Positions 1 through 45,995 of a stretch of DNA of 45,995 bases are shown piece by piece. Numbering within the stretch: the stretch's first letter is position 1; each line of letters opens with the position of its first letter. Origin of the DNA: Candidatus Peribacteria bacterium (GTDB lineage Bacteria > Patescibacteriota > Gracilibacteria > Peribacterales > Peribacteraceae); contig JAQBQQ010000040.1 in the NCBI GenBank assembly GCA_028286915.1, positions 1 through 45,995 of the forward strand, in the 5' to 3' direction. The notes below the pieces were generated by a model. The model was not told where the DNA came from, did no database searches, and was given only the letters and a program-made list of their open reading frames with translations. A program made the translations under genes and the position numbers.

Positions 1-1
1 T

Positions 2-511
2 CTGCAAATGGTATTGCAGCGGCTTCACCAGAGCGTTCGCCTGTCCGCCGGAAACATAACCATGCTGGAACAGAATTTTGACAGCAAGCCGCCGTTTTCC
101 ATACGGGCCGTAGCAGAAGGACAGCAAAAACAGACTGTCACACGCACTGCAGCCGGCTGGAATATTCTGGAAACAGGCGGTAACGGCAGTCCCTCCTTAT
201 TCACCGCCACACAAGGCCGGCGCTTTATTATCAGCAATGACTCCGGGGCACTGAACCAATTGATACAAAACCAAAAAAACAGCCTGGAACTGCCGTCGCC
301 AGTCACATTTCCACTGTCTTCTCTGCGCGCCGGCGGCATGATCAGCCCACGTATGCGCAAGCGATTACTCGCAGACGAGCCATCTATACTGCTCTCTCTG
401 TTACTTCCGTCATGGACATCCAATTCCCCGCTTCTCTGGGCACGCCGGCAGGTGGGACTTGTAGGGACCATATCACTGGAGGCAATTTCTTCAGCTGCCG
501 GTAGCCAATAA
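2..511 (+). CDS. 3' end of a protein of unknown function (partial at window edge)
   Basis: The frame is open from the first base of the window to a TAA stop at 509-511, so this is the C-terminal part of a longer protein; the first visible ATG is at position 8 but need not be the start. I do not recognise a family with confidence. The visible part has a soluble, mixed alpha/beta look with no clear membrane segment. It includes a stretch reading FIISNDSGALNQL that is faintly like the DUF3352 type of proteins in other bacteria; this is only a weak resemblance. It lies 71 bases upstream of secF on the same strand and could be cotranscribed with it. An antisense frame of nearly the same length exists, but the position before secF and the open 5' edge favour this strand. 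Confidence 0.5.
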   Translation: MQMVLQRLHQSVRLSAGNITMLEQNFDSKPPFSIRAVAEGQQKQTVTRTAAGWNILETGGNGSPSLFTATQGRRFIISNDSGALNQLIQNQKNSLELPSPVTFPLSSLRAGGMISPRMRKRLLADEPSILLSLLLPSWTSNSPLLWARRQVGLVGTISLEAISSAAGSQ

Positions 512-582
512 TCCGGCGACAAACGCTTCTTCTGCAATCATGAGTTGTCCTGACGCAGAAAACAGGCTACGCTCTCGTCCCG

Positions 583-1488
583 ATGACATTCTCTTTCATC
601 CGCACGGCCCGATATTTACTTGTCTTGTCCATTATTCTTACTGCGGCCAGTTTTATTGTATTTTTTAAGCCGGGACCTGTTTTATCCATTGATTTCACTG
701 GAGGAACTCTGCAGGAATTGCAAATCCCAGCCACCAAAACCAAAGCTGATCTGGAGAAGGCCATTAAGTCCTTCCCGCACCAGCCACCATTGGAGCAGGG
801 CCTGTCCATTGCCGAAACCAAGGAGCACACCTTTATCGTCCGCAGCCGAACTCTTACGAACGAAGAACATACGAGCCTCCTGGCTCACCTGAATAAAGAA
901 CTGGGAAAGACCACACAATTGCGATTCTCTACCATCGGACCGAGCGTGAGCGATAAATTAAAATCACATTCGCTGTTAGCTCTCCTTGCTGCCAGTATTT
1001 TTATCATTGTGTATCTCGCCCTCGCATTCCGCAAAGTGCCGAATAAAATGAGTCCATGGAAGTTCGGCGTCTCTGCCGTGGCTGCCTTGCTGCATGACCT
1101 TATTATCACCACAGGTATTTTCACCATCCTGTCACACACTACCAGTTTCCAGATGGATACACTGTTTGTTACGGCACTGCTGTCGGTCATGGGTTACTCG
1201 GTCATGGATACCATCGTCATTTTCGACCGTATCCGCGATAACCTCGCAGATCGCCAGAAAGGCAAAGACCTGGCCACTTTGGCTGATGACAGCTTAAAGC
1301 AGACACTCGGCCGCACCATTAATACGGTTATCTGCGCGCTCATCATGCTTTTCTCGCTGTTCTTCCTGGGCTCCGAAAGCATCCGCTGGTTCATTCTGGC
1401 ACTCATTACCGGAACAATAATCGGTACGTATTCATCCTTCTTCATTGCAACACCGCTGCTTGTGTACTGGAGCAAGAAAAAGACCTGA
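583..1488 (+). CDS. secF: Protein translocase subunit SecF
   Basis: SecF is the accessory membrane subunit that, with SecD, uses the proton gradient to pull proteins out of SecYEG. At 301 residues it has the usual SecF length. Six membrane segments are visible (about 11-29, 131-149, 161-183, 193-214, 246-263, 268-292), with the periplasmic domain between the first two. Signature stretches are SIDFTGGT at 35-42, TIGPSVS near 117-123 and MDTIVIFDRIRDN at 208-220, the last being the conserved membrane motif with its Asp and Arg. The ATG has no Shine-Dalgarno sequence; the bases before it are C/T-rich. Usually secD lies directly upstream, but the preceding reading frame does not look like SecD, so secD is either further upstream or elsewhere. 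A TGA stop closes the gene. Confidence 0.95.
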   Translation: MTFSFIRTARYLLVLSIILTAASFIVFFKPGPVLSIDFTGGTLQELQIPATKTKADLEKAIKSFPHQPPLEQGLSIAETKEHTFIVRSRTLTNEEHTSLLAHLNKELGKTTQLRFSTIGPSVSDKLKSHSLLALLAASIFIIVYLALAFRKVPNKMSPWKFGVSAVAALLHDLIITTGIFTILSHTTSFQMDTLFVTALLSVMGYSVMDTIVIFDRIRDNLADRQKGKDLATLADDSLKQTLGRTINTVICALIMLFSLFFLGSESIRWFILALITGTIIGTYSSFFIATPLLVYWSKKKT

Positions 1489-1547
1489 TCTCCAATCCCG
1501 CTCCCGTTGTTAACCGAGAGCGAGTACTACGTTTCTCCATTCCTATT

Positions 1548-2825
1548 ATGTCCACCATCTCGGAACCGACCAAACTGAAGCAATCAAAAGTACAATTTGT
1601 CATTGAATATACGCCGGAGGAAACACTGAAAGCTGAAGAAAAAGCCGTACAGCAAATGGGAGCCCAGGTGACGGTTCCCGGTTTCCGCCCGGGCAAGGCA
1701 CCGGCCGACAAGCTCCGCGAAAAGCTAAAGCCGGAAGCTATTTTAGAGGAAGTGGTTCGCATACTGGTTTCCGAAAGCCTCGGCACGATCAGCAGTACGC
1801 ATACACTCAGGCCCATCATTGCACCAAACGTAGAGATTGAATCCGCCAAGCCGCTCAAGGTAAAGGTAACGTTCATCGAAAAGCCGGAAGTGACCATAAA
1901 AGGCCTGGAGAAAATCAAGATTGAAAAAACAGAACCAAAAGTGGACGACAAAGATGTAAAACGCATGACGGATTACATTCTGGAACAACATAAAAAGATG
2001 GCAGAAGTAGACCGCCCGGCTGCCGAAGGCGACCAGGTGACAATGGATTTCTATGGTGTCGATGAGAATAAGAATGAAATCGAAGGCACGCGCAGCAGCG
2101 GTTACCAGGTTCGCATTGGCTCCAAAACGCTCATCCCGGGTTTTGAGGAAGAGCTGAAAGGACTCAAGAAAGGTGATGAGAAAAGCTTTCAGATAACGTT
2201 TCCGGAGAAATACCACGCAGAACACCTGCGCGGCAAGCCGGCCACCTTTACCGTGAATATGACCAAAGTGGAAAGTGTGGATTTACCGGAGCTCACCGAT
2301 GCATTTGCCAAGGAGCATTTGCACACAGAGAGCGCCGATGAATTTAAAAAGAGCATCGAGAAGTCCATGCGCGAACAGGAAGAAGGCCTGGACCGCCAGA
2401 AGCGCGAAGAAAAATTATTGGACGCACTCGTAGCGGCAACAGAAGTAGACCTGGCCGATGAACTGGTGGAACGCGAAGCCCAGTCCATTCTGGTGGATCT
2501 GGATGATCAACTGAAAAAACAGGGCCAGACTCTGGAGCAGTGGATGGAGCAGACCGAACGCAAGCCAGAGGAGATGCAGAAAGAATTACTGGAGCAGGGA
2601 ACGCGCCGCCTCAAGCTGCGCTTTGGCATGGAAAAAGCACTGGAAATGAAAAACATTGAAGTAACCGACGATGAAATGAAGACACTCATAGACAGTGTCC
2701 TCTCCTCCTCACCGGAGAATGAACGCGGCAAACTGGCTGCGCGTTACACGCCCGGCAACAATGAGTACGAGGAAGTAAAGTGGCGTCGCAAAGTGGAGAA
2801 GTTTATGGATGAGATGTTGAAGTAG
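1548..2825 (+). CDS. tig: Trigger factor (ribosome-bound chaperone and prolyl isomerase)
   Basis: Trigger factor binds the ribosome next to the exit tunnel and shields nascent chains. The 425-residue length and domain order are standard. The N-terminal ribosome-binding domain carries the signature GFRPGKAP at 45-52. An FKBP-type PPIase domain follows at about 150-245, with GDQVTMDFYG and LIPGFEEEL. A long, charged, helical C-terminal chaperone domain runs to the end. It follows secF after 59 bases on the same strand, so the two protein-export genes may share a transcript. The start ATG is preceded by a pyrimidine-rich stretch without a Shine-Dalgarno sequence. The stop is followed almost at once by the promoter of the next small gene. 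Confidence 0.95.
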   Translation: MSTISEPTKLKQSKVQFVIEYTPEETLKAEEKAVQQMGAQVTVPGFRPGKAPADKLREKLKPEAILEEVVRILVSESLGTISSTHTLRPIIAPNVEIESAKPLKVKVTFIEKPEVTIKGLEKIKIEKTEPKVDDKDVKRMTDYILEQHKKMAEVDRPAAEGDQVTMDFYGVDENKNEIEGTRSSGYQVRIGSKTLIPGFEEELKGLKKGDEKSFQITFPEKYHAEHLRGKPATFTVNMTKVESVDLPELTDAFAKEHLHTESADEFKKSIEKSMREQEEGLDRQKREEKLLDALVAATEVDLADELVEREAQSILVDLDDQLKKQGQTLEQWMEQTERKPEEMQKELLEQGTRRLKLRFGMEKALEMKNIEVTDDEMKTLIDSVLSSSPENERGKLAARYTPGNNEYEEVKWRRKVEKFMDEMLK

Positions 2826-2828
2826 GGA

Positions 2829-2856
2829 TTTGACTAAATTTGATATATTTTATTTA
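2829..2856 (+). promoter_or_regulatory. Candidate sigma-70-type promoter for the small gene at 2897
   Basis: TTGACT at 2829-2834 and TATTTA at 2851-2856 are separated by 16 bases, in an AT-rich gap directly after the tig stop. The predicted start lies near 2863, giving a leader of about 30 bases that contains the ribosome site GAGGAG. Confidence 0.45.
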
Positions 2857-2896
2857 ATATATTTGTTGTTCCTTGAACCCGTGAGGAGAAGCGCAA

Positions 2897-3208
2897 ATGG
2901 TTGATTCTGACGCACTGCCCGATGATGAAGTGACAGATCAGGAAGACGACGGTATTTTCTTCAGTCTCAAAGGAGGCATTGGCGAAGTTCACGATATCGG
3001 TCATGGCATTTTCCGCGCCATCCTGCAGGGTCTCAGTGGTGAAGATAGCCCAAGCGACACCTCCCTGCTTACCGAACTCCTCAGTAAGTGGCGGGGTTGG
3101 CACATCAAACGGCTCAGGATCGTTTCCATGGCCTTTTGTGCGCCACAGAACGATGGCGATGAACCGACACTAATCATCGTCACGGAAGAAAAGGTCGATC
3201 AGCAATAA
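2897..3208 (+). CDS. Small acidic orphan protein, 103 aa (cassette A)
   Basis: No family recognised. The protein has a very acidic N-terminus (about residues 3-19), a Gly-rich middle (about 24-50) and a more basic, hydrophobic C-terminal half ending in TEEKVDQQ; no signal peptide or membrane segment is visible. Three things support it as a real gene. A strong Shine-Dalgarno sequence (GAGGAG) lies about nine bases before the ATG. It has its own promoter-like hexamers just upstream. A textbook intrinsic terminator starts eight bases after the stop. This architecture, a solo gene with a strong ribosome site and private terminator, recurs for several unknown small genes here and contrasts with the SD-less housekeeping genes around it. 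Confidence 0.7.
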   Translation: MVDSDALPDDEVTDQEDDGIFFSLKGGIGEVHDIGHGIFRAILQGLSGEDSPSDTSLLTELLSKWRGWHIKRLRIVSMAFCAPQNDGDEPTLIIVTEEKVDQQ

Positions 3209-3215
3209 TCGGCCA

Positions 3216-3242
3216 GAGCCCTCAGGAGGAGGGCTCATTTTT
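3216..3242 (+). terminator. Intrinsic terminator of the small gene at 2897
   Basis: Perfect eight-pair stem GAGCCCTC / GAGGGCTC with a five-base loop, followed by a run of T. Confidence 0.85.
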
Positions 3243-3406
3243 AAACAACAGCTTCCGCCGGATAGGCAAAGTTCCACAATGCTTACAAGTGAGCCTGCGC
3301 CCATACAGATCCAAAACAGCCGCCAACATGACTACTGTTGGTTTGTCATAAAAATTTCTCCACCATTTACTAGCCACTTTTCTATAAAATCGTAGAATAA
3401 ATTTCT

Positions 3407-3919
3407 ATGAGGATACTGGTGTATGGGTTTGAGCCTTTTGGAGAGTATGAGAAGAATATCTCGCAAGACATTATCGGCAATCTACAGACGGAGACTGATA
3501 CGGAACAGATCATTTTTCCGGTTGCACTGGAACGGCAGCAGTTTTTGCGAGCCATGAGTGATGTGCAGCCGGATATTGTGTTGGGGCTGGGCCAGGTGGA
3601 CCGCGGCGATACCATTCGCGTAGAGCGCCGGGCAATCAACATGATGAAAAAGAACACGGCTATCCGGCCACAGAAAATTCTGCGCAGCGGGCCGGAGCAT
3701 TATCATGCCACATTGCCTATCGAGAAACGCAAAGGCCTGATTCAGTCGTATAATGCCGGGCTGTATGTGTGTAATTTCTCATTATATATCCTGCTCGATT
3801 TCTTCCGCGGCAGCAAAACACGCGTTGGCTTTTTGCATGTTCCCCGCGAAATAGAATTAGCGAAAGCCACGGCTGTCATTTCGGATATTCTGACAGAGAC
3901 AAGAAAAATCTGGGGCTGA
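3407..3919 (+). CDS. pcp: Pyroglutamyl-peptidase I-like cysteine peptidase
   Basis: Family C15 peptidases remove an N-terminal pyroglutamate. The frame starts with the typical RILVYGFEPFG and keeps the three catalytic positions in family context: Glu73 (RVERRAIN), Cys122 (AGLYVCNFSLY) and His144 (GFLHVPREIE). At 170 residues it is about 35-45 residues shorter than typical enzymes; the missing part seems to lie in the loops between the Glu and Cys motifs. The triad suggests an active enzyme, but substrate choice is not testable here. Its TATAAA-like box lies some 20 bases upstream of the ATG. It stands alone, convergent with rel. Confidence 0.8.
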   Translation: MRILVYGFEPFGEYEKNISQDIIGNLQTETDTEQIIFPVALERQQFLRAMSDVQPDIVLGLGQVDRGDTIRVERRAINMMKKNTAIRPQKILRSGPEHYHATLPIEKRKGLIQSYNAGLYVCNFSLYILLDFFRGSKTRVGFLHVPREIELAKATAVISDILTETRKIWG

Positions 3920-3984
3920 GATAGCTAATAGACATGAGCTATAGGCTTTGAGAAGCGTTCTGCTTATAGCTCAAAGCTCGCAGC
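3920..3984. repeat. Low-complexity AGCT word array between convergent genes
   Basis: Between the stops of pcp and rel the sequence repeats the word AGCT at least six times in changing contexts (tAGCTaa, gAGCTat, tAGCTca, aAGCTcg and so on). Longer words such as CTTATAGCTCAAAGC are nearly inverted copies of GAGCTATAGGCTTTGAG. No T-run terminator is seen. Confidence 0.5.
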
Positions 3985-5889
3985 TTACAGCTTCTTTATA
4001 GTCCATTTCACAGCCACCTTCTTCGCGCTATTGGACGCTTTCACCATGCGGCATTTCTGCCGGTGTATCATTAACGAACCGCGGCCGATGAAACCGATAA
4101 TCGTCTCACGTGTTCCTTCGTGAGGCTTACAACACTTGGCGTACCGAATGGGCATGGGCATACCACCTTCCACGCTAATGTCCGATGCATTACGTATGAC
4201 ACTTCCCTGCTTCCTTTTCTTCACACGTACAGGCGCATGAATTTTCCCCTCCAGCGCATCCACTCTGCCAAGCACTGCCAGAACGCGCTCCGACCCCTGG
4301 CCGATCTTCATGAGCAAATCTTCCCTGTCGGCAAACGTGAGCACTCTCCCCTCCCACGAACGTAAAATGGAATAGTCCGTATCCAATAATTCCAAGTGCA
4401 ATTTCTTTAATTCTTCGTTCACCATATCCCTGCCTCTGCCGACATATTCGTCACGATGCAGCGAAAACAAATAGCGCTTGAGCCGGGCGCGGGAGGACGC
4501 CATTTTTACGAGTGACAGCCACTCGCTGGATGGCTGCGGGTGTTTGTGGCGGACTACCTCCACCACATCGCCATTCTCCAGCTCATAATTGAGCGGCACA
4601 ATGCTGCCGTTTACGCGCGCGGCCTTAAACGAAAGACCCAATTGCGTATGAATCTGGAACGCAAAATCCAGCGGAGTGGCGCCCTCGGGCAGTTCCACAA
4701 TATCGCCGGCAGGTGACAGCACGAAAATATGATCCACCATGGCGCCGGACAATTCTGCATCCGGTTCCAATGCGTTCTGGCGGGTTAGGACTTCCTGTAG
4801 CTGGGTACGGTCCAGCACTTTCTGGCTGGACCCCTTCTCTTTATAGCTCCAGTGTGCGGCAATACCGTACTCCGCCTCGCGGTGCATGGCGTAGGTACGT
4901 ATCTGCACTTCCAAAAACGTTCCTTCGGGCACGGCGGGAAACCGTGCCAGCGTAGTATGCAGGCTCCGGTAACCGTTAGGCTTGGGAAACGCGATGTAGT
5001 CCTTAAAGCGGTTGGAAGCCGGCCGGCCAACGCGGTGCACTACGCCAAGCGCCCGGTAACAATCTTCTTCCGTTTCCACCAGAATGCGGAGGGCAAACAA
5101 ATCGTACAGATGATTAATATGCGAATACGTCTGGGCCTTCATTTTGCCAAAAATACTATAGAGTTGCTTCTCCCGGCCTTGCACTTTGGATGCAATCCCC
5201 TGCTCGGCAAGCGCCGATACCAATTCCTGTGATGCAACCGCAAGAAAATTCCCCACCTGACTGTGGAGCTGCTGTACCTGCTCGGCAATACGGGACGCAT
5301 CCACGGGGTAGAGCACCGGGAAAGCCGCATTTTCCATACGCTGCTTAAGGGCGTGAATACCCAGCCTGGACGCCACCGGCGCGAACAGATGCAGCATGTT
5401 CTGGCATATCCATTTGCGGTCTTCCGATTTCATATCCGCAAGGTATTCGAGCAACGATACCCGGTCGCACAGAATTATAAGAATCACACGCACATCATCT
5501 GACACGCTTAAAAGCATAAGCCGCAAATCATCAACCGAGTTTCTGCTTTTCTGCATCTGCACCTGTGACAGGAGGTGCACACCACTAATGAGATTGCGCA
5601 GGGTAAGACCGAATTCCTGCTCCAGTTCAACCAGCGTTGCCGTATGCATTTCCAGTGCGTGGTGCAAAAGACAGGCAATAACCGCATCTTCGTCGGGCTG
5701 GAAAGGTGTCAGAACACGTAGTACATCACGCACGTGATCCATGAGCGGTATGCCAACCCAGTGTGTTTTGCCGGCATAAAACGTTTCCGCCATCCGCAAT
5801 GCTTTCTGCATACGTACGGTTTGCGCCGGCAAGCCGGATAGCTCCAGTTCCTCGCGCAGCAGGACCGATGAGGACACAAGCACTGTCAT
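3985..5889 (-). CDS. rel: RelA/SpoT-family (p)ppGpp synthetase with degenerate hydrolase domain
   Basis: Rel proteins make, and often degrade, the alarmone (p)ppGpp. The 634-residue protein shows an N-terminal HD-type domain (about 25-180), a synthetase domain with intact motifs (YDLFALRILV, FKDYIAFPKPNGYRSLHT, EVQIRTYAMHREAEYGIAAHW), a TGS domain (DHIFVLSPAGDIVELPEGATP) and a short C-terminal zinc-finger-like end with YAKCCKP. The ACT domain of full-length enzymes is missing. In the HD domain the metal-binding His-Asp pair reads His76-His77 (LLHHALE), and the following EDT-like motif is altered. Hydrolysis is therefore probably weak or lost, while synthesis looks intact; this last step is inference. 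Its ATG overlaps the dtd stop (ATGA), so the two genes are translationally coupled. Confidence 0.9.
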   Translation of the reverse strand: MTVLVSSSVLLREELELSGLPAQTVRMQKALRMAETFYAGKTHWVGIPLMDHVRDVLRVLTPFQPDEDAVIACLLHHALEMHTATLVELEQEFGLTLRNLISGVHLLSQVQMQKSRNSVDDLRLMLLSVSDDVRVILIILCDRVSLLEYLADMKSEDRKWICQNMLHLFAPVASRLGIHALKQRMENAAFPVLYPVDASRIAEQVQQLHSQVGNFLAVASQELVSALAEQGIASKVQGREKQLYSIFGKMKAQTYSHINHLYDLFALRILVETEEDCYRALGVVHRVGRPASNRFKDYIAFPKPNGYRSLHTTLARFPAVPEGTFLEVQIRTYAMHREAEYGIAAHWSYKEKGSSQKVLDRTQLQEVLTRQNALEPDAELSGAMVDHIFVLSPAGDIVELPEGATPLDFAFQIHTQLGLSFKAARVNGSIVPLNYELENGDVVEVVRHKHPQPSSEWLSLVKMASSRARLKRYLFSLHRDEYVGRGRDMVNEELKKLHLELLDTDYSILRSWEGRVLTFADREDLLMKIGQGSERVLAVLGRVDALEGKIHAPVRVKKRKQGSVIRNASDISVEGGMPMPIRYAKCCKPHEGTRETIIGFIGRGSLMIHRQKCRMVKASNSAKKVAVKWTIKKL

Positions 5890-6353
5890 AAGACGGGGGA
5901 AGGCGACCGTTCCAACATTATTGTCACAGGTCCGTTATTGGTGAGTTCCACGAGCATATGTGCACCAAACCGGCCGGTACTTACCCGCATGCTATCGTAA
6001 GCACGTAATTTTTGTACCAGAAAGTCATACAATTTTTCAGCTTCCAGCGGGCTTGCGGCAGCCGTGTAGTCCGGCCTGTTCCCTTTCTGCACGCTTGCCG
6101 CGAGCGTGAACTGGGAAATAACCAGAATACCGCCACTAATATCCTGAATGGAGCGATCATTAATCTTGTCACCGTCAAATAAACGCAGTCCCAGTACCTT
6201 ATTCGCCAGCCATATCGCCTCCTCTTCCGTATCGCCTTGCATAATGCCTACAAAAAGCACGAATCCTTCATCGATCTGTCCTACAACCTCTCTCTCTATA
6301 GATACCGCCGCTCTGGAGACTTTCTGAAGAAGAATGCGCATGTGACGTATCAT
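5886..6353 (-). CDS. dtd: D-aminoacyl-tRNA deacylase
   Basis: DTD cleaves D-amino acids (and glycine) from mischarged tRNAs. Both active-site signatures are present: SQFTL at 80-84 and the cross-dimer NNGPVT motif at 139-144, in a protein of normal length. Family members usually begin MRxLLQRVxxA, so the true start is probably the second ATG (position 6341, MRILLQKVSRA) rather than the first at 6353; neither has a Shine-Dalgarno sequence. It is the first gene of a two-gene operon with rel, overlapping by four bases. The same dtd-rel pairing is common in bacteria. Confidence 0.93.
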   Translation of the reverse strand: MIRHMRILLQKVSRAAVSIEREVVGQIDEGFVLFVGIMQGDTEEEAIWLANKVLGLRLFDGDKINDRSIQDISGGILVISQFTLAASVQKGNRPDYTAAASPLEAEKLYDFLVQKLRAYDSMRVSTGRFGAHMLVELTNNGPVTIMLERSPSPVL

Positions 6354-6578
6354 AATCCAACACCTTTCATTCGAGTATCAGATTCTCGCGCCAACACAAT
6401 CAATCAGCATACGACTGCCCTGTTTTGATCCAAACACTCTGTAGTGTCTTTTTTCCCAACACATAGTACCGCACTACTGCATGATCAATTTTCATAGAAA
6501 CAAATCTGTCTTTCCAGGAATCTCATAAGATCTTTTGATGCTTTCAAATCGGCTCAATTCTTGGAATATAGCGCTGTC

Positions 6579-6606
6579 TTGACCTTGTCTAAAGAAATTT
6601 TTTAAC
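6579..6606 (+). promoter_or_regulatory. Candidate upstream promoter of the L10 region
   Basis: TTGACC at 6579-6584 and TTTAAC at 6601-6606, spacing 16. It precedes a short reading frame with a GAGGAG site. The 6354-6578 stretch upstream of it shows no gene; it holds only a weak five-pair hairpin with a T-run near 6434-6453. Confidence 0.35.
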
Positions 6607-6632
6607 CCCGTGAACGAGGAGTTACTACAAAC

Positions 6633-6683
6633 ATGACACAATTACTCTTGACTCAGAAACGAATATGGTTACACTACTCGTAA
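6633..6683 (+). CDS. Possible 16-residue leader peptide upstream of the L10 leader
   Basis: An ATG frame of 16 codons (MTQLLLTQKRIWLHYS) ends in TAA exactly where the structured leader begins. A GAGGAG sequence lies about 11 bases before the ATG, a long but workable spacing. The bases before it (CCCCGTGA, then GAGGAG) resemble the leader of the small gene at 2897. There is no recognisable run of regulatory codons apart from three Leu codons. It could equally be chance. Confidence 0.25.
   Translation: MTQLLLTQKRIWLHYS
6648..6675 (+). promoter_or_regulatory. Candidate rplJL promoter just before the L10 leader
   Basis: TTGACT at 6648-6653 and TACACT at 6670-6675 with 16 bases between. The predicted start near 6682 falls at the first base of the structured RNA element. 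Confidence 0.5.
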
Positions 6684-6816
6684 GTCCGAAGACCGAGGGC
6701 ATCAGGTCGCAGACCGAAGGTAAGCCCCTCCGAGGAATACAGCATCGGCCACTCGGCTCCGGCTTGGTGATTCGTGCCGTGTTCCTCGCTGGTCTCCCGG
6801 GCAAAGGGATCCAGCG
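6682..6816 (+). ncRNA. Probable ribosomal protein L10 leader RNA
   Basis: The element sits upstream of rplJ-rplL and follows the L10-leader plan. After an AGACC start there is a stem GAGGG (6695-6699) with CCCTC (6726-6730). This encloses a hairpin GGTC/GACC (6705-6715) and ends in CCGAGG, as in the conserved CCGAGGU of known leaders. CGAGGAATAC (6731-6740) can then pair with GTGTTCCTCG (6779-6788). This stem abuts a second hairpin, CGCTGG/CCAGCG (6787-6816), followed by a weak T-rich stretch. In the known family, L10 bound to L7/L12 blocks expression by this element. The mutually close stems suggest an attenuator version. A -10-like TATACT at 6828-6833 could give a second, leader-independent start. 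Confidence 0.68.
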
Positions 6817-6987
6817 ATTTGTGTGTATATACTAAATTCTATCGCCAGTGCTACTCCCTTGTAAAAATTGATTGATCATCCGGTTCAGTCGCTTGCCTGG
6901 AACGCCCAGCCTGCCAAGCCGCATATCAAACAATATACTACATTTACCATTCATCGATTCTCACCCTCACTTCTAACCTTTCGTACC

Positions 6988-7764
6988 ATGGCTCTCACCA
7001 AAGCACAAAAGACGGTTCAGCTCGAAGAATTGAAAGGCAGCCTTCAAAAAGCGCAATCTACGGTTTTTGTCCATTACATAGGCATGACAGTAACGGATGC
7101 CAGTGATTTCCGGAGACAGCTTCGCCAAAACGGCGCCGAAATGAAAGTAGCCAAAAAGACCCTTATGCGTCTGGCTGCCAAGGAAATGGATCTGCCGGAA
7201 TTACCGGAAGATCAGCTGAACGGCCCTGTTGCCTGTATTTTCAGCTACGATGATCCGCTTGTCGGTGCACAGGTAGCACTCAAGTTCAGCAAAGCGCATC
7301 CGCAGGTTGGCTTTCTGGGCGGATTTTTCGAAGGAAAATTGCTTTCAAAGGATGAGGCCAAGGGTCTGGCTACCATACCGACACGCCCGATATTGCTGGC
7401 AACATTTGCCATGATGATCCGCTCACCGCTTGTCAGTTTCGCCAGCATGGTCAACTCACCGCTTACCGGTTTCGCCCGCGCCCTCAGCGAGCTGGGCAAG
7501 AAAGGCGGAATGCCCGGCGCTCCTGCCGCCCCGGTAGCTGAAGCTCCTGCCGCAGAAACACCAGCCGCTCACGCAACTACTCCGGAGAAAGCTCCAACCG
7601 TAGATGCAACCGGCGACCCGATTGACCCGGATACCGGCGGCCGCACGGAAGTCGTGCTGGCGGAGGAACTGAATGAACCAAGTCACGCGGTGACTGAAAA
7701 CGACACTGAAGCAGCTCCCGAAGGTTCTTTCACGGAAGCACCGCCCGAAGCTGCTGCAGCGTAA
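6988..7764 (+). CDS. rplJ: Large ribosomal subunit protein L10 with long acidic Ala/Pro tail
   Basis: L10 anchors the L7/L12 stalk on the large subunit. The start chosen is the ATG at 6988 (MALTKAQKTVQLEELKG), where family similarity begins; an in-frame ATG at 6868 would add 40 unrelated residues that overlap the leader region. The core of about 170 residues is canonical (KVAKKTLMRLAAKE, and a Phe/Met-rich helix that receives L7/L12). It is followed by some 85 extra residues rich in Ala, Pro, Glu and Thr, giving 258 residues against about 165-175 usually. Such tails are seen in several Patescibacteria. There is no Shine-Dalgarno sequence. rplL follows after 44 bases; the operon is probably autoregulated by the upstream leader. 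Confidence 0.93.
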   Translation: MALTKAQKTVQLEELKGSLQKAQSTVFVHYIGMTVTDASDFRRQLRQNGAEMKVAKKTLMRLAAKEMDLPELPEDQLNGPVACIFSYDDPLVGAQVALKFSKAHPQVGFLGGFFEGKLLSKDEAKGLATIPTRPILLATFAMMIRSPLVSFASMVNSPLTGFARALSELGKKGGMPGAPAAPVAEAPAAETPAAHATTPEKAPTVDATGDPIDPDTGGRTEVVLAEELNEPSHAVTENDTEAAPEGSFTEAPPEAAAA

Positions 7765-7808
7765 TACCTCGTTTCATATCTTTATTTTCATTTTTCTCCC
7801 TACTTATC

Positions 7809-8213
7809 ATGGCTGACGAAGCAACCATCGAGCTCTCCTCAGAGGAGAAGGCAGTGATCACGGCTCTCGAAAAGCTGAATGTTATTCAGCTCAACAATGT
7901 GGTCAAATTCATGGAACAGGAATACGGCATTTCCGCCGCTGCTCCTATGGCCATGGCCGCTGCTCCAGCCGCCGGTGGCGGTGAGGCTGCAGAAGAAAAG
8001 CGCAACCAGTACAACGTGGAACTTACAGATTCCGGCGCCCAGAAGATTGCCGTTATCAAGGTAGTCCGCGAAATTACCGGCCTTGCCCTCGGTGACGCCA
8101 AGGCTCTGGTAGACGGCGCTCCAAAGATCATCAAGGAAGCTGTCCCAACAGCCGATGCCGAAGCCATGAAGAAGAAAATTGAAGAGGCAGGCGGAAAAGT
8201 AACCCTTAAGTAA
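7809..8213 (+). CDS. rplL: Large ribosomal subunit protein L7/L12
   Basis: L7/L12 dimers form the flexible stalk that recruits translation GTPases. The 134-residue protein has the N-terminal dimerisation helices, an Ala/Gly-rich hinge (about 50-62) and the conserved C-terminal domain with KIAVIKVVREITGLALGDAK and EEAGGKVTLK. It is slightly longer than the usual 120-125 residues, mostly in the hinge. It is second in the rplJ-rplL operon, which ends at the terminator just downstream. The start has a pyrimidine-rich upstream stretch without a Shine-Dalgarno sequence. Confidence 0.97.
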   Translation: MADEATIELSSEEKAVITALEKLNVIQLNNVVKFMEQEYGISAAAPMAMAAAPAAGGGEAAEEKRNQYNVELTDSGAQKIAVIKVVREITGLALGDAKALVDGAPKIIKEAVPTADAEAMKKKIEEAGGKVTLK

Positions 8214-8234
8214 ATCCCCTCCTAGCTTACTAAT

Positions 8235-8262
8235 AAAAATCCTCCGCAAGGGGGATTTTTTT
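8235..8262 (+). terminator. Intrinsic terminator of rplJ-rplL
   Basis: AAAAATCCTCC, loop, GGGGGATTTTTTT: an A-run/T-run flanked GC stem 22 bases after the rplL stop. Confidence 0.85.
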
Positions 8263-8353
8263 GTATATGAATAATTGATACGGGGATGAAATCGAAATCT
8301 TCGAGATCCCTGATGCCTAAGAAATCACCACCGGCCGCGCCAAGTGGAACTGC

Positions 8354-8385
8354 CCGCCATCCCAACCCTGGGATGGCGGTTTTTA
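8354..8385 (+). terminator. Terminator-like hairpin, first of an identical pair
   Basis: Eleven-pair perfect stem CCGCCATCCCA / TGGGATGGCGG, loop ACCC, then T5. The 24-base core is identical to the hairpin at 8816-8839, on the other side of the small gene at 8524. No convincing gene ends here. A 34-codon basic frame (8286-8390) runs through the hairpin and is probably chance, so this copy may be a duplicated cassette boundary. Confidence 0.6.
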
Positions 8386-8523
8386 TATAGACGCAGTTCG
8401 TCTCCTTACACCCCGCTACGGCGGATGGTGAAGATTTTCATTGACACAAACTACAATTTATATCATTTTATTTCCAATCATTCATCGGAATGGTATTCAA
8501 CAGGGTCTTGACTGGAGGCTAAA

Positions 8524-8802
8524 ATGCCCAGACCGATCAAAGTGGAGGAGCTGAAAAGGCTGGCCGATCAATTGGCCGCACGTCACCCGGAAATTGCTCA
8601 CATGGACGACATCGAGCAAATCAAGCAACGGGTTATGGAGCGTATCGCGGTTGCAAGAGCTTCCGGAGAAAAACCGGAAGAGCCCGGACCGCCCGAAGCG
8701 GAAGGTAGCCCTGATGCCATCCTCCGTCAGCTCGTCCTCGAAAGCCTCTACGCAGATGACATCGCCGATCAGTCCCCAGACGGACCCCCAAGCGCAACAT
8801 AA
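8524..8802 (+). CDS. Small orphan protein, 92 aa (cassette B)
   Basis: Unknown family. The N-terminal 50 residues are strongly helical (KVEELKRLADQLAARH, IEQIKQRVMERIAVARA). A Pro/Glu/Gly linker (52-62) and a short second helix with an acidic end follow. No signal peptide or membrane segment. A GGAGG ribosome site lies six bases before the ATG, and an intrinsic terminator follows the stop after a further small GCAAC/GTTGC hairpin. The gene lies between two copies of the same 24-base hairpin, so it looks like a self-contained expression cassette. A TTGACA at 8441 may be its -35 box, but no well-spaced -10 is clear. Confidence 0.65.
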   Translation: MPRPIKVEELKRLADQLAARHPEIAHMDDIEQIKQRVMERIAVARASGEKPEEPGPPEAEGSPDAILRQLVLESLYADDIADQSPDGPPSAT

Positions 8803-8813
8803 CTTGTTGCAAA

Positions 8814-8845
8814 GCCGCCATCCCAACCCTGGGATGGCGCTTTTC
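8814..8845 (+). terminator. Terminator of the small gene at 8524, second of an identical pair
   Basis: Stem CGCCATCCCA / TGGGATGGCG with an ACCC loop and a CTTTT tail; the core matches 8355-8378 base for base. Confidence 0.75.
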
Positions 8846-8854
8846 GTATGCTCC

Positions 8855-8935
8855 CATCAACCAATCCGCCAACAAACCAATCAACCTATTTTTTGTAACC
8901 AAAAACCATCAACCAAAAACCAAAAACTTTTATAA
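8855..8935. repeat. Low-complexity AACC/CCAA word array
   Basis: The stretch repeats the words CAACCAA, AACCAAAAACC and CAACAAACC with small variations. It is non-coding and contains no gene signal. It is one of a dozen similar arrays, each with its own vocabulary. Confidence 0.6.
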
Positions 8936-9136
8936 AGTTTCCTCCTCCTGCTCCTCCACCTCATGCTCTGTAAAAGGCATCATCCGTCGGTTGCGCTGGA
9001 CCCGCTGTTGTACCTGCGGGCGAAAGGTAATGTGGTAACCGGTAGAACCGTACCCGGAGCCACGGGAATAGCGAAATGACATAAAATAGAGGGAAATAGT
9101 GACTGCGGGTAGGTGACGCGGCTTTTCACCGATCAT
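8930..9136 (-). CDS. Doubtful small ORF, 68 aa
   Basis: A frame of 68 residues whose ATG overlaps the stop of the frame at 9136-9321 (TAATG), the pattern of translational coupling. The middle is Gly/Tyr/Arg-rich (FRYSRGSGYGSTGYH), the end is acidic (EVEEQEEET). Nothing is recognised and there is no own ribosome site. The region has repeat-like words and the frame could be chance; the overlap is the only positive evidence. Confidence 0.3.
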   Translation of the reverse strand: MIGEKPRHLPAVTISLYFMSFRYSRGSGYGSTGYHITFRPQVQQRVQRNRRMMPFTEHEVEEQEEETL

Positions 9137-9321
9137 TACAATCTTGCCATTTTTCCTCGCTGTTCACAGGTATCAGCCGTCGCTTCCTGGCTATGGGCCA
9201 AAAGTAATGCCTGCTCCGTGCTTAATTCATACATCGAACCTTCCTGCCCTTTCTGCCTTTCCTGCCGTCTATTCCGATAGTTGACAATATCTGCACCTAT
9301 TGTATTGACAAATTTAGTCAT
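9136..9321 (-). CDS. Doubtful small ORF, 61 aa or 32 aa
   Basis: The full frame begins at 9321. An internal ATG at 9234 has AGGAAGG seven bases upstream and would give a 32-residue peptide (MYELSTEQALLLAHSQEA and so on). The part before that ATG is derived from CCTGCC/CTTTC word repeats, which argues for the inner start or for a chance frame. It overlaps the next frame by one base. No family recognised. Confidence 0.3.
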   Translation of the reverse strand: MTKFVNTIGADIVNYRNRRQERQKGQEGSMYELSTEQALLLAHSQEATADTCEQRGKMARL

Positions 9322-9422
9322 CTGCCTATACTGCAGCCAGCTTATCCTTCGGACAGTCCTATCGGATCCCGAGAAACATGGAAGAAGGAAAAAGTCTTAC
9401 TTATTTTCTTTCTTTCAGTTTT

Positions 9423-9701
9423 ATGGCTGATCAGCAGCTACAGTGCCGCGATTGCGGTCAGACGTTTACGTTCACAGAAGGTGAACAGGAGTTTTACGCC
9501 TCCAAGAACCTCAGCGCTCCACAGCGTTGTAAGGATTGTCGTAATGCGCGCAAGAGTGAGCGCATGACCGACCGTCAGATGTTCGACGCTACCTGCGCCA
9601 AGTGTGGTGCACAGTGTCAGGTTCCATTCAAGCCTCGCCCAGTCGAGGAGGGTGGCAAGCCGGTTCTCTGCCGAGAGTGTTTCATGGCCGAACGCGCGTA
9701 A
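9423..9701 (+). CDS. Small zinc-ribbon protein with four CxxC pairs
   Basis: The 92-residue protein has four CxxC knuckles at Cys8/11, Cys36/39, Cys58/61 and Cys83/86, enough for two structural zinc sites. The first half (QCRDCGQTFTFTEGEQEFYASKNL, with RCKDCR) matches the probable zinc-ribbon domain common in bacteria. The second (CAKCGAQCQVPFKPRP, with LCRECF) is the CxxC ribbon often found in Patescibacteria. A nucleic-acid or ribosome-associated role is a plausible inference only. The start at 9423 is chosen because the domain begins there; the in-frame ATG at 9378 adds a hydrophobic stretch encoded by T-rich leader. The gene is monocistronic with its own terminator. Confidence 0.85.
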   Translation: MADQQLQCRDCGQTFTFTEGEQEFYASKNLSAPQRCKDCRNARKSERMTDRQMFDATCAKCGAQCQVPFKPRPVEEGGKPVLCRECFMAERA

Positions 9702-9723
9702 GCGGGTCCCCATTTAGAACTCA

Positions 9724-9751
9724 AAAAAATCCCCTTAACCGGGGATTTTTT
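9724..9751 (+). terminator. Intrinsic terminator of the zinc-ribbon gene
   Basis: AATCCCC, short loop, GGGGATT flanked by A6 and T6, 22 bases after the stop. Confidence 0.88.
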
Positions 9752-9912
9752 ATTAGAGATGAATATTTGATGATGAAAATATTTTTAGAAGACTTTTCAA
9801 TTTTGGAGCGCAAAGCTCACTTTTCAGCTATCTGTCATTTGCCTATCCAGCGCGTACGTGTACCCATTCACTTTTTTCTTAAAACTCTGGACACAAGCAC
9901 AATTCCATAATG

Positions 9913-10018
9913 CTCCTAGCAAACGTATCACCTAAGAATAACGGATGCCGTTAGGAGGGTAAGGGAGGTGTCGGAGGGGATAGGGAACCGAACAAGGTTC
10001 CCTGTCTCCTCTGACGTC
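9913..10018 (+). ncRNA. Tandem-hairpin structured element, candidate RNA
   Basis: Two adjacent stem-loops. The first pairs CTCCT (9913-9917) with AGGAG (9953-9957) and AACGTATC with GATGCCGTT, with one bulge. The second is a very long stem: 9967-9989 pairs with 9996-10018 over 23 positions, allowing G-T pairs, closed by the loop GAACAA. There is no T-run after it and no recognised RNA family; SRP, 6S, tmRNA and RNase P signatures are absent. It lies in the 470-base gap before the gene at 10175, so it could be a leader of that gene, a free RNA or an inverted-repeat remnant. Confidence 0.4.
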
Positions 10019-10107
10019 CAGATATGACAGTGGTATCTTTTGAGGAACGAGGAAAGCAGAAGAGTAACGGGCTCTCGCTGGATAGGAAAATAAAGAACAA
10101 ACTAAAA

Positions 10108-10123
10108 AGTAAGCGAAGCGCCA
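10108..10123 (+). repeat. Short dispersed repeat, copy 1
   Basis: AGTAAGCGAAGCGCCA. Near-identical copies occur at 13942-13957 and 20383-20398, always intergenic and followed by A-rich sequence; related GAGC-N3-GCTC mini-hairpins are at about 9805 (inverted) and 19785. Confidence 0.55.
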
Positions 10124-10174
10124 TAAGGCAAAAAACTATTGATGAAGCTTATTTTCGATTCATACTCGTGCAGC

Positions 10175-10912
10175 ATGCCCGCCACCCTCCGCCACCCGGA
10201 ACTCGACATCCTCCGCACAATCGCCATTCTTCTCATGGTGCTCTATCACCTGCTGTTCGACCTGTCATTTTTTTACCATGCAGATATTGATATTTACCAT
10301 GGTGCCTGGAAAATAATGGGAACGGTTGCGGCACTGTTATTTTTAATGCTCGTCGGCATCAGCTTTACTGTTTCCTGGAAACGGACCATAAGCCAGAAAC
10401 AATCATGGCGCGCCGCATACCCCAAGTATGCCGCGAGAGGATTTTTTCTGCTGTCATGGGGACTGCTCATTTCTTTTATCACCGCCATTGCGACGCCGGA
10501 TGAATACATTCGTTTCGGCATTTTGCATCTTATTGGTACGGCCACACTGTTACTGCCATTCTTTGCAAGACTCAGATACTGGAACTTTATCATTGGACTA
10601 TGGATGGTTGGCTGCGGCACGCTGTTTACGTTCATACGTGGAGAAAGCCCTTTCCTGCTGCCGTTCGGCATTATGTACCGCTCGTTCACGACGCTGGATT
10701 ACTATCCTCTTTTCCCGTGGATGGGCGTCATTCTCCTCGGCATGTGCATGGGCTACCTGCTCTATGAACAATATCCGGCGCCGGTGTCAAAGGCATCTTC
10801 ACCACTTCTGTCCGCCATCAGCTGGCCGGGCAAACACGCGCTCGCCATCTACCTTATTCACCAGCCAATTCTCATCGTGCTTTTGTACGTCATACAACCG
10901 CTTGTTTCGTAA
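10175..10912 (+). CDS. DUF1624-type membrane acyltransferase-like protein
   Basis: The protein resembles the heparan-alpha-glucosaminide N-acetyltransferase-like (DUF1624) family, membrane enzymes thought to move acyl groups across the membrane onto sugars. The N-terminus shows the family pattern RHPELDILRTIAILLMVLYHLLFDL with its conserved Asp and His in the first membrane segment. About seven membrane segments follow, including GTVAALLFLMLVGISFTVSW and an FPWMGVILLGMCMGYLL segment. The end, WPGKHALAIYLIHQPILI, is also characteristic. The start at 10175 is preferred because the family begins there; an earlier ATG at 10139 adds 12 residues. It may act on surface glycans together with the following LCP gene, which is inference from neighbourhood. 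Confidence 0.75.
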   Translation: MPATLRHPELDILRTIAILLMVLYHLLFDLSFFYHADIDIYHGAWKIMGTVAALLFLMLVGISFTVSWKRTISQKQSWRAAYPKYAARGFFLLSWGLLISFITAIATPDEYIRFGILHLIGTATLLLPFFARLRYWNFIIGLWMVGCGTLFTFIRGESPFLLPFGIMYRSFTTLDYYPLFPWMGVILLGMCMGYLLYEQYPAPVSKASSPLLSAISWPGKHALAIYLIHQPILIVLLYVIQPLVS

Positions 10913-11013
10913 GACGATCAGACGGAATTTTTGTAGAGGTACAAGACAAAAAACGAATACAATTTTGATCCTGTCTTTTTGCAAAAATCTCAGTTTGCCC
11001 TACACTCTCCCCA

Positions 11014-12600
11014 ATGTCTTTTACGACACGTAAATTGACCGGAAAATCTTCATCGCGCCCCGTTCCCTGGGGTTCGTATGCCGTACAAGTACTCAGCATC
11101 GGCTATCCGCTGGTCTCATGGTTCATGCGCCACCGGAAAGAAAAGGCCGAACACGAGAAAGAAGCAAAACGCCTTTCGTGGCTGAAGCGGTTATTTCTCA
11201 TTTTGCTGGCTATTTTCCTGTCACTCTTTGTGCTGGCCGGCGTAGCCAAGGCACTGTTCTCGTTGAATATCATTAATGTAAAAAATATCGTGCAGACCAT
11301 CGGTTCAAATTTACCGGTTGATGCAAACGGCTTCACCAACTTCCTGGTTCTGGGCCAGGGTGACGATTCACATCAAGGTGTGGACTTAACGGATACCATG
11401 ATGATCGCCTCCGTCGATACCAAAACCAAGAGCGTGGTAATGGTGAGCATTCCACGCGACCTCTACTTTACGAAAACAGCTAAAATGGGCACAGGCCGCG
11501 TAAACGGCTTGTACAGGGATTACAAAAATTATCTGCAACACAGGCAGGGCATGTCAAAAAATGATGCTTCTCAGGCTGCCATGAAAGAGCTGGCGACGGA
11601 ATTGGGCGACACGTTCGGCGTGCAGATTCACCGGGTGGTAAAAGTGGATTTCATTGGTTTCCAACAGGCCGTGGATGCCATTGGCGGTATTGATATTGAA
11701 GTGCCGCAAGCCATTCATGATACCACGTATCCCGGCGAAAATTATTCCTACACAACATTTGCTATAGAAGCCGGACCGCATCATCTGGACGGCGAAACCG
11801 CGCTGCAGTACGCCCGCTCACGGCACTCCACCAGCGACTTCAGCCGCAGTGCCCGGCAGCAGCAGATTATTGCCGCCATTGTAACCCGCGCGCGCGAAAA
11901 AGGCGTGCTCACCAGCCCTTCCACGCTCACCAATTTATATAAAAGCATAAGTGATAATATGGAAACCACCATGAGCCTGACAGAGCTTATTGGTGCCGCA
12001 AAGCTTGGCATGGATATTGATCGCAGCCGTATTATTACCGCCCAGATTAACGATACCAACGGCCAGAGCACTAACGCCTCCGCGCCGGGCGGCTTCCTGT
12101 ATACACCGCCGCGTGAGAACTTCGGCGGAGCATTTGTACTGCTGCCGGTTGCCTATCACGGGCTGGAAACATGGGGGGCCGTCCGCACATTTATCAGCCT
12201 TCTTCTGCATAACCGCGAGACGTATCTTATGAAACCTCGCGTGGATGTCCTGAATGCCGGTGCCAGAAGCGGCCTTGCCAGGGCGCTTGCCGGCGAACTC
12301 CTGCGCAATGGATTTGAGTTGAACGAGCTACGGAACGCTAAAATCCCGGACCAGGAAACTTCATCTGTCATTATCAATACCGGCTCCGGTGCGCTGGCCG
12401 CATCGTTACTGGAAAAGAATCTCGGGCTTCCCACAAACGACCTGCCACCGCCGGAGCTGGACCGCACGGGCCTGGCTGATGTTACCATTCTGCTTGGCAA
12501 AGATTACCAGTATCAGACTATTCCCGGCTTCCTGAAAATACGTTCCACCGGAGCCTCCAATAGTGGCTCGGATCTCTCATCTTCCGGGTCCGGCCTGTGA
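11014..12600 (+). CDS. LytR-CpsA-Psr (LCP) family protein with LytR C-terminal domain
   Basis: LCP enzymes attach glycopolymers to peptidoglycan or other envelope acceptors. The 528-residue protein has a basic cytoplasmic N-terminus, one membrane anchor (about 57-80), and an LCP domain with DLTDTMMIAS (124-133) and SIPRDLYF including Arg148. The conserved ALQYARSRHSTSDFSRSARQQ region, with the Arg/Asp set that binds the polyprenyl pyrophosphate, follows, and then a LytR_C domain (VDVLNAGARSGLARALAGEL, near 410-500). The last 20 residues are Ser/Gly-rich. The ATG is preceded by a C/T-rich stretch without Shine-Dalgarno. It is the strongest hint in the window of cell-wall polymer assembly. Confidence 0.93.
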   Translation: MSFTTRKLTGKSSSRPVPWGSYAVQVLSIGYPLVSWFMRHRKEKAEHEKEAKRLSWLKRLFLILLAIFLSLFVLAGVAKALFSLNIINVKNIVQTIGSNLPVDANGFTNFLVLGQGDDSHQGVDLTDTMMIASVDTKTKSVVMVSIPRDLYFTKTAKMGTGRVNGLYRDYKNYLQHRQGMSKNDASQAAMKELATELGDTFGVQIHRVVKVDFIGFQQAVDAIGGIDIEVPQAIHDTTYPGENYSYTTFAIEAGPHHLDGETALQYARSRHSTSDFSRSARQQQIIAAIVTRAREKGVLTSPSTLTNLYKSISDNMETTMSLTELIGAAKLGMDIDRSRIITAQINDTNGQSTNASAPGGFLYTPPRENFGGAFVLLPVAYHGLETWGAVRTFISLLLHNRETYLMKPRVDVLNAGARSGLARALAGELLRNGFELNELRNAKIPDQETSSVIINTGSGALAASLLEKNLGLPTNDLPPPELDRTGLADVTILLGKDYQYQTIPGFLKIRSTGASNSGSDLSSSGSGL

Positions 12601-12721
12601 TCAGTCATTCACTTATTCTAAGAACTGTACGCTGTATTTGGAATTTGATGCTTGGATTTTAGAATTTTCTCCGGATCATGACATCAGCTCATCAGACCAC
12701 TGCCTCTTTACATTTCCCCCT

Positions 12722-13633
12722 ATGACCCCCCGCGAAATTATCGCTGAGGCATGGGTCATTACGCGCCGCGAAGGCGGACTGCGCCGCTGGGGATTTGTCG
12801 CTTCTTTTTTTGAAACGTTTCTAGATATCAAACTGCTCGGCTATCAATTGTATTTTCTGCTCGCTTACCTGCAGCACAGGCAGGTCGGGTTTTTTGATGA
12901 CATTGAGTGGCTGTATGCCAATGTAAGCTTTGGAATTTTTCTGACAATCATCATCAGCTTCCTGCTGCTGCTGGCCATTGAATTTATTTTCCCGCACCTG
13001 GCCGCTGGCGCCATTATTGGACTAGGCGCCAAATCATACCGCAAGGAACCGGTAAAAGGCGGCCTTGTTCTGGCTATCTATAATTTCCTGCCCATTTTCG
13101 GCGCGCATGAATTCTTCTTTCTGGCCAGCTGGTCCACCACGCTTACGCTGGGCTCGCTCACGCTGCGCTATGTAACGGGAGATATGAAGTTCTTTATGAT
13201 CGGCATCATTGTTATCTTCTGGATACTCAGCAATATCCTAAAACTGATGGCCAGCTTCACCGAACAAGGCATCGTTATTAACCGGCTCGGCATCTTTGAC
13301 GCCATGGGCAAGAGCTTCAAACTTCTGGTAAGCCACCTGAGCCACATCATGTTCATTCTGTTACTGCTGTTCATCATTTCCATCCGCGTTTTCATTAACG
13401 CCGTCGCCGTTCTTCTCATTCCCGCCATCGTCATTGGCATCGGCTTCCTCCTGCTACACTTCCTCTCCCCGCTCATTGCATACGTTATCGCCGGCATTAT
13501 CGGCATTATTCTCATTGTCATTGTCAGCTACTTCTTTGGCTACCTGCACACGTTCAAGCACACGGTCTGGACACTGATGTACCTGGAACTGTCCAAGCAA
13601 AAAGATCTGGATATTATTGGGGAAGGGATATGA
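12722..13633 (+). CDS. Polytopic membrane protein of unknown function, 303 aa
   Basis: Around six hydrophobic segments are visible (for example FGIFLTIIISFLLLLAIEFIF, FFMIGIIVIFWILSNIL, HIMFILLLLFIISI and the long Ile/Val-rich C-terminal segments). A conserved-looking cytoplasmic N-terminus begins MTPREIIAEAWVITRREGG. It somewhat resembles the DUF6159 type of membrane proteins, a weak call. The start at 12722 is chosen because upstream in-frame residues derive from low-complexity spacer sequence; the bases before it are C/T-rich. It follows the LCP gene after 121 bases and might act in the same envelope process. The stop is embedded in the first copy of the TTGAGT repeat. Confidence 0.7.
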   Translation: MTPREIIAEAWVITRREGGLRRWGFVASFFETFLDIKLLGYQLYFLLAYLQHRQVGFFDDIEWLYANVSFGIFLTIIISFLLLLAIEFIFPHLAAGAIIGLGAKSYRKEPVKGGLVLAIYNFLPIFGAHEFFFLASWSTTLTLGSLTLRYVTGDMKFFMIGIIVIFWILSNILKLMASFTEQGIVINRLGIFDAMGKSFKLLVSHLSHIMFILLLLFIISIRVFINAVAVLLIPAIVIGIGFLLLHFLSPLIAYVIAGIIGIILIVIVSYFFGYLHTFKHTVWTLMYLELSKQKDLDIIGEGI

Positions 13634-13668
13634 GTCTTGAGTCTTGAATTTTGAGTTTTGAATGATGT
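13632..13668 (+). repeat. TTGAGT-dialect repeat, copy 1
   Basis: ATGAGTCTTGAGTCTTG followed by AATTTTGAGTTTTGAATGATG; it starts at the stop of the membrane-protein gene. The same words recur at 14709, 15124 (inverted) and 17755 (inverted). Confidence 0.75.
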
Positions 13669-13743
13669 GTGTCTTCATGAGCGATCAAGGCGGGCCCACT
13701 GTGCCGCGGGCCGGTACTAGAAGAGCAAGGAATCATGACACTC

Positions 13744-13811
13744 ACGCTCAAGCGTCACAGTGGGTGGCTTTCTTTTGGTTCTTTTCTTGTGCAGGCAGAC
13801 AAGAAAAGAAC
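13744..13811. repeat. Inverted-repeat cluster upstream of lexA
   Basis: ACGCT-CA-AGCGT (13744-13755) is followed by a perfect 13-base inverted repeat, GTTCTTTTCTTGT (13778-13790) and ACAAGAAAAGAAC (13799-13811), with an eight-base loop. It could fold as RNA or cruciform. The whole 13634-14027 gap is built from such elements and carries no convincing gene. Confidence 0.55.
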
Positions 13812-13883
13812 AAGCGACCGCGACTTATATATATCAAAAACGGGAGGTAATTTCTTATCGGGAGGAAGTATTGACCACTACCA

Positions 13884-13929
13884 CATTTCGACCCCAAAGG
13901 GGGCCCTTAGGGCCAGGCTCAATGTGACA
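13884..13929 (+). repeat. Dispersed motif with CATTTCGAC and GCTCAATGTGACA
   Basis: The two words are split by a GC-rich CCCC/GGGG insert. A compact version, CACTTCGAC followed directly by GCTCAGTGTGACA, is at 24131-24154 upstream of pnp. Confidence 0.4.
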
Positions 13930-13941
13930 GATTGGATGAAA

Positions 13942-13957
13942 AGTGAGCGAAGCGCCA
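13942..13957 (+). repeat. Short dispersed repeat, copy 2
   Basis: AGTGAGCGAAGCGCCA; one base different from the copies at 10108 and 20383. Confidence 0.55.
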
Positions 13958-14027
13958 AGTTAGATAGACTCATACTGTTAACACTTCTTAAACAAATCGT
14001 CATATCTATCGATAACTTATCACTTTC

Positions 14028-14056
14028 TTGACAGTGCACAAACGTCCACCTACTAT
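14028..14056 (+). promoter_or_regulatory. lexA promoter
   Basis: TTGACA at 14028-14033 and TACTAT at 14051-14056 with the ideal 17-base spacing. Predicted start is near 14063, inside the LexA box. Confidence 0.8.
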
Positions 14057-14059
14057 GGT

Positions 14060-14071
14060 GAACGATTGTTC
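14060..14071 (+). promoter_or_regulatory. LexA operator (SOS box) of the lexA promoter
   Basis: GAACGATTGTTC is a perfect GAAC-N4-GTTC palindrome, the form known for LexA of Gram-positive and many other bacteria. It begins four bases after the -10 box and covers the expected transcription start, the classical place for autorepression. Confidence 0.82.
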
Positions 14072-14094
14072 CCCTGTTGCTTCCCCCATACTCC

Positions 14095-14700
14095 ATGCCC
14101 CTCACGCCCCACCAGCGAACGGTTCTCAGCTTCATCCGGGAATTCCAGAGCAAGCACGGTTACTCGCCGTCTCTGGCAGACCTGGCGATTGCCTTTGGTG
14201 TTCGCAGCAAGAACGCCGTGGCCAAAGTAATCAATGTACTGACACGCGAAGGACACTTGGAGAAAGATCCTAAAGGACGCATTAAGATTCTGGAACGCAG
14301 TGAGCCGGAACCATCGTATATACCTTTCACGCTTCCCCTCTTCGGGCCTATTGCGGCCGGTTTCGCCGCACCTGTCGAAGAACAAGCCGAGGAAACCGTC
14401 TCTCTGGACAACTACCTGGTCCGCGACAAAGCCGCCACCTTCCTCCTCCGCGTCAAAGGCGACAGCATGATCAACGCCGGTATTTTTGAAGGTGATCTTG
14501 TCATTGTCGAACGCGGCAAAGAACCCAAGCCCCACGACATTGTCGTAGGCATCTTAGACGGCGAATACACGCTCAAGCGCCTGATGAAGAAAGACGGTCA
14601 GTATTTTCTGAAAGCAGAAAACGACGCCTACCCGGAACTGCATGCGCGGAATGAGTTGGAAATAGCGGGCGTATTAAGGGGAGTGATACGGAAAATATGA
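14095..14700 (+). CDS. lexA: LexA repressor, SOS regulator
   Basis: LexA represses DNA-damage genes and cleaves itself when RecA is activated. The 201-residue protein has the N-terminal winged helix (TPHQRTVLSFIREFQSKHGYSPS), a cleavage site Ala88-Gly89 in PIAAGFAAP, and the serine-lysine dyad Ser124 (VKGDSMINAGI) and Lys161 (GEYTLKRL). The start at 14095 matches the family; an ATG 18 bases upstream is in frame but adds unrelated residues. The leader is SD-less and C-rich. A consensus promoter overlapped by a LexA box shows autoregulation. The next genes, a four-helix protein and dinB, are on the same strand and may be read from this promoter. Confidence 0.95.
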   Translation: MPLTPHQRTVLSFIREFQSKHGYSPSLADLAIAFGVRSKNAVAKVINVLTREGHLEKDPKGRIKILERSEPEPSYIPFTLPLFGPIAAGFAAPVEEQAEETVSLDNYLVRDKAATFLLRVKGDSMINAGIFEGDLVIVERGKEPKPHDIVVGILDGEYTLKRLMKKDGQYFLKAENDAYPELHARNELEIAGVLRGVIRKI

Positions 14701-14708
14701 AGCATGAA

Positions 14709-14745
14709 TATGAGTCTTGATTTTTGAGTTTTGAATCTTGAGATG
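14709..14745 (+). repeat. TTGAGT-dialect repeat, copy 2
   Basis: ATGAGTCTTGATTTTTGAG followed by TTTTGAATCTTGAGATGG. It ends on the start codon of the four-helix gene, so the repeat supplies that gene's upstream sequence. Confidence 0.75.
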
Positions 14746-15159
14746 GAAAATACGCCCATAGCATCGGCTTCTATTAAATCATTTACAGATCTAAACAGCT
14801 GGAAGAGAGGGCATATATTGGTATTGGCCATATATAAGATTACAAAGAATTTTCCCAAAGAAGAAATGTTTGGATTAACCAATCAACTTCGGCGGGCGGC
14901 TGTATCTGTAACCTCGAATATTGCAGAAGGATTTAGTAGAAATTCATATAAAGAAAAAATCCAATTTTATGCAATTGCATTAGGCTCGCTCACTGAAGTT
15001 CAGAATCAAATTCTGATTGCGCGGGATGTTGGATATATAGAGCCAATAGATTTTAATACATTAGCCGATCAATCTATTGTCACATGTAAATTAATTAGCG
15101 GACTGCTGAAAAAAACAAAACAAATCCAAGACTCAAGATTCAAAACTCAAAACTCATGA
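14743..15159 (+). CDS. Four-helix bundle protein (23S rRNA IVS-type family)
   Basis: The family pattern is clear: FTDLNSWKRGHILVLAIYKIT, FPKEEMFGLTNQLRRAA, SVTSNIAEGFSRNS and FYAIALGSLTEVQNQILIA. These proteins were first noticed inside 23S rRNA intervening sequences. Free-standing copies are common in Patescibacteria, form pentameric helical bundles and have no settled function. The AT-rich codon usage differs from neighbouring lexA and dinB, hinting at separate ancestry. The last dozen residues (QIQDSRFKTQNS) come from an inverted copy of the local TTGAGT repeat, so the C-terminus was formed or extended by repeat DNA. The stop overlaps the dinB start. Confidence 0.88.
   Translation: MENTPIASASIKSFTDLNSWKRGHILVLAIYKITKNFPKEEMFGLTNQLRRAAVSVTSNIAEGFSRNSYKEKIQFYAIALGSLTEVQNQILIARDVGYIEPIDFNTLADQSIVTCKLISGLLKKTKQIQDSRFKTQNS
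15124..15158 (-). repeat. TTGAGT-dialect repeat, copy 3 (inverted, partly coding)
   Basis: Read on the minus strand: ATGAGTTTTGAGTTTTG then AATCTTGAGTCTTGGA. It encodes the C-terminal residues of the four-helix protein and covers the dinB start codon. Confidence 0.75.
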
Positions 15160-16379
15160 TAGGCCACATCGATGCCGACTCTTTCTTCGCGTCTGTCTTA
15201 GCCCGTAAACACCCGAGTCTTCGGGGCAAACCGGTACTTGCCGCCGGCATGGGCGGCGGCTGTGTTATTGCCGCCAGTTACGAAGCAAAAGCAAAAGGCG
15301 TGCGAACAGGCATGCGCATGAGTGATGCCATAGTGCTCTGTCCGGAGGCTATTCGTATGGATTCGGATTTCCGGGAAACCGGGCTGGCATCGGATCAGAT
15401 TGAAAGCATTCTGCAGGACCAGTGCCCTCTGGTGGAACAATATTCGGTAGATGAGTGGTTTTTAGACCTCGCGAGTCTGGTAGGCGGCGTTCCAAAAGAC
15501 TGCATGTTATGGGCGGAAAGTGTACGGCTGGATATTCTGCGACGGACGCACTTGTCTGTCTCCGCGGGTGTGGGGCCGTCCAAATTACTGGCTAAAATGG
15601 CGTCTGAATACCGGAAACCCGGTGGCGTGACAGTGGTGGATTTTGAAGCAGGGAAGATGCAGGGAGCATTATCCATTGAAGAATTTTTACGCAGCCGCCC
15701 GGCGGCGGCTATTCCCGGCATTGGCGGAAAACGAACCATGCATGCCGACCGCATGAACTGGAAGACAGCCTGGGATATTGCCACGGCCAACAGTGAACTT
15801 CTGCGACAGTGTTTCGGCAGACCGGGCGTGGATCTTAAACGGGAACTTCTTGGTGAACGCCTGTCCTCCGTTACCAGGGACAGTAGTCCACCCAAATCCA
15901 TTTCGCGGGCCCGCAGTTTTTCGGCACTGCGGGACGGCCAGGTTCTATGGGCACACATGCTCCGTCACCTGGAATACACAGTCCTTAAAATGCGCCGGCA
16001 GAACCTCGCCTGCCGTGGCATTTCCATCTGGCTGCGCGATGGCAGATACCAGTATGACAGCCATCATGCATCGCTCACACAGCCGCTGAATACCGAAGAA
16101 CACCTGCAACCCTATATCCGGCGTTGCTTCGGATCACTCTACAGCAAAACACAGTCATACACCCAGGCGGGGCTTTCACTGTGGAAGCTGGAACCAAAAG
16201 GCTCCACACAACTCTCCCTCTTTGAGGAGCCAGCCAACACTATGGCAATAGAAGACCTGCAGAAATCACTCGATGCCATTCATGAACGCTTCGGGCGCGA
16301 TGCAGTGACCAAAGGCTCCGCACTCAGTGTGAAAAGCGGCACCAGACAAGGGTTTGAACTGCCGGTTATGAATGAGTAA
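15156..16379 (+). CDS. dinB: Y-family DNA polymerase (DNA polymerase IV-like)
   Basis: Translesion polymerase for damaged templates. Catalytic acids are visible in HIDADSFFASV (Asp6, with Asp8 nearby) and YSVDEWFLDL (Asp99, Glu100). The thumb has the helix-hairpin-helix PGIGGKRTMHADRMNW near 187-202, and a beta-clamp binding motif QLSLF lies at 352-356. The 407 residues are slightly longer than usual. The SVDEW variant of the normal S(I/L)DEAY leaves the catalytic pair intact. The ATG overlaps the preceding gene by four bases. With lexA two genes upstream it forms an SOS mutagenesis block. Its last 14 bases overlap the 3' end of convergent valS. Confidence 0.93.
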   Translation: MIGHIDADSFFASVLARKHPSLRGKPVLAAGMGGGCVIAASYEAKAKGVRTGMRMSDAIVLCPEAIRMDSDFRETGLASDQIESILQDQCPLVEQYSVDEWFLDLASLVGGVPKDCMLWAESVRLDILRRTHLSVSAGVGPSKLLAKMASEYRKPGGVTVVDFEAGKMQGALSIEEFLRSRPAAAIPGIGGKRTMHADRMNWKTAWDIATANSELLRQCFGRPGVDLKRELLGERLSSVTRDSSPPKSISRARSFSALRDGQVLWAHMLRHLEYTVLKMRRQNLACRGISIWLRDGRYQYDSHHASLTQPLNTEEHLQPYIRRCFGSLYSKTQSYTQAGLSLWKLEPKGSTQLSLFEEPANTMAIEDLQKSLDAIHERFGRDAVTKGSALSVKSGTRQGFELPVMNE

Positions 16380-19182
16380 TGAATCCATTTAATCTTTCCT
16401 TAATCTTCTCCAATTTCTCCACCGCCTCCGCCAGTTTCTGCTTCTGTTCCACTACCAGCTTCTCCGGTGCCCGTTCCATAAACTGAGCATTGCCAAGCTT
16501 GGCTTCTATACCGGCTTTAAATTTTTCCAGATTTTCCTTCTCTTTCAACAGGCTTGCCTTCTCTTTTTCGGGGTCGATTAAACCCTCTAGAGATAAATGG
16601 ACTTCCACGCCTGTTAAGAAAGCACTTACAATTTCCCCTTCCGGACGGCTTTCCTGAATAAAGATCTCCGCCACACGGGCCATACGCTTGATATGTCCCA
16701 TTTGCGCCTGTAACAGCTCTGTATGCTCTGCAGTTACCAATGTAACGGTTAAGTCCTTATCTAGCGGCACATTATGCTCCTGGCGCAGTTTTCGGATGGC
16801 GGTGATAATGTCGATAATAATCTGTAATTGCTGGTAAGACTCTCGATCAACGATCTCTTCGTCATAGATCGGCCATTGTTCTTTTATGAGGAAACCGGCA
16901 TCAGTCGGCTTTATACTGTCCCAAATCTCTTCCGTCACAAAAGGACAATAAGGATGAAGCACTTTAAGAATGGTTCGCAGTGAATGAATAAGAACCGCAT
17001 GATTCACTTCGCCTTTTGAAACTTCCAGGTACCAGTCGCAAAAATAGTCCCACACGAACGAGTACAAGCGCTCACCAACGTCACTTAAACGATATCCTTC
17101 TAAGCCTCTCGTCACATCCAGAATAAGATCCTGCAATGCGCTCAGTAAAGCTTTATCAGCCAAAGACAGCTCCACATGATGACCGAATTCGATAGTTTTC
17201 GGGTCAATCCCCGCCTGTTCACACTGCATTAATACAAACCGCGAGGCATTCCAGAGCTTATTGATAAAGTTCCGGTAACCGGCAATTTTCTCTTCGTACA
17301 GCTTTGTATCCGCACCCGGGCTCTGGCCGACAATCATGGATAAGCGCAGGGCATCGGCACCGTAACGGCTGATAATATCCAACGGATCAATCATGGTTTC
17401 CGGGTCGCTCTTGCTCATTTTCTTGCCTTCACGCGTCCGGACCATGCCATGCAAATACACTGTTTCAAACGGAATCTGACCAACAGCATACGTTGTCATT
17501 AGAATCATGCGGGCCACCCAGAAAAAAAGAATGTCATAACCCGTCTCCATGACGGTAGTCGGGTGAAACTTCTGGAAGTCCGGGCTTTGCCTGAGCAAGT
17601 CCTCAAAGGTGACCGATGGATCTTCGGCCAATTTTTGATCAATCAGCGTGCTCCATGTCCATAAGGCTGATGAAAACCATGTGTCGAGCGTGTCCGGATC
17701 CTGAGTGACTTGACCCCCGCAATTTGGACATTGAATTAATGATTGAACAGAAGTGAATTCTGAGTTTTGAGTTTTGAGTTTTGAGTTTTCATGATTCAAG
17801 ACTCCAGACTCAAGACTCATTTCTGTCTGGGCAAACTGACATGCCGAACAGTAATACACAGGAATTCTGTGCCCCCACCAGATCTGGCGGGAAATGCACC
17901 AGTCGCGGAGGTTATCAATCCAATGAAAATATGTGGATTCAAAACGCTCGGGAATAATCTTAATGAGCTTGGTTTGGACCACTTCCTGCATAATTTCCTT
18001 CAGGCTCATTTCTTTGCGGTTCCATTTCACAACTCTTTTATTAACATCGATAAACCATTGCTCCTTGATTTGCGGTTCAATAGGACCTTTGCCACGCTGG
18101 CTGAGCGCCAGATTATGCACATACTCTTCATCTGCTTTTACCAATAACCCTTTCTCTTTCAGTTTTTCCACAATCTTCGGCCGGGCGTCTTCTATGCGTA
18201 ACCCGGCAAATTCGCCGGCAATAGGCAGCAGTTTACCGTCAAAGCCAATCACCTGCTCTTTGTCCAAGTCATGGTGCTCGGCAATGGCAAAGTCCGTCGC
18301 ATCGTGCCACGGGGTAATAGTCATAACACCGGTGCCAAACTCCGGGTCCACGGATTTATCTTTAATGACAGTCGCGGTCACCGGACCATTGATCCATTCC
18401 GTCTCAAATGTGTCGCCATGCTTATACCCGGCATAACGCTCGTCATCCGGGTGCATAACTACGTATTTGTCACCGAACTTCGTCTCCGGCCGTGATGTGC
18501 CAATCTGAAACGGCCCGTACTGAAACATATAAAACGGCGCTTTTTCTTCTTTATATTCAATTTCGTCATCAGACACAGTGGTCTGGAGTTTCGGGTCCCA
18601 GTTCACAATGCGGTGGCCGCGGTAAATAAGGCCGTCGGCGTACATTTTGACAAACACTTCATTCACCATGCGGTTCAGCGTCGGCTCCAGCGTGTAGCGT
18701 TCACGGCTCCAGTCGCAACTGGAACCCATTTTACGCACCTGCGACCGGATGGTCCCGCGGCTCTTCTCCACAAAATGCGCGATTCGCTTAAGTAGCTCTT
18801 CGCGGCCAAGGCTGGCCCGCGGGTCCGGAATCCTCTCTTCCTTTTGAATCTGCTTGATAACCACGCTTTCGGTGGCAATAGCCGCATGGTCCGTCCCGGG
18901 AATCCACAACGCTTCTTTGCCCTGCATTCGTGCCGTGCGGATAAAAATATCCTCCAATGCCAGCATTACCGCATGTCCCAGATGCAACTGACCCGTCGCG
19001 TTCGGCGGCGGCATACTGACGGTAAATGGCTCCTTGGTACTGTTGGCATCAGCCGTAAACGCGCCACTGTCCTCCCACAACTTGTAAATGCGATCCTCCG
19101 TATCGGCGGGTATATAGGCTTTAGCCAGCTGTGGCCTAGGCGAATCGTCAGGATCTGCCGGATTATGATCTTTGCGAAGCAT
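16366..19182 (-). CDS. valS: Valyl-tRNA synthetase with a repeat-derived insertion
   Basis: Class I synthetase charging tRNA-Val. The HIGH motif reads HLGH (67-70, after PPPNATGQL), KMSKS is at 588-592, an editing domain with the MTITPWHDATDF stretch lies between, and the C-terminal coiled coil is present; 938 residues is normal. Residues about 455-476 (SLESGVLNHENSKL, then KTQNSEF) are encoded by an in-frame stretch of the local TTGAGT repeat and sit between the two Cys pairs (YYCSAC and QCPNCG). Other ValS proteins have a short linker there. The frame is intact on both sides, so the enzyme tolerates the insertion at a surface zinc-knuckle loop (inference). A leader without Shine-Dalgarno precedes the ATG. 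Confidence 0.96.
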   Translation of the reverse strand: MLRKDHNPADPDDSPRPQLAKAYIPADTEDRIYKLWEDSGAFTADANSTKEPFTVSMPPPNATGQLHLGHAVMLALEDIFIRTARMQGKEALWIPGTDHAAIATESVVIKQIQKEERIPDPRASLGREELLKRIAHFVEKSRGTIRSQVRKMGSSCDWSRERYTLEPTLNRMVNEVFVKMYADGLIYRGHRIVNWDPKLQTTVSDDEIEYKEEKAPFYMFQYGPFQIGTSRPETKFGDKYVVMHPDDERYAGYKHGDTFETEWINGPVTATVIKDKSVDPEFGTGVMTITPWHDATDFAIAEHHDLDKEQVIGFDGKLLPIAGEFAGLRIEDARPKIVEKLKEKGLLVKADEEYVHNLALSQRGKGPIEPQIKEQWFIDVNKRVVKWNRKEMSLKEIMQEVVQTKLIKIIPERFESTYFHWIDNLRDWCISRQIWWGHRIPVYYCSACQFAQTEMSLESGVLNHENSKLKTQNSEFTSVQSLIQCPNCGGQVTQDPDTLDTWFSSALWTWSTLIDQKLAEDPSVTFEDLLRQSPDFQKFHPTTVMETGYDILFFWVARMILMTTYAVGQIPFETVYLHGMVRTREGKKMSKSDPETMIDPLDIISRYGADALRLSMIVGQSPGADTKLYEEKIAGYRNFINKLWNASRFVLMQCEQAGIDPKTIEFGHHVELSLADKALLSALQDLILDVTRGLEGYRLSDVGERLYSFVWDYFCDWYLEVSKGEVNHAVLIHSLRTILKVLHPYCPFVTEEIWDSIKPTDAGFLIKEQWPIYDEEIVDRESYQQLQIIIDIITAIRKLRQEHNVPLDKDLTVTLVTAEHTELLQAQMGHIKRMARVAEIFIQESRPEGEIVSAFLTGVEVHLSLEGLIDPEKEKASLLKEKENLEKFKAGIEAKLGNAQFMERAPEKLVVEQKQKLAEAVEKLEKIKERLNGFITHS
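17755..17820 (-). repeat. TTGAGT-dialect repeat, copy 4, inside valS
   Basis: On the minus strand the block reads ATGAGTCTTGAGTCTGGAG, then TCTTGAATCATG, then four AAAACTC units. It shares its words with the three other copies within 4.2 kb. It is 66 bases long (22 codons), keeping the valS frame open. Confidence 0.75.
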
Positions 19183-19259
19183 TGGCCAAAAGCTTACTGC
19201 ATTTTAGGATAACAAAAAATACCTTCTGACATAGCGTACTTCCTTTCATGCTGGCCCCC

Positions 19260-19625
19260 TCATTCCAAGCCATGAATCGGCCTTAACGACCGGGCAACGA
19301 GGAATAAGAGCACCAGAATGATGTAGTAGACAACAGCATTGCTGAACAGATGCACAATCACCCATCCCCAATCCGGCAGGCCGTCCAGCACGTTGCCGCA
19401 TGTGCTGTTTGCCGATTGCAGTACTGCCGGGCAAAAGAACTGCAAAAATAAGACCGACCCGCCAATGAGGAACACTGCCAAAACAGAGCCAAAACCAATA
19501 CCTGTTAACAGTAAAATGGCACTCACAACGGCAGCAATGGTAAAAAGTACCAGATGAATCTGATACGGCCGCACTTCATCGTGGAGCCATTTTTGAGGGA
19601 AGAGTCTGCGTAAAAAACGGCGCAT
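19260..19625 (-). CDS. Small membrane protein of unknown function, 121 aa
   Basis: After a basic start (MRRFLRRLFPQKWLHDEVRPYQIH), two hydrophobic segments about 25-62 (LVLFTIAAVVSAILLLTGIGF, then VLAVFLIGGSVLFLQFF) and one at about 91-112 (SNAVVYYIILVLLFLVARSL) are visible, with a short loop containing two Cys between. No family recognised. The start at 19625 is preferred to the more distal one at 19721, whose extra residues come from spacer DNA. It lies downstream of nothing on its strand and 78 bases before valS on the same strand. Confidence 0.6.
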   Translation of the reverse strand: MRRFLRRLFPQKWLHDEVRPYQIHLVLFTIAAVVSAILLLTGIGFGSVLAVFLIGGSVLFLQFFCPAVLQSANSTCGNVLDGLPDWGWVIVHLFSNAVVYYIILVLLFLVARSLRPIHGLE

Positions 19626-19729
19626 GGGAAAAACGGGAGGAACAGTTTTGCATGATACGTTCTTGGCAGACAGAAAACAAAAAGTTTCTATTGGCGTTCC
19701 TGCTGTTCCTAACCATAACAATCAATTAC

Positions 19730-19760
19730 AAAAAAATAACCGCCCTTTTGACGGGGCGGC
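19730..19760 (-). terminator. Terminator-like hairpin, minus strand, owner unclear
   Basis: CCGCCC (19740-19745) pairs with GGGCGG (19754-19759) and is flanked by A7, giving a T-run on the minus strand. No credible gene ends just before it on that strand, so it may be a relic or protect against read-through. The rest of 19626-19911 holds only a GAGCGAAGCTC mini-hairpin and a GGCC-rich hairpin. Confidence 0.35.
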
Positions 19761-19911
19761 CATTTTATACGAAAAGAAGAAAGAGCGAAGCTCGGCCCGA
19801 AGGCCGAAAGCAGAGATGTTATACACAAGCCAAAAAACGAATGCAACTTTTTCTTTACAATTTAGCCTGTTCATTGATGGACATACGTTTGAATAAGACG
19901 ATACTACGGGC

Positions 19912-20340
19912 ATGAGTTCCAGGCGTTATAGTTCCAGGGAGCGGAGAATGCTGCATTTTATGCAGGAGGTGTGGCCGAATCTTAAGCTTGTCGGCGGAAC
20001 CATAGGCGATGACATGAAAGAGGCTTTTGCAAAAAAAGATCCCATCGCCATTGCCATGCTGCCCGTACTGGAGGCGGTGCGCATTCTGGTTGACGGACCG
20101 AACGCCATAGTCGGCGGCATTCTGGATGACAAAATGGAGAAGCCGAACGGATTACGGACCACGCAGGAAGCCGGTGCGGCCATAAAAAACCTGAATCCAT
20201 TGGACTTTCACCCGCTCCGCGCACTGAATAACGGCATAAATGCAGCCACTGTCTGGCCGCTGGATGTCCTAAAAAGTATTTCCGGCATTGGCAACGGATC
20301 CCGGAATGCGCTGCAACAAACTTTCAGGCAAGCGGCATAA
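19912..20340 (+). CDS. Protein of unknown function, 142 aa
   Basis: No family recognised. It is a soluble-looking protein with a basic N-terminus (MSSRRYSSRERRMLHFMQEVWPN), a helical middle (IAIAMLPVLEAVRILVDGPNAIVGGILDDKM as two adjoining helices) and a C-terminal part rich in Asn, Ala and Leu. There is no Shine-Dalgarno sequence. Codon use resembles the surrounding genes, which supports it being real. It may be cotranscribed with the FmdB-like gene 125 bases further on, although a repeat lies between them. Confidence 0.55.
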   Translation: MSSRRYSSRERRMLHFMQEVWPNLKLVGGTIGDDMKEAFAKKDPIAIAMLPVLEAVRILVDGPNAIVGGILDDKMEKPNGLRTTQEAGAAIKNLNPLDFHPLRALNNGINAATVWPLDVLKSISGIGNGSRNALQQTFRQAA

Positions 20341-20382
20341 GTACGCGCCTGCGCTGGATATGCCTACTTCCAGCCGCTCACA

Positions 20383-20398
20383 AGTAAGCGAAGCGCCA
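20383..20398 (+). repeat. Short dispersed repeat, copy 3
   Basis: AGTAAGCGAAGCGCCA, identical to the copy at 10108-10123. Confidence 0.55.
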
Positions 20399-20465
20399 AA
20401 ACATGGAAAAAGAAATGGAACACTCTCCACTGGTTCATTCCAGGCAGAGACTCTAAGATCATTCC

Positions 20466-20777
20466 ATGCCGACATTCGATTTTCGTTGCGATACCTGTTT
20501 CCGGGTTTTTGAGGATACGATCCCCTTCCAGAGCAAGAAGAAACCGGCATGCCCGGAGTGCAAAGGCAAAAAAGTAAAAAAATTACTCATTCCGCCCATG
20601 GTTCTGTTTAAAGGACCGGGCTTTTACGTGACCGATAAAGGCAAATCAGCTGTCATACACCAGGCCGAAAAGAATGCGTCAGGGGAACAGGCAGAGAGCA
20701 AGCCGGTGGAAAAAGTGGAAGCATCGCCTAAAATTAAGGCTAAGAAGCCTGATTCAGCCAAGAATACTAACATATAG
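20466..20777 (+). CDS. FmdB-family zinc-ribbon protein
   Basis: The N-terminus MPTFDFRCDTCFRVFE with Cys8/Cys11 and the second pair Cys29/Cys32 (ACPECKGKK) form the CxxC zinc ribbon of the FmdB family, followed by the typical FKGPGFYVTD. The 40-residue tail is Lys/Glu/Ala/Pro-rich and probably disordered. The family is widespread and its function is unsettled. Regulatory or ribosome-linked roles have been suggested but nothing here decides it. The ATG has a plain upstream region without Shine-Dalgarno. Confidence 0.85.
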   Translation: MPTFDFRCDTCFRVFEDTIPFQSKKKPACPECKGKKVKKLLIPPMVLFKGPGFYVTDKGKSAVIHQAEKNASGEQAESKPVEKVEASPKIKAKKPDSAKNTNI

Positions 20778-20794
20778 CCTATTGTATATATTTA

Positions 20795-20803
20795 TGTTAT
20801 AAT
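20795..20803 (+). promoter_or_regulatory. Extended -10 promoter before the ion-channel gene
   Basis: TGTTATAAT is a perfect TGnTATAAT extended -10 element; no -35 is needed or seen. The implied leader to the channel gene start at 20865 is about 55 bases and lacks a Shine-Dalgarno sequence. Confidence 0.5.
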
Positions 20804-20864
20804 AATAAGCATAACTCCTATAAAAACCCGTTTCCGGCGTACCTACAAAGCTCCTCTCCGTTTA

Positions 20865-21662
20865 ATGGAGCGGATAACGCGCGCGTCGTATCCTATGCTG
20901 TTTCTGGTATGGGCGCTGATTATTGTCACATGCGCCGGCTTGTATTTTGGCCTCAGTTTCATACCCGGCAAACACAGCTTAACCGGTTTTGAAAACATGG
21001 AACCCATGCTGCGCGCAGTAAATAGCATTTATTTCAGCATTATCACCGCCACCACGGTTGGCTACGGCGACCTGGCTCCGCATAGTTACGCCAAAATTGT
21101 GGTGAGCCTGCAGAGCGTCACTACATTTTTCATTGCCGCCATTTTCGTTGCCAAGCTGGTGTCTCACCGGCAGGAAATAACACTGGAACGTGTGCATAAG
21201 CTCACCTTTGAAGACGTGTTTCATAACACGCGCGAAGGCTTCTTTATCATCCGCAAAGACTTGAGTATCGCCATGCATGAAATAGAAAAGAACGGCGCCA
21301 TCTCGGCTCATCAGGCGGAAAACCTGATTATCGCGTACCGCCAGATGCAGAACCTGCTGGAAGAAATTCCGGAGTTCTACGGTGATGACGCGCACCTGTA
21401 TACCATTGACGGCAAACGCGAACTGCTGCTGCTGGATGCCGTACAACGCACAACCGGCCGCCTGCTGGCGCTACTCCAGATGTGCAAGGCAAAGAATGTC
21501 ACTTGGAAGTGCAACCATGCCAGCACGCAGGAACTGGAAGAACTGCTGCAGGGCATTGAGTTCCTCCTGCCAATCTGGAAAGAAAAATCACCGCATCAGG
21601 AAGACCTGTTATTTGGCGTGATTGTGGAGACGACGAAGGAATTGCGGGAAATGACCGCATAA
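20865..21662 (+). CDS. Two-TM potassium channel with a helical cytoplasmic domain
   Basis: The selectivity filter TTVGYGDL at 63-70 sits between two membrane segments (about 11-30 and 78-98) separated by a pore helix, the minimal K+ channel layout. About 165 cytoplasmic residues follow. They do not look like an RCK/TrkA domain (no Rossmann GxGxxG) and seem all-helical with motifs such as AENLIIAYRQMQNLLEEI, so the gating domain is unassigned. It could set membrane potential or osmotic K+ efflux, which is general family knowledge. The stop is followed by a word array and a terminator shared with convergent pnp. Confidence 0.85.
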   Translation: MERITRASYPMLFLVWALIIVTCAGLYFGLSFIPGKHSLTGFENMEPMLRAVNSIYFSIITATTVGYGDLAPHSYAKIVVSLQSVTTFFIAAIFVAKLVSHRQEITLERVHKLTFEDVFHNTREGFFIIRKDLSIAMHEIEKNGAISAHQAENLIIAYRQMQNLLEEIPEFYGDDAHLYTIDGKRELLLLDAVQRTTGRLLALLQMCKAKNVTWKCNHASTQELEELLQGIEFLLPIWKEKSPHQEDLLFGVIVETTKELREMTA

Positions 21663-21663
21663 G

Positions 21664-21745
21664 TAAAAACGTTTGTTCGTTTATGGTTGGTTCGTTTTTG
21701 GTTCGGTCATTTAACTATAAACGATAAACCAACAAACGAACCAAC
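21664..21745. repeat. GTTTGTTCG / CGAACAAAC word array
   Basis: One half repeats GTTCGTTTATGGTTGG-like words, the other half is made of the complementary ATAAACGATAAACC and ACAAACGAACC words, so the array is a loose inverted repeat around 21710-21720. Confidence 0.6.
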
Positions 21746-21770
21746 AAAAAATCCCCCGAAGGGGATTTTT
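21746..21770. terminator. Bidirectional terminator between the channel gene and pnp
   Basis: A6TCCCC, loop CGAA, GGGGAT5: works on both strands for the two convergent genes. Confidence 0.88.
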
Positions 21771-21790
21771 CGAAAGTCTCACAAACAATA

Positions 21791-24040
21791 TTAACGACGC
21801 GGTCCGCGGCTAAACCCTCCTCCACCCGGGCGACCGCCACTTGGGCGACTGAACCCGCCTGTGCGTGGTGGCGGTGGCACGAAGCCTTCCGGTGGCTCGG
21901 TTGTCTGGCGCAGGGACAGACGCGTCTTGCCTTCCTGGGCATCGTACTCGATCACTTTTACCTGCAGTTCCTGGCCCATCTTTACCACATCTTCCACGTT
22001 CTCCGTGCGGCTCCAGGCAAGCTCGGAAATGTGAACCATACCGTCTTTGCCCGGCAGGAATTCCACAATGGCGCCGACACCATCAATAATACGGATCACT
22101 TTGGCGTCGTAAATGCGGCCGATTTCCGGCTTGGCAACAATGCCTTCGATCCACTCGCGGGCCTTGGCCATGGCATCGCCATTAGTGGACGTAATGAACA
22201 GGAGTCCGGAGTCTTCAATATCAATTTCGACACCCAGCTCGCCGGTAATCTTCTGGATCATTTCACCGCCCTTACCAATAACCAGACGGATATTCTCCGG
22301 ATCAATCTGCATGGTCTCAATGCGCGGAGCGTATGGCGACAATTCTGTGCGTGGCTCGGCAATAGCAGCCAACATAGCTTTCAGGATTTCTGCACGACCG
22401 GTGCGGGCACGTTCCAGCGCTTCGGCAAATACATGATCCGGCAAACCTTTAATCTTGATATCCATCTGGATAGCCGTGACACCCTTATCGGTACCGCCAA
22501 CCTTAAAGTCCATATCGCCGCCAAAGTCTTCTTCATCCTGTAAGTCGGAGACAATGACGTACTTCCCTGCCGCTTCATCGGACATAAGACCGAGTGCAAT
22601 AGCGGATACAGGCGTGGAAATAGGCACACCGGCGGCCATAAGCGCCAGCGTGGAACCGCAGGTTGCCGCCATGGAGGAGGAACCGTTGGAGCTGAGGATT
22701 TCTGTTACCGTACGAATGGTATACGGGAAATCAGCTTCTTTTGGCAGAACCGGCTCCAGTGCGCGCTGAGCCAGGTTTCCATGACCGATTTCTCGGTTAC
22801 CCGTCATAAGGCGGTTGGATGTTTCACCAACAGAGAATGGTGGGAAGTTATAGTGATGCATGTAGCGGAGCTTTACCTCCCCTTCCATACCTTCCTGCAA
22901 CTGCTTGTCACCGGGAGCGCCGAGCGTACATGTGGTAAGACCCTGCGTCTCGCCGCGCTGGAACAGTGCGGAACCGTGCACACGACGCGGCAGCACGTCC
23001 ACAATTGCCGTAAGTTCACGAATCTGATCAATTTTGCGGCTGCTCATGCGGATACCTTCCTCCACAGTAAGGCGGCGTACTTCGGCCTTAATAATCTTAT
23101 CGATGAATTCAGAACCATGACCGATCAGCTCTTCCATCTCGGCCTTGTTCTCGGCAGTAATCATCGGCTCATACTTCTCCTTCAATTTTTCTTTTGATTC
23201 TTTCATCAGCTTATTAAAGATGGCACGGCGGTCACCTTTCAAGAGATCATCTTTCACTGCCTTATTGATAACAGGAAGCGCCCAATCTTTAAGCAGCTTG
23301 TAGCCTTCCTCGTGCATGTAAGGCTCCGGAGCGGCAAACTTGGTGCGGCCGAGTTCCTTCTGAATATCCGTAAAGAACCGGGCAACTTTCTGCGCCCACT
23401 TTTTACCGAATTCAATGGCGCGGACAACCTCCGCTTCCGGAACCTGGTTGGCTCTGGCTTCTATCATAACCACACGCTCCAATGAAGCGGTCACCATCAT
23501 ATCCAGGTCGCATTTCTTGCGGGCTTCCACAGACGGATTCAATACCAGCTCGCCACCAATCATACCTACGCGGACCGTTCCCAAATTGCCGTCAAACGGA
23601 CAATCGGACAGTGCAATGGATAAATTGGCTGCGTTGGCGGATGCCACATCGTGCTCGTTTTCAAAGTCGTAACTAAGGACGGTACAGAAAATCTGAATGT
23701 CGTTGCGGACATTCTTATCTACCATGGGGCGGATACCGCGGTCGATGACGCGGCCAAGCAGAATGGCATCGTCGGAAGGGCGGCCTTCACGCTTGCGGAA
23801 GCGGCTGCCGGCAATCTTGCCTCCGGCGTAGTACTTTTCCTGGTATACCAGCTGGAGTGGCAGGAAATCGATACCCGGCCGTGGCTCGGCGGAAATAGTG
23901 GTATTACCCATACAAACGGTATCACCCATTTGCACAAGAACGGTGGAGTTGGCCTGCTGCGCCAGCATGCCGGTTTTTATGAGCATCTTTGCATCACCCA
24001 GCTCAAGGGTATATTCGCGATCTTTGGCGTTATCGGCCAT
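21791..24040 (-). CDS. pnp: Polyribonucleotide nucleotidyltransferase
   Basis: PNPase is a phosphorolytic 3'-5' exoribonuclease. The start at 24040 (MADNAKDREYTLELGD) gives 749 residues. An in-frame ATG at 24109 would add 23 residues from a T-rich leader and is unlikely. Two RNase PH-type domains (with the FxRxEGRPSD-like RKREGRPSDDAI, and TEILSSNGSSSMAATCGSTLALM), a KH domain (IRLVIGKGGEMIQKI) and an S1 domain (GRIYDAKVIRI through VKVIEYDAQEGKTRLSLRQ) are in canonical order. The end is a Gly/Arg/Ser/Pro-rich tail (GGFSRPSGGRPGGGGFSRG), typical of RNA-binding extensions. The start is preceded by a T/C-rich stretch without Shine-Dalgarno. Confidence 0.97.
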   Translation of the reverse strand: MADNAKDREYTLELGDAKMLIKTGMLAQQANSTVLVQMGDTVCMGNTTISAEPRPGIDFLPLQLVYQEKYYAGGKIAGSRFRKREGRPSDDAILLGRVIDRGIRPMVDKNVRNDIQIFCTVLSYDFENEHDVASANAANLSIALSDCPFDGNLGTVRVGMIGGELVLNPSVEARKKCDLDMMVTASLERVVMIEARANQVPEAEVVRAIEFGKKWAQKVARFFTDIQKELGRTKFAAPEPYMHEEGYKLLKDWALPVINKAVKDDLLKGDRRAIFNKLMKESKEKLKEKYEPMITAENKAEMEELIGHGSEFIDKIIKAEVRRLTVEEGIRMSSRKIDQIRELTAIVDVLPRRVHGSALFQRGETQGLTTCTLGAPGDKQLQEGMEGEVKLRYMHHYNFPPFSVGETSNRLMTGNREIGHGNLAQRALEPVLPKEADFPYTIRTVTEILSSNGSSSMAATCGSTLALMAAGVPISTPVSAIALGLMSDEAAGKYVIVSDLQDEEDFGGDMDFKVGGTDKGVTAIQMDIKIKGLPDHVFAEALERARTGRAEILKAMLAAIAEPRTELSPYAPRIETMQIDPENIRLVIGKGGEMIQKITGELGVEIDIEDSGLLFITSTNGDAMAKAREWIEGIVAKPEIGRIYDAKVIRIIDGVGAIVEFLPGKDGMVHISELAWSRTENVEDVVKMGQELQVKVIEYDAQEGKTRLSLRQTTEPPEGFVPPPPRTGGFSRPSGGRPGGGGFSRGPRR

Positions 24041-24130
24041 AAAATAAGGAGAAAAAAGGTACAGCGACCCCGCAAAACGGAACCGGCCCTTTTCTTCTGT
24101 CTTCATCACTCGATACTGGATTCACATGCG

Positions 24131-24154
24131 CACTTCGACAAGCTCAGTGTGACA
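24131..24154 (+). repeat. Dispersed motif, compact copy
   Basis: CACTTCGACAAGCTCAGTG followed by TGACA; related to the split motif at 13884-13929. The rest of the 24041-24430 gap shows no gene and no clear structure. Confidence 0.4.
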
Positions 24155-24445
24155 CTGTGGTGTCGTGGCTTTATCGAAACACAAACGTAAACCCAGAGGG
24201 ATAGAAGATTGGCAGAGAAAAAGAACAAAGAGAGTATACAGATAAAGAGCTAAAGGAGAAGGGATAGATTGACAATATCAGCCCAAAAATGTCTAATAAT
24301 CCACTGACCGCGCTCCTTCACATCATTTTCTCCTCATTCACCCTCTTTCAAGGGAAAGGCTTTACGGCCTTTGTTCAACACGGCTTTCGGCATTCGCTTA
24401 GCTGTTCGGGACAGTTGAGAGAGGATGCCGTGGGGAGGTGATATC

Positions 24446-24745
24446 ATGATCTTTCTTTGTTATGTTCCTCATCAAAATGCAAAAGAAGACATGACACCCG
24501 CACTCTCTTACGAGAATGGATGTCTTTGGATCTGGAACTTGGACTCGCCACCAACGCGAATCCGCATTGCGACAGATGAGACAGAATGCATTGAATTCGA
24601 AGGCTTTCTTCTGAGCGACCAAGGATGGATTCCGATGAAGGCAAGCGCCTTCCCGTACGGACCGACGGCCGGTAGGATTTTGCTCCAACCGGGCAGCAAC
24701 GCGCAGTTCACATCCACAGGAGGAGATTGCTGGATTCACGACTAG
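24446..24745 (+). CDS. Small orphan protein, 99 aa (cassette C)
   Basis: No family recognised. A Cys/Trp-containing, beta-rich-looking sequence (LSYENGCLWIWNLDSPPTRIRIA, then FEGFLLSDQGWIPMKASAF) without signal peptide. The ATG at 24446 is chosen over the in-frame 24425 because a very strong ribosome site, GGGGAGGTG, ends five bases before it. A perfect intrinsic terminator follows 41 bases after the stop. Like the genes at 2897 and 8524 it is a lone cassette between unrelated operons. Confidence 0.7.
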   Translation: MIFLCYVPHQNAKEDMTPALSYENGCLWIWNLDSPPTRIRIATDETECIEFEGFLLSDQGWIPMKASAFPYGPTAGRILLQPGSNAQFTSTGGDCWIHD

Positions 24746-24786
24746 CATTTCACTAGCCACGACAGAAATACATCAATCCCCGCATC

Positions 24787-24817
24787 AGCCGAGACCTCAC
24801 CGTCTCGGCTTTTTTTA
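24787..24817 (+). terminator. Intrinsic terminator of the small gene at 24446
   Basis: AGCCGAGAC / GTCTCGGCT nine-pair perfect stem, six-base loop, T7. Confidence 0.92.
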
Positions 24818-24842
24818 CATACAACAATCACTCGCTTCACCT

Positions 24843-24872
24843 GTTAACCGGGGGAATTAATTCCTGGTTAAC
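24843..24872. repeat. Imperfect palindrome with GGGAATTAATTCC core
   Basis: GTTAACCGGGGGAATT joined to AATTCCTGGTTAAC: same core as the two perfect palindromes downstream but different outer arms, closed by GTTAAC. Confidence 0.65.
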
Positions 24873-24914
24873 GACGGGAACGGGTAGCTCGCTCATAGCG
24901 AATAGCTGATTCAA

Positions 24915-24942
24915 GTAGCCCGGGAATTAATTCCCGGGCTAC
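24915..24942. repeat. Perfect 28-bp palindrome, copy 1
   Basis: Half-site GTAGCCCGGGAATT followed by its exact reverse complement. It lies 12 bases downstream of the stop of the truncated gene. Confidence 0.9.
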
Positions 24943-24954
24943 CAACTACCCGAA

Positions 24955-25170
24955 TTACCGAATTTTCGTCAAATCTCCATTCAAAATAACCGGCTTCACC
25001 GCCTCAATTTCCGACTTATAAAAAGGAATATCAGGAATCGGATTCAACAAAAAAACTTTCTGATCCAACACATGCGCAAAGCCAATCTCCATGAGTGCAT
25101 TGCCACCAATATAATTGGCAATTCCGTTCCGGTCGTAATTGAGAACCAGAACGGCGTCAGCGCCATGCAT
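24955..25170 (-). pseudogene. C-terminal fragment of a nucleoside 2-deoxyribosyltransferase-like protein
   Basis: The 71-residue frame (ADAVLVLNYDRNGIANYIGG, NALMEIGFAHVLDQKVFLLNP, IPFYKSEIEAVKPVILNGDL) matches the second half of a small protein family common in Patescibacteria and archaea, related to nucleoside 2-deoxyribosyltransferases. Full members carry about 60-80 more residues with a nucleotide-binding start. Here the frame upstream of the first ATG meets a TAA inside the palindrome at 25174-25207 only a few codons away, so the N-terminal half is missing. The palindromes flank the fragment on both sides. No ribosome site precedes the ATG. It is most simply a gene remnant cut at a palindromic element, though a short functional product cannot be ruled out. 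Confidence 0.65.
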
Positions 25171-25173
25171 AAA

Positions 25174-25207
25174 TTGGTAGCCCGGGAATTAATTCCCGGG
25201 CTACCAA
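25174..25207. repeat. Perfect 34-bp palindrome, copy 2
   Basis: Half-site TTGGTAGCCCGGGAATT followed by its exact reverse complement; the inner 28 bases equal the copy at 24915-24942. It carries the TAA that truncates the gene at 24955-25170. Confidence 0.9.
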
Positions 25208-25227
25208 CTCGGCTGCCTGCCAACTGC

Positions 25228-25515
25228 CTACTTTTTCTTCCCCAACTTCCCCAAAAAATACGCGAATCCCCCGCTCCCGTACTGGAGCATTCGCGAACCT
25301 CTGGTTATCTTGCTGATGCTCACGTTTAACTTCTCCGCGATATCGCGCTGCGGCGTGCCCTTGTCCAGTTCGCGGATAAGCTTCCAGCGCTCGGCCACGG
25401 ATTCCAGCTCCTGCGGTGTCAAAATATCCGCCAGCAACATCTCCGCTTCTTTAGAGGTTTTGATGGATGCGAAGAGATCGTAGAGTTCGCGGAAATGCTT
25501 GGGTGCGGGAGGCAT
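25228..25515 (-). CDS. TrpR/YerC-type small DNA-binding regulator
   Basis: The 95-residue protein matches the TrpR-like YerC/YecD group: an N-terminal helical part (HFRELYDLFASIKTSKEAEMLL) followed by a helix-turn-helix (PQELESVAERWKLIRELDKG, PQRDIAEKLNVSISKITRG). Such proteins are small dimeric repressors, some linked to aromatic amino acid control; the ligand here is unknown and no trp gene is in the window. Its end is Gly/Lys-rich. It starts nearly at the edge of spacer DNA without Shine-Dalgarno. Confidence 0.85.
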   Translation of the reverse strand: MPPAPKHFRELYDLFASIKTSKEAEMLLADILTPQELESVAERWKLIRELDKGTPQRDIAEKLNVSISKITRGSRMLQYGSGGFAYFLGKLGKKK

Positions 25516-25582
25516 ACAAAAGAGTGTAGGGCAAAGCGGTATTTTCTACAAAATAATGATCAACCGTCAAAAGCACTAAGCA

Positions 25583-25628
25583 CTAAATTCCAAATTCCAA
25601 TACACTCATATTGGAATTTGGAATTTAG
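25583..25628. repeat. Perfect 19-bp inverted repeat in an ATTCCAA word array
   Basis: CTAAATTCCAAATTCCAAT (25583-25601), an eight-base loop, then its exact complement (25610-25628). The surrounding 25560-25645 repeats the words CACTAA and GGAATTT. It lies between rpsO and the TrpR-like gene and lacks a T-run. Confidence 0.75.
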
Positions 25629-25648
25629 GATTTGGAATTTACAATTAT

Positions 25649-25918
25649 TTATTTCTTAAGTCCCAGTGCCGTCAGCACATCCTGGTACTCTGTCGGCTTA
25701 TTCATTTCCAGGTATTTAAGCTGCTTGCGACGATCTGCAACCTTGGTAAGCAAACCCTTGCGGGCGGAATGATCCTTCTTATGAGCCTGCAAATGCTCGG
25801 TTAGGAGGGAAATTTCCTGTGTAAGAATAGCAATCTGCACCTGCGGGGAACCGGTATCGGTTTCATGCTTGCGGTGCTCGCCAATGATCTTTTTCTTCTT
25901 GCTGCGCTTGAGGGCCAT
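25649..25918 (-). CDS. rpsO: Small ribosomal subunit protein S15
   Basis: S15 binds the central domain of 16S rRNA. The 89-residue protein (MALKRSKKKKIIGEHRKHE) has the conserved HETDTGSPQVQIAILT, LQAHKKDHSARKGLL and RRKQLKYLE motifs. The start at 25918 is preferred; the longer frame from 25969 adds residues with no family counterpart. The upstream stretch is C/T-rich without Shine-Dalgarno. In many bacteria rpsO lies just before pnp; here they are separated by about 1.6 kb of cassettes and repeats but keep the same strand and order, suggesting later insertion into an ancestral rpsO-pnp pair. Confidence 0.97.
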   Translation of the reverse strand: MALKRSKKKKIIGEHRKHETDTGSPQVQIAILTQEISLLTEHLQAHKKDHSARKGLLTKVADRRKQLKYLEMNKPTEYQDVLTALGLKK

Positions 25919-26084
25919 AGGAACGGGGGAAACAAGGCAAAAAAATACTTGCCAGGCCTCCAGATGCATAACGCAAACCCGGAAGCGCGGACGTGAGTTG
26001 AATTGTACTCAGAACGTGAATTTTGGCAAGTATTTTCCGGGAGATTTATAGAGTCGGTAGTCTTTGGTCTGCAATCTTCAGCTC

Positions 26085-26143
26085 ACTTATAAAGAGTCAT
26101 AACCATAAACTAATAACTAAAAACCATAAACCTATCCCGGCAA
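26085..26143. repeat. ACCATAAAC word array
   Basis: Words CATAACCATAAACTAATAAC, AAAAACCATAAACC in loose repetition before the rmuC-like gene. No promoter-like pair is evident. Confidence 0.5.
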
Positions 26144-26180
26144 GTGCACATTCGTCCACCGATCGCTAGGATCCGGCTAT

Positions 26181-27398
26181 ATGGACTTTATCACTCCCCT
26201 CATCCTCGTTGCAGGCTTCGGCGTCGTCATCTATTTCCTCACAAAAAAAACTGCAGCACCGTATGACACGGGTGCAGAATTGCGCCTGCTCCAGGAGCAA
26301 GTGGCTCAGGTGCGAGCTGCACTGGAACAGAAGACCGAACAGGTGGGAAAACTGGAAACGCAGATAGAAATGGAGCGCAGCGAACGGAACCAGATGGAAG
26401 GCAAAGGCAAGCAGATGTTCAGCCAATTCAAGCAGATGGAAATGGAAAATCAGAAACTCATACAAGATAAAGAGGAGCTGCAGATACGCCTGTCCAGATA
26501 TGATGCGGAGCGGGATCGTCGCGAGCAGGAATTTCAGGATCGGATTGCCAAACTGGAGGCGGCGGATATGAGTCTTAAGCAGGAGCGCATCCGCGTCATT
26601 CGTGAGGACGAAGAAAAGATTCTGCGCGAAAAAGAAGAATACGACCGCATGTGGAACGAGCATGAAGTTTCGGTCATCGGGTATTTATCAACTATCTGCA
26701 AAGAGCCCGCCTATGCCTTTAAAAGTTTTGATAATACCAACCTGCCGGATGATTTTGACGGCAGCCTGAAACCGGATTTTATGATCGAATTTCTGGACCA
26801 GTATGTCGTGTTTGATGCCAAAGTATCCAAAGCCGAAAGCCTGCAAACGTATATTACAAACACCGTAAAATCCACGGCACTCAAGCTGAAAAAAAGCACC
26901 AAAATGTACCCGACTGTTTTCTTTGTCGTGCCGACCAATGCCATAGGTGAACTGAAGCGAACATACTTTTCCCAGGATGGTTTTACGTTCTATGTTATTT
27001 GCCCCGAGTCCATTCCGGTGATTCTCTCCACTTTCAAGCGCATTGCCGCCTATGAACTGGCCGAGCAGCTGGATCCGCAACAACGCGAAAACATTGTCAA
27101 TCTTATTGCAGAACTGGATTTTCACATCAATCTGCGCAATGCAGCCGATTTATTCTTATCCAAGCTGGGTACCAACCTGCTGGACCGCACCCATGAACTG
27201 CAGCCGGATCTGGCGGAAGAAGTGGAACGCAAGAAACGGGAGTTGCGCTCCCCTTTTAACGTAGCGGAAGTAAAGAAAATGATTCTCTCCACCACGCTCC
27301 AGAATGACGAAATCGACCGGATGATATCGCCAAAGGCATCAGTAAAAAATGCCTACGTAGAGACAATTAAAGAGGAATTTATGCAACAGTTGCTGTGA
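26181..27398 (+). CDS. rmuC: RmuC-like protein, DNA recombination factor
   Basis: RmuC proteins limit rearrangements at inverted repeats. The layout fits: an N-terminal membrane anchor (about 3-21), a long coiled coil (33-160, LRLLQEQVAQVRAALEQ and so on) and a restriction-endonuclease-like domain. That domain has the PD-(D/E)xK-type residues Pro198-Asp199 (KPDFMIEFL) and Asp212-Ala213-Lys214 (VVFDAKVSKAES), and a helical end follows. The 405 residues are usual. Given the many palindromes and inverted repeats in this window the presence of RmuC is at least fitting, but no functional link is shown. The ATG directly follows GGCTAT without a ribosome site. Confidence 0.82.
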   Translation: MDFITPLILVAGFGVVIYFLTKKTAAPYDTGAELRLLQEQVAQVRAALEQKTEQVGKLETQIEMERSERNQMEGKGKQMFSQFKQMEMENQKLIQDKEELQIRLSRYDAERDRREQEFQDRIAKLEAADMSLKQERIRVIREDEEKILREKEEYDRMWNEHEVSVIGYLSTICKEPAYAFKSFDNTNLPDDFDGSLKPDFMIEFLDQYVVFDAKVSKAESLQTYITNTVKSTALKLKKSTKMYPTVFFVVPTNAIGELKRTYFSQDGFTFYVICPESIPVILSTFKRIAAYELAEQLDPQQRENIVNLIAELDFHINLRNAADLFLSKLGTNLLDRTHELQPDLAEEVERKKRELRSPFNVAEVKKMILSTTLQNDEIDRMISPKASVKNAYVETIKEEFMQQLL

Positions 27399-27410
27399 TA
27401 TTGACATATA

Positions 27411-27437
27411 GTATTAAGTAGTATATTTTAATATAGT
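27411..27437 (+). promoter_or_regulatory. Candidate promoter of the Nfu_N-like gene
   Basis: TTGACA at 27411-27416 and TATAGT at 27432-27437; spacing 15 is short, but the region is very AT-rich and the -35 is perfect. Confidence 0.45.
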
Positions 27438-27523
27438 AAGCTGATCTCCGATCCGAGGAAAAAGGCTTACTGATGACGATGAACGATGATGACGATCTTT
27501 CACACGAACGACGAGGACGAACG

Positions 27524-27967
27524 ATGAAGAACCGCATCCTGGTGCAGACTTTCCCCAATCCGACCATCCGGGAATTCCACTCCACATGGCAGATTTCCGA
27601 GGCCCGCAGTAAGAGTTTCGAACGTCCACTTCGAGACTCGTCCACGCCTCACCTGAAGGAGATCGGAGATCCGGGTACAAAGATGATCCAAGACCTCTTC
27701 GCCATTACTGGCATCACTGAGGTCCTGATCAAGCTCTACTCGGCACGGATCTACCTCGGCGCAGCCTTTGCATGGGAAGACGTGCAGGCCTCTATCCTCG
27801 ACGTGCTAAAGGCCTCCTGTCCGCCGGACGTCTCTGCCGATGACATCGAAGTCACTGGCTGGCCAAAGGAAGACGCCAGGCAGCAGACCGCGCAAGTCAT
27901 GATCCGGCCAGGATTGATTCGAGAAGTCAGCCTTGAAGAGGCTGATCAACTCGAAGAAGGTTCTTGA
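27524..27967 (+). CDS. Nfu N-terminal-domain-like protein without NifU domain (cassette D)
   Basis: Residues 5-98 resemble the Nfu/NifU N-terminal scaffold domain: VQTFPNPTIREFHSTW, then DLFAITGITEVLIKLYSARIYLG and WEDVQASILDVL follow the family order TPNPN, LFxIxGVxxV, WxxLxxxI. The C-terminal NifU domain with its CxxC cluster ligand is absent; instead there is an unrelated acidic 48-residue tail. An iron-sulfur carrier role is therefore unlikely without a partner. The ATG at 27524 has GAGGA eight bases upstream; an in-frame ATG at 27473 would add 17 Asp/Arg-rich residues. A strong terminator follows the stop. It has the same cassette architecture as the unknown small genes. Confidence 0.7.
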   Translation: MKNRILVQTFPNPTIREFHSTWQISEARSKSFERPLRDSSTPHLKEIGDPGTKMIQDLFAITGITEVLIKLYSARIYLGAAFAWEDVQASILDVLKASCPPDVSADDIEVTGWPKEDARQQTAQVMIRPGLIREVSLEEADQLEEGS

Positions 27968-28013
27968 ATCATTGTGAGATAACCCGAAGTTGCCCACAGC
28001 CACTTCACCCCCA

Positions 28014-28045
28014 AACCAAGGCGTCGGATCCGCCTTGGTTTTTTT
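28014..28045 (+). terminator. Intrinsic terminator of the Nfu_N-like gene
   Basis: AACCAAGGCG / CGCCTTGGTT ten-pair perfect stem, seven-base loop, T-run. Confidence 0.92.
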
Positions 28046-28263
28046 GTTGCTTATTTTAGGAGTACAAGCGCTCTGAAAGAACGCTCTCTGTTTTCAAAAT
28101 TCCATATATGGAGACCAGGCACGAGCTGTCGACTTCAGACCAAGAGCAAAAATAGATATTTGCGGAAATTTACAGAGAAATAAGTATCAAACGATGCGCA
28201 GCAATGTTAAAAATTGCGCGGGAATTCATAGAACCTTCCCTCTCTTTTTGGTATCATATTCTG

Positions 28264-30531
28264 GTGAACCAAGACATTATTTTTTCCAACCTCAACGAGC
28301 CGCAACGGCAAGCGGTTGAGCACATTTCCGGCCCCTCACTCATTCTCGCCGGCGCCGGCTCCGGAAAGACCAAGGCGCTCACGCACCGCATTGCCTACAT
28401 GATCAGCCAGGGCATTCCGCCGTGGCAGATTTTAGCGGTGACTTTCACCAACAAGGCGGCAACGGAAATGAAGGAACGCATCAAAAATTTACTGCACATT
28501 ACCATGGGGGTGGAGACAGGCAACGACCCGGGCAAGCTGCCGGTAATGGGCACGTTCCACAGCGTGTGCGCCCGTATTCTGCGCCGCGATATCGAACGCA
28601 TCGGCCGGAACCGGACATTCGTCATTTATGATGCGGATGATCAGGAGAAACTCATGAAAGGTATTCTGAAAGACATGCATATTGACGAGAAGGAAATAAA
28701 AGCCCGTGCGGCACTGGGCAATATCGGCCGGTTCAAGTGCGAGGCGCTCAGCCCCAAAGAAGCGCTGAACCAGGCAACGACCGCCCGGTCACAGCAAATT
28801 GTCGTGGCGTATGAAAAGTACCAAAAAGCTTTACTGGAAGCCAACGCTCTGGACTTTGATGACCTCATGCTGGAAACCGTCCGGCTGTTTCACGAGGCGC
28901 CGGAGATATTGGACCGGTACCAGGAAACCTGGCGCTATTTGCACGTGGATGAGTACCAGGATACCAACCATGCCCAGTACATTATGATTTCCCTGTTGGC
29001 CCAGAAGTACCGGAACCTGTGTGTCATTGGCGACCCGGACCAATCCATTTATTCATTCCGCGGGGCCGATATCCGAAACATTATGGAGTTTGAGAATGAG
29101 TACCCGGATGCCAAGCGCATTAAACTGGAACAGAACTACCGCAGCACCCAGCCCATTCTTACCGCCTCCAACGCCGTCATTTCCCATAACCCGAACCGGC
29201 CGGAAAAACTCATGTGGACCAGCCGCAGCGAAGGGCCGAATATTATAGTGCAGGAAGTTCGCGACGAAAAAAAGGAAGCCGAGGAAGCTATTTCGCGCGC
29301 CGTAAAACTGCGCGCAGACGGCCTCAAGTTTAATGATCAGGTTATTATCTACCGCACCAATGCACAGTCCCGGCTATTTGAAGAAGCCTGCATGCGTTCC
29401 GGTGTTCCCTACCGCATTATCGGCGGCGTCAAATTCTACGCCCGTCGCGAAGTGAAAGATGTTCTGGCATATCTGTACGCCATCGTAAATCCGTCGGACA
29501 CTATTTCCCTGCTGCGCATTATCAACGTACCCGCCCGAAAAATCGGCCAGACCACCATTGAAAAATTGCAGGCGTACAGCAAAGACCAGCATATGCACAT
29601 GTGGAATACGCTCAAGGCGATTGATGATGTGCCGGGGGTGAATGAGCCTACCAAAGACCGCATAAGACAGTTTACGGATCTTATAGAAGCCTTCAGACAG
29701 CGCTCGCAAACGCAGGTGGTATTGGAATTATCCGAAGCGCTGCTTAGCCGGCTGGATATGGAAAAATGGCTGCGCGATGATACCGACGATGGCGAAGAGC
29801 GCTGGCAAAACGTGCAGGAACTTCTGAGCGTCATGAAAAAGTACGATCAGCTGGACCCGCAGACGTCGCTTACCAGTTTCCTGGAAGAAGCGGCGCTGGT
29901 GAGTGAAGTGGATAAGCTGAACGACATGAAAGATGATGCCATGACCCTCATGACACTACACCTGTGCAAAGGCCTGGAGTTTGAACACGTCATGATTGGC
30001 GGCTGCGAGGAGGGTATTTTTCCGCACAGCAACAGCATGTTCGATAAAGTGGCGCTGGAAGAAGAGCGCCGTCTGATGTACGTAGGCATGACACGCGCCA
30101 AAACTCATTTATGTCTTATGCATGCCCGGAGCCGTATGCTTTGGGGCGATACGCAGGCCAATGCACCCAGCCGGTTCCTGGAGGATTTGCCGGAAAGCGT
30201 TACCGAACGCCGCAGCGATGAAATGTTGTCCGCCTTTGCCTGGGCATCCGAAAAAGGCGAACAGCGCGCCACACATGAGCGCTTTAGCGGCCGGCCGCTG
30301 GAACCGTTCCGGCAACACAGCGGCAGTCTTCCAAACGTGGAATTCAATCAGGATTTTTCTACGGATGACGACACGAACCAGGATATTTTTGCCGAAGGCT
30401 CCCGCGTCCTGCACCCCAGTTTTGGCCAGGGCAATATCATTAGCAAACGCGGCGATATTGTGAATGTGCAATTTGATAACGGCCCGGTAAAAACGTTTGC
30501 GCTAAGCATCGCACCGCTCAAAATGATCTAA
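28264..30531 (+). CDS. uvrD: UvrD/PcrA-family DNA helicase
   Basis: SF1 3'-5' helicase of repair and replication. All motifs are visible: Walker A (LAGAGSGKTKAL), TFTNKAATEM, VDEYQDTN, GDPDQSIYSFRGAD, EQNYRST, LMTLHLCKGLEFEHV and EERRLMYVGMTRAK. The C-terminus ends with the Tudor-like part VLHPSFGQGNIISKRGDIVNVQF. I prefer the GTG at 28264 (MNQDIIFSNLNEPQRQAV) as start because the family begins about there and a -10-like TATCAT lies six bases before it, which would make the mRNA leaderless. An ATG at 28204 is in frame and gives 775 residues, but the extra 20 are not family-like. The 28046-28203 gap shows no other gene. Confidence 0.95.
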   Translation: MNQDIIFSNLNEPQRQAVEHISGPSLILAGAGSGKTKALTHRIAYMISQGIPPWQILAVTFTNKAATEMKERIKNLLHITMGVETGNDPGKLPVMGTFHSVCARILRRDIERIGRNRTFVIYDADDQEKLMKGILKDMHIDEKEIKARAALGNIGRFKCEALSPKEALNQATTARSQQIVVAYEKYQKALLEANALDFDDLMLETVRLFHEAPEILDRYQETWRYLHVDEYQDTNHAQYIMISLLAQKYRNLCVIGDPDQSIYSFRGADIRNIMEFENEYPDAKRIKLEQNYRSTQPILTASNAVISHNPNRPEKLMWTSRSEGPNIIVQEVRDEKKEAEEAISRAVKLRADGLKFNDQVIIYRTNAQSRLFEEACMRSGVPYRIIGGVKFYARREVKDVLAYLYAIVNPSDTISLLRIINVPARKIGQTTIEKLQAYSKDQHMHMWNTLKAIDDVPGVNEPTKDRIRQFTDLIEAFRQRSQTQVVLELSEALLSRLDMEKWLRDDTDDGEERWQNVQELLSVMKKYDQLDPQTSLTSFLEEAALVSEVDKLNDMKDDAMTLMTLHLCKGLEFEHVMIGGCEEGIFPHSNSMFDKVALEEERRLMYVGMTRAKTHLCLMHARSRMLWGDTQANAPSRFLEDLPESVTERRSDEMLSAFAWASEKGEQRATHERFSGRPLEPFRQHSGSLPNVEFNQDFSTDDDTNQDIFAEGSRVLHPSFGQGNIISKRGDIVNVQFDNGPVKTFALSIAPLKMI

Positions 30532-30540
30532 CTGTTTTTC

Positions 30541-30582
30541 AAAAAAAGCCCTGTCGATATCCGAAGATATGACAGGGCTGAA
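30541..30582 (-). terminator. Intrinsic terminator of the small gene at 30627-30950
   Basis: On the minus strand AGCCCTGTCATATC, loop TTCG, GATATCGACAGGGCT, T7, with one bulged base. It lies in the 95-base gap between two convergent genes. Confidence 0.88.
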
Positions 30583-30626
30583 ATGGCTGCAGATACAGCC
30601 GACTATTCCTGAAGAGCAGTGAAGGC

Positions 30627-30950
30627 CTAACGACAAGCCCGATGGGAATGAAATCGCATTTCAGACATTGAGACTGTTGCCAGAACAACGTCCGACGGAA
30701 CCGCTTTGCCCTCCTTTTCCACGGAGCCACGAAGCTGGCCGTCTTCGAAAAGGAAAACCTGACGCTTCCATGCACTGACGCCTGGGTACCAGGCCGGCAG
30801 GGTCATAGTCACCGGATGACTCTTCCGCCGGTAAGTCCTAAGCCAGCGCCTGTCAAGCCAGGAGCACATCCTACGTTCCAGTACAATGGCCGCATTTTCA
30901 TAGATGATGACTTGAAGCTTGCGACGCGGATCCAGGCTGATCTGGGGCAT
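30627..30950 (-). CDS. Small orphan protein, 107 aa (island gene E)
   Basis: Unknown family. A basic protein with several Trp and Arg (MCSWLDRRWLRTYRRKSH) followed by a beta-like stretch (WKRQVFLFEDGQLRGSVEKEG) and a basic end. The ATG at 30950 has GGAGGT five bases upstream; the frame extends further but without ribosome site. The leader contains a nested hairpin at 30991-31023 and a CCCTT/AAGGG hairpin with T-rich tail at 31051-31079, so premature termination could control it. A strong terminator follows. It is the last of four small minus-strand genes between uvrD and rsmA. Confidence 0.6.
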   Translation of the reverse strand: MPQISLDPRRKLQVIIYENAAIVLERRMCSWLDRRWLRTYRRKSHPVTMTLPAWYPGVSAWKRQVFLFEDGQLRGSVEKEGKAVPSDVVLATVSMSEMRFHSHRACR

Positions 30951-30990
30951 GTGAACCTCCCGGTAAAGTGTGAGCCTTGCTACTCTTGCA

Positions 30991-31023
30991 GGGCAGGCTG
31001 CAGACATTATCTGCAATCTGCCC
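30991..31023 (-). promoter_or_regulatory. Nested hairpin in the leader of the 30627-30950 gene
   Basis: GGGCAG and CTGCCC close a stem that continues, after a symmetric three-base internal loop, with GCAGA/TCTGC. It lies 41 bases upstream of the ATG. Confidence 0.5.
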
Positions 31024-31050
31024 CGAAAGTTACGATGGAAAAGAACAATG

Positions 31051-31079
31051 AAACAAAACACCCTTCTGTGTGGGAAGGG
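31051..31079 (-). terminator. Possible attenuator upstream of the 30627-30950 gene
   Basis: On the minus strand CCCTT, nine-base loop, AAGGG, then TGTTTTGTTT. The stem is short, so efficiency is doubtful. The rest of 31080-31245 shows no gene. Confidence 0.35.
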
Positions 31080-31245
31080 CTTATAATTCTCGTGACTATC
31101 ACATTTCTAAGCTCTTCCCATGGCAAGACCTACCTTACGAATGGACTTCGTGAGGCAAAGGGCGAGGCCGAGGTGAAGAGATAACATTTGCATCTGCGCA
31201 AAACATACTCCTCCGGGGTTTTTTCCGTCAACGGAATTTTATACG

Positions 31246-31282
31246 CAAAAAAGCCAGCCCTTCGCGAGTGCGAAGAGCCGGC
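31246..31282 (-). terminator. Intrinsic terminator of the small gene at 31305-31628
   Basis: Thirteen-pair stem GCCGGCTCTTCGC / GCGAAGGGCTGGC (two G-U pairs), four-base loop, T6 on the minus strand. Confidence 0.9.
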
Positions 31283-31304
31283 AGGAGTAGTGGTTCACAG
31301 GTGC

Positions 31305-31628
31305 TCATGCACCAATGGCAACGCGAATCTGATCAAATGCTGCCAAAATCGCAGGCACCGAAGGATCAGACAGCAGTGCATCCCGAAGCACGATTTTCGC
31401 TCCTGTCGGATCACTGAATGAACCGTAAGAGGTATGCCAGGGCAGTTTACGCCGTTCTGAAGATGGAATTCCGGGCATCCGGCAACGAATGGCGACTGAC
31501 AGGCCGCTGTTAAACAGAATCCGCTGTGCCACTGCATCCGGGTTCCCGCCCTCGCGCATTTCTTCACGAATGACTTGTGCGGGACTCTTGCTGTCAGGGG
31601 AAGTAACATCTTCGGCTTGTTCGCACAT
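31305..31628 (-). CDS. Small orphan protein, 107 aa (island gene F)
   Basis: Unknown family. The sequence suggests a mostly helical soluble protein (SPAQVIREEMREGGNPDAVAQRIL, then VLRDALLSDPSVPAILAAFDQIRVAI) with a basic centre (RCRMPGIPSSERRKLPWHTSYG). The ATG at 31628 has AGGAG eight bases before it and is preferred to the in-frame ATG at 31664. A TATAGT lies about 35 bases upstream of the start on the minus strand. A 13-pair terminator follows the stop. The length equals that of the next small gene (30627-30950), but the two proteins show no visible similarity. Confidence 0.6.
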   Translation of the reverse strand: MCEQAEDVTSPDSKSPAQVIREEMREGGNPDAVAQRILFNSGLSVAIRCRMPGIPSSERRKLPWHTSYGSFSDPTGAKIVLRDALLSDPSVPAILAAFDQIRVAIGA

Positions 31629-31714
31629 GGTGCTGCTCCTGTTGAACCACTCGCACGTTTGCACCCACTATAGGCACAGAAGACGAGCGGCGCAGTAATA
31701 GAAAAGAACAAAGA

Positions 31715-31761
31715 CCCCGGTCATCAGCATCCTCTCCGAAGAGAGAAAATGATGACCGGGG
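31715..31761 (-). terminator. Long terminator hairpin of the small gene at 31771-32130
   Basis: CCCCGGTCATCA (31715-31726) pairs perfectly with TGATGACCGGGG (31750-31761); an inner CTCTC-TTCG-GAGAG hairpin caps it; on the minus strand a T-rich tail follows. Confidence 0.85.
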
Positions 31762-31770
31762 AACGGGTTA

Positions 31771-32130
31771 CTACCGCACGAAAGTCTCAAAAGGCCTCTT
31801 GCGAAGGTGCTCCTGACGCGGCTGGCCTGCTGAGCCAACCGCGGCCAGCAAACGATCCAGGCGGTGCTCGAATGTTCCCTGGGGGCCGGAGCCGAGTTCA
31901 GTCCATCTGCTCAAAAAAGCAGCTTGGGACAAGTTAGCGGCACCAAACTGCGTCTTGAAGGAGCTGATGAGACTGGCGATGGTCTCATTGTCGGGATGCC
32001 GATTCCGATGAGAAAACAACGTCGCAATCTTGGAACGAATCGTCTCATTTCCGCTGGCCATGGTGCATATCCGGTAGTAGTAGCCACCCGAATCCGTCCC
32101 CCACTGTGAGAAACGGAAGCCGAGCGGCAT
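31771..32130 (-). CDS. Small orphan protein, 119 or 96 aa (island gene G)
   Basis: Unknown family. The C-terminal 96 residues (MASGNETIRSKIATLFSHRN, then TIASLISSFKTQFGAANLSQ, AAFLSRWTELGSG, HRLDRLLAAVGSAGQ) look helical and soluble and could be the whole protein if the ATG at 32061 is used; the first ATG is at 32130. Neither has a Shine-Dalgarno sequence. No promoter is evident between it and the previous small gene. It may therefore be read through the hairpin at 32154-32177 as the second gene of an operon. Its own stop is followed by a very strong hairpin terminator. Confidence 0.5.
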   Translation of the reverse strand: MPLGFRFSQWGTDSGGYYYRICTMASGNETIRSKIATLFSHRNRHPDNETIASLISSFKTQFGAANLSQAAFLSRWTELGSGPQGTFEHRLDRLLAAVGSAGQPRQEHLRKRPFETFVR

Positions 32131-32153
32131 TATGGTGTAAAAGAACAGAAGTT

Positions 32154-32177
32154 AGCCGGGGAAATGCATCCCCGGCT
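32154..32177 (-). terminator. Hairpin between the small genes at 32182 and 31771
   Basis: AGCCGGGG / CCCCGGCT eight-pair perfect stem with an eight-base loop; on the minus strand an interrupted T-rich tail (AACTTCTGTTCTTTT) follows. It may be a full terminator or an intercistronic attenuator. Confidence 0.7.
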
Positions 32178-32181
32178 GAAA

Positions 32182-32388
32182 TTAATTCACAGATACATCT
32201 GTCGATTCATCGACAATACCAGGAACAAGTTCTGCTATGTTTGCCTGTACTTCAGCTTGCTGTTTAGCTGCCTCAGCTTTCACAGCCTCAGCTGCAGCAA
32301 TTTTTGCTTTTGCCTCAGGCGATAAACCATGGTTAGCAATTTCTACAGCAGACATTCCGATGTCTGCCATGGTAAGGGTATGTGCCAT
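32182..32388 (-). CDS. Small Ala/Glu-rich orphan protein, 68 aa (island gene H)
   Basis: The frame from the ATG at 32388 reads MAHTLTMADIGMSAVEIAN, then an Ala/Lys/Glu helix (EAKAKIAAAEAVKAEAAKQQ) likely to form a coiled coil, and an acidic end. Unknown function. The upstream frame from 32439 is excluded because it runs into leader sequence; the start has a C-rich stretch before it and no Shine-Dalgarno. It is the first gene of the minus-strand island and has a consensus promoter 180 bases upstream with a folded leader in between. It could be a small structural or signalling protein; nothing decides this. Confidence 0.55.
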   Translation of the reverse strand: MAHTLTMADIGMSAVEIANHGLSPEAKAKIAAAEAVKAEAAKQQAEVQANIAELVPGIVDESTDVSVN

Positions 32389-32422
32389 AATGATAGGGGG
32401 TAAAAATAAGAAGAAATAAAGT

Positions 32423-32521
32423 CCCTTAGCGGAAATCACCCTCCGCCTGTACTTGGGGAAGGTAGATGACGTAAGAGATCGGATTAACTCAGACGCATCG
32501 GTGCCTTCCCCTTGCTAAAGG
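32423..32521 (-). ncRNA. Branched leader RNA upstream of the small gene at 32182-32388
   Basis: On the minus strand a closing stem CCTTTA (32516-32521) with TAAGGG (32423-32428) encloses two arms. The first is GGGGAAGG (32504-32511) with CCTTCCCC (32455-32462), continued inside by GATGCGT/ACGTCATC and GAG/CTC. The second is GCGGA/TCCGC (32429-32446). The position between a consensus promoter and the gene, and the three-way shape, are riboswitch-like. No known riboswitch signature is recognised. Confidence 0.45.
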
Positions 32522-32569
32522 AGAACCAGTAGGCGCCGAAACAAAAATTCTGAGAAACCATGTGCGGTG

Positions 32570-32597
32570 AGTGTACTGCTGGAGAAGGACGTGTCAA
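32570..32597 (-). promoter_or_regulatory. Promoter of the small-gene island
   Basis: On the minus strand TTGACA (32592-32597), 16 bases, TACACT (32570-32575). The predicted start is near 32563, giving a leader of about 175 bases to the first small gene. Confidence 0.7.
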
Positions 32598-32627
32598 GAA
32601 AAAGTGAGTGACGATGGGTGCACGTGG

Positions 32628-32722
32628 TACAGGAGAAGCAGGGAACAAACGAAACAAGGCTTACTTTCTTTTCCCCTGTACCGCCTGTACCCCTTGCATC
32701 TCCTGTACCCCTCGTCAATACT
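32628..32722. repeat. CCTGTACC / GGTACAGG word array upstream of rsmA
   Basis: GGTACAGGAG and GCAGGG words are followed by CCCCTGTACCGCCTGTACC, CTCCTGTACCCC, giving complementary halves that could fold. The array directly abuts the rsmA start. Confidence 0.55.
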
Positions 32723-32728
32723 CCCCTT

Positions 32729-33538
32729 ATGTCCACTCTTCGAGACCGCATCCGCGCTTTCCTGTCCCATTATCAGTTCCGGCTAAATACCGATCTGGGC
32801 CAGCATTATCTGGTAGATGAAGATATTCTGGAAACCATTCTTAATACGGCGGATATTCATGATACAGATACCGTTGTGGAAATCGGGCCGGGTATTGGCG
32901 TCCTTACCAGCGAACTTTTAAAACTCGCAAAAGAAGTCATCGCCATCGAGTTCGATGAGCGCGTTATTCCGCTTCTAAAGACCTACATCCAGTCAAATAA
33001 TGATAAATTTAACAACCTGACTATTATCCGCGATAACGCTCTTCACACTCCTCTTCCCACCTCGCCGTACAAAATCGTCGCCAATATTCCTTATCACATT
33101 ACGTCGCCGCTGTTGCGGCATGTCTTTCTGGAATCCCCTGTGGCACCCATGACCATGACACTGCTCATTCAGCGGGAAGTGGCCGAGAATATTTGTGATG
33201 CCGGCAATGCCGGCATGCTTACTATTTTGGTAGCGCTCTTTGGCAAACCAAGCATTGCCTGCCGCGTGCCGCCCAAAAGTTTCCTGCCACCGCCTAAAGT
33301 GGATTCCGCCGTGTTGCACATAGACTGCTTCCCGGAGCCGCTGGCCGACAAAGAAACCATTGAGCAGATCTTCAAGCTCACCCGCATTGCCTTCGGCCAA
33401 AAACGCAAGATGCTGCGCAATACGCTGGGGGCGTTCCCTGCTCTTGTGGAACGCCTTGAGGCCGCATCCATAAGCCAGGAACGGCGCCCACAAACATTAT
33501 CCATAAAAGAATGGATAGCCATTGCCAAACCGGCCTAG
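32729..33538 (+). CDS. rsmA: 16S rRNA (adenine1518/1519-N6) dimethyltransferase
   Basis: RsmA (KsgA) dimethylates two adenines in helix 45 late in small-subunit assembly. The 269-residue protein starts with the conserved LNTDLGQHYLVDEDIL and has the SAM motif VVEIGPGIGVLTSELL (EIGPGIG at 51-57), IAIEFDERVI, the catalytic NIPYHITSPLLRHV and the C-terminal helical domain. The start at 32729 is chosen since similarity begins there; upstream in-frame residues (from 32618) are repeat-derived. The ATG follows a CCCCTT stretch without Shine-Dalgarno. comEC follows after 12 bases and is likely cotranscribed. Confidence 0.96.
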   Translation: MSTLRDRIRAFLSHYQFRLNTDLGQHYLVDEDILETILNTADIHDTDTVVEIGPGIGVLTSELLKLAKEVIAIEFDERVIPLLKTYIQSNNDKFNNLTIIRDNALHTPLPTSPYKIVANIPYHITSPLLRHVFLESPVAPMTMTLLIQREVAENICDAGNAGMLTILVALFGKPSIACRVPPKSFLPPPKVDSAVLHIDCFPEPLADKETIEQIFKLTRIAFGQKRKMLRNTLGAFPALVERLEAASISQERRPQTLSIKEWIAIAKPA

Positions 33539-33550
33539 GAAAATAGGGTC

Positions 33551-35059
33551 ATGCGTCCATCGCGCGTGTCCTTCACTTTTCTCGGCAACTTTATTATTAC
33601 TGTTTTTCTGTTGCAGTGGTGGCAGGCGGCGGCTTATCCGGTGTATGTATGGCTGATGCTCCTGCTTACGGCGGCCGTAAGCGGTATCGGTATACTGGCC
33701 GGACGTACCAGAAATATAGCAATTGCTGTCCTGTCAGCCATGCCCGGCATACTCATCGGGTTCGGTTCAGTGGCACGGACGACACACACCACAAACATTC
33801 AAACCGTGGATTTCTACGCATCCGGCAGCAAGCTGAGCGTCCTTGGAACTATTGCAGATCAGCCGGATAAACGCCCGACTGTTACCAAATACACCATTGC
33901 CGCAGAATCAATTACCATCAGCGGATCGACATTCCCGGTCCGGGGAAATGTCCTCATTAACGATGGCAACCAATGGCCGGAGTACCATTACGGCGACAAA
34001 ATAGAGGCATACGGAAAGTTGGAGAAACCGGGCTTAATCGAGGACTTCTCGTATGACAATTATCTGAGCCGCTTCAATATCTACAGTGTAATGTACCGGG
34101 CGCACGTCGGTCTTACACACGAGGGCAATCATCTGAATATTTTCCGGTTTTTGTACGGCTGGAAAGACAGCTTTGAAGACCGCATCAACCGCCTGATGCC
34201 GGAACCGCAGGCGGCGTTTCTGGCCGGGATTCTTACCGGCTCGCGCCGCGGGATACCACAGCACCTCACGACTGATTTCAATACCACCGGTCTCACACAC
34301 ATTATTGCCATCTCCGGCTACAACATTACCATCGTCATTACGCTCATTACGGGCATGTTCTTCTGGCTGCCGCTCCGGTGGCGGTTCTACCCGGCTGTCG
34401 GCTGCATTGTCCTCTTTACACTGTTTACAGGTGCCAGCGCCGCCGTAGTCCGTGCCGCCATTATGGGAATTCTGGGACTGATTGCACTGCAAAGCGGACG
34501 ATTGCAGGATACGCGATTAACGGTTCTCTGGACCCTCTTTTTCATGATTGCCTGGAACCCCAAATACCTGTGGTATGACGCCGGGTTCCAGCTTTCTTTT
34601 CTGGCACTCATCGGCCTTATGGAACTCACACCTGTTCTTGAGCCGCTCATGAAAAAACTTCCGGATACCTGCGGCATTCGCGAAAGTCTTACCGCGACAA
34701 CTGCCGCCCAAATTGCCACGGCACCCTGCATTATATTTCTCTTCGGCCGCTTTTCACTCATTGCACCGGTAGCAAACCTGCTCACCGCTCCGCTTGTGCC
34801 GCTCAGTATGTTCTTTGGCTTTACGGCAGTATGCCTGAGTGTCATCTGGTTTCCCCTTGGTCTGCTCGCCGGCTTTCTCGCCTGGTGCTGCCTGGAATCC
34901 ATCATTCTTATTACCAGTACACTCGCCGCCATTCCATTCGCATCCGTGGAAATGGGGAAAGTATCGGGGCTAATGACTGGATTTTTATATGGCGGGATAA
35001 TTGGTGGATATGTATGGCTGACGCGAAGATATGGATTCAAACATCAACATAAGCTATAA
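33551..35059 (+). CDS. comEC: ComEC/Rec2-type DNA-uptake channel without metallo-beta-lactamase domain
   Basis: ComEC forms the inner-membrane channel for transforming DNA. The 502-residue protein has the N-terminal DUF4131 part with an OB-like domain (about 30-190) and the multi-span Competence domain (220-490) with the signature GLTHIIAISGYNI (247-259) and AAVVRAAIMGILGL. The C-terminal metallo-beta-lactamase-like domain of long ComEC proteins (about 250 further residues) is absent, a form common in Patescibacteria. In those organisms DNA uptake is thought to feed nucleotide scavenging and recombination. It lies 12 bases after rsmA, and its end contains the promoter of the next gene. Confidence 0.92.
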   Translation: MRPSRVSFTFLGNFIITVFLLQWWQAAAYPVYVWLMLLLTAAVSGIGILAGRTRNIAIAVLSAMPGILIGFGSVARTTHTTNIQTVDFYASGSKLSVLGTIADQPDKRPTVTKYTIAAESITISGSTFPVRGNVLINDGNQWPEYHYGDKIEAYGKLEKPGLIEDFSYDNYLSRFNIYSVMYRAHVGLTHEGNHLNIFRFLYGWKDSFEDRINRLMPEPQAAFLAGILTGSRRGIPQHLTTDFNTTGLTHIIAISGYNITIVITLITGMFFWLPLRWRFYPAVGCIVLFTLFTGASAAVVRAAIMGILGLIALQSGRLQDTRLTVLWTLFFMIAWNPKYLWYDAGFQLSFLALIGLMELTPVLEPLMKKLPDTCGIRESLTATTAAQIATAPCIIFLFGRFSLIAPVANLLTAPLVPLSMFFGFTAVCLSVIWFPLGLLAGFLAWCCLESIILITSTLAAIPFASVEMGKVSGLMTGFLYGGIIGGYVWLTRRYGFKHQHKL

Positions 35060-35060
35060 T
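35055..35060 (+). promoter_or_regulatory. -10 box giving a leaderless GNAT transcript
   Basis: Perfect TATAAT six bases before the ATG at 35067, so transcription should start at the initiation codon itself. No strong -35 is seen; the box overlaps the comEC stop. Confidence 0.6.
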
Positions 35061-35066
35061 AAAAAA

Positions 35067-35663
35067 ATGGAATCAAAACTAAATGATTCAAATCCTGATG
35101 AAATGGCACAGGAAATCCGAATCCTGGAAACTGAAAGATGCTTTTTGCGTCCGCCATCAGTGGATGATCATGATGAAGTTTGGACAGCGGCTCATCATGA
35201 AGCAAACATAACAAAAGGCATGCTTTGGGACCCGCCAAAAACCAAAGAAGAGATGAATGACTGGACCGAAAGATCCGTAAGTGGCTGGAAACAAGGAAAT
35301 AATCTTTCTTGGACTATCGAGAATAAAAATACAAAGGAATTTCTTGGCCGTATTGTCATTCGTCAGCAGGAAAATATGAAAAATACTTGGTACATGGGTT
35401 ACTGGATCCACCCCGAACAGGAAGGCAAAGGCTACACAACAGAAGCGGCAAAGGCGGTAAGGGATGCAGGATTCAAAATTATGAAGATCGATACACTTAT
35501 TTCATCACATGCGGATTGGAATATTGGGAGTGGCCGCGTACTGGCAAAAATTGGTATGCGACACACGGGCCATAATCCAAAAGGTTTTATAAAGCACGGT
35601 AAAAATGTTCCTGAGGAAGAATATAAGATGACGTACGACGAATGGCTTCATCTAAACAGATAA
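35067..35663 (+). CDS. GNAT-family N-acetyltransferase (RimJ/RimL-like)
   Basis: The 198-residue protein matches the RimJ/RimL type of acetyltransferases: LETERCFLRPPSVDDHDEVW at the start, a central beta sheet (FLGRIVIRQQ, WYMGYWIHPEQEGKGYTTEA with the acetyl-CoA Q/GxGxxT-like loop) and the typical ending with NIGSGRVLAKIGMRHTG. Substrate unknown; relatives acetylate ribosomal proteins or antibiotics. The ATG at 35067 is chosen because it follows a perfect -10 box by six bases; an in-frame ATG at 35031 lies inside comEC. The codon use is more AT-rich than its neighbours, which may indicate recent transfer. The stop is 20 bases from the convergent methyltransferase. Confidence 0.88.
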   Translation: MESKLNDSNPDEMAQEIRILETERCFLRPPSVDDHDEVWTAAHHEANITKGMLWDPPKTKEEMNDWTERSVSGWKQGNNLSWTIENKNTKEFLGRIVIRQQENMKNTWYMGYWIHPEQEGKGYTTEAAKAVRDAGFKIMKIDTLISSHADWNIGSGRVLAKIGMRHTGHNPKGFIKHGKNVPEEEYKMTYDEWLHLNR

Positions 35664-35683
35664 CAATAGAACCATTTAAGCCC

Positions 35684-36247
35684 TCACCACTCATACATAA
35701 TAATCGTTTTATCCTGATGGTTACACCGGACCACTTTTTCACGGATTCGGATTTTATCCCGCAGGCGAAATACATGAGAAACTATTTTGGTTCCCATTTT
35801 GAGTTCCTGCTTAAACTTCTTTTCCAGCCGGGCCATCATTTCAGATGCCACATACAGAAAAATCACATTCACACTGGAAAGGTCCGCCGTCATGGCATCT
35901 TCCATTTTCCACTCAATGTCCTCTCCGGAAAGCCAAATGCGGATTTTTCCAAGCAGCCAGACAGTCGGCACCACTTCGTAGCCAATCACCCTGGTATGCG
36001 GGTAGCGGCGCTTGGCAATAATGCAAAACCGGGCATCACCGGCACCCAAATCCACGACTGTTTCATCGCCATTCATCCGCGCCAGGTCAATCATTTCCTG
36101 AATAACAGGTTTGGGCGTGGGAATAAACGGAACACCCAAACGAAAGTGCTCAATGGCTGTCCAGAGCACACATATGATGAGAAGAAAGACGACGCCGAGG
36201 ATAAAAAAGGCAAACACAGGGGGAAGAGTAGCGAATGTGTTATGCAA
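35684..36247 (-). CDS. Membrane-anchored class I SAM-dependent methyltransferase
   Basis: One N-terminal membrane segment (about 11-31) is followed by a cytosolic Rossmann-type domain with SAM motif I VVDLGAGDARFCIIAKRR (64-81) and an acidic strand end (VIGYEVVP). The SAM site lacks a clear catalytic NPPY, so the target is probably not a nucleic-acid base; a lipid, sugar or protein target at the membrane is possible (inference). The 187-residue size and the anchor are like those of a methyltransferase family frequent in Patescibacteria. It stands alone on the minus strand. Confidence 0.8.
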   Translation of the reverse strand: MHNTFATLPPVFAFFILGVVFLLIICVLWTAIEHFRLGVPFIPTPKPVIQEMIDLARMNGDETVVDLGAGDARFCIIAKRRYPHTRVIGYEVVPTVWLLGKIRIWLSGEDIEWKMEDAMTADLSSVNVIFLYVASEMMARLEKKFKQELKMGTKIVSHVFRLRDKIRIREKVVRCNHQDKTIIMYEW

Positions 36248-36422
36248 TTACCAAAAAGATGAAATCCCACGTAACAACCAATAACCAATTTTCAAAGTTG
36301 ATCATTTTTCCATCTGGGATCCATGTGATGCTTCATCATTTTTATGATTTTAATCTTTTTGAAATCTTCCCACTCACGAAAATTTTTGGCTCTGTTCTTT
36401 CTCCTGCTATTCTAATCTTCTT

Positions 36423-37364
36423 ATGGATGAAAACCTGGAAGACTGGCTGCGGCGGCATGCAATTTATTATCCCGACACGGCACACATAGCGCCCGTAGAA
36501 GAACTGGAAGGCCGGTATGAGCGGACGCAGATCGGATCCGGCACGTTCTCCCGGGTTTTCAAGCTGCAGAACCATGAGACATGGGTAGTGAAAGAAGGCC
36601 GCTGGGATTTGGAGCTGCCACTGTTCGGTTCCGTCCGCATGCCGCTGCCCATCAAACTGACCGATGATATATGGAAACAGTTTGCGCATTCATTTCTGCC
36701 AACCGAGCGTGAAATTTTGCGTCAATATGAACTATATTTACAATTTACAGAGTACTTGGGTTACTTCGGCCCCGAAAATAACTGCCACAACTGCTATTTT
36801 CACCCGGACCTGGAACATATCATCCGGAAGCAAAAAGCCGTGCGGTTATCGCTGGCCGACAGGCTGCATGAACTGAAAGAAACATATCATGTGGAACTGC
36901 CGGCTAATGTGGAAGATCTGCTCCGGACAGACCTGCGGTTCCACAACTTCCTGCCACGCGAATACCTGTTAATGGGCCGGTCTTTCTCGCCGCAGAACAA
37001 GGGCAGGCAAACGGCATTTATTTTCCAGGAGTACATAGACGGCATGCACTTTCACGATGCCGACGAAAGACACCTGGAAAGCCCGTTAAAAGAGCAATGT
37101 ATCCTATTACTTATCCTCATGCTTTTCCTGCACCTGGATAAAAAGCTGCTGCCCGACACGCGTCCGCGCTACCCGCTATTGCAGATTTACGACTGGCTCA
37201 CCAAAACTGATAACATTCTTGTCAGCAAAGACGGCTTGAAATTTATTGATACGCGCTGGTTCTGGGAAACGGACAGCAACTTCGTAAAACGGGGCCTGTT
37301 TGTACCGGAAATCGTGGTAAACCAGGTAAAGAGCCTGCTGCTACTTTTGACATCACAATTATAA
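36423..37364 (+). CDS. Protein-kinase-fold protein
   Basis: The N-terminal lobe has a glycine loop IGSGTFSRVF (37-46) and a VVKE strand with Lys57. Near the C-terminus TDNILVSKDGLKFIDTRWFW resembles the catalytic NxxxxxxxxLxxID(T/F) part of protein kinases and aminoglycoside phosphotransferases, with Asp in place of the DFG Asp. A typical HRD loop is not clear and the middle is variable, so activity is uncertain. The 313-residue length suits a small kinase fold. A TTGGCT-N16-TATTCT promoter ends nine bases before the ATG, leaving almost no leader. The hydrolase-like gene follows after 65 bases; the two may form a unit. Confidence 0.6.
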   Translation: MDENLEDWLRRHAIYYPDTAHIAPVEELEGRYERTQIGSGTFSRVFKLQNHETWVVKEGRWDLELPLFGSVRMPLPIKLTDDIWKQFAHSFLPTEREILRQYELYLQFTEYLGYFGPENNCHNCYFHPDLEHIIRKQKAVRLSLADRLHELKETYHVELPANVEDLLRTDLRFHNFLPREYLLMGRSFSPQNKGRQTAFIFQEYIDGMHFHDADERHLESPLKEQCILLLILMLFLHLDKKLLPDTRPRYPLLQIYDWLTKTDNILVSKDGLKFIDTRWFWETDSNFVKRGLFVPEIVVNQVKSLLLLLTSQL

Positions 37365-37429
37365 ATTCCGATCTGTCATCCGGCGGCAGGGCAGGACTCT
37401 ACTACTGGGCCGGGCCGGGAACCATCCGC

Positions 37430-38635
37430 ATGATTAATCTAAAGTTCTTCAATCCGAAAATAGACGAGGAAGATTTAATGAAAAGTTACGATGCGCCGGT
37501 TCTGAAGAAGGCAAAAGAAATACTCGGCATTACCGATGCCTGGGTCACGTATTCCTGGGGGTTTTCTAAGCAAACCGAGCAGGAGGATTACCGGTTTCTG
37601 GAGGAGAAGCTGGAAAATTTCCAAACGCTGGATATAAAAACGCATGCCTATGTACAGGGAACAAATCTGGTGTTTGATGAACACAAAGAACAGGATTACT
37701 GGTGCCGCGACCTCCAGGGACGGCTCATCCCCTACCACCGGGGGCGCGCACTCTGCTGCCCGAATAACCCGGCATTCCGGAACTATCTGGCACAAAAGGT
37801 TGAGTCTGCCTGCCAACTGGCAGTTGACGGTGTATATGTTGATAACTTCCATTTCGGCCAGTTTCCCGTTCCGCTTAAACCTTTTGTCTCTTTCTTCGGC
37901 TGCCATTGCAGTTTTTGTCAGAAAAAATTCCGGGAAAAAACCGGCAAAAAATTACCAGTCGCATTCGATCTGCGACTACACGAAACACAGGCGTACGTAT
38001 TATTTCGGACACAGTCTCTCATGCAGTTGGCAGGTGAACTGAGCGCCATTGCCAAGGCGCACGGTAAACAATTCGGAAGCAATAGTTTTGATACCGGCCT
38101 GGATACAAAGCTTTTTTATGGAACTGATAGCAACCAACTGCAAGCCATTCAGGATTATGTACTACTGGAAAATTATAACCACCCGGCTGCCGGTAAAAAT
38201 AATCATCAACTCGGGCAGGACATCCGGCAGTCCCCGGTTCCGGTTTTCATAGTCAGCTACAAACAGGCCATTGGCAAACATACCGCATTTTCACAGCATG
38301 ATATTAACCTGATTCACTCCGAAAGCATGGCTCTTGGCTACGCTCCGTGTTACAAGGCATCGGAATTTACCACTCGTGGGACATGGCATAATCTGGATTT
38401 TTTTACGCTTCAGCCGCCGTCTTCTGTGGAATACTCAACAACACTGAATACCAACACGGATATATCTCTGCCGGGAGCCGGGTTCATTACGTATCTTATT
38501 AACCGCTTCGGCACACTGTTTTTAGAACGCATGTATGAGCGGCCAACGTACCGGAAACTCTTCGGCTGGATTATTGATCGGCTGACGACACGTCCTGCAA
38601 AGCAGAAACATCATCCGCAACCGGCACCTTTGTAA
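37430..38635 (+). CDS. TIM-barrel glycoside-hydrolase-like protein
   Basis: The protein looks like the putative glycosyl-hydrolase-like GHL/alpha-amylase group of TIM barrels. It has a first strand with VTYSWGFSK (39-47), the run CCPNNPAFRNYLAQKVES (109-126), then DGVYVDNFHFG (133-143, the usual place of a catalytic or structural Asp) and a CHCSFCQKKFREKTG motif (158-172) seen in those proteins. There is no signal peptide, so an intracellular substrate or a non-classical role is possible. The last 65 bases overlap convergent pgsA. It follows the kinase-fold gene by 65 bases. Specific substrate cannot be inferred. Confidence 0.6.
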   Translation: MINLKFFNPKIDEEDLMKSYDAPVLKKAKEILGITDAWVTYSWGFSKQTEQEDYRFLEEKLENFQTLDIKTHAYVQGTNLVFDEHKEQDYWCRDLQGRLIPYHRGRALCCPNNPAFRNYLAQKVESACQLAVDGVYVDNFHFGQFPVPLKPFVSFFGCHCSFCQKKFREKTGKKLPVAFDLRLHETQAYVLFRTQSLMQLAGELSAIAKAHGKQFGSNSFDTGLDTKLFYGTDSNQLQAIQDYVLLENYNHPAAGKNNHQLGQDIRQSPVPVFIVSYKQAIGKHTAFSQHDINLIHSESMALGYAPCYKASEFTTRGTWHNLDFFTLQPPSSVEYSTTLNTNTDISLPGAGFITYLINRFGTLFLERMYERPTYRKLFGWIIDRLTTRPAKQKHHPQPAPL

Positions 38636-39218
38636 GCTGGTCTCCGGGAACAGAAGCTGCCAGAACGTTCTGCAGATTATTCCGGAAAATATCGTACATG
38701 CCATACCAGGCAAAAATGACCGACGCAAATAACAGTAACCAGCTGATTTTGAAAGTAAAATTGCCAAAACCGGGAGTAACTTCTTCCAGGCCAAATGACA
38801 TAATGCCGGCCAGAATGGCCATATACTGCAGTGTGGACTTAATTTTACCGGACATAACGGACGGAATGGCAATGCCTTTCGTACCGGCGTAATCGCGAAA
38901 CGACGTCACAATAAGCTCGCGGAACAGAGTAAGAATGACCAGCCAGAAAGCGGCAATGCGTAAGTCCACCAGAGCGATAAGCACGGAAAGCACCGTCAGC
39001 TTATCGACTAATGGATCCAGAAAAATCCCCAGCGCACTTACTTCTTTATTCCGCCGGGCAATGTAGCCGTCCAGAAAATCCGTCACAATGGCGAGAACAA
39101 AAAAGAACAGGCTCAGCCACTGGCTATAGGGAATATTGGTATAGAGAAAAATAATTGTCAGCGCCGCAAAAAAGACACGCGAGGCGGTAATTTTTGTGGC
39201 CAGAGTGAAGCGCGGCAT
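38571..39218 (-). CDS. pgsA: CDP-alcohol phosphatidyltransferase, probably PGP synthase
   Basis: PgsA joins CDP-diacylglycerol and glycerol 3-phosphate. The full CDP-alcohol signature is present in 47-72: Asp47, Asp50-Gly51, Ala54-Arg55, Gly64, Asp68 and Asp72 (TDFLDGYIARR, SALGIFLDPLVDK). About six membrane segments; 215 residues from the ATG at 39218 (MPRFTLATKITASR), which fits the family better than the distal start at 39320. Two further lipid genes follow upstream on the same strand (pgpA, CarS-like), so the three probably form a pathway cluster. The 3' end overlaps the hydrolase-like gene. Confidence 0.9.
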   Translation of the reverse strand: MPRFTLATKITASRVFFAALTIIFLYTNIPYSQWLSLFFFVLAIVTDFLDGYIARRNKEVSALGIFLDPLVDKLTVLSVLIALVDLRIAAFWLVILTLFRELIVTSFRDYAGTKGIAIPSVMSGKIKSTLQYMAILAGIMSFGLEEVTPGFGNFTFKISWLLLFASVIFAWYGMYDIFRNNLQNVLAASVPGDQLTKVPVADDVSALQDVSSADQ

Positions 39219-39357
39219 GGAAGAAAGGGAAGCAGTAGTAGAACAGCGTAGCCAGAAAGGCAGGCAACCGCCAGCCGGGATACGCACGGCAGTAGTCAGA
39301 GATGATACCAAGACGGACACAGGTGCAACACCTTACACTTGCGGAACAATAAGAACG

Positions 39358-39873
39358 TCATCCATGCAAACGCGAAACCAGAAACAGCGCTGCCAGATAG
39401 AGACACAAAAGAGTGAGCGCACCGGCTACAATATCATCCAGAATAACTGATACCGGCGTATTCATGGCATCAATCCGGCGGATACCAAGCGGCTTCCAGA
39501 TATCAAAAATACGAAACAGGATAAAACCAGCTATAATGACCACCGGCTGAGCGGTTTCCATAAAAAAAATGGGCGACAGTGCAATGGCCATGCCCAGAAA
39601 TTCATCCAACACAATCCACTGTTTATCGTACATCCCGTCCGTCACTGTTTCCCGGATGGCAAGACAGGCAACCATAGTAAGCAAGGCAAAGAAGCCAAAC
39701 AAAAAAATAATACCTAAAGGCGGAAACCATAGAACCGACTGCAGCGCGTATCTAAGTAGAAGCAAGAGAGGAATGGATACCAAGCTGCCGACAGTACCGG
39801 GAGCAACGGGGCTGTAACCAACTCCTCCCATACTAAGCAGAATTGCCCCTATTTTTTTCGGCGTTTTGATCAT
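39358..39873 (-). CDS. pgpA: Phosphatidylglycerophosphatase A
   Basis: PgpA dephosphorylates phosphatidylglycerophosphate to phosphatidylglycerol. Signatures: GGVGYSPVAPGTVGSL (16-31), IVLDEFLGM (87-95), and FRIFDIWKPLGI followed by VILDDIVAG. The 171 residues and four membrane segments are normal. It is placed between pgsA and the CarS-like gene in the same direction; product and substrate connect directly with PgsA. A word array separates it from the CarS-like gene. Confidence 0.94.
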   Translation of the reverse strand: MIKTPKKIGAILLSMGGVGYSPVAPGTVGSLVSIPLLLLLRYALQSVLWFPPLGIIFLFGFFALLTMVACLAIRETVTDGMYDKQWIVLDEFLGMAIALSPIFFMETAQPVVIIAGFILFRIFDIWKPLGIRRIDAMNTPVSVILDDIVAGALTLLCLYLAALFLVSRLHG

Positions 39874-39883
39874 GTATCCATCT

Positions 39884-39922
39884 TATAACTACAGACTACA
39901 GACCACAAACTATCGACTACAT
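39884..39922. repeat. ACTACAGAC word array
   Basis: Words ACTACAGACTACAGACC, ACAAACTATCGACTACA in the gap between pgpA and the CarS-like gene. Confidence 0.5.
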
Positions 39923-40447
39923 TTACCACCAGACTTTTTTCCATCCCACCATAAATGAAAGTGCATTTGCGATTGAACTGGCAATGGGGCCCATAACCAC
40001 AAGGAAGAGAATACCGAACGGCGTCGGCTGATACCATGGAAGCAGCGCAATAATGGCACCGACCATATAATCAATGCCATCAAGTACCGGCCATGGCTGG
40101 CCGGGAGCTATACCAATGCGACGCTTAAGGAAGCTCTTAATGCAATCGCCGGCTAAGGCACCAAAGCCAAGGGCAAGGCCCATAAAAAAGGATGTTTCCG
40201 CAGAAAAAGAAAGCAAATACAGAGAATGCAATAAGGAAATGTCTTTTAAGGCATATTGTACCAAGCCAGTCACACCAGCCACGCATGTCCCGCATACAAG
40301 CCCGCGCCATGTTTTATTTTTTCCAAACCACCGCGCATGTATGGGTGTATTCCAACTCTTAAAAACCGGAATAGCCGCCGCCAGTACCGGCGTCGCATTC
40401 GCCGCAAACGCCGGCAAATACAACCAGAGGAGCTGCAGGAAGTACAT
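39923..40447 (-). CDS. CDP-archaeol synthase-like (CarS/DUF46) membrane protein
   Basis: The 174-residue protein has five or so membrane segments and the CarS family signature positions: LPAFAANATPVL (11-22), the cytoplasmic FGKNKTWRGL (41-50), GFGALAGDCIKSFLKRR and PWPVLDGIDYMVGA. In archaea this enzyme makes CDP-archaeol from CTP; bacterial homologues are taken as CDP-lipid synthases. With pgsA and pgpA next to it and no cdsA in the window, a CDP-diacylglycerol-forming role is a reasonable inference. The ATG at 40447 is used; a TTG two codons earlier would add MG. Confidence 0.82.
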   Translation of the reverse strand: MYFLQLLWLYLPAFAANATPVLAAAIPVFKSWNTPIHARWFGKNKTWRGLVCGTCVAGVTGLVQYALKDISLLHSLYLLSFSAETSFFMGLALGFGALAGDCIKSFLKRRIGIAPGQPWPVLDGIDYMVGAIIALLPWYQPTPFGILFLVVMGPIASSIANALSFMVGWKKVWW

Positions 40448-40508
40448 ACCCAAAGCCTAGCGGAGGAAAGCGCCACAATGCTAGGATTCTACTGTGGAAT
40501 CAAGCAAT

Positions 40509-40787
40509 ATGTATGAATTTTTGCCTAAAGGATGGCGGTGTGAAGAATTGGACGAAGTTGATTTTCATCTGATTGCTCCCAACGGAAGCGTGTATCATTC
40601 TGACGGCCTGCGTTTCGACATACCCGATACCGAGCCCGGCCGCGTATCGTATGACATGTGGAATGACGCGGAACAGGAAGAGTTCCAGACAGCCAGACAG
40701 CTCTGCCTCTTTATTCAGAAGAGACGAAGACAAATAAGCGATATACTGGATTGGAGGGACTTATCCCCCAATCAAATTTCCAAGTAA
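40509..40787 (+). CDS. Small protein of unknown function, 92 aa
   Basis: A soluble acidic protein (FLPKGWRCEELDEVDFHLIA, then PNGSVYHSDGLRFDIPDTEPG, SYDMWNDAEQEEFQTARQLC) with an aromatic and acidic pattern, no signal peptide. The ATG at 40509 is used; a GTG at 40494 would add five residues. There is no Shine-Dalgarno sequence. Its last 27 bases overlap the 3' end of convergent AIM24. Not recognised; being lone and short it could be a species-specific gene. Confidence 0.5.
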   Translation: MYEFLPKGWRCEELDEVDFHLIAPNGSVYHSDGLRFDIPDTEPGRVSYDMWNDAEQEEFQTARQLCLFIQKRRRQISDILDWRDLSPNQISK

Positions 40788-41477
40788 TCCCCCGCCCTGA
40801 ATATTTTCACGTTTGGGCAGGAACGGATTCAGGGTTTCTGTGAACGTTTTTAAATTGCGCGTCTGCATGTACAGCGTGCCGGGCCCGGTGAATGTATAAG
40901 CCAGGCCTTCACCCGTCGTTACCATGCCGAAACCCTGTCCCACTTTACCGATGTCATACTGAATAGCAGAGGAGAACGCCACCATGTGCCCGTTATCCAC
41001 CATAAACTGCTCACCCGGTTTAAGCTCTTTTTTGAGAATGCCGCCAAAACTGGAAATAAACAGCGTCCCCGTACCACTCACTTTAATCATGAACAAACCT
41101 TCGCCGCCCAGAAAACCTTTCCAGCCGGAAAACTTGGCGTTGGTTTCAACGGCTCCCACCGATGCCAAAAATGAACCTCCCTGCACCAAAAACTCTTCAT
41201 TGGAAATGTCGATTACTTCTATGTCCCCCGGCGTGCGCGGCGCCAGGTATACCTCCGCATCATTCTGGTTTGCCGTAATGGTTGTCACGAAGAAACTTTC
41301 ATTGGTTAGAAACGCCCGCGACAATGCCTGCAAGGCACCTCCCTGCATATTTCCCTCAATGGTCGCCGTGGCATCCATAGCCAGCATGGAACCTGATTCG
41401 GCCTGAATACTCTCTCCCTGATTCAAAATGCACTGCAATGCTGAATAGGAAGGACGGAGAACGATATCGTATTTCAT
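40761..41477 (-). CDS. AIM24 family protein
   Basis: The sequence has the repetitive beta-strand layout of the AIM24/TIGR00266 family: MKYDIVLRPSYSALQCIL, SMLAMDATATIEGNMQGG, FFVTTITANQNDAEVYLAP, FLVQGGSFLASVGAVETNAK, GLFMIKVSGTGTLFISSFGG, then a Gly-rich end (GGGLLGNLIGG). The full-length size, 238 residues, is standard. Bacterial members are soluble, of unknown function; the yeast relative affects mitochondrial inner-membrane structure. It stands alone, with overlapping convergent neighbours on both ends kept to a minimum. Confidence 0.92.
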   Translation of the reverse strand: MKYDIVLRPSYSALQCILNQGESIQAESGSMLAMDATATIEGNMQGGALQALSRAFLTNESFFVTTITANQNDAEVYLAPRTPGDIEVIDISNEEFLVQGGSFLASVGAVETNAKFSGWKGFLGGEGLFMIKVSGTGTLFISSFGGILKKELKPGEQFMVDNGHMVAFSSAIQYDIGKVGQGFGMVTTGEGLAYTFTGPGTLYMQTRNLKTFTETLNPFLPKRENIQGGGLLGNLIGG

Positions 41478-41571
41478 AAAGACAGGCGAAAAAAATCAAG
41501 ACAAGTATGACACAAGCCATGTTCAATTTATATAGTGATGCATGAGGAACTAACAATTTCCGGATCAAAAA

Positions 41572-41625
41572 GAACGTACAGATTATTTTTAATTCTTAAT
41601 TTTCAATTATCGATTTTCAATTCAT
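41572..41625. repeat. TTTTCAATT word array upstream of the P-type ATPase
   Basis: Words TTTTTAATTCTTAATTTTC, AATTATCGATTTTCAATTC; the gene start follows after a few bases. Confidence 0.5.
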
Positions 41626-41634
41626 ACTTCCGGC

Positions 41635-44127
41635 ATGGAACAATCATCTTCACTTATCATTAATCGTCGGGGTCTTCCACTGGATTCGATTACGGAACGA
41701 AGATCAAAATACGGATGGAATGAACTTCCGGAAAAAAAACGATCCCTGCTGTGGCTGTTCGCCCGGCAATTCCAGAACACGCTGGTGTACATTCTTATAG
41801 GCGCACTTGTTCTCTCGGTATCGTTGCGCCTTCTGGAAGGAAGCAGTGGCACCGATGGTGTCGTAGATGCCGTCGTCATCCTGGCTATTTTGGTACTGAA
41901 CGCGCTTCTTGGTTTTTTGCAGGAGTATAAAGCCGAGGAAGCCATTGCCGCTTTGCGGGAATTAACATCGCCGCAGACGCGCGTGCAGCGCGGCGGACAG
42001 GAAATGATGATTCCTTCGCGCGAGCTTCTGCCCGATGACATGGTCATTCTGGATACCGGCGACCGCGTAACAGCCGACGGCCAGCTAATCACGTCATCTC
42101 ACCTGGAGATCAATGAATCCAGCCTTACGGGCGAATCGGAACCGGTTCATAAAGCAGCCGATGCCAGAAATGGCATCGCACTGAGCGAGCAAAAAAGCCG
42201 TGTCTTTGCCGGCACCATTGTCACGCGTGGATCGGGAGAATATGTAGTTACCGCTATTGGCACACAAACCGAAATAGGCAAAGTGGCTCTGCTGGTTGCC
42301 AGTACCAAGCTGCCGGAAACGCCACTGGCACTGCGCATGAAACGACTCAGCAATAGCATAGGACTCATTGTCCTCGCTCTGTGTGCGCTCGTCATTATGA
42401 TTGGGTTTTACCGGCACATGCCAGTCATCAGCATTGTTCTGCTGGCTGTGAGCATGGCGGTATCGGCCGTACCGGAGGGGCTGCCGGCGGTGGTGACAGC
42501 CGGCCTTGCCATGGGCGTCCGCAGAATGGCTGCCAAAAATGCGTTAGTCAGACGCCTGGACGCATTGGAAACACTGGGCAGCGTCACCGTTATATGCAGC
42601 GACAAAACCGGCACCATTACCGAAAATCGCATGAAAGTACGCCATACGTGGCTGGCGGAAGACAATGAACATGAAGCGCACTTGCTTGGACAAATCGCCT
42701 CCTCCTCCAACCGTGCCGAGCTACCGAACATAGGTGACCCGACCGAAATCGGTTTGCTGGAGTATGCCGCGGACAATCATATTGATCGCCTGCCGATTGA
42801 AGATGAAGAAGTTCCTTTTAGCTCCGAAGAAAAATACATGCAGACACGCCACGGCGAGCGATCTTTCCTTAAAGGTGCGCCGGAAAAAATTCTTATGCTC
42901 TGCAGTCAAAGCCAGCATAAGGCCGCCCAAAAACAAATGCGAACCATGGCATCGCAAGGTCTGCGCATTCTTGGCTGCGCCGTACTGGACGAAAACCAAA
43001 CGATACCCCGTTTCGTAGGACTCATAGCCATGGAAGACCCGCCGCGCACGGGAGTGCAACAAGCCATTGCCGAAGCCGCACATGCCGGCATACGTACTAT
43101 TATGATCACTGGTGATAATATTGATACCGCCACCGCCATTGCGCATGAAGTGGGTATAACTGGCGGAGGCATGGAAGGAAAAGATGTCGATGCCATGTCC
43201 CCAACCGAACTGGAAAACACAGTGCGCACCACTTCCATTTTTGCCCGCGTGTCACCGACAAATAAAATTGCCATTCTGGAAGCTCTGAAGAGGCAAGGTG
43301 AAATAGTCTCCATGACCGGCGACGGCGTGAACGATGCGCCGGCTCTCAAGAGTGCGCATGCCGGCATTGCTATGGGCAAAGCGGGCACACAGGTTGCCAA
43401 AGAGGCAGCCAGTATTATTCTGGCCGATGACAGCTTTTCCACCATCGTATCCGCCATCCGCGAGGGCCGGCGCATTTACGACAATATCCGGAAGTTCGTC
43501 CTGTATCTGCTGCGCGCGAATTTTGGCGAGCTCCTGTTTATAACCACGTCACTGGCCATCGGCTTGCCCGTTCCGTATCTGCCTATTCACATCCTGTGGA
43601 TCAATCTTATGACCGACGGTCTGCCGGCACTGGCGTTGGCCACCGAAGCCGAGGACCCCAATATCATGAACCGCCCGCCGCGCAACCCGCAGGAGCACAT
43701 GTTTACCGGCGAGTGGTCACGCTTCCTTCTGTACGTAGCCTTCGCGTTTCTTGTGCCGTTTACTATTTTTGAATATGAGCTGAGCTTGGGCGTCAATATC
43801 GAACACGTCCGTACCATGACATTCACAACCGCCATTATCTTTGAACTGTTTCTGGCCTTTACCACCCGCAGCCCGTACCCGCTCTGGCAAATCGGTTTCT
43901 TTACGAACCGCTGGCTACTGGGCGCCGTAGCCGTTCCACTCCTTCTGCACATGGTGTTGCTGTACACACCTCTTCACATAATCTTTGGTCTTGAACCGAT
44001 TAGCGCAGCCGAGTGGGGCATTGTCCTGGGTATCACACTCAGCGGATTTTTAGCTCTGGAAGTTATCAAGCTTTTGTATGCAGTCCCGCAACTAAACCAG
44101 CCCGATCACGCACCGGTACATGCATAA
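41635..44127 (+). CDS. P-type cation-transporting ATPase, type II (Ca2+-like)
   Basis: ATP-driven cation pump with the phosphorylation motif [13 protein letters not shown] (Asp323), TGES in the actuator domain (165-168), the hinge [21 protein letters not shown] (561-580) and the membrane-ion site [21 protein letters not shown]. The type II features (cation-ATPase N-terminal domain, ten membrane segments) indicate a Ca2+ or related pump; Na+/K+ specificity is not excluded, so the symbol is left open. At 830 residues it is slightly short. No Shine-Dalgarno sequence. The gene is monocistronic. Confidence 0.93.
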
Positions 44128-44216
44128 ATCCATGGAATAGAAACCAGTCTGATACCGATTTGCGCAGAAATCTGACAATGCGTATTTCTATACTGCAGCA
44201 ATCCCGATATGGCATA

Positions 44217-44245
44217 TTGCAAATTATACAGTAATAGTATATAAT
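44217..44245 (+). promoter_or_regulatory. Promoter of the DUF4215 gene, leaderless type
   Basis: TTGCAA (44217-44222), 17 bases, TATAAT (44240-44245). The ATG at 44253 is seven bases after the -10 box, so the mRNA is expected to begin at or next to the start codon. Confidence 0.72.
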
Positions 44246-44252
44246 GTACATT

Positions 44253-45017
44253 ATGACACACACACCACCATCCCGTTTTACAGTTTTAAGTCTGGCCTTT
44301 ATCTTCTGTTTCAGCGTCCGCTTAGGCCTGGAACTGGCTATCGGCAGCAATCAAGTTACGACCGCCACACTTGTCTCACATGCGGCTCTTCTGCGCGCGC
44401 GCAGACTTGGCTTACCTCTTCCCACAAGCACAAAGGGAGCCAGTGGTGCAATCAAAAGTTCATCCGGCAGTATAAAGAAGCCGGCTGTACGAAAACTCCC
44501 GTTTAAAGTTTTAAGCAAAGAAGATGCAAAAAGTCAGGTCGGCGCCGGCTCCGATGCCACGCACCCGGCTGCTCCAATCTCCTTGCCGGTGCTGGAAAAA
44601 AGTATCAAATGCGGCGATGGCCTGGTAATCGACCCCGAAACGTGTGACGACCACAATGCCCAGGATGGCGACGGCTGCTCTGCCACTTGCAAAGTGGAGG
44701 CAGGCTACAGCTGCGGTACCAGCCAGCCAAGCTTTTGCGCCTCCACCTGTGGCGATGGCATTCGTACAACCAATGAACAGTGCGATGACGGCAATACGGC
44801 AGAGAGCGACGGCTGCACGGCATGTATTATGGATGGCGGTTACTCCTGCACCCGCCCCTTGGGCGGCATTAGCAGCTGCACCACCCCTCCGGTCTGCGGC
44901 AATGGCAAACTCGAAACAGGCGAAGCCTGCGATGACAACAATGCACGCAACAATGACGGTTGTTCATCTGCCTGCAAAATAGAAGTTCCTGCTTCCAGCA
45001 GCTCCAGTAGTTCGTAA
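44253..45017 (+). CDS. Secreted DUF4215 cysteine-repeat protein
   Basis: An N-terminal hydrophobic segment (9-30) serves as signal or anchor, followed by a Ser/Thr/Ala-rich linker (about 50-118) and three DUF4215 (Myxococcus-type Cys-rich) units beginning at 120, 166 and 215: CGDGLVIDPETCDD, CGDGIRTTNEQCDDGN and CGNGKLETGEACDDNN, each with further DGC(S/T) and YSC Cys. The end is a poly-Ser tail. Such repeats occur in surface and extracellular proteins; function unknown. The ATG at 44253 is used because the promoter places the transcript start there; an ATG at 44244 is inside the -10 box region. Expected outside the cytoplasmic membrane with disulfides in the repeats. Confidence 0.82.
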   Translation: MTHTPPSRFTVLSLAFIFCFSVRLGLELAIGSNQVTTATLVSHAALLRARRLGLPLPTSTKGASGAIKSSSGSIKKPAVRKLPFKVLSKEDAKSQVGAGSDATHPAAPISLPVLEKSIKCGDGLVIDPETCDDHNAQDGDGCSATCKVEAGYSCGTSQPSFCASTCGDGIRTTNEQCDDGNTAESDGCTACIMDGGYSCTRPLGGISSCTTPPVCGNGKLETGEACDDNNARNNDGCSSACKIEVPASSSSSSS

Positions 45018-45110
45018 ATATCCACACGTATAAATCAGGTCAAACATAAAACATATTTTCTGTAATGAAGACTGCTTTACAGAGCGCCGGCCAAAGAGAA
45101 TGATAGGCAT

Positions 45111-45476
45111 ATGAATCACTTTAAAATTCTCGGGTACGTCTATCTGGTATCGGGCATTATCGGCATATTGGGTGCCGCCATGGCAACGGCTGCCATTTAC
45201 AGCCAGACCACTTTCTTTACGATTACACCGGACACGCAAAAAATATTGATTGATTCAGGCTACGGCTCCTGGCTGCTGATTGCACTCTGGGCCTCCGCCA
45301 TTCTTTCCACCGGTGCCGGCGTCGGCATTCTGCGCAACTTACCCGGTGCAAAAGTTATCGTTACCTTACTCGGTATTCTAAGCCTCTTTAGCATTCCCAT
45401 TGGGACTGCCATTGGTATCTACACGCTATGGGTGCTGTACCGGAATCCGGTAAAACCGGAAAACGGAATGCAGTAA
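45111..45476 (+). CDS. Small membrane protein of unknown function, 121 aa
   Basis: Three or four hydrophobic segments (ILGYVYLVSGIIGILGAAMA, SWLLIALWASAILSTGAGVGIL, VIVTLLGILSLFSIPIGTAI, and TLWVLY at the end) separated by short loops; the C-terminus is a short basic/acidic tail. No family recognised, though such four-span proteins are common in bacteria. The upstream bases have only a weak AGG. It stands between the DUF4215 gene and a convergent SDR gene. Confidence 0.6.
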   Translation: MNHFKILGYVYLVSGIIGILGAAMATAAIYSQTTFFTITPDTQKILIDSGYGSWLLIALWASAILSTGAGVGILRNLPGAKVIVTLLGILSLFSIPIGTAIGIYTLWVLYRNPVKPENGMQ

Positions 45477-45526
45477 TACATACCAGATGCTTACAGTCCT
45501 TCCGGCTGCTCTTTTGCATGTACCGA

Positions 45527-45995
45527 TTATCCTTCTTTCTGCGCCCGCCACACTATCCAGAGCACCAGCCTGCGCGGGGCAAAGCGGACGACAAAAATCA
45601 GGATTTTGTTCCGCATGCCCGGCACAATGAGCGGCTTCCCGCGCAGTAATCCCCGGTAGCCGGTAGCGGCCACCGTCTCCGCATCCATTGTGAGCCCTTT
45701 AAACAATTTGGATTTTTCCATGTGAGCCTCTTTTTGGAAACCGGATTTTGTCGGCCCCGGACACAGACAGCTCACGCGCACGCCGGACTTTTTAAGCTCA
45801 AAACCGATTGCCTGGGAGAACGAAAGCACAAAAGCCTTGGTGGCGTAATAAACAGCCATTTGCGGACCCGGCTGAAATGCCGCCGTAGATGCGACGTTCA
45901 AAATCCGCCCCCACTTCCGCTCTTTCATGCCCGGTAAAAATAGCTTTGTTATTTCCATAAGAGCCGTCACATTCAACTGCACCATGCCCACTTCG
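45527..45995 (-). CDS. Short-chain dehydrogenase/reductase (partial at window edge)
   Basis: The frame is open to the last base of the window, so the N-terminus with the TGxxxGIG nucleotide-binding motif lies outside. The visible part has the SDR core: LNVTALMEITKLFLPGMKER, ILNVASTAAFQPG with the catalytic Ser, YYATKAFVLSFSQAI with the Tyr-x3-Lys pair, and the LCPGPTKSGF loop. It resembles the SDR group of short oxidoreductases with a C-terminal membrane-like helix (LIFVVRFAPRRLVLWIVW). Substrate unknown. Confidence 0.88.
   Translation of the reverse strand, partial: EVGMVQLNVTALMEITKLFLPGMKERKWGRILNVASTAAFQPGPQMAVYYATKAFVLSFSQAIGFELKKSGVRVSCLCPGPTKSGFQKEAHMEKSKLFKGLTMDAETVAATGYRGLLRGKPLIVPGMRNKILIFVVRFAPRRLVLWIVWRAQKEG

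Follow-up and report, generated by a model that had tools for sequence, protein, structure and literature searches.

The interval between uvrD and rsmA in this genome of Candidatus Peribacteria (CPR), rated 100% complete, raises a question. What are the four short genes that lie there in tandem on the minus strand, and how are they controlled? The first-pass annotation saw a promoter, a branched leader and four separately terminated genes, and proposed independent regulation or read-through control of an undescribed system. We examined the locus in the window, meaning the whole 45,995-nucleotide stretch of DNA analysed. Taken jointly, two statements seem to us likely. The island would be a cluster of small orphan genes at a conserved, content-variable uvrD–rsmA site. 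Two of its transcription units, those of g1 and g4, would be under amino-acid-specific, ribosome-mediated attenuators.

Four small orphan genes and their terminators

The ORF listing of the window contains four small ORFs with accompanying hairpins between uvrD and rsmA. All features described below are on the minus strand. The genes encode orphan proteins of 68 (g1, 32182..32388), 96 (g2, 31771..32061), 107 (g3, 31305..31628) and 107 amino acids (g4, 30627..30950). The start of g2 is aligned with that of g3; a 119-residue form of g2 would begin at the ATG at 32130. Ribosome-binding sites precede g3 (AGGAG) and g4 (GGGAGGT). As first annotated, a hairpin follows each gene. We place these at 32154..32177 after g1 (z -4.9), 31715..31761 after g2 (z -5.5), 31253..31282 after g3 (z -4.7) and 30541..30582 after g4 (z -5.6), the last facing the uvrD end. 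These hairpins are far more stable than shuffled sequences, of which 0–1 in 300 reach the same stability. The T-rich tails ascribed to all four are strong after g3 and g4 and modest after g1 and g2. Between 28 and 36 kb there are 13 terminator-like sites, compared with 8.9 +/- 2.9 in shuffles, a total that by itself is not unusual.

The named reading frame has the best codon score in each gene, tied in g2 with one reverse frame. All four scores are near 0 and marginal, against 0.27 +/- 0.14 for real genes in the window. Hence, codon usage in g1–g4 is atypical. The genes also remain unrecognised, as initially reported. No match to Pfam or NCBIfam passed the cut-off, and none to PHROGs, PDB or PADLOC was convincing; PADLOC gave only a weak REase_II match for g2 (E 0.0013, 16 bits). 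Homologues of g2, g3 and g4 were found neither in the other genomes searched nor in viral contigs, and g4 had none in phages or the named genome collection. The loci compared contained no homologue of g1. Searching about 1.2 Mb of loci with all four proteins by tblastn gave nothing convincing. An AlphaFold model of g4 alone was uninformative (mean pLDDT 40). Integron cassettes were considered and rejected: attC core motifs (RYYYAAC/GTTRRRY) are few and scattered, and none recurs at gene borders.

Attenuator-like leaders of g1 and g4

The promoter proposed at 32570..32597 was confirmed as TTGACA-16-TACACT (10 of 12 matches), and relatives have the same layout. The "branched leader" that follows (32561-32433) is indeed structured. 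From its sequence, it is a probable ribosome-mediated attenuator, with a leader peptide that had been overlooked. This peptide, MVSQNFCFGAYWFSFSKGKAPMRLS, is encoded at 32484..32561 and is homologous to leaders found in 52 of 74 genomes of the organism's family. Its Phe, Tyr and Trp codons are clustered at residues 6–15, a pattern shared by relatives. The leader ATG lies only 8 nt after the -10 element, so the ORF is probably leaderless. A hold-out model built from relatives only, with the window excluded (R3), matches the g1 leader with 81 bits (E 3.7e-20).

The leader can adopt two mutually exclusive pairings that share one arm. Arm A (GGGGAAGG, 32504..32511) lies within the leader ORF, in its 3' part, and is backed by pair counts in relatives. 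Arm B (CCTTCCCC, 32455..32462) can join A in an antiterminator; its alternative partner is GG(C)GGAGGGTG further downstream, which gives terminator hairpin B:C (32437..32464; terminator-half fold -16.6 kcal/mol). Arm A can alternatively pair with the upstream segment 1, UUCUCCUU, and a further possible hairpin, C:D, combines GGCGGAGG and TTTCCGCT. The sequence and this geometry are direct observations. In relatives the antiterminator arms covary, with three pairs changed on both sides. The U tract after B:C is poor (GAUUUCC; UUUUU or UUUAUUU in relatives), so termination in the g1 leader may be leaky.

Briefly, we infer the following events in the cell. RNA polymerase would start near the short aromatic-codon-rich ORF. 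With few charged aromatic tRNAs available, the ribosome would stall early, leaving A free to pair with B; terminator B:C would then be blocked and polymerase would continue into g1. When these tRNAs are plentiful, the ribosome would reach the stop codon and cover A, B:C would form, and transcription would tend to end. The g4 leader would follow an identical design, with leucine as the amino acid sensed. From this design, g1 and g4 are expected to be on when aromatic amino acids or leucine, respectively, are short.

The leader of g4 is probably a leucine attenuator, weaker than that of g1 but independently supported. Hairpins had been noted here and are present; the leader peptide, promoter and terminator had been missed. 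The promoter (31202..31231, TTGACG-18-TATGTT) ends 8 nt before the leader ATG, the same distance as in the g1 leader. The ORF at 31107..31193 encodes MQMLSLHLGLALCLTKSIRKVGLAMGRA, is rich in Leu codons and is the top match of the Leu-leader model, which marks it as homologous to Leu leaders found before leuA. When this model (R2), trained without the window, was run unfiltered on both strands of the whole window, the g4 leader ranked first (E 0.0021) and the g1 leader second. Across the whole genome, the g4 leader was again the best match (E 0.066). Its score is weak, at 19 bits compared with 53-123 for accepted Leu leaders. The predicted antiterminator (31071..31120) pairs UGGGAAGAGCUUA (31120-31108) with UAAGCCCUUCCCA (31083-31071). 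The predicted terminator (31060..31080, z -2.1), in the g3–g4 spacer, consists of GCCCTTCCCACACAGAAGGGT and GTTTTGTTTC, and its 5' arm is common to the antiterminator. Hence, UGGGAAGAGCUUA/UAAGCCCUUCCCA and CCCUUC/GAAGGG plus UGUUUUGUUUC are mutually exclusive alternatives, with a U run.

No attenuator was detected upstream of g2 or g3. Instead, their 5'UTRs contain homologous two-part hairpins (32083..32128 for g2; 31646..31691 for g3). The Smith-Waterman score between the two 5'UTRs is 59, and the maximum in 500 shuffles is 33. The spacer motif TGTTCTTTT...GCCGCTCG occurs at g2 and g3 only, with one poor match elsewhere in the genome. Homology between the g4 5'UTR and those of g2 and g3 was not significant. 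Probably, g2 and g3 are reached by read-through from g1 or from an unrecognised promoter. The proposal of independent regulation or read-through control holds in kind for g1, and probably g4, but does not extend as independent attenuation to g2 and g3.

Leaders and linked genes in relatives

Leucine leaders occur in up to 57 of the 74 family genomes. Of 44 leaders compared, 39 sit divergently on the upstream side of rsmA, in most cases at a distance of about 50 nt; the g1 leader of the window is in the same place. Among the genes that follow leaders in relatives are prephenate dehydratase, DAHP synthase, LeuA and amino-acid kinases, and the leaders are therefore linked to the amino acids that they encode. 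Commoner than these enzymes are small orphan proteins, about 60-150 residues long. In G069, a single array carries leaders rich in aromatic residues, in Leu and in Ile, and every one of them is followed by a small orphan gene. Some leader-linked small families are conserved among relatives, such as Leu-linked proteins that share GRYGPDER..MR..GI. BLAST found no similarity between g1–g4 and the leader-linked small proteins of relatives.

Composition ties these proteins to their leaders. Leucine makes up 5.2% of Leu-linked small proteins and 10.2% of aromatic-linked ones (p=1e-8). Conversely, Phe, Tyr and Trp together account for 4.3% of aromatic-linked proteins and 6.4% of Leu-linked ones (p 8e-4). 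In the window, g1 has none of these aromatic residues in 68 positions (P = 0.003 at an expectation of 8.3%), while g4 has 9 leucines in 107, that is, no depletion. Leader homology, biosynthetic linkage and cognate depletion are all seen directly in the relatives. The low content of the sensed amino acid is an independent sign that such proteins are made during its shortage, and we infer that they have a role in starvation. Biosynthetic enzymes needed in starvation avoid the corresponding amino acid (low cognate bias, PMC4209129); the orphan proteins show a similar avoidance of Leu and a weaker one of Phe/Tyr/Trp.

The first-pass annotation had asked whether the four genes move as a set. They do not: the other genomes searched gave no homologue of g2–g4, and the loci under comparison none of g1. 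What is conserved is the leader and its position between uvrD and rsmA. The first-pass annotation had also named a lack of frame conservation in any relative, with no codon-substitution bias, as grounds for refuting its island. Formally, the first part of this applies to the coding sequences of g2–g4, no frame of which is conserved in relatives; these include no congeneric genome from which substitution bias could be judged, and the conserved part is regulatory DNA.

Neither DAHP synthase nor the HMGL/LeuA families had a match in the genome of the window, and hence the usual target pathways appear to be missing. This genome nevertheless keeps the small genes with their putative attenuators. 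Behind the aromatic leader is orphan g1; prephenate dehydratase and DAHP synthase take that place only in relatives. Few amino-acid biosynthesis genes were reported in five complete Peribacteria genomes (PMC4736985). KARI (PF07991) was dropped as a marker of branched-chain synthesis, its matches being mostly weak and partial.

The leaders and short ORFs could be decaying leftovers with little effect, left behind when ancestral aro and leu genes were lost. An ancestor with such genes behind its leaders, as in many relatives, would fit their absence from a genome rated complete. So would the weak U tract of g1 and the 19-bit score of the g4 leader, given which one or both leaders may be decaying. 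The marginal coding scores and the lack of homologues of g2, g3 and g4 in relatives point the same way. However, in each of the two leaders the reading frame, the promoter and the antiterminator are intact, and g1 has no aromatic residue. Moreover, in relatives that keep the pathways, too, most leaders precede a small orphan gene rather than an enzyme; a small gene in this position is thus the usual state rather than a remnant. We consider decay an unlikely account.

It is very improbable that the island is simply a row of four ordinary, unconnected orphan genes whose terminators are commonplace and whose structured leader regulates nothing. On the side of this reading, single genes often end in hairpin terminators, the count of terminator-like sites is unremarkable and homologues are lacking. 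Yet leaders in 52 genomes are homologous to that of g1 at the level of peptide, RNA and position, and the best two window matches of the hold-out Leu model are exactly the g4 and g1 leaders. Small tandem orphan genes separated by hairpins also recall toxin-antitoxin, defence or integron-like mobile-cassette islands. The duplicated g2/g3 5'UTRs suggest cassette-like duplication, and g2 has its lone weak PADLOC match. Against this, Pfam, NCBIfam, PHROGs and PADLOC yielded no family of toxins, antitoxins or phage proteins that was credible, and no phage or viral-contig relatives were found, making such an origin highly improbable.

Proposed attenuation and small proteins in Peribacteria

The trp, pheA and leu operons of E. 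coli are controlled by classical leader-peptide attenuators. Actinobacterial trp, trpS, leuS and ilvB leaders belong to the same class (PMC1262725). The attenuators proposed here resemble these in having a short ORF of regulatory codons, exclusive antiterminator and terminator structures, and cognate biosynthetic linkage in relatives. They differ in that the ORF lies about 8 nt after the -10 element and has no Shine-Dalgarno site, that most targets are small orphan proteins, and that the genome of the window gave no match for the key enzymes tested. The actinobacterial LEU element upstream of leuA is a conserved pseudoknot (PMC1262725). It too is an RNA element before leuA, but the Peribacteria leaders consist of a leader peptide rich in Leu plus a terminator.

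The earlier suggestion of an undescribed system needs qualification, since ribosome-mediated attenuation itself is classical. The leader families are absent from Rfam: neither the window nor five loci carrying strong leaders gave a match above the gathering score. For Peribacteria and the rest of CPR, our literature search found no report of them or of gene control that responds to amino acids. What is unusual is their tie to small orphan proteins that are poor in the amino acid sensed.

Tentatively, a broader reading can be offered for Peribacteria. Attenuator cassettes that are each specific in the amino acids sensed (aromatic, Leu and, judging from leader composition, probably Ile and Pro) may have as their main output not enzymes but small proteins that evolve fast and avoid whichever amino acid is in short supply. 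This would be a starvation-induced response that outlasts pathway loss, as in the window. The two conserved leader families are comparative evidence that the reduced cells of Peribacteria sense single amino acids through ribosome stalling. The leaders also give a way to approach dozens of small orphan proteins, every one of them labelled with the shortage expected to induce it.

The four small genes and their locus

The first-pass annotation had placed four short minus-strand ORFs between uvrD and rsmA (here g1 to g4; 68, 96 or 119, 107 and 107 residues), headed by a promoter at 32570-32597 and each followed by a hairpin (32154-32177, 31715-31761, 31246-31282 and 30541-30582). All were found at these positions. 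The hairpins are strong, with z-scores of -4.7 to -5.6 against dinucleotide shuffles. The named frame has the best codon-usage score in each gene, a weak support, and in g2 it ties with a reverse frame. The proteins were indeed unrecognised: searches of Pfam, NCBIfam, PHROGs, PADLOC and, for g2, g3 and g4, PDB sequences identified none. The sole notable weak match, at 16 bits, linked g2 with a restriction-enzyme profile in PADLOC. Searches recovered no homologue of g3 from 40 genomes of the class, and none of g2 or g4 from 74 genomes of the family. For g1, the comparison covered the loci examined and gave nothing convincing.

The window's genome (1.43 Mb; the window lies on contig C40) is the sole member of its genus in the comparison. 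RsmA is 60% identical in a relative labelled Candidatus Peribacteria. The order uvrD / rsmA-comEC is kept in 17 of 17 relatives with both genes on the examined stretch, at a spacing of 1.9-6.4 kb. In many of these intervals, the genes inside are oriented opposite to rsmA; among their products are aromatic amino-acid synthesis enzymes, small unknown proteins and amino-acid kinases. In the window, the stretch separating the g1 promoter from the start of rsmA contains, at 32620-32710, imperfect repeats of GGTACAGG-type units, both direct and inverted, which explain chance microRNA matches in an Rfam scan.

The 5'UTRs of g2 and g3 are homologous (score 59 versus a maximum of 33 in 500 shuffles) and carry the same two-part hairpin directly ahead of the start codon; the coding sequences are unrelated. 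The shared layout is a further argument for a g2 start at 32061 (96 residues). No further copy of the element was found in the genome. Neither an attenuator nor a clear promoter was detected for g2 and g3.

A candidate aromatic attenuator upstream of g1

When the sequence upstream of g1 (leader 32561-32433, minus strand) was used alone as a DNA profile, it matched the equivalent region in relatives. The matched regions are short ORFs rich in Phe, Tyr and Trp. One, MSVQTFTFGFFSFPFSAGQEPMCLN, precedes prephenate dehydratase and another, MTHSGIFFGAYWYPFSAGKVLLRLS, precedes DAHP synthase (gene identities from Pfam). The leader peptide in the window is MVSQNFCFGAYWFSFSKGKAPMRLS*. In the 3' part of its ORF, GGGGAAGG can pair with downstream CCTTCCCC, which doubles as the upstream half of a terminator-like hairpin stem. 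When the whole leader is folded, GGGGAAGG pairs instead with upstream codons UUCUCCUU while the terminator forms. This is a classical attenuator layout. The antiterminator pairing holds in 89.7% of cells across 16 aligned leaders, with 3 pairs changed on both sides. The g1 leader scores 81 bits (E 3.7e-20) with a covariance model from which the window was left out. Its terminator has a poor U tract. The aromatic leader L040a of a relative has an extra hairpin within its terminator.

The aromatic model matches in 52 of 74 family genomes. Most compared matches (39 of 44) are upstream of rsmA and divergent from it, typically about 50 nt away; the window's leader is 165 nt from rsmA and its genome has just one strong copy. 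Leader attenuators are well known from other phyla (PMC1262725). We found no report of leader-peptide attenuation in CPR, Patescibacteria or candidate phyla in the open-access papers searched, a scope within which absence is not proof of novelty.

A candidate leucine attenuator upstream of g4

We built a model from ten Leu leaders of other origin than the window and searched the whole window unfiltered. The top match was the g4 leader (31193-31051, minus strand; E 0.0021), with the g1 leader second. The g4 leader was again top when the search was extended to the whole genome, though at E 0.066. Its ORF, MQMLSLHLGLALCLTKSIRKVGLAMGRA*, begins 8 nt downstream of a promoter-like TTGACG-18-TATGTT, the same distance as in the g1 leader. 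Next come a 13-bp antiterminator and a terminator that competes with it. The g4 leader is likely a Leu attenuator, but a weaker case than the g1 leader, as it scores 19 bits versus 53-123 for accepted Leu leaders. The model matches in up to 57 of 74 family genomes, an upper figure since some weaker matches are aromatic leaders.

Away from rsmA, one relative (G069, contig C4; L169:9639-11417) has an array of an aromatic leader, Leu-rich MQQRGLLLGLSLLLLLTAEGRLAA and Ile-rich MHLSIINQSIIIIPRTA, in that order, with a small orphan gene behind each. Many relatives have Leu leaders like that of G069. One such leader lies ahead of LeuA (HMGL-like plus HCS_D2), and several more lie ahead of proteins that appear LeuA-like.

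Other leaders were seen on the reverse strand. Pro-rich peptides MNLLPQTPAITPTPPIARDGAVFEI and MILQTLQPAPFTPPRAGRCVAA, ahead of amino-acid kinase genes resembling glutamate 5-kinase (L183:4417-5369 in G082; L135:2296-2421 in G046), probably mark proline attenuators. In G055 (L177:7432-9221), a short ORF rich in Lys and Thr, MQSSQPTKMLKTKKTSLHRKGGC, has a TTGACA promoter and lies upstream of an aspartokinase-like amino-acid kinase with weak ACT-domain matches; it is possibly a Lys/Thr attenuator.

Leader-linked proteins and undetected pathway enzymes

The next gene after 51 Leu leaders encodes at most 160 residues in 34 cases and at least 250 in 11; aromatic leaders have a similar mix. Some of the small proteins group into a few small families, and many are singletons. 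Those linked to each kind of leader are poor in the amino acid that this leader encodes, an effect that runs in both directions. Leu makes up 5.2% of Leu-linked versus 10.2% of aromatic-linked small proteins (p 1e-8) and Phe+Tyr+Trp 4.3% of aromatic-linked versus 6.4% of Leu-linked ones (p 8e-4), p values that are optimistic because proteins within one family are not independent. This is the same pattern as the low cognate bias known for biosynthetic enzymes (PMC4209129). The g1 protein has no aromatic residue among 68 (P 0.003); g4 has no Leu depletion.

Many Leu-linked small proteins, some with leuA directly after, have a common motif like GRYGPDER..MR..GI.V, and on this basis are probably one conserved family; they are encoded by the first gene after the Leu leader in stretches L199, L201, L204, L232, L179 and L169. 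A nine-member family of about 103-131 residues lies behind leaders that are mostly MAQRQSYFYGFFFTPYLAGKEPYDLK-type (L098:1163-1640; single loci in L099, L100, L102, L103, L107, L110, L111 and L114).

DAHP synthase and HMGL/LeuA families had no match in the window's genome. Hence, g1 and g4 cannot have their customary role in those pathways. The leaders may be in the process of being lost, a possibility raised by the poor U tract of the g1 terminator and the divergence of the g4 leader; the alternative is that the small proteins act otherwise in starvation.
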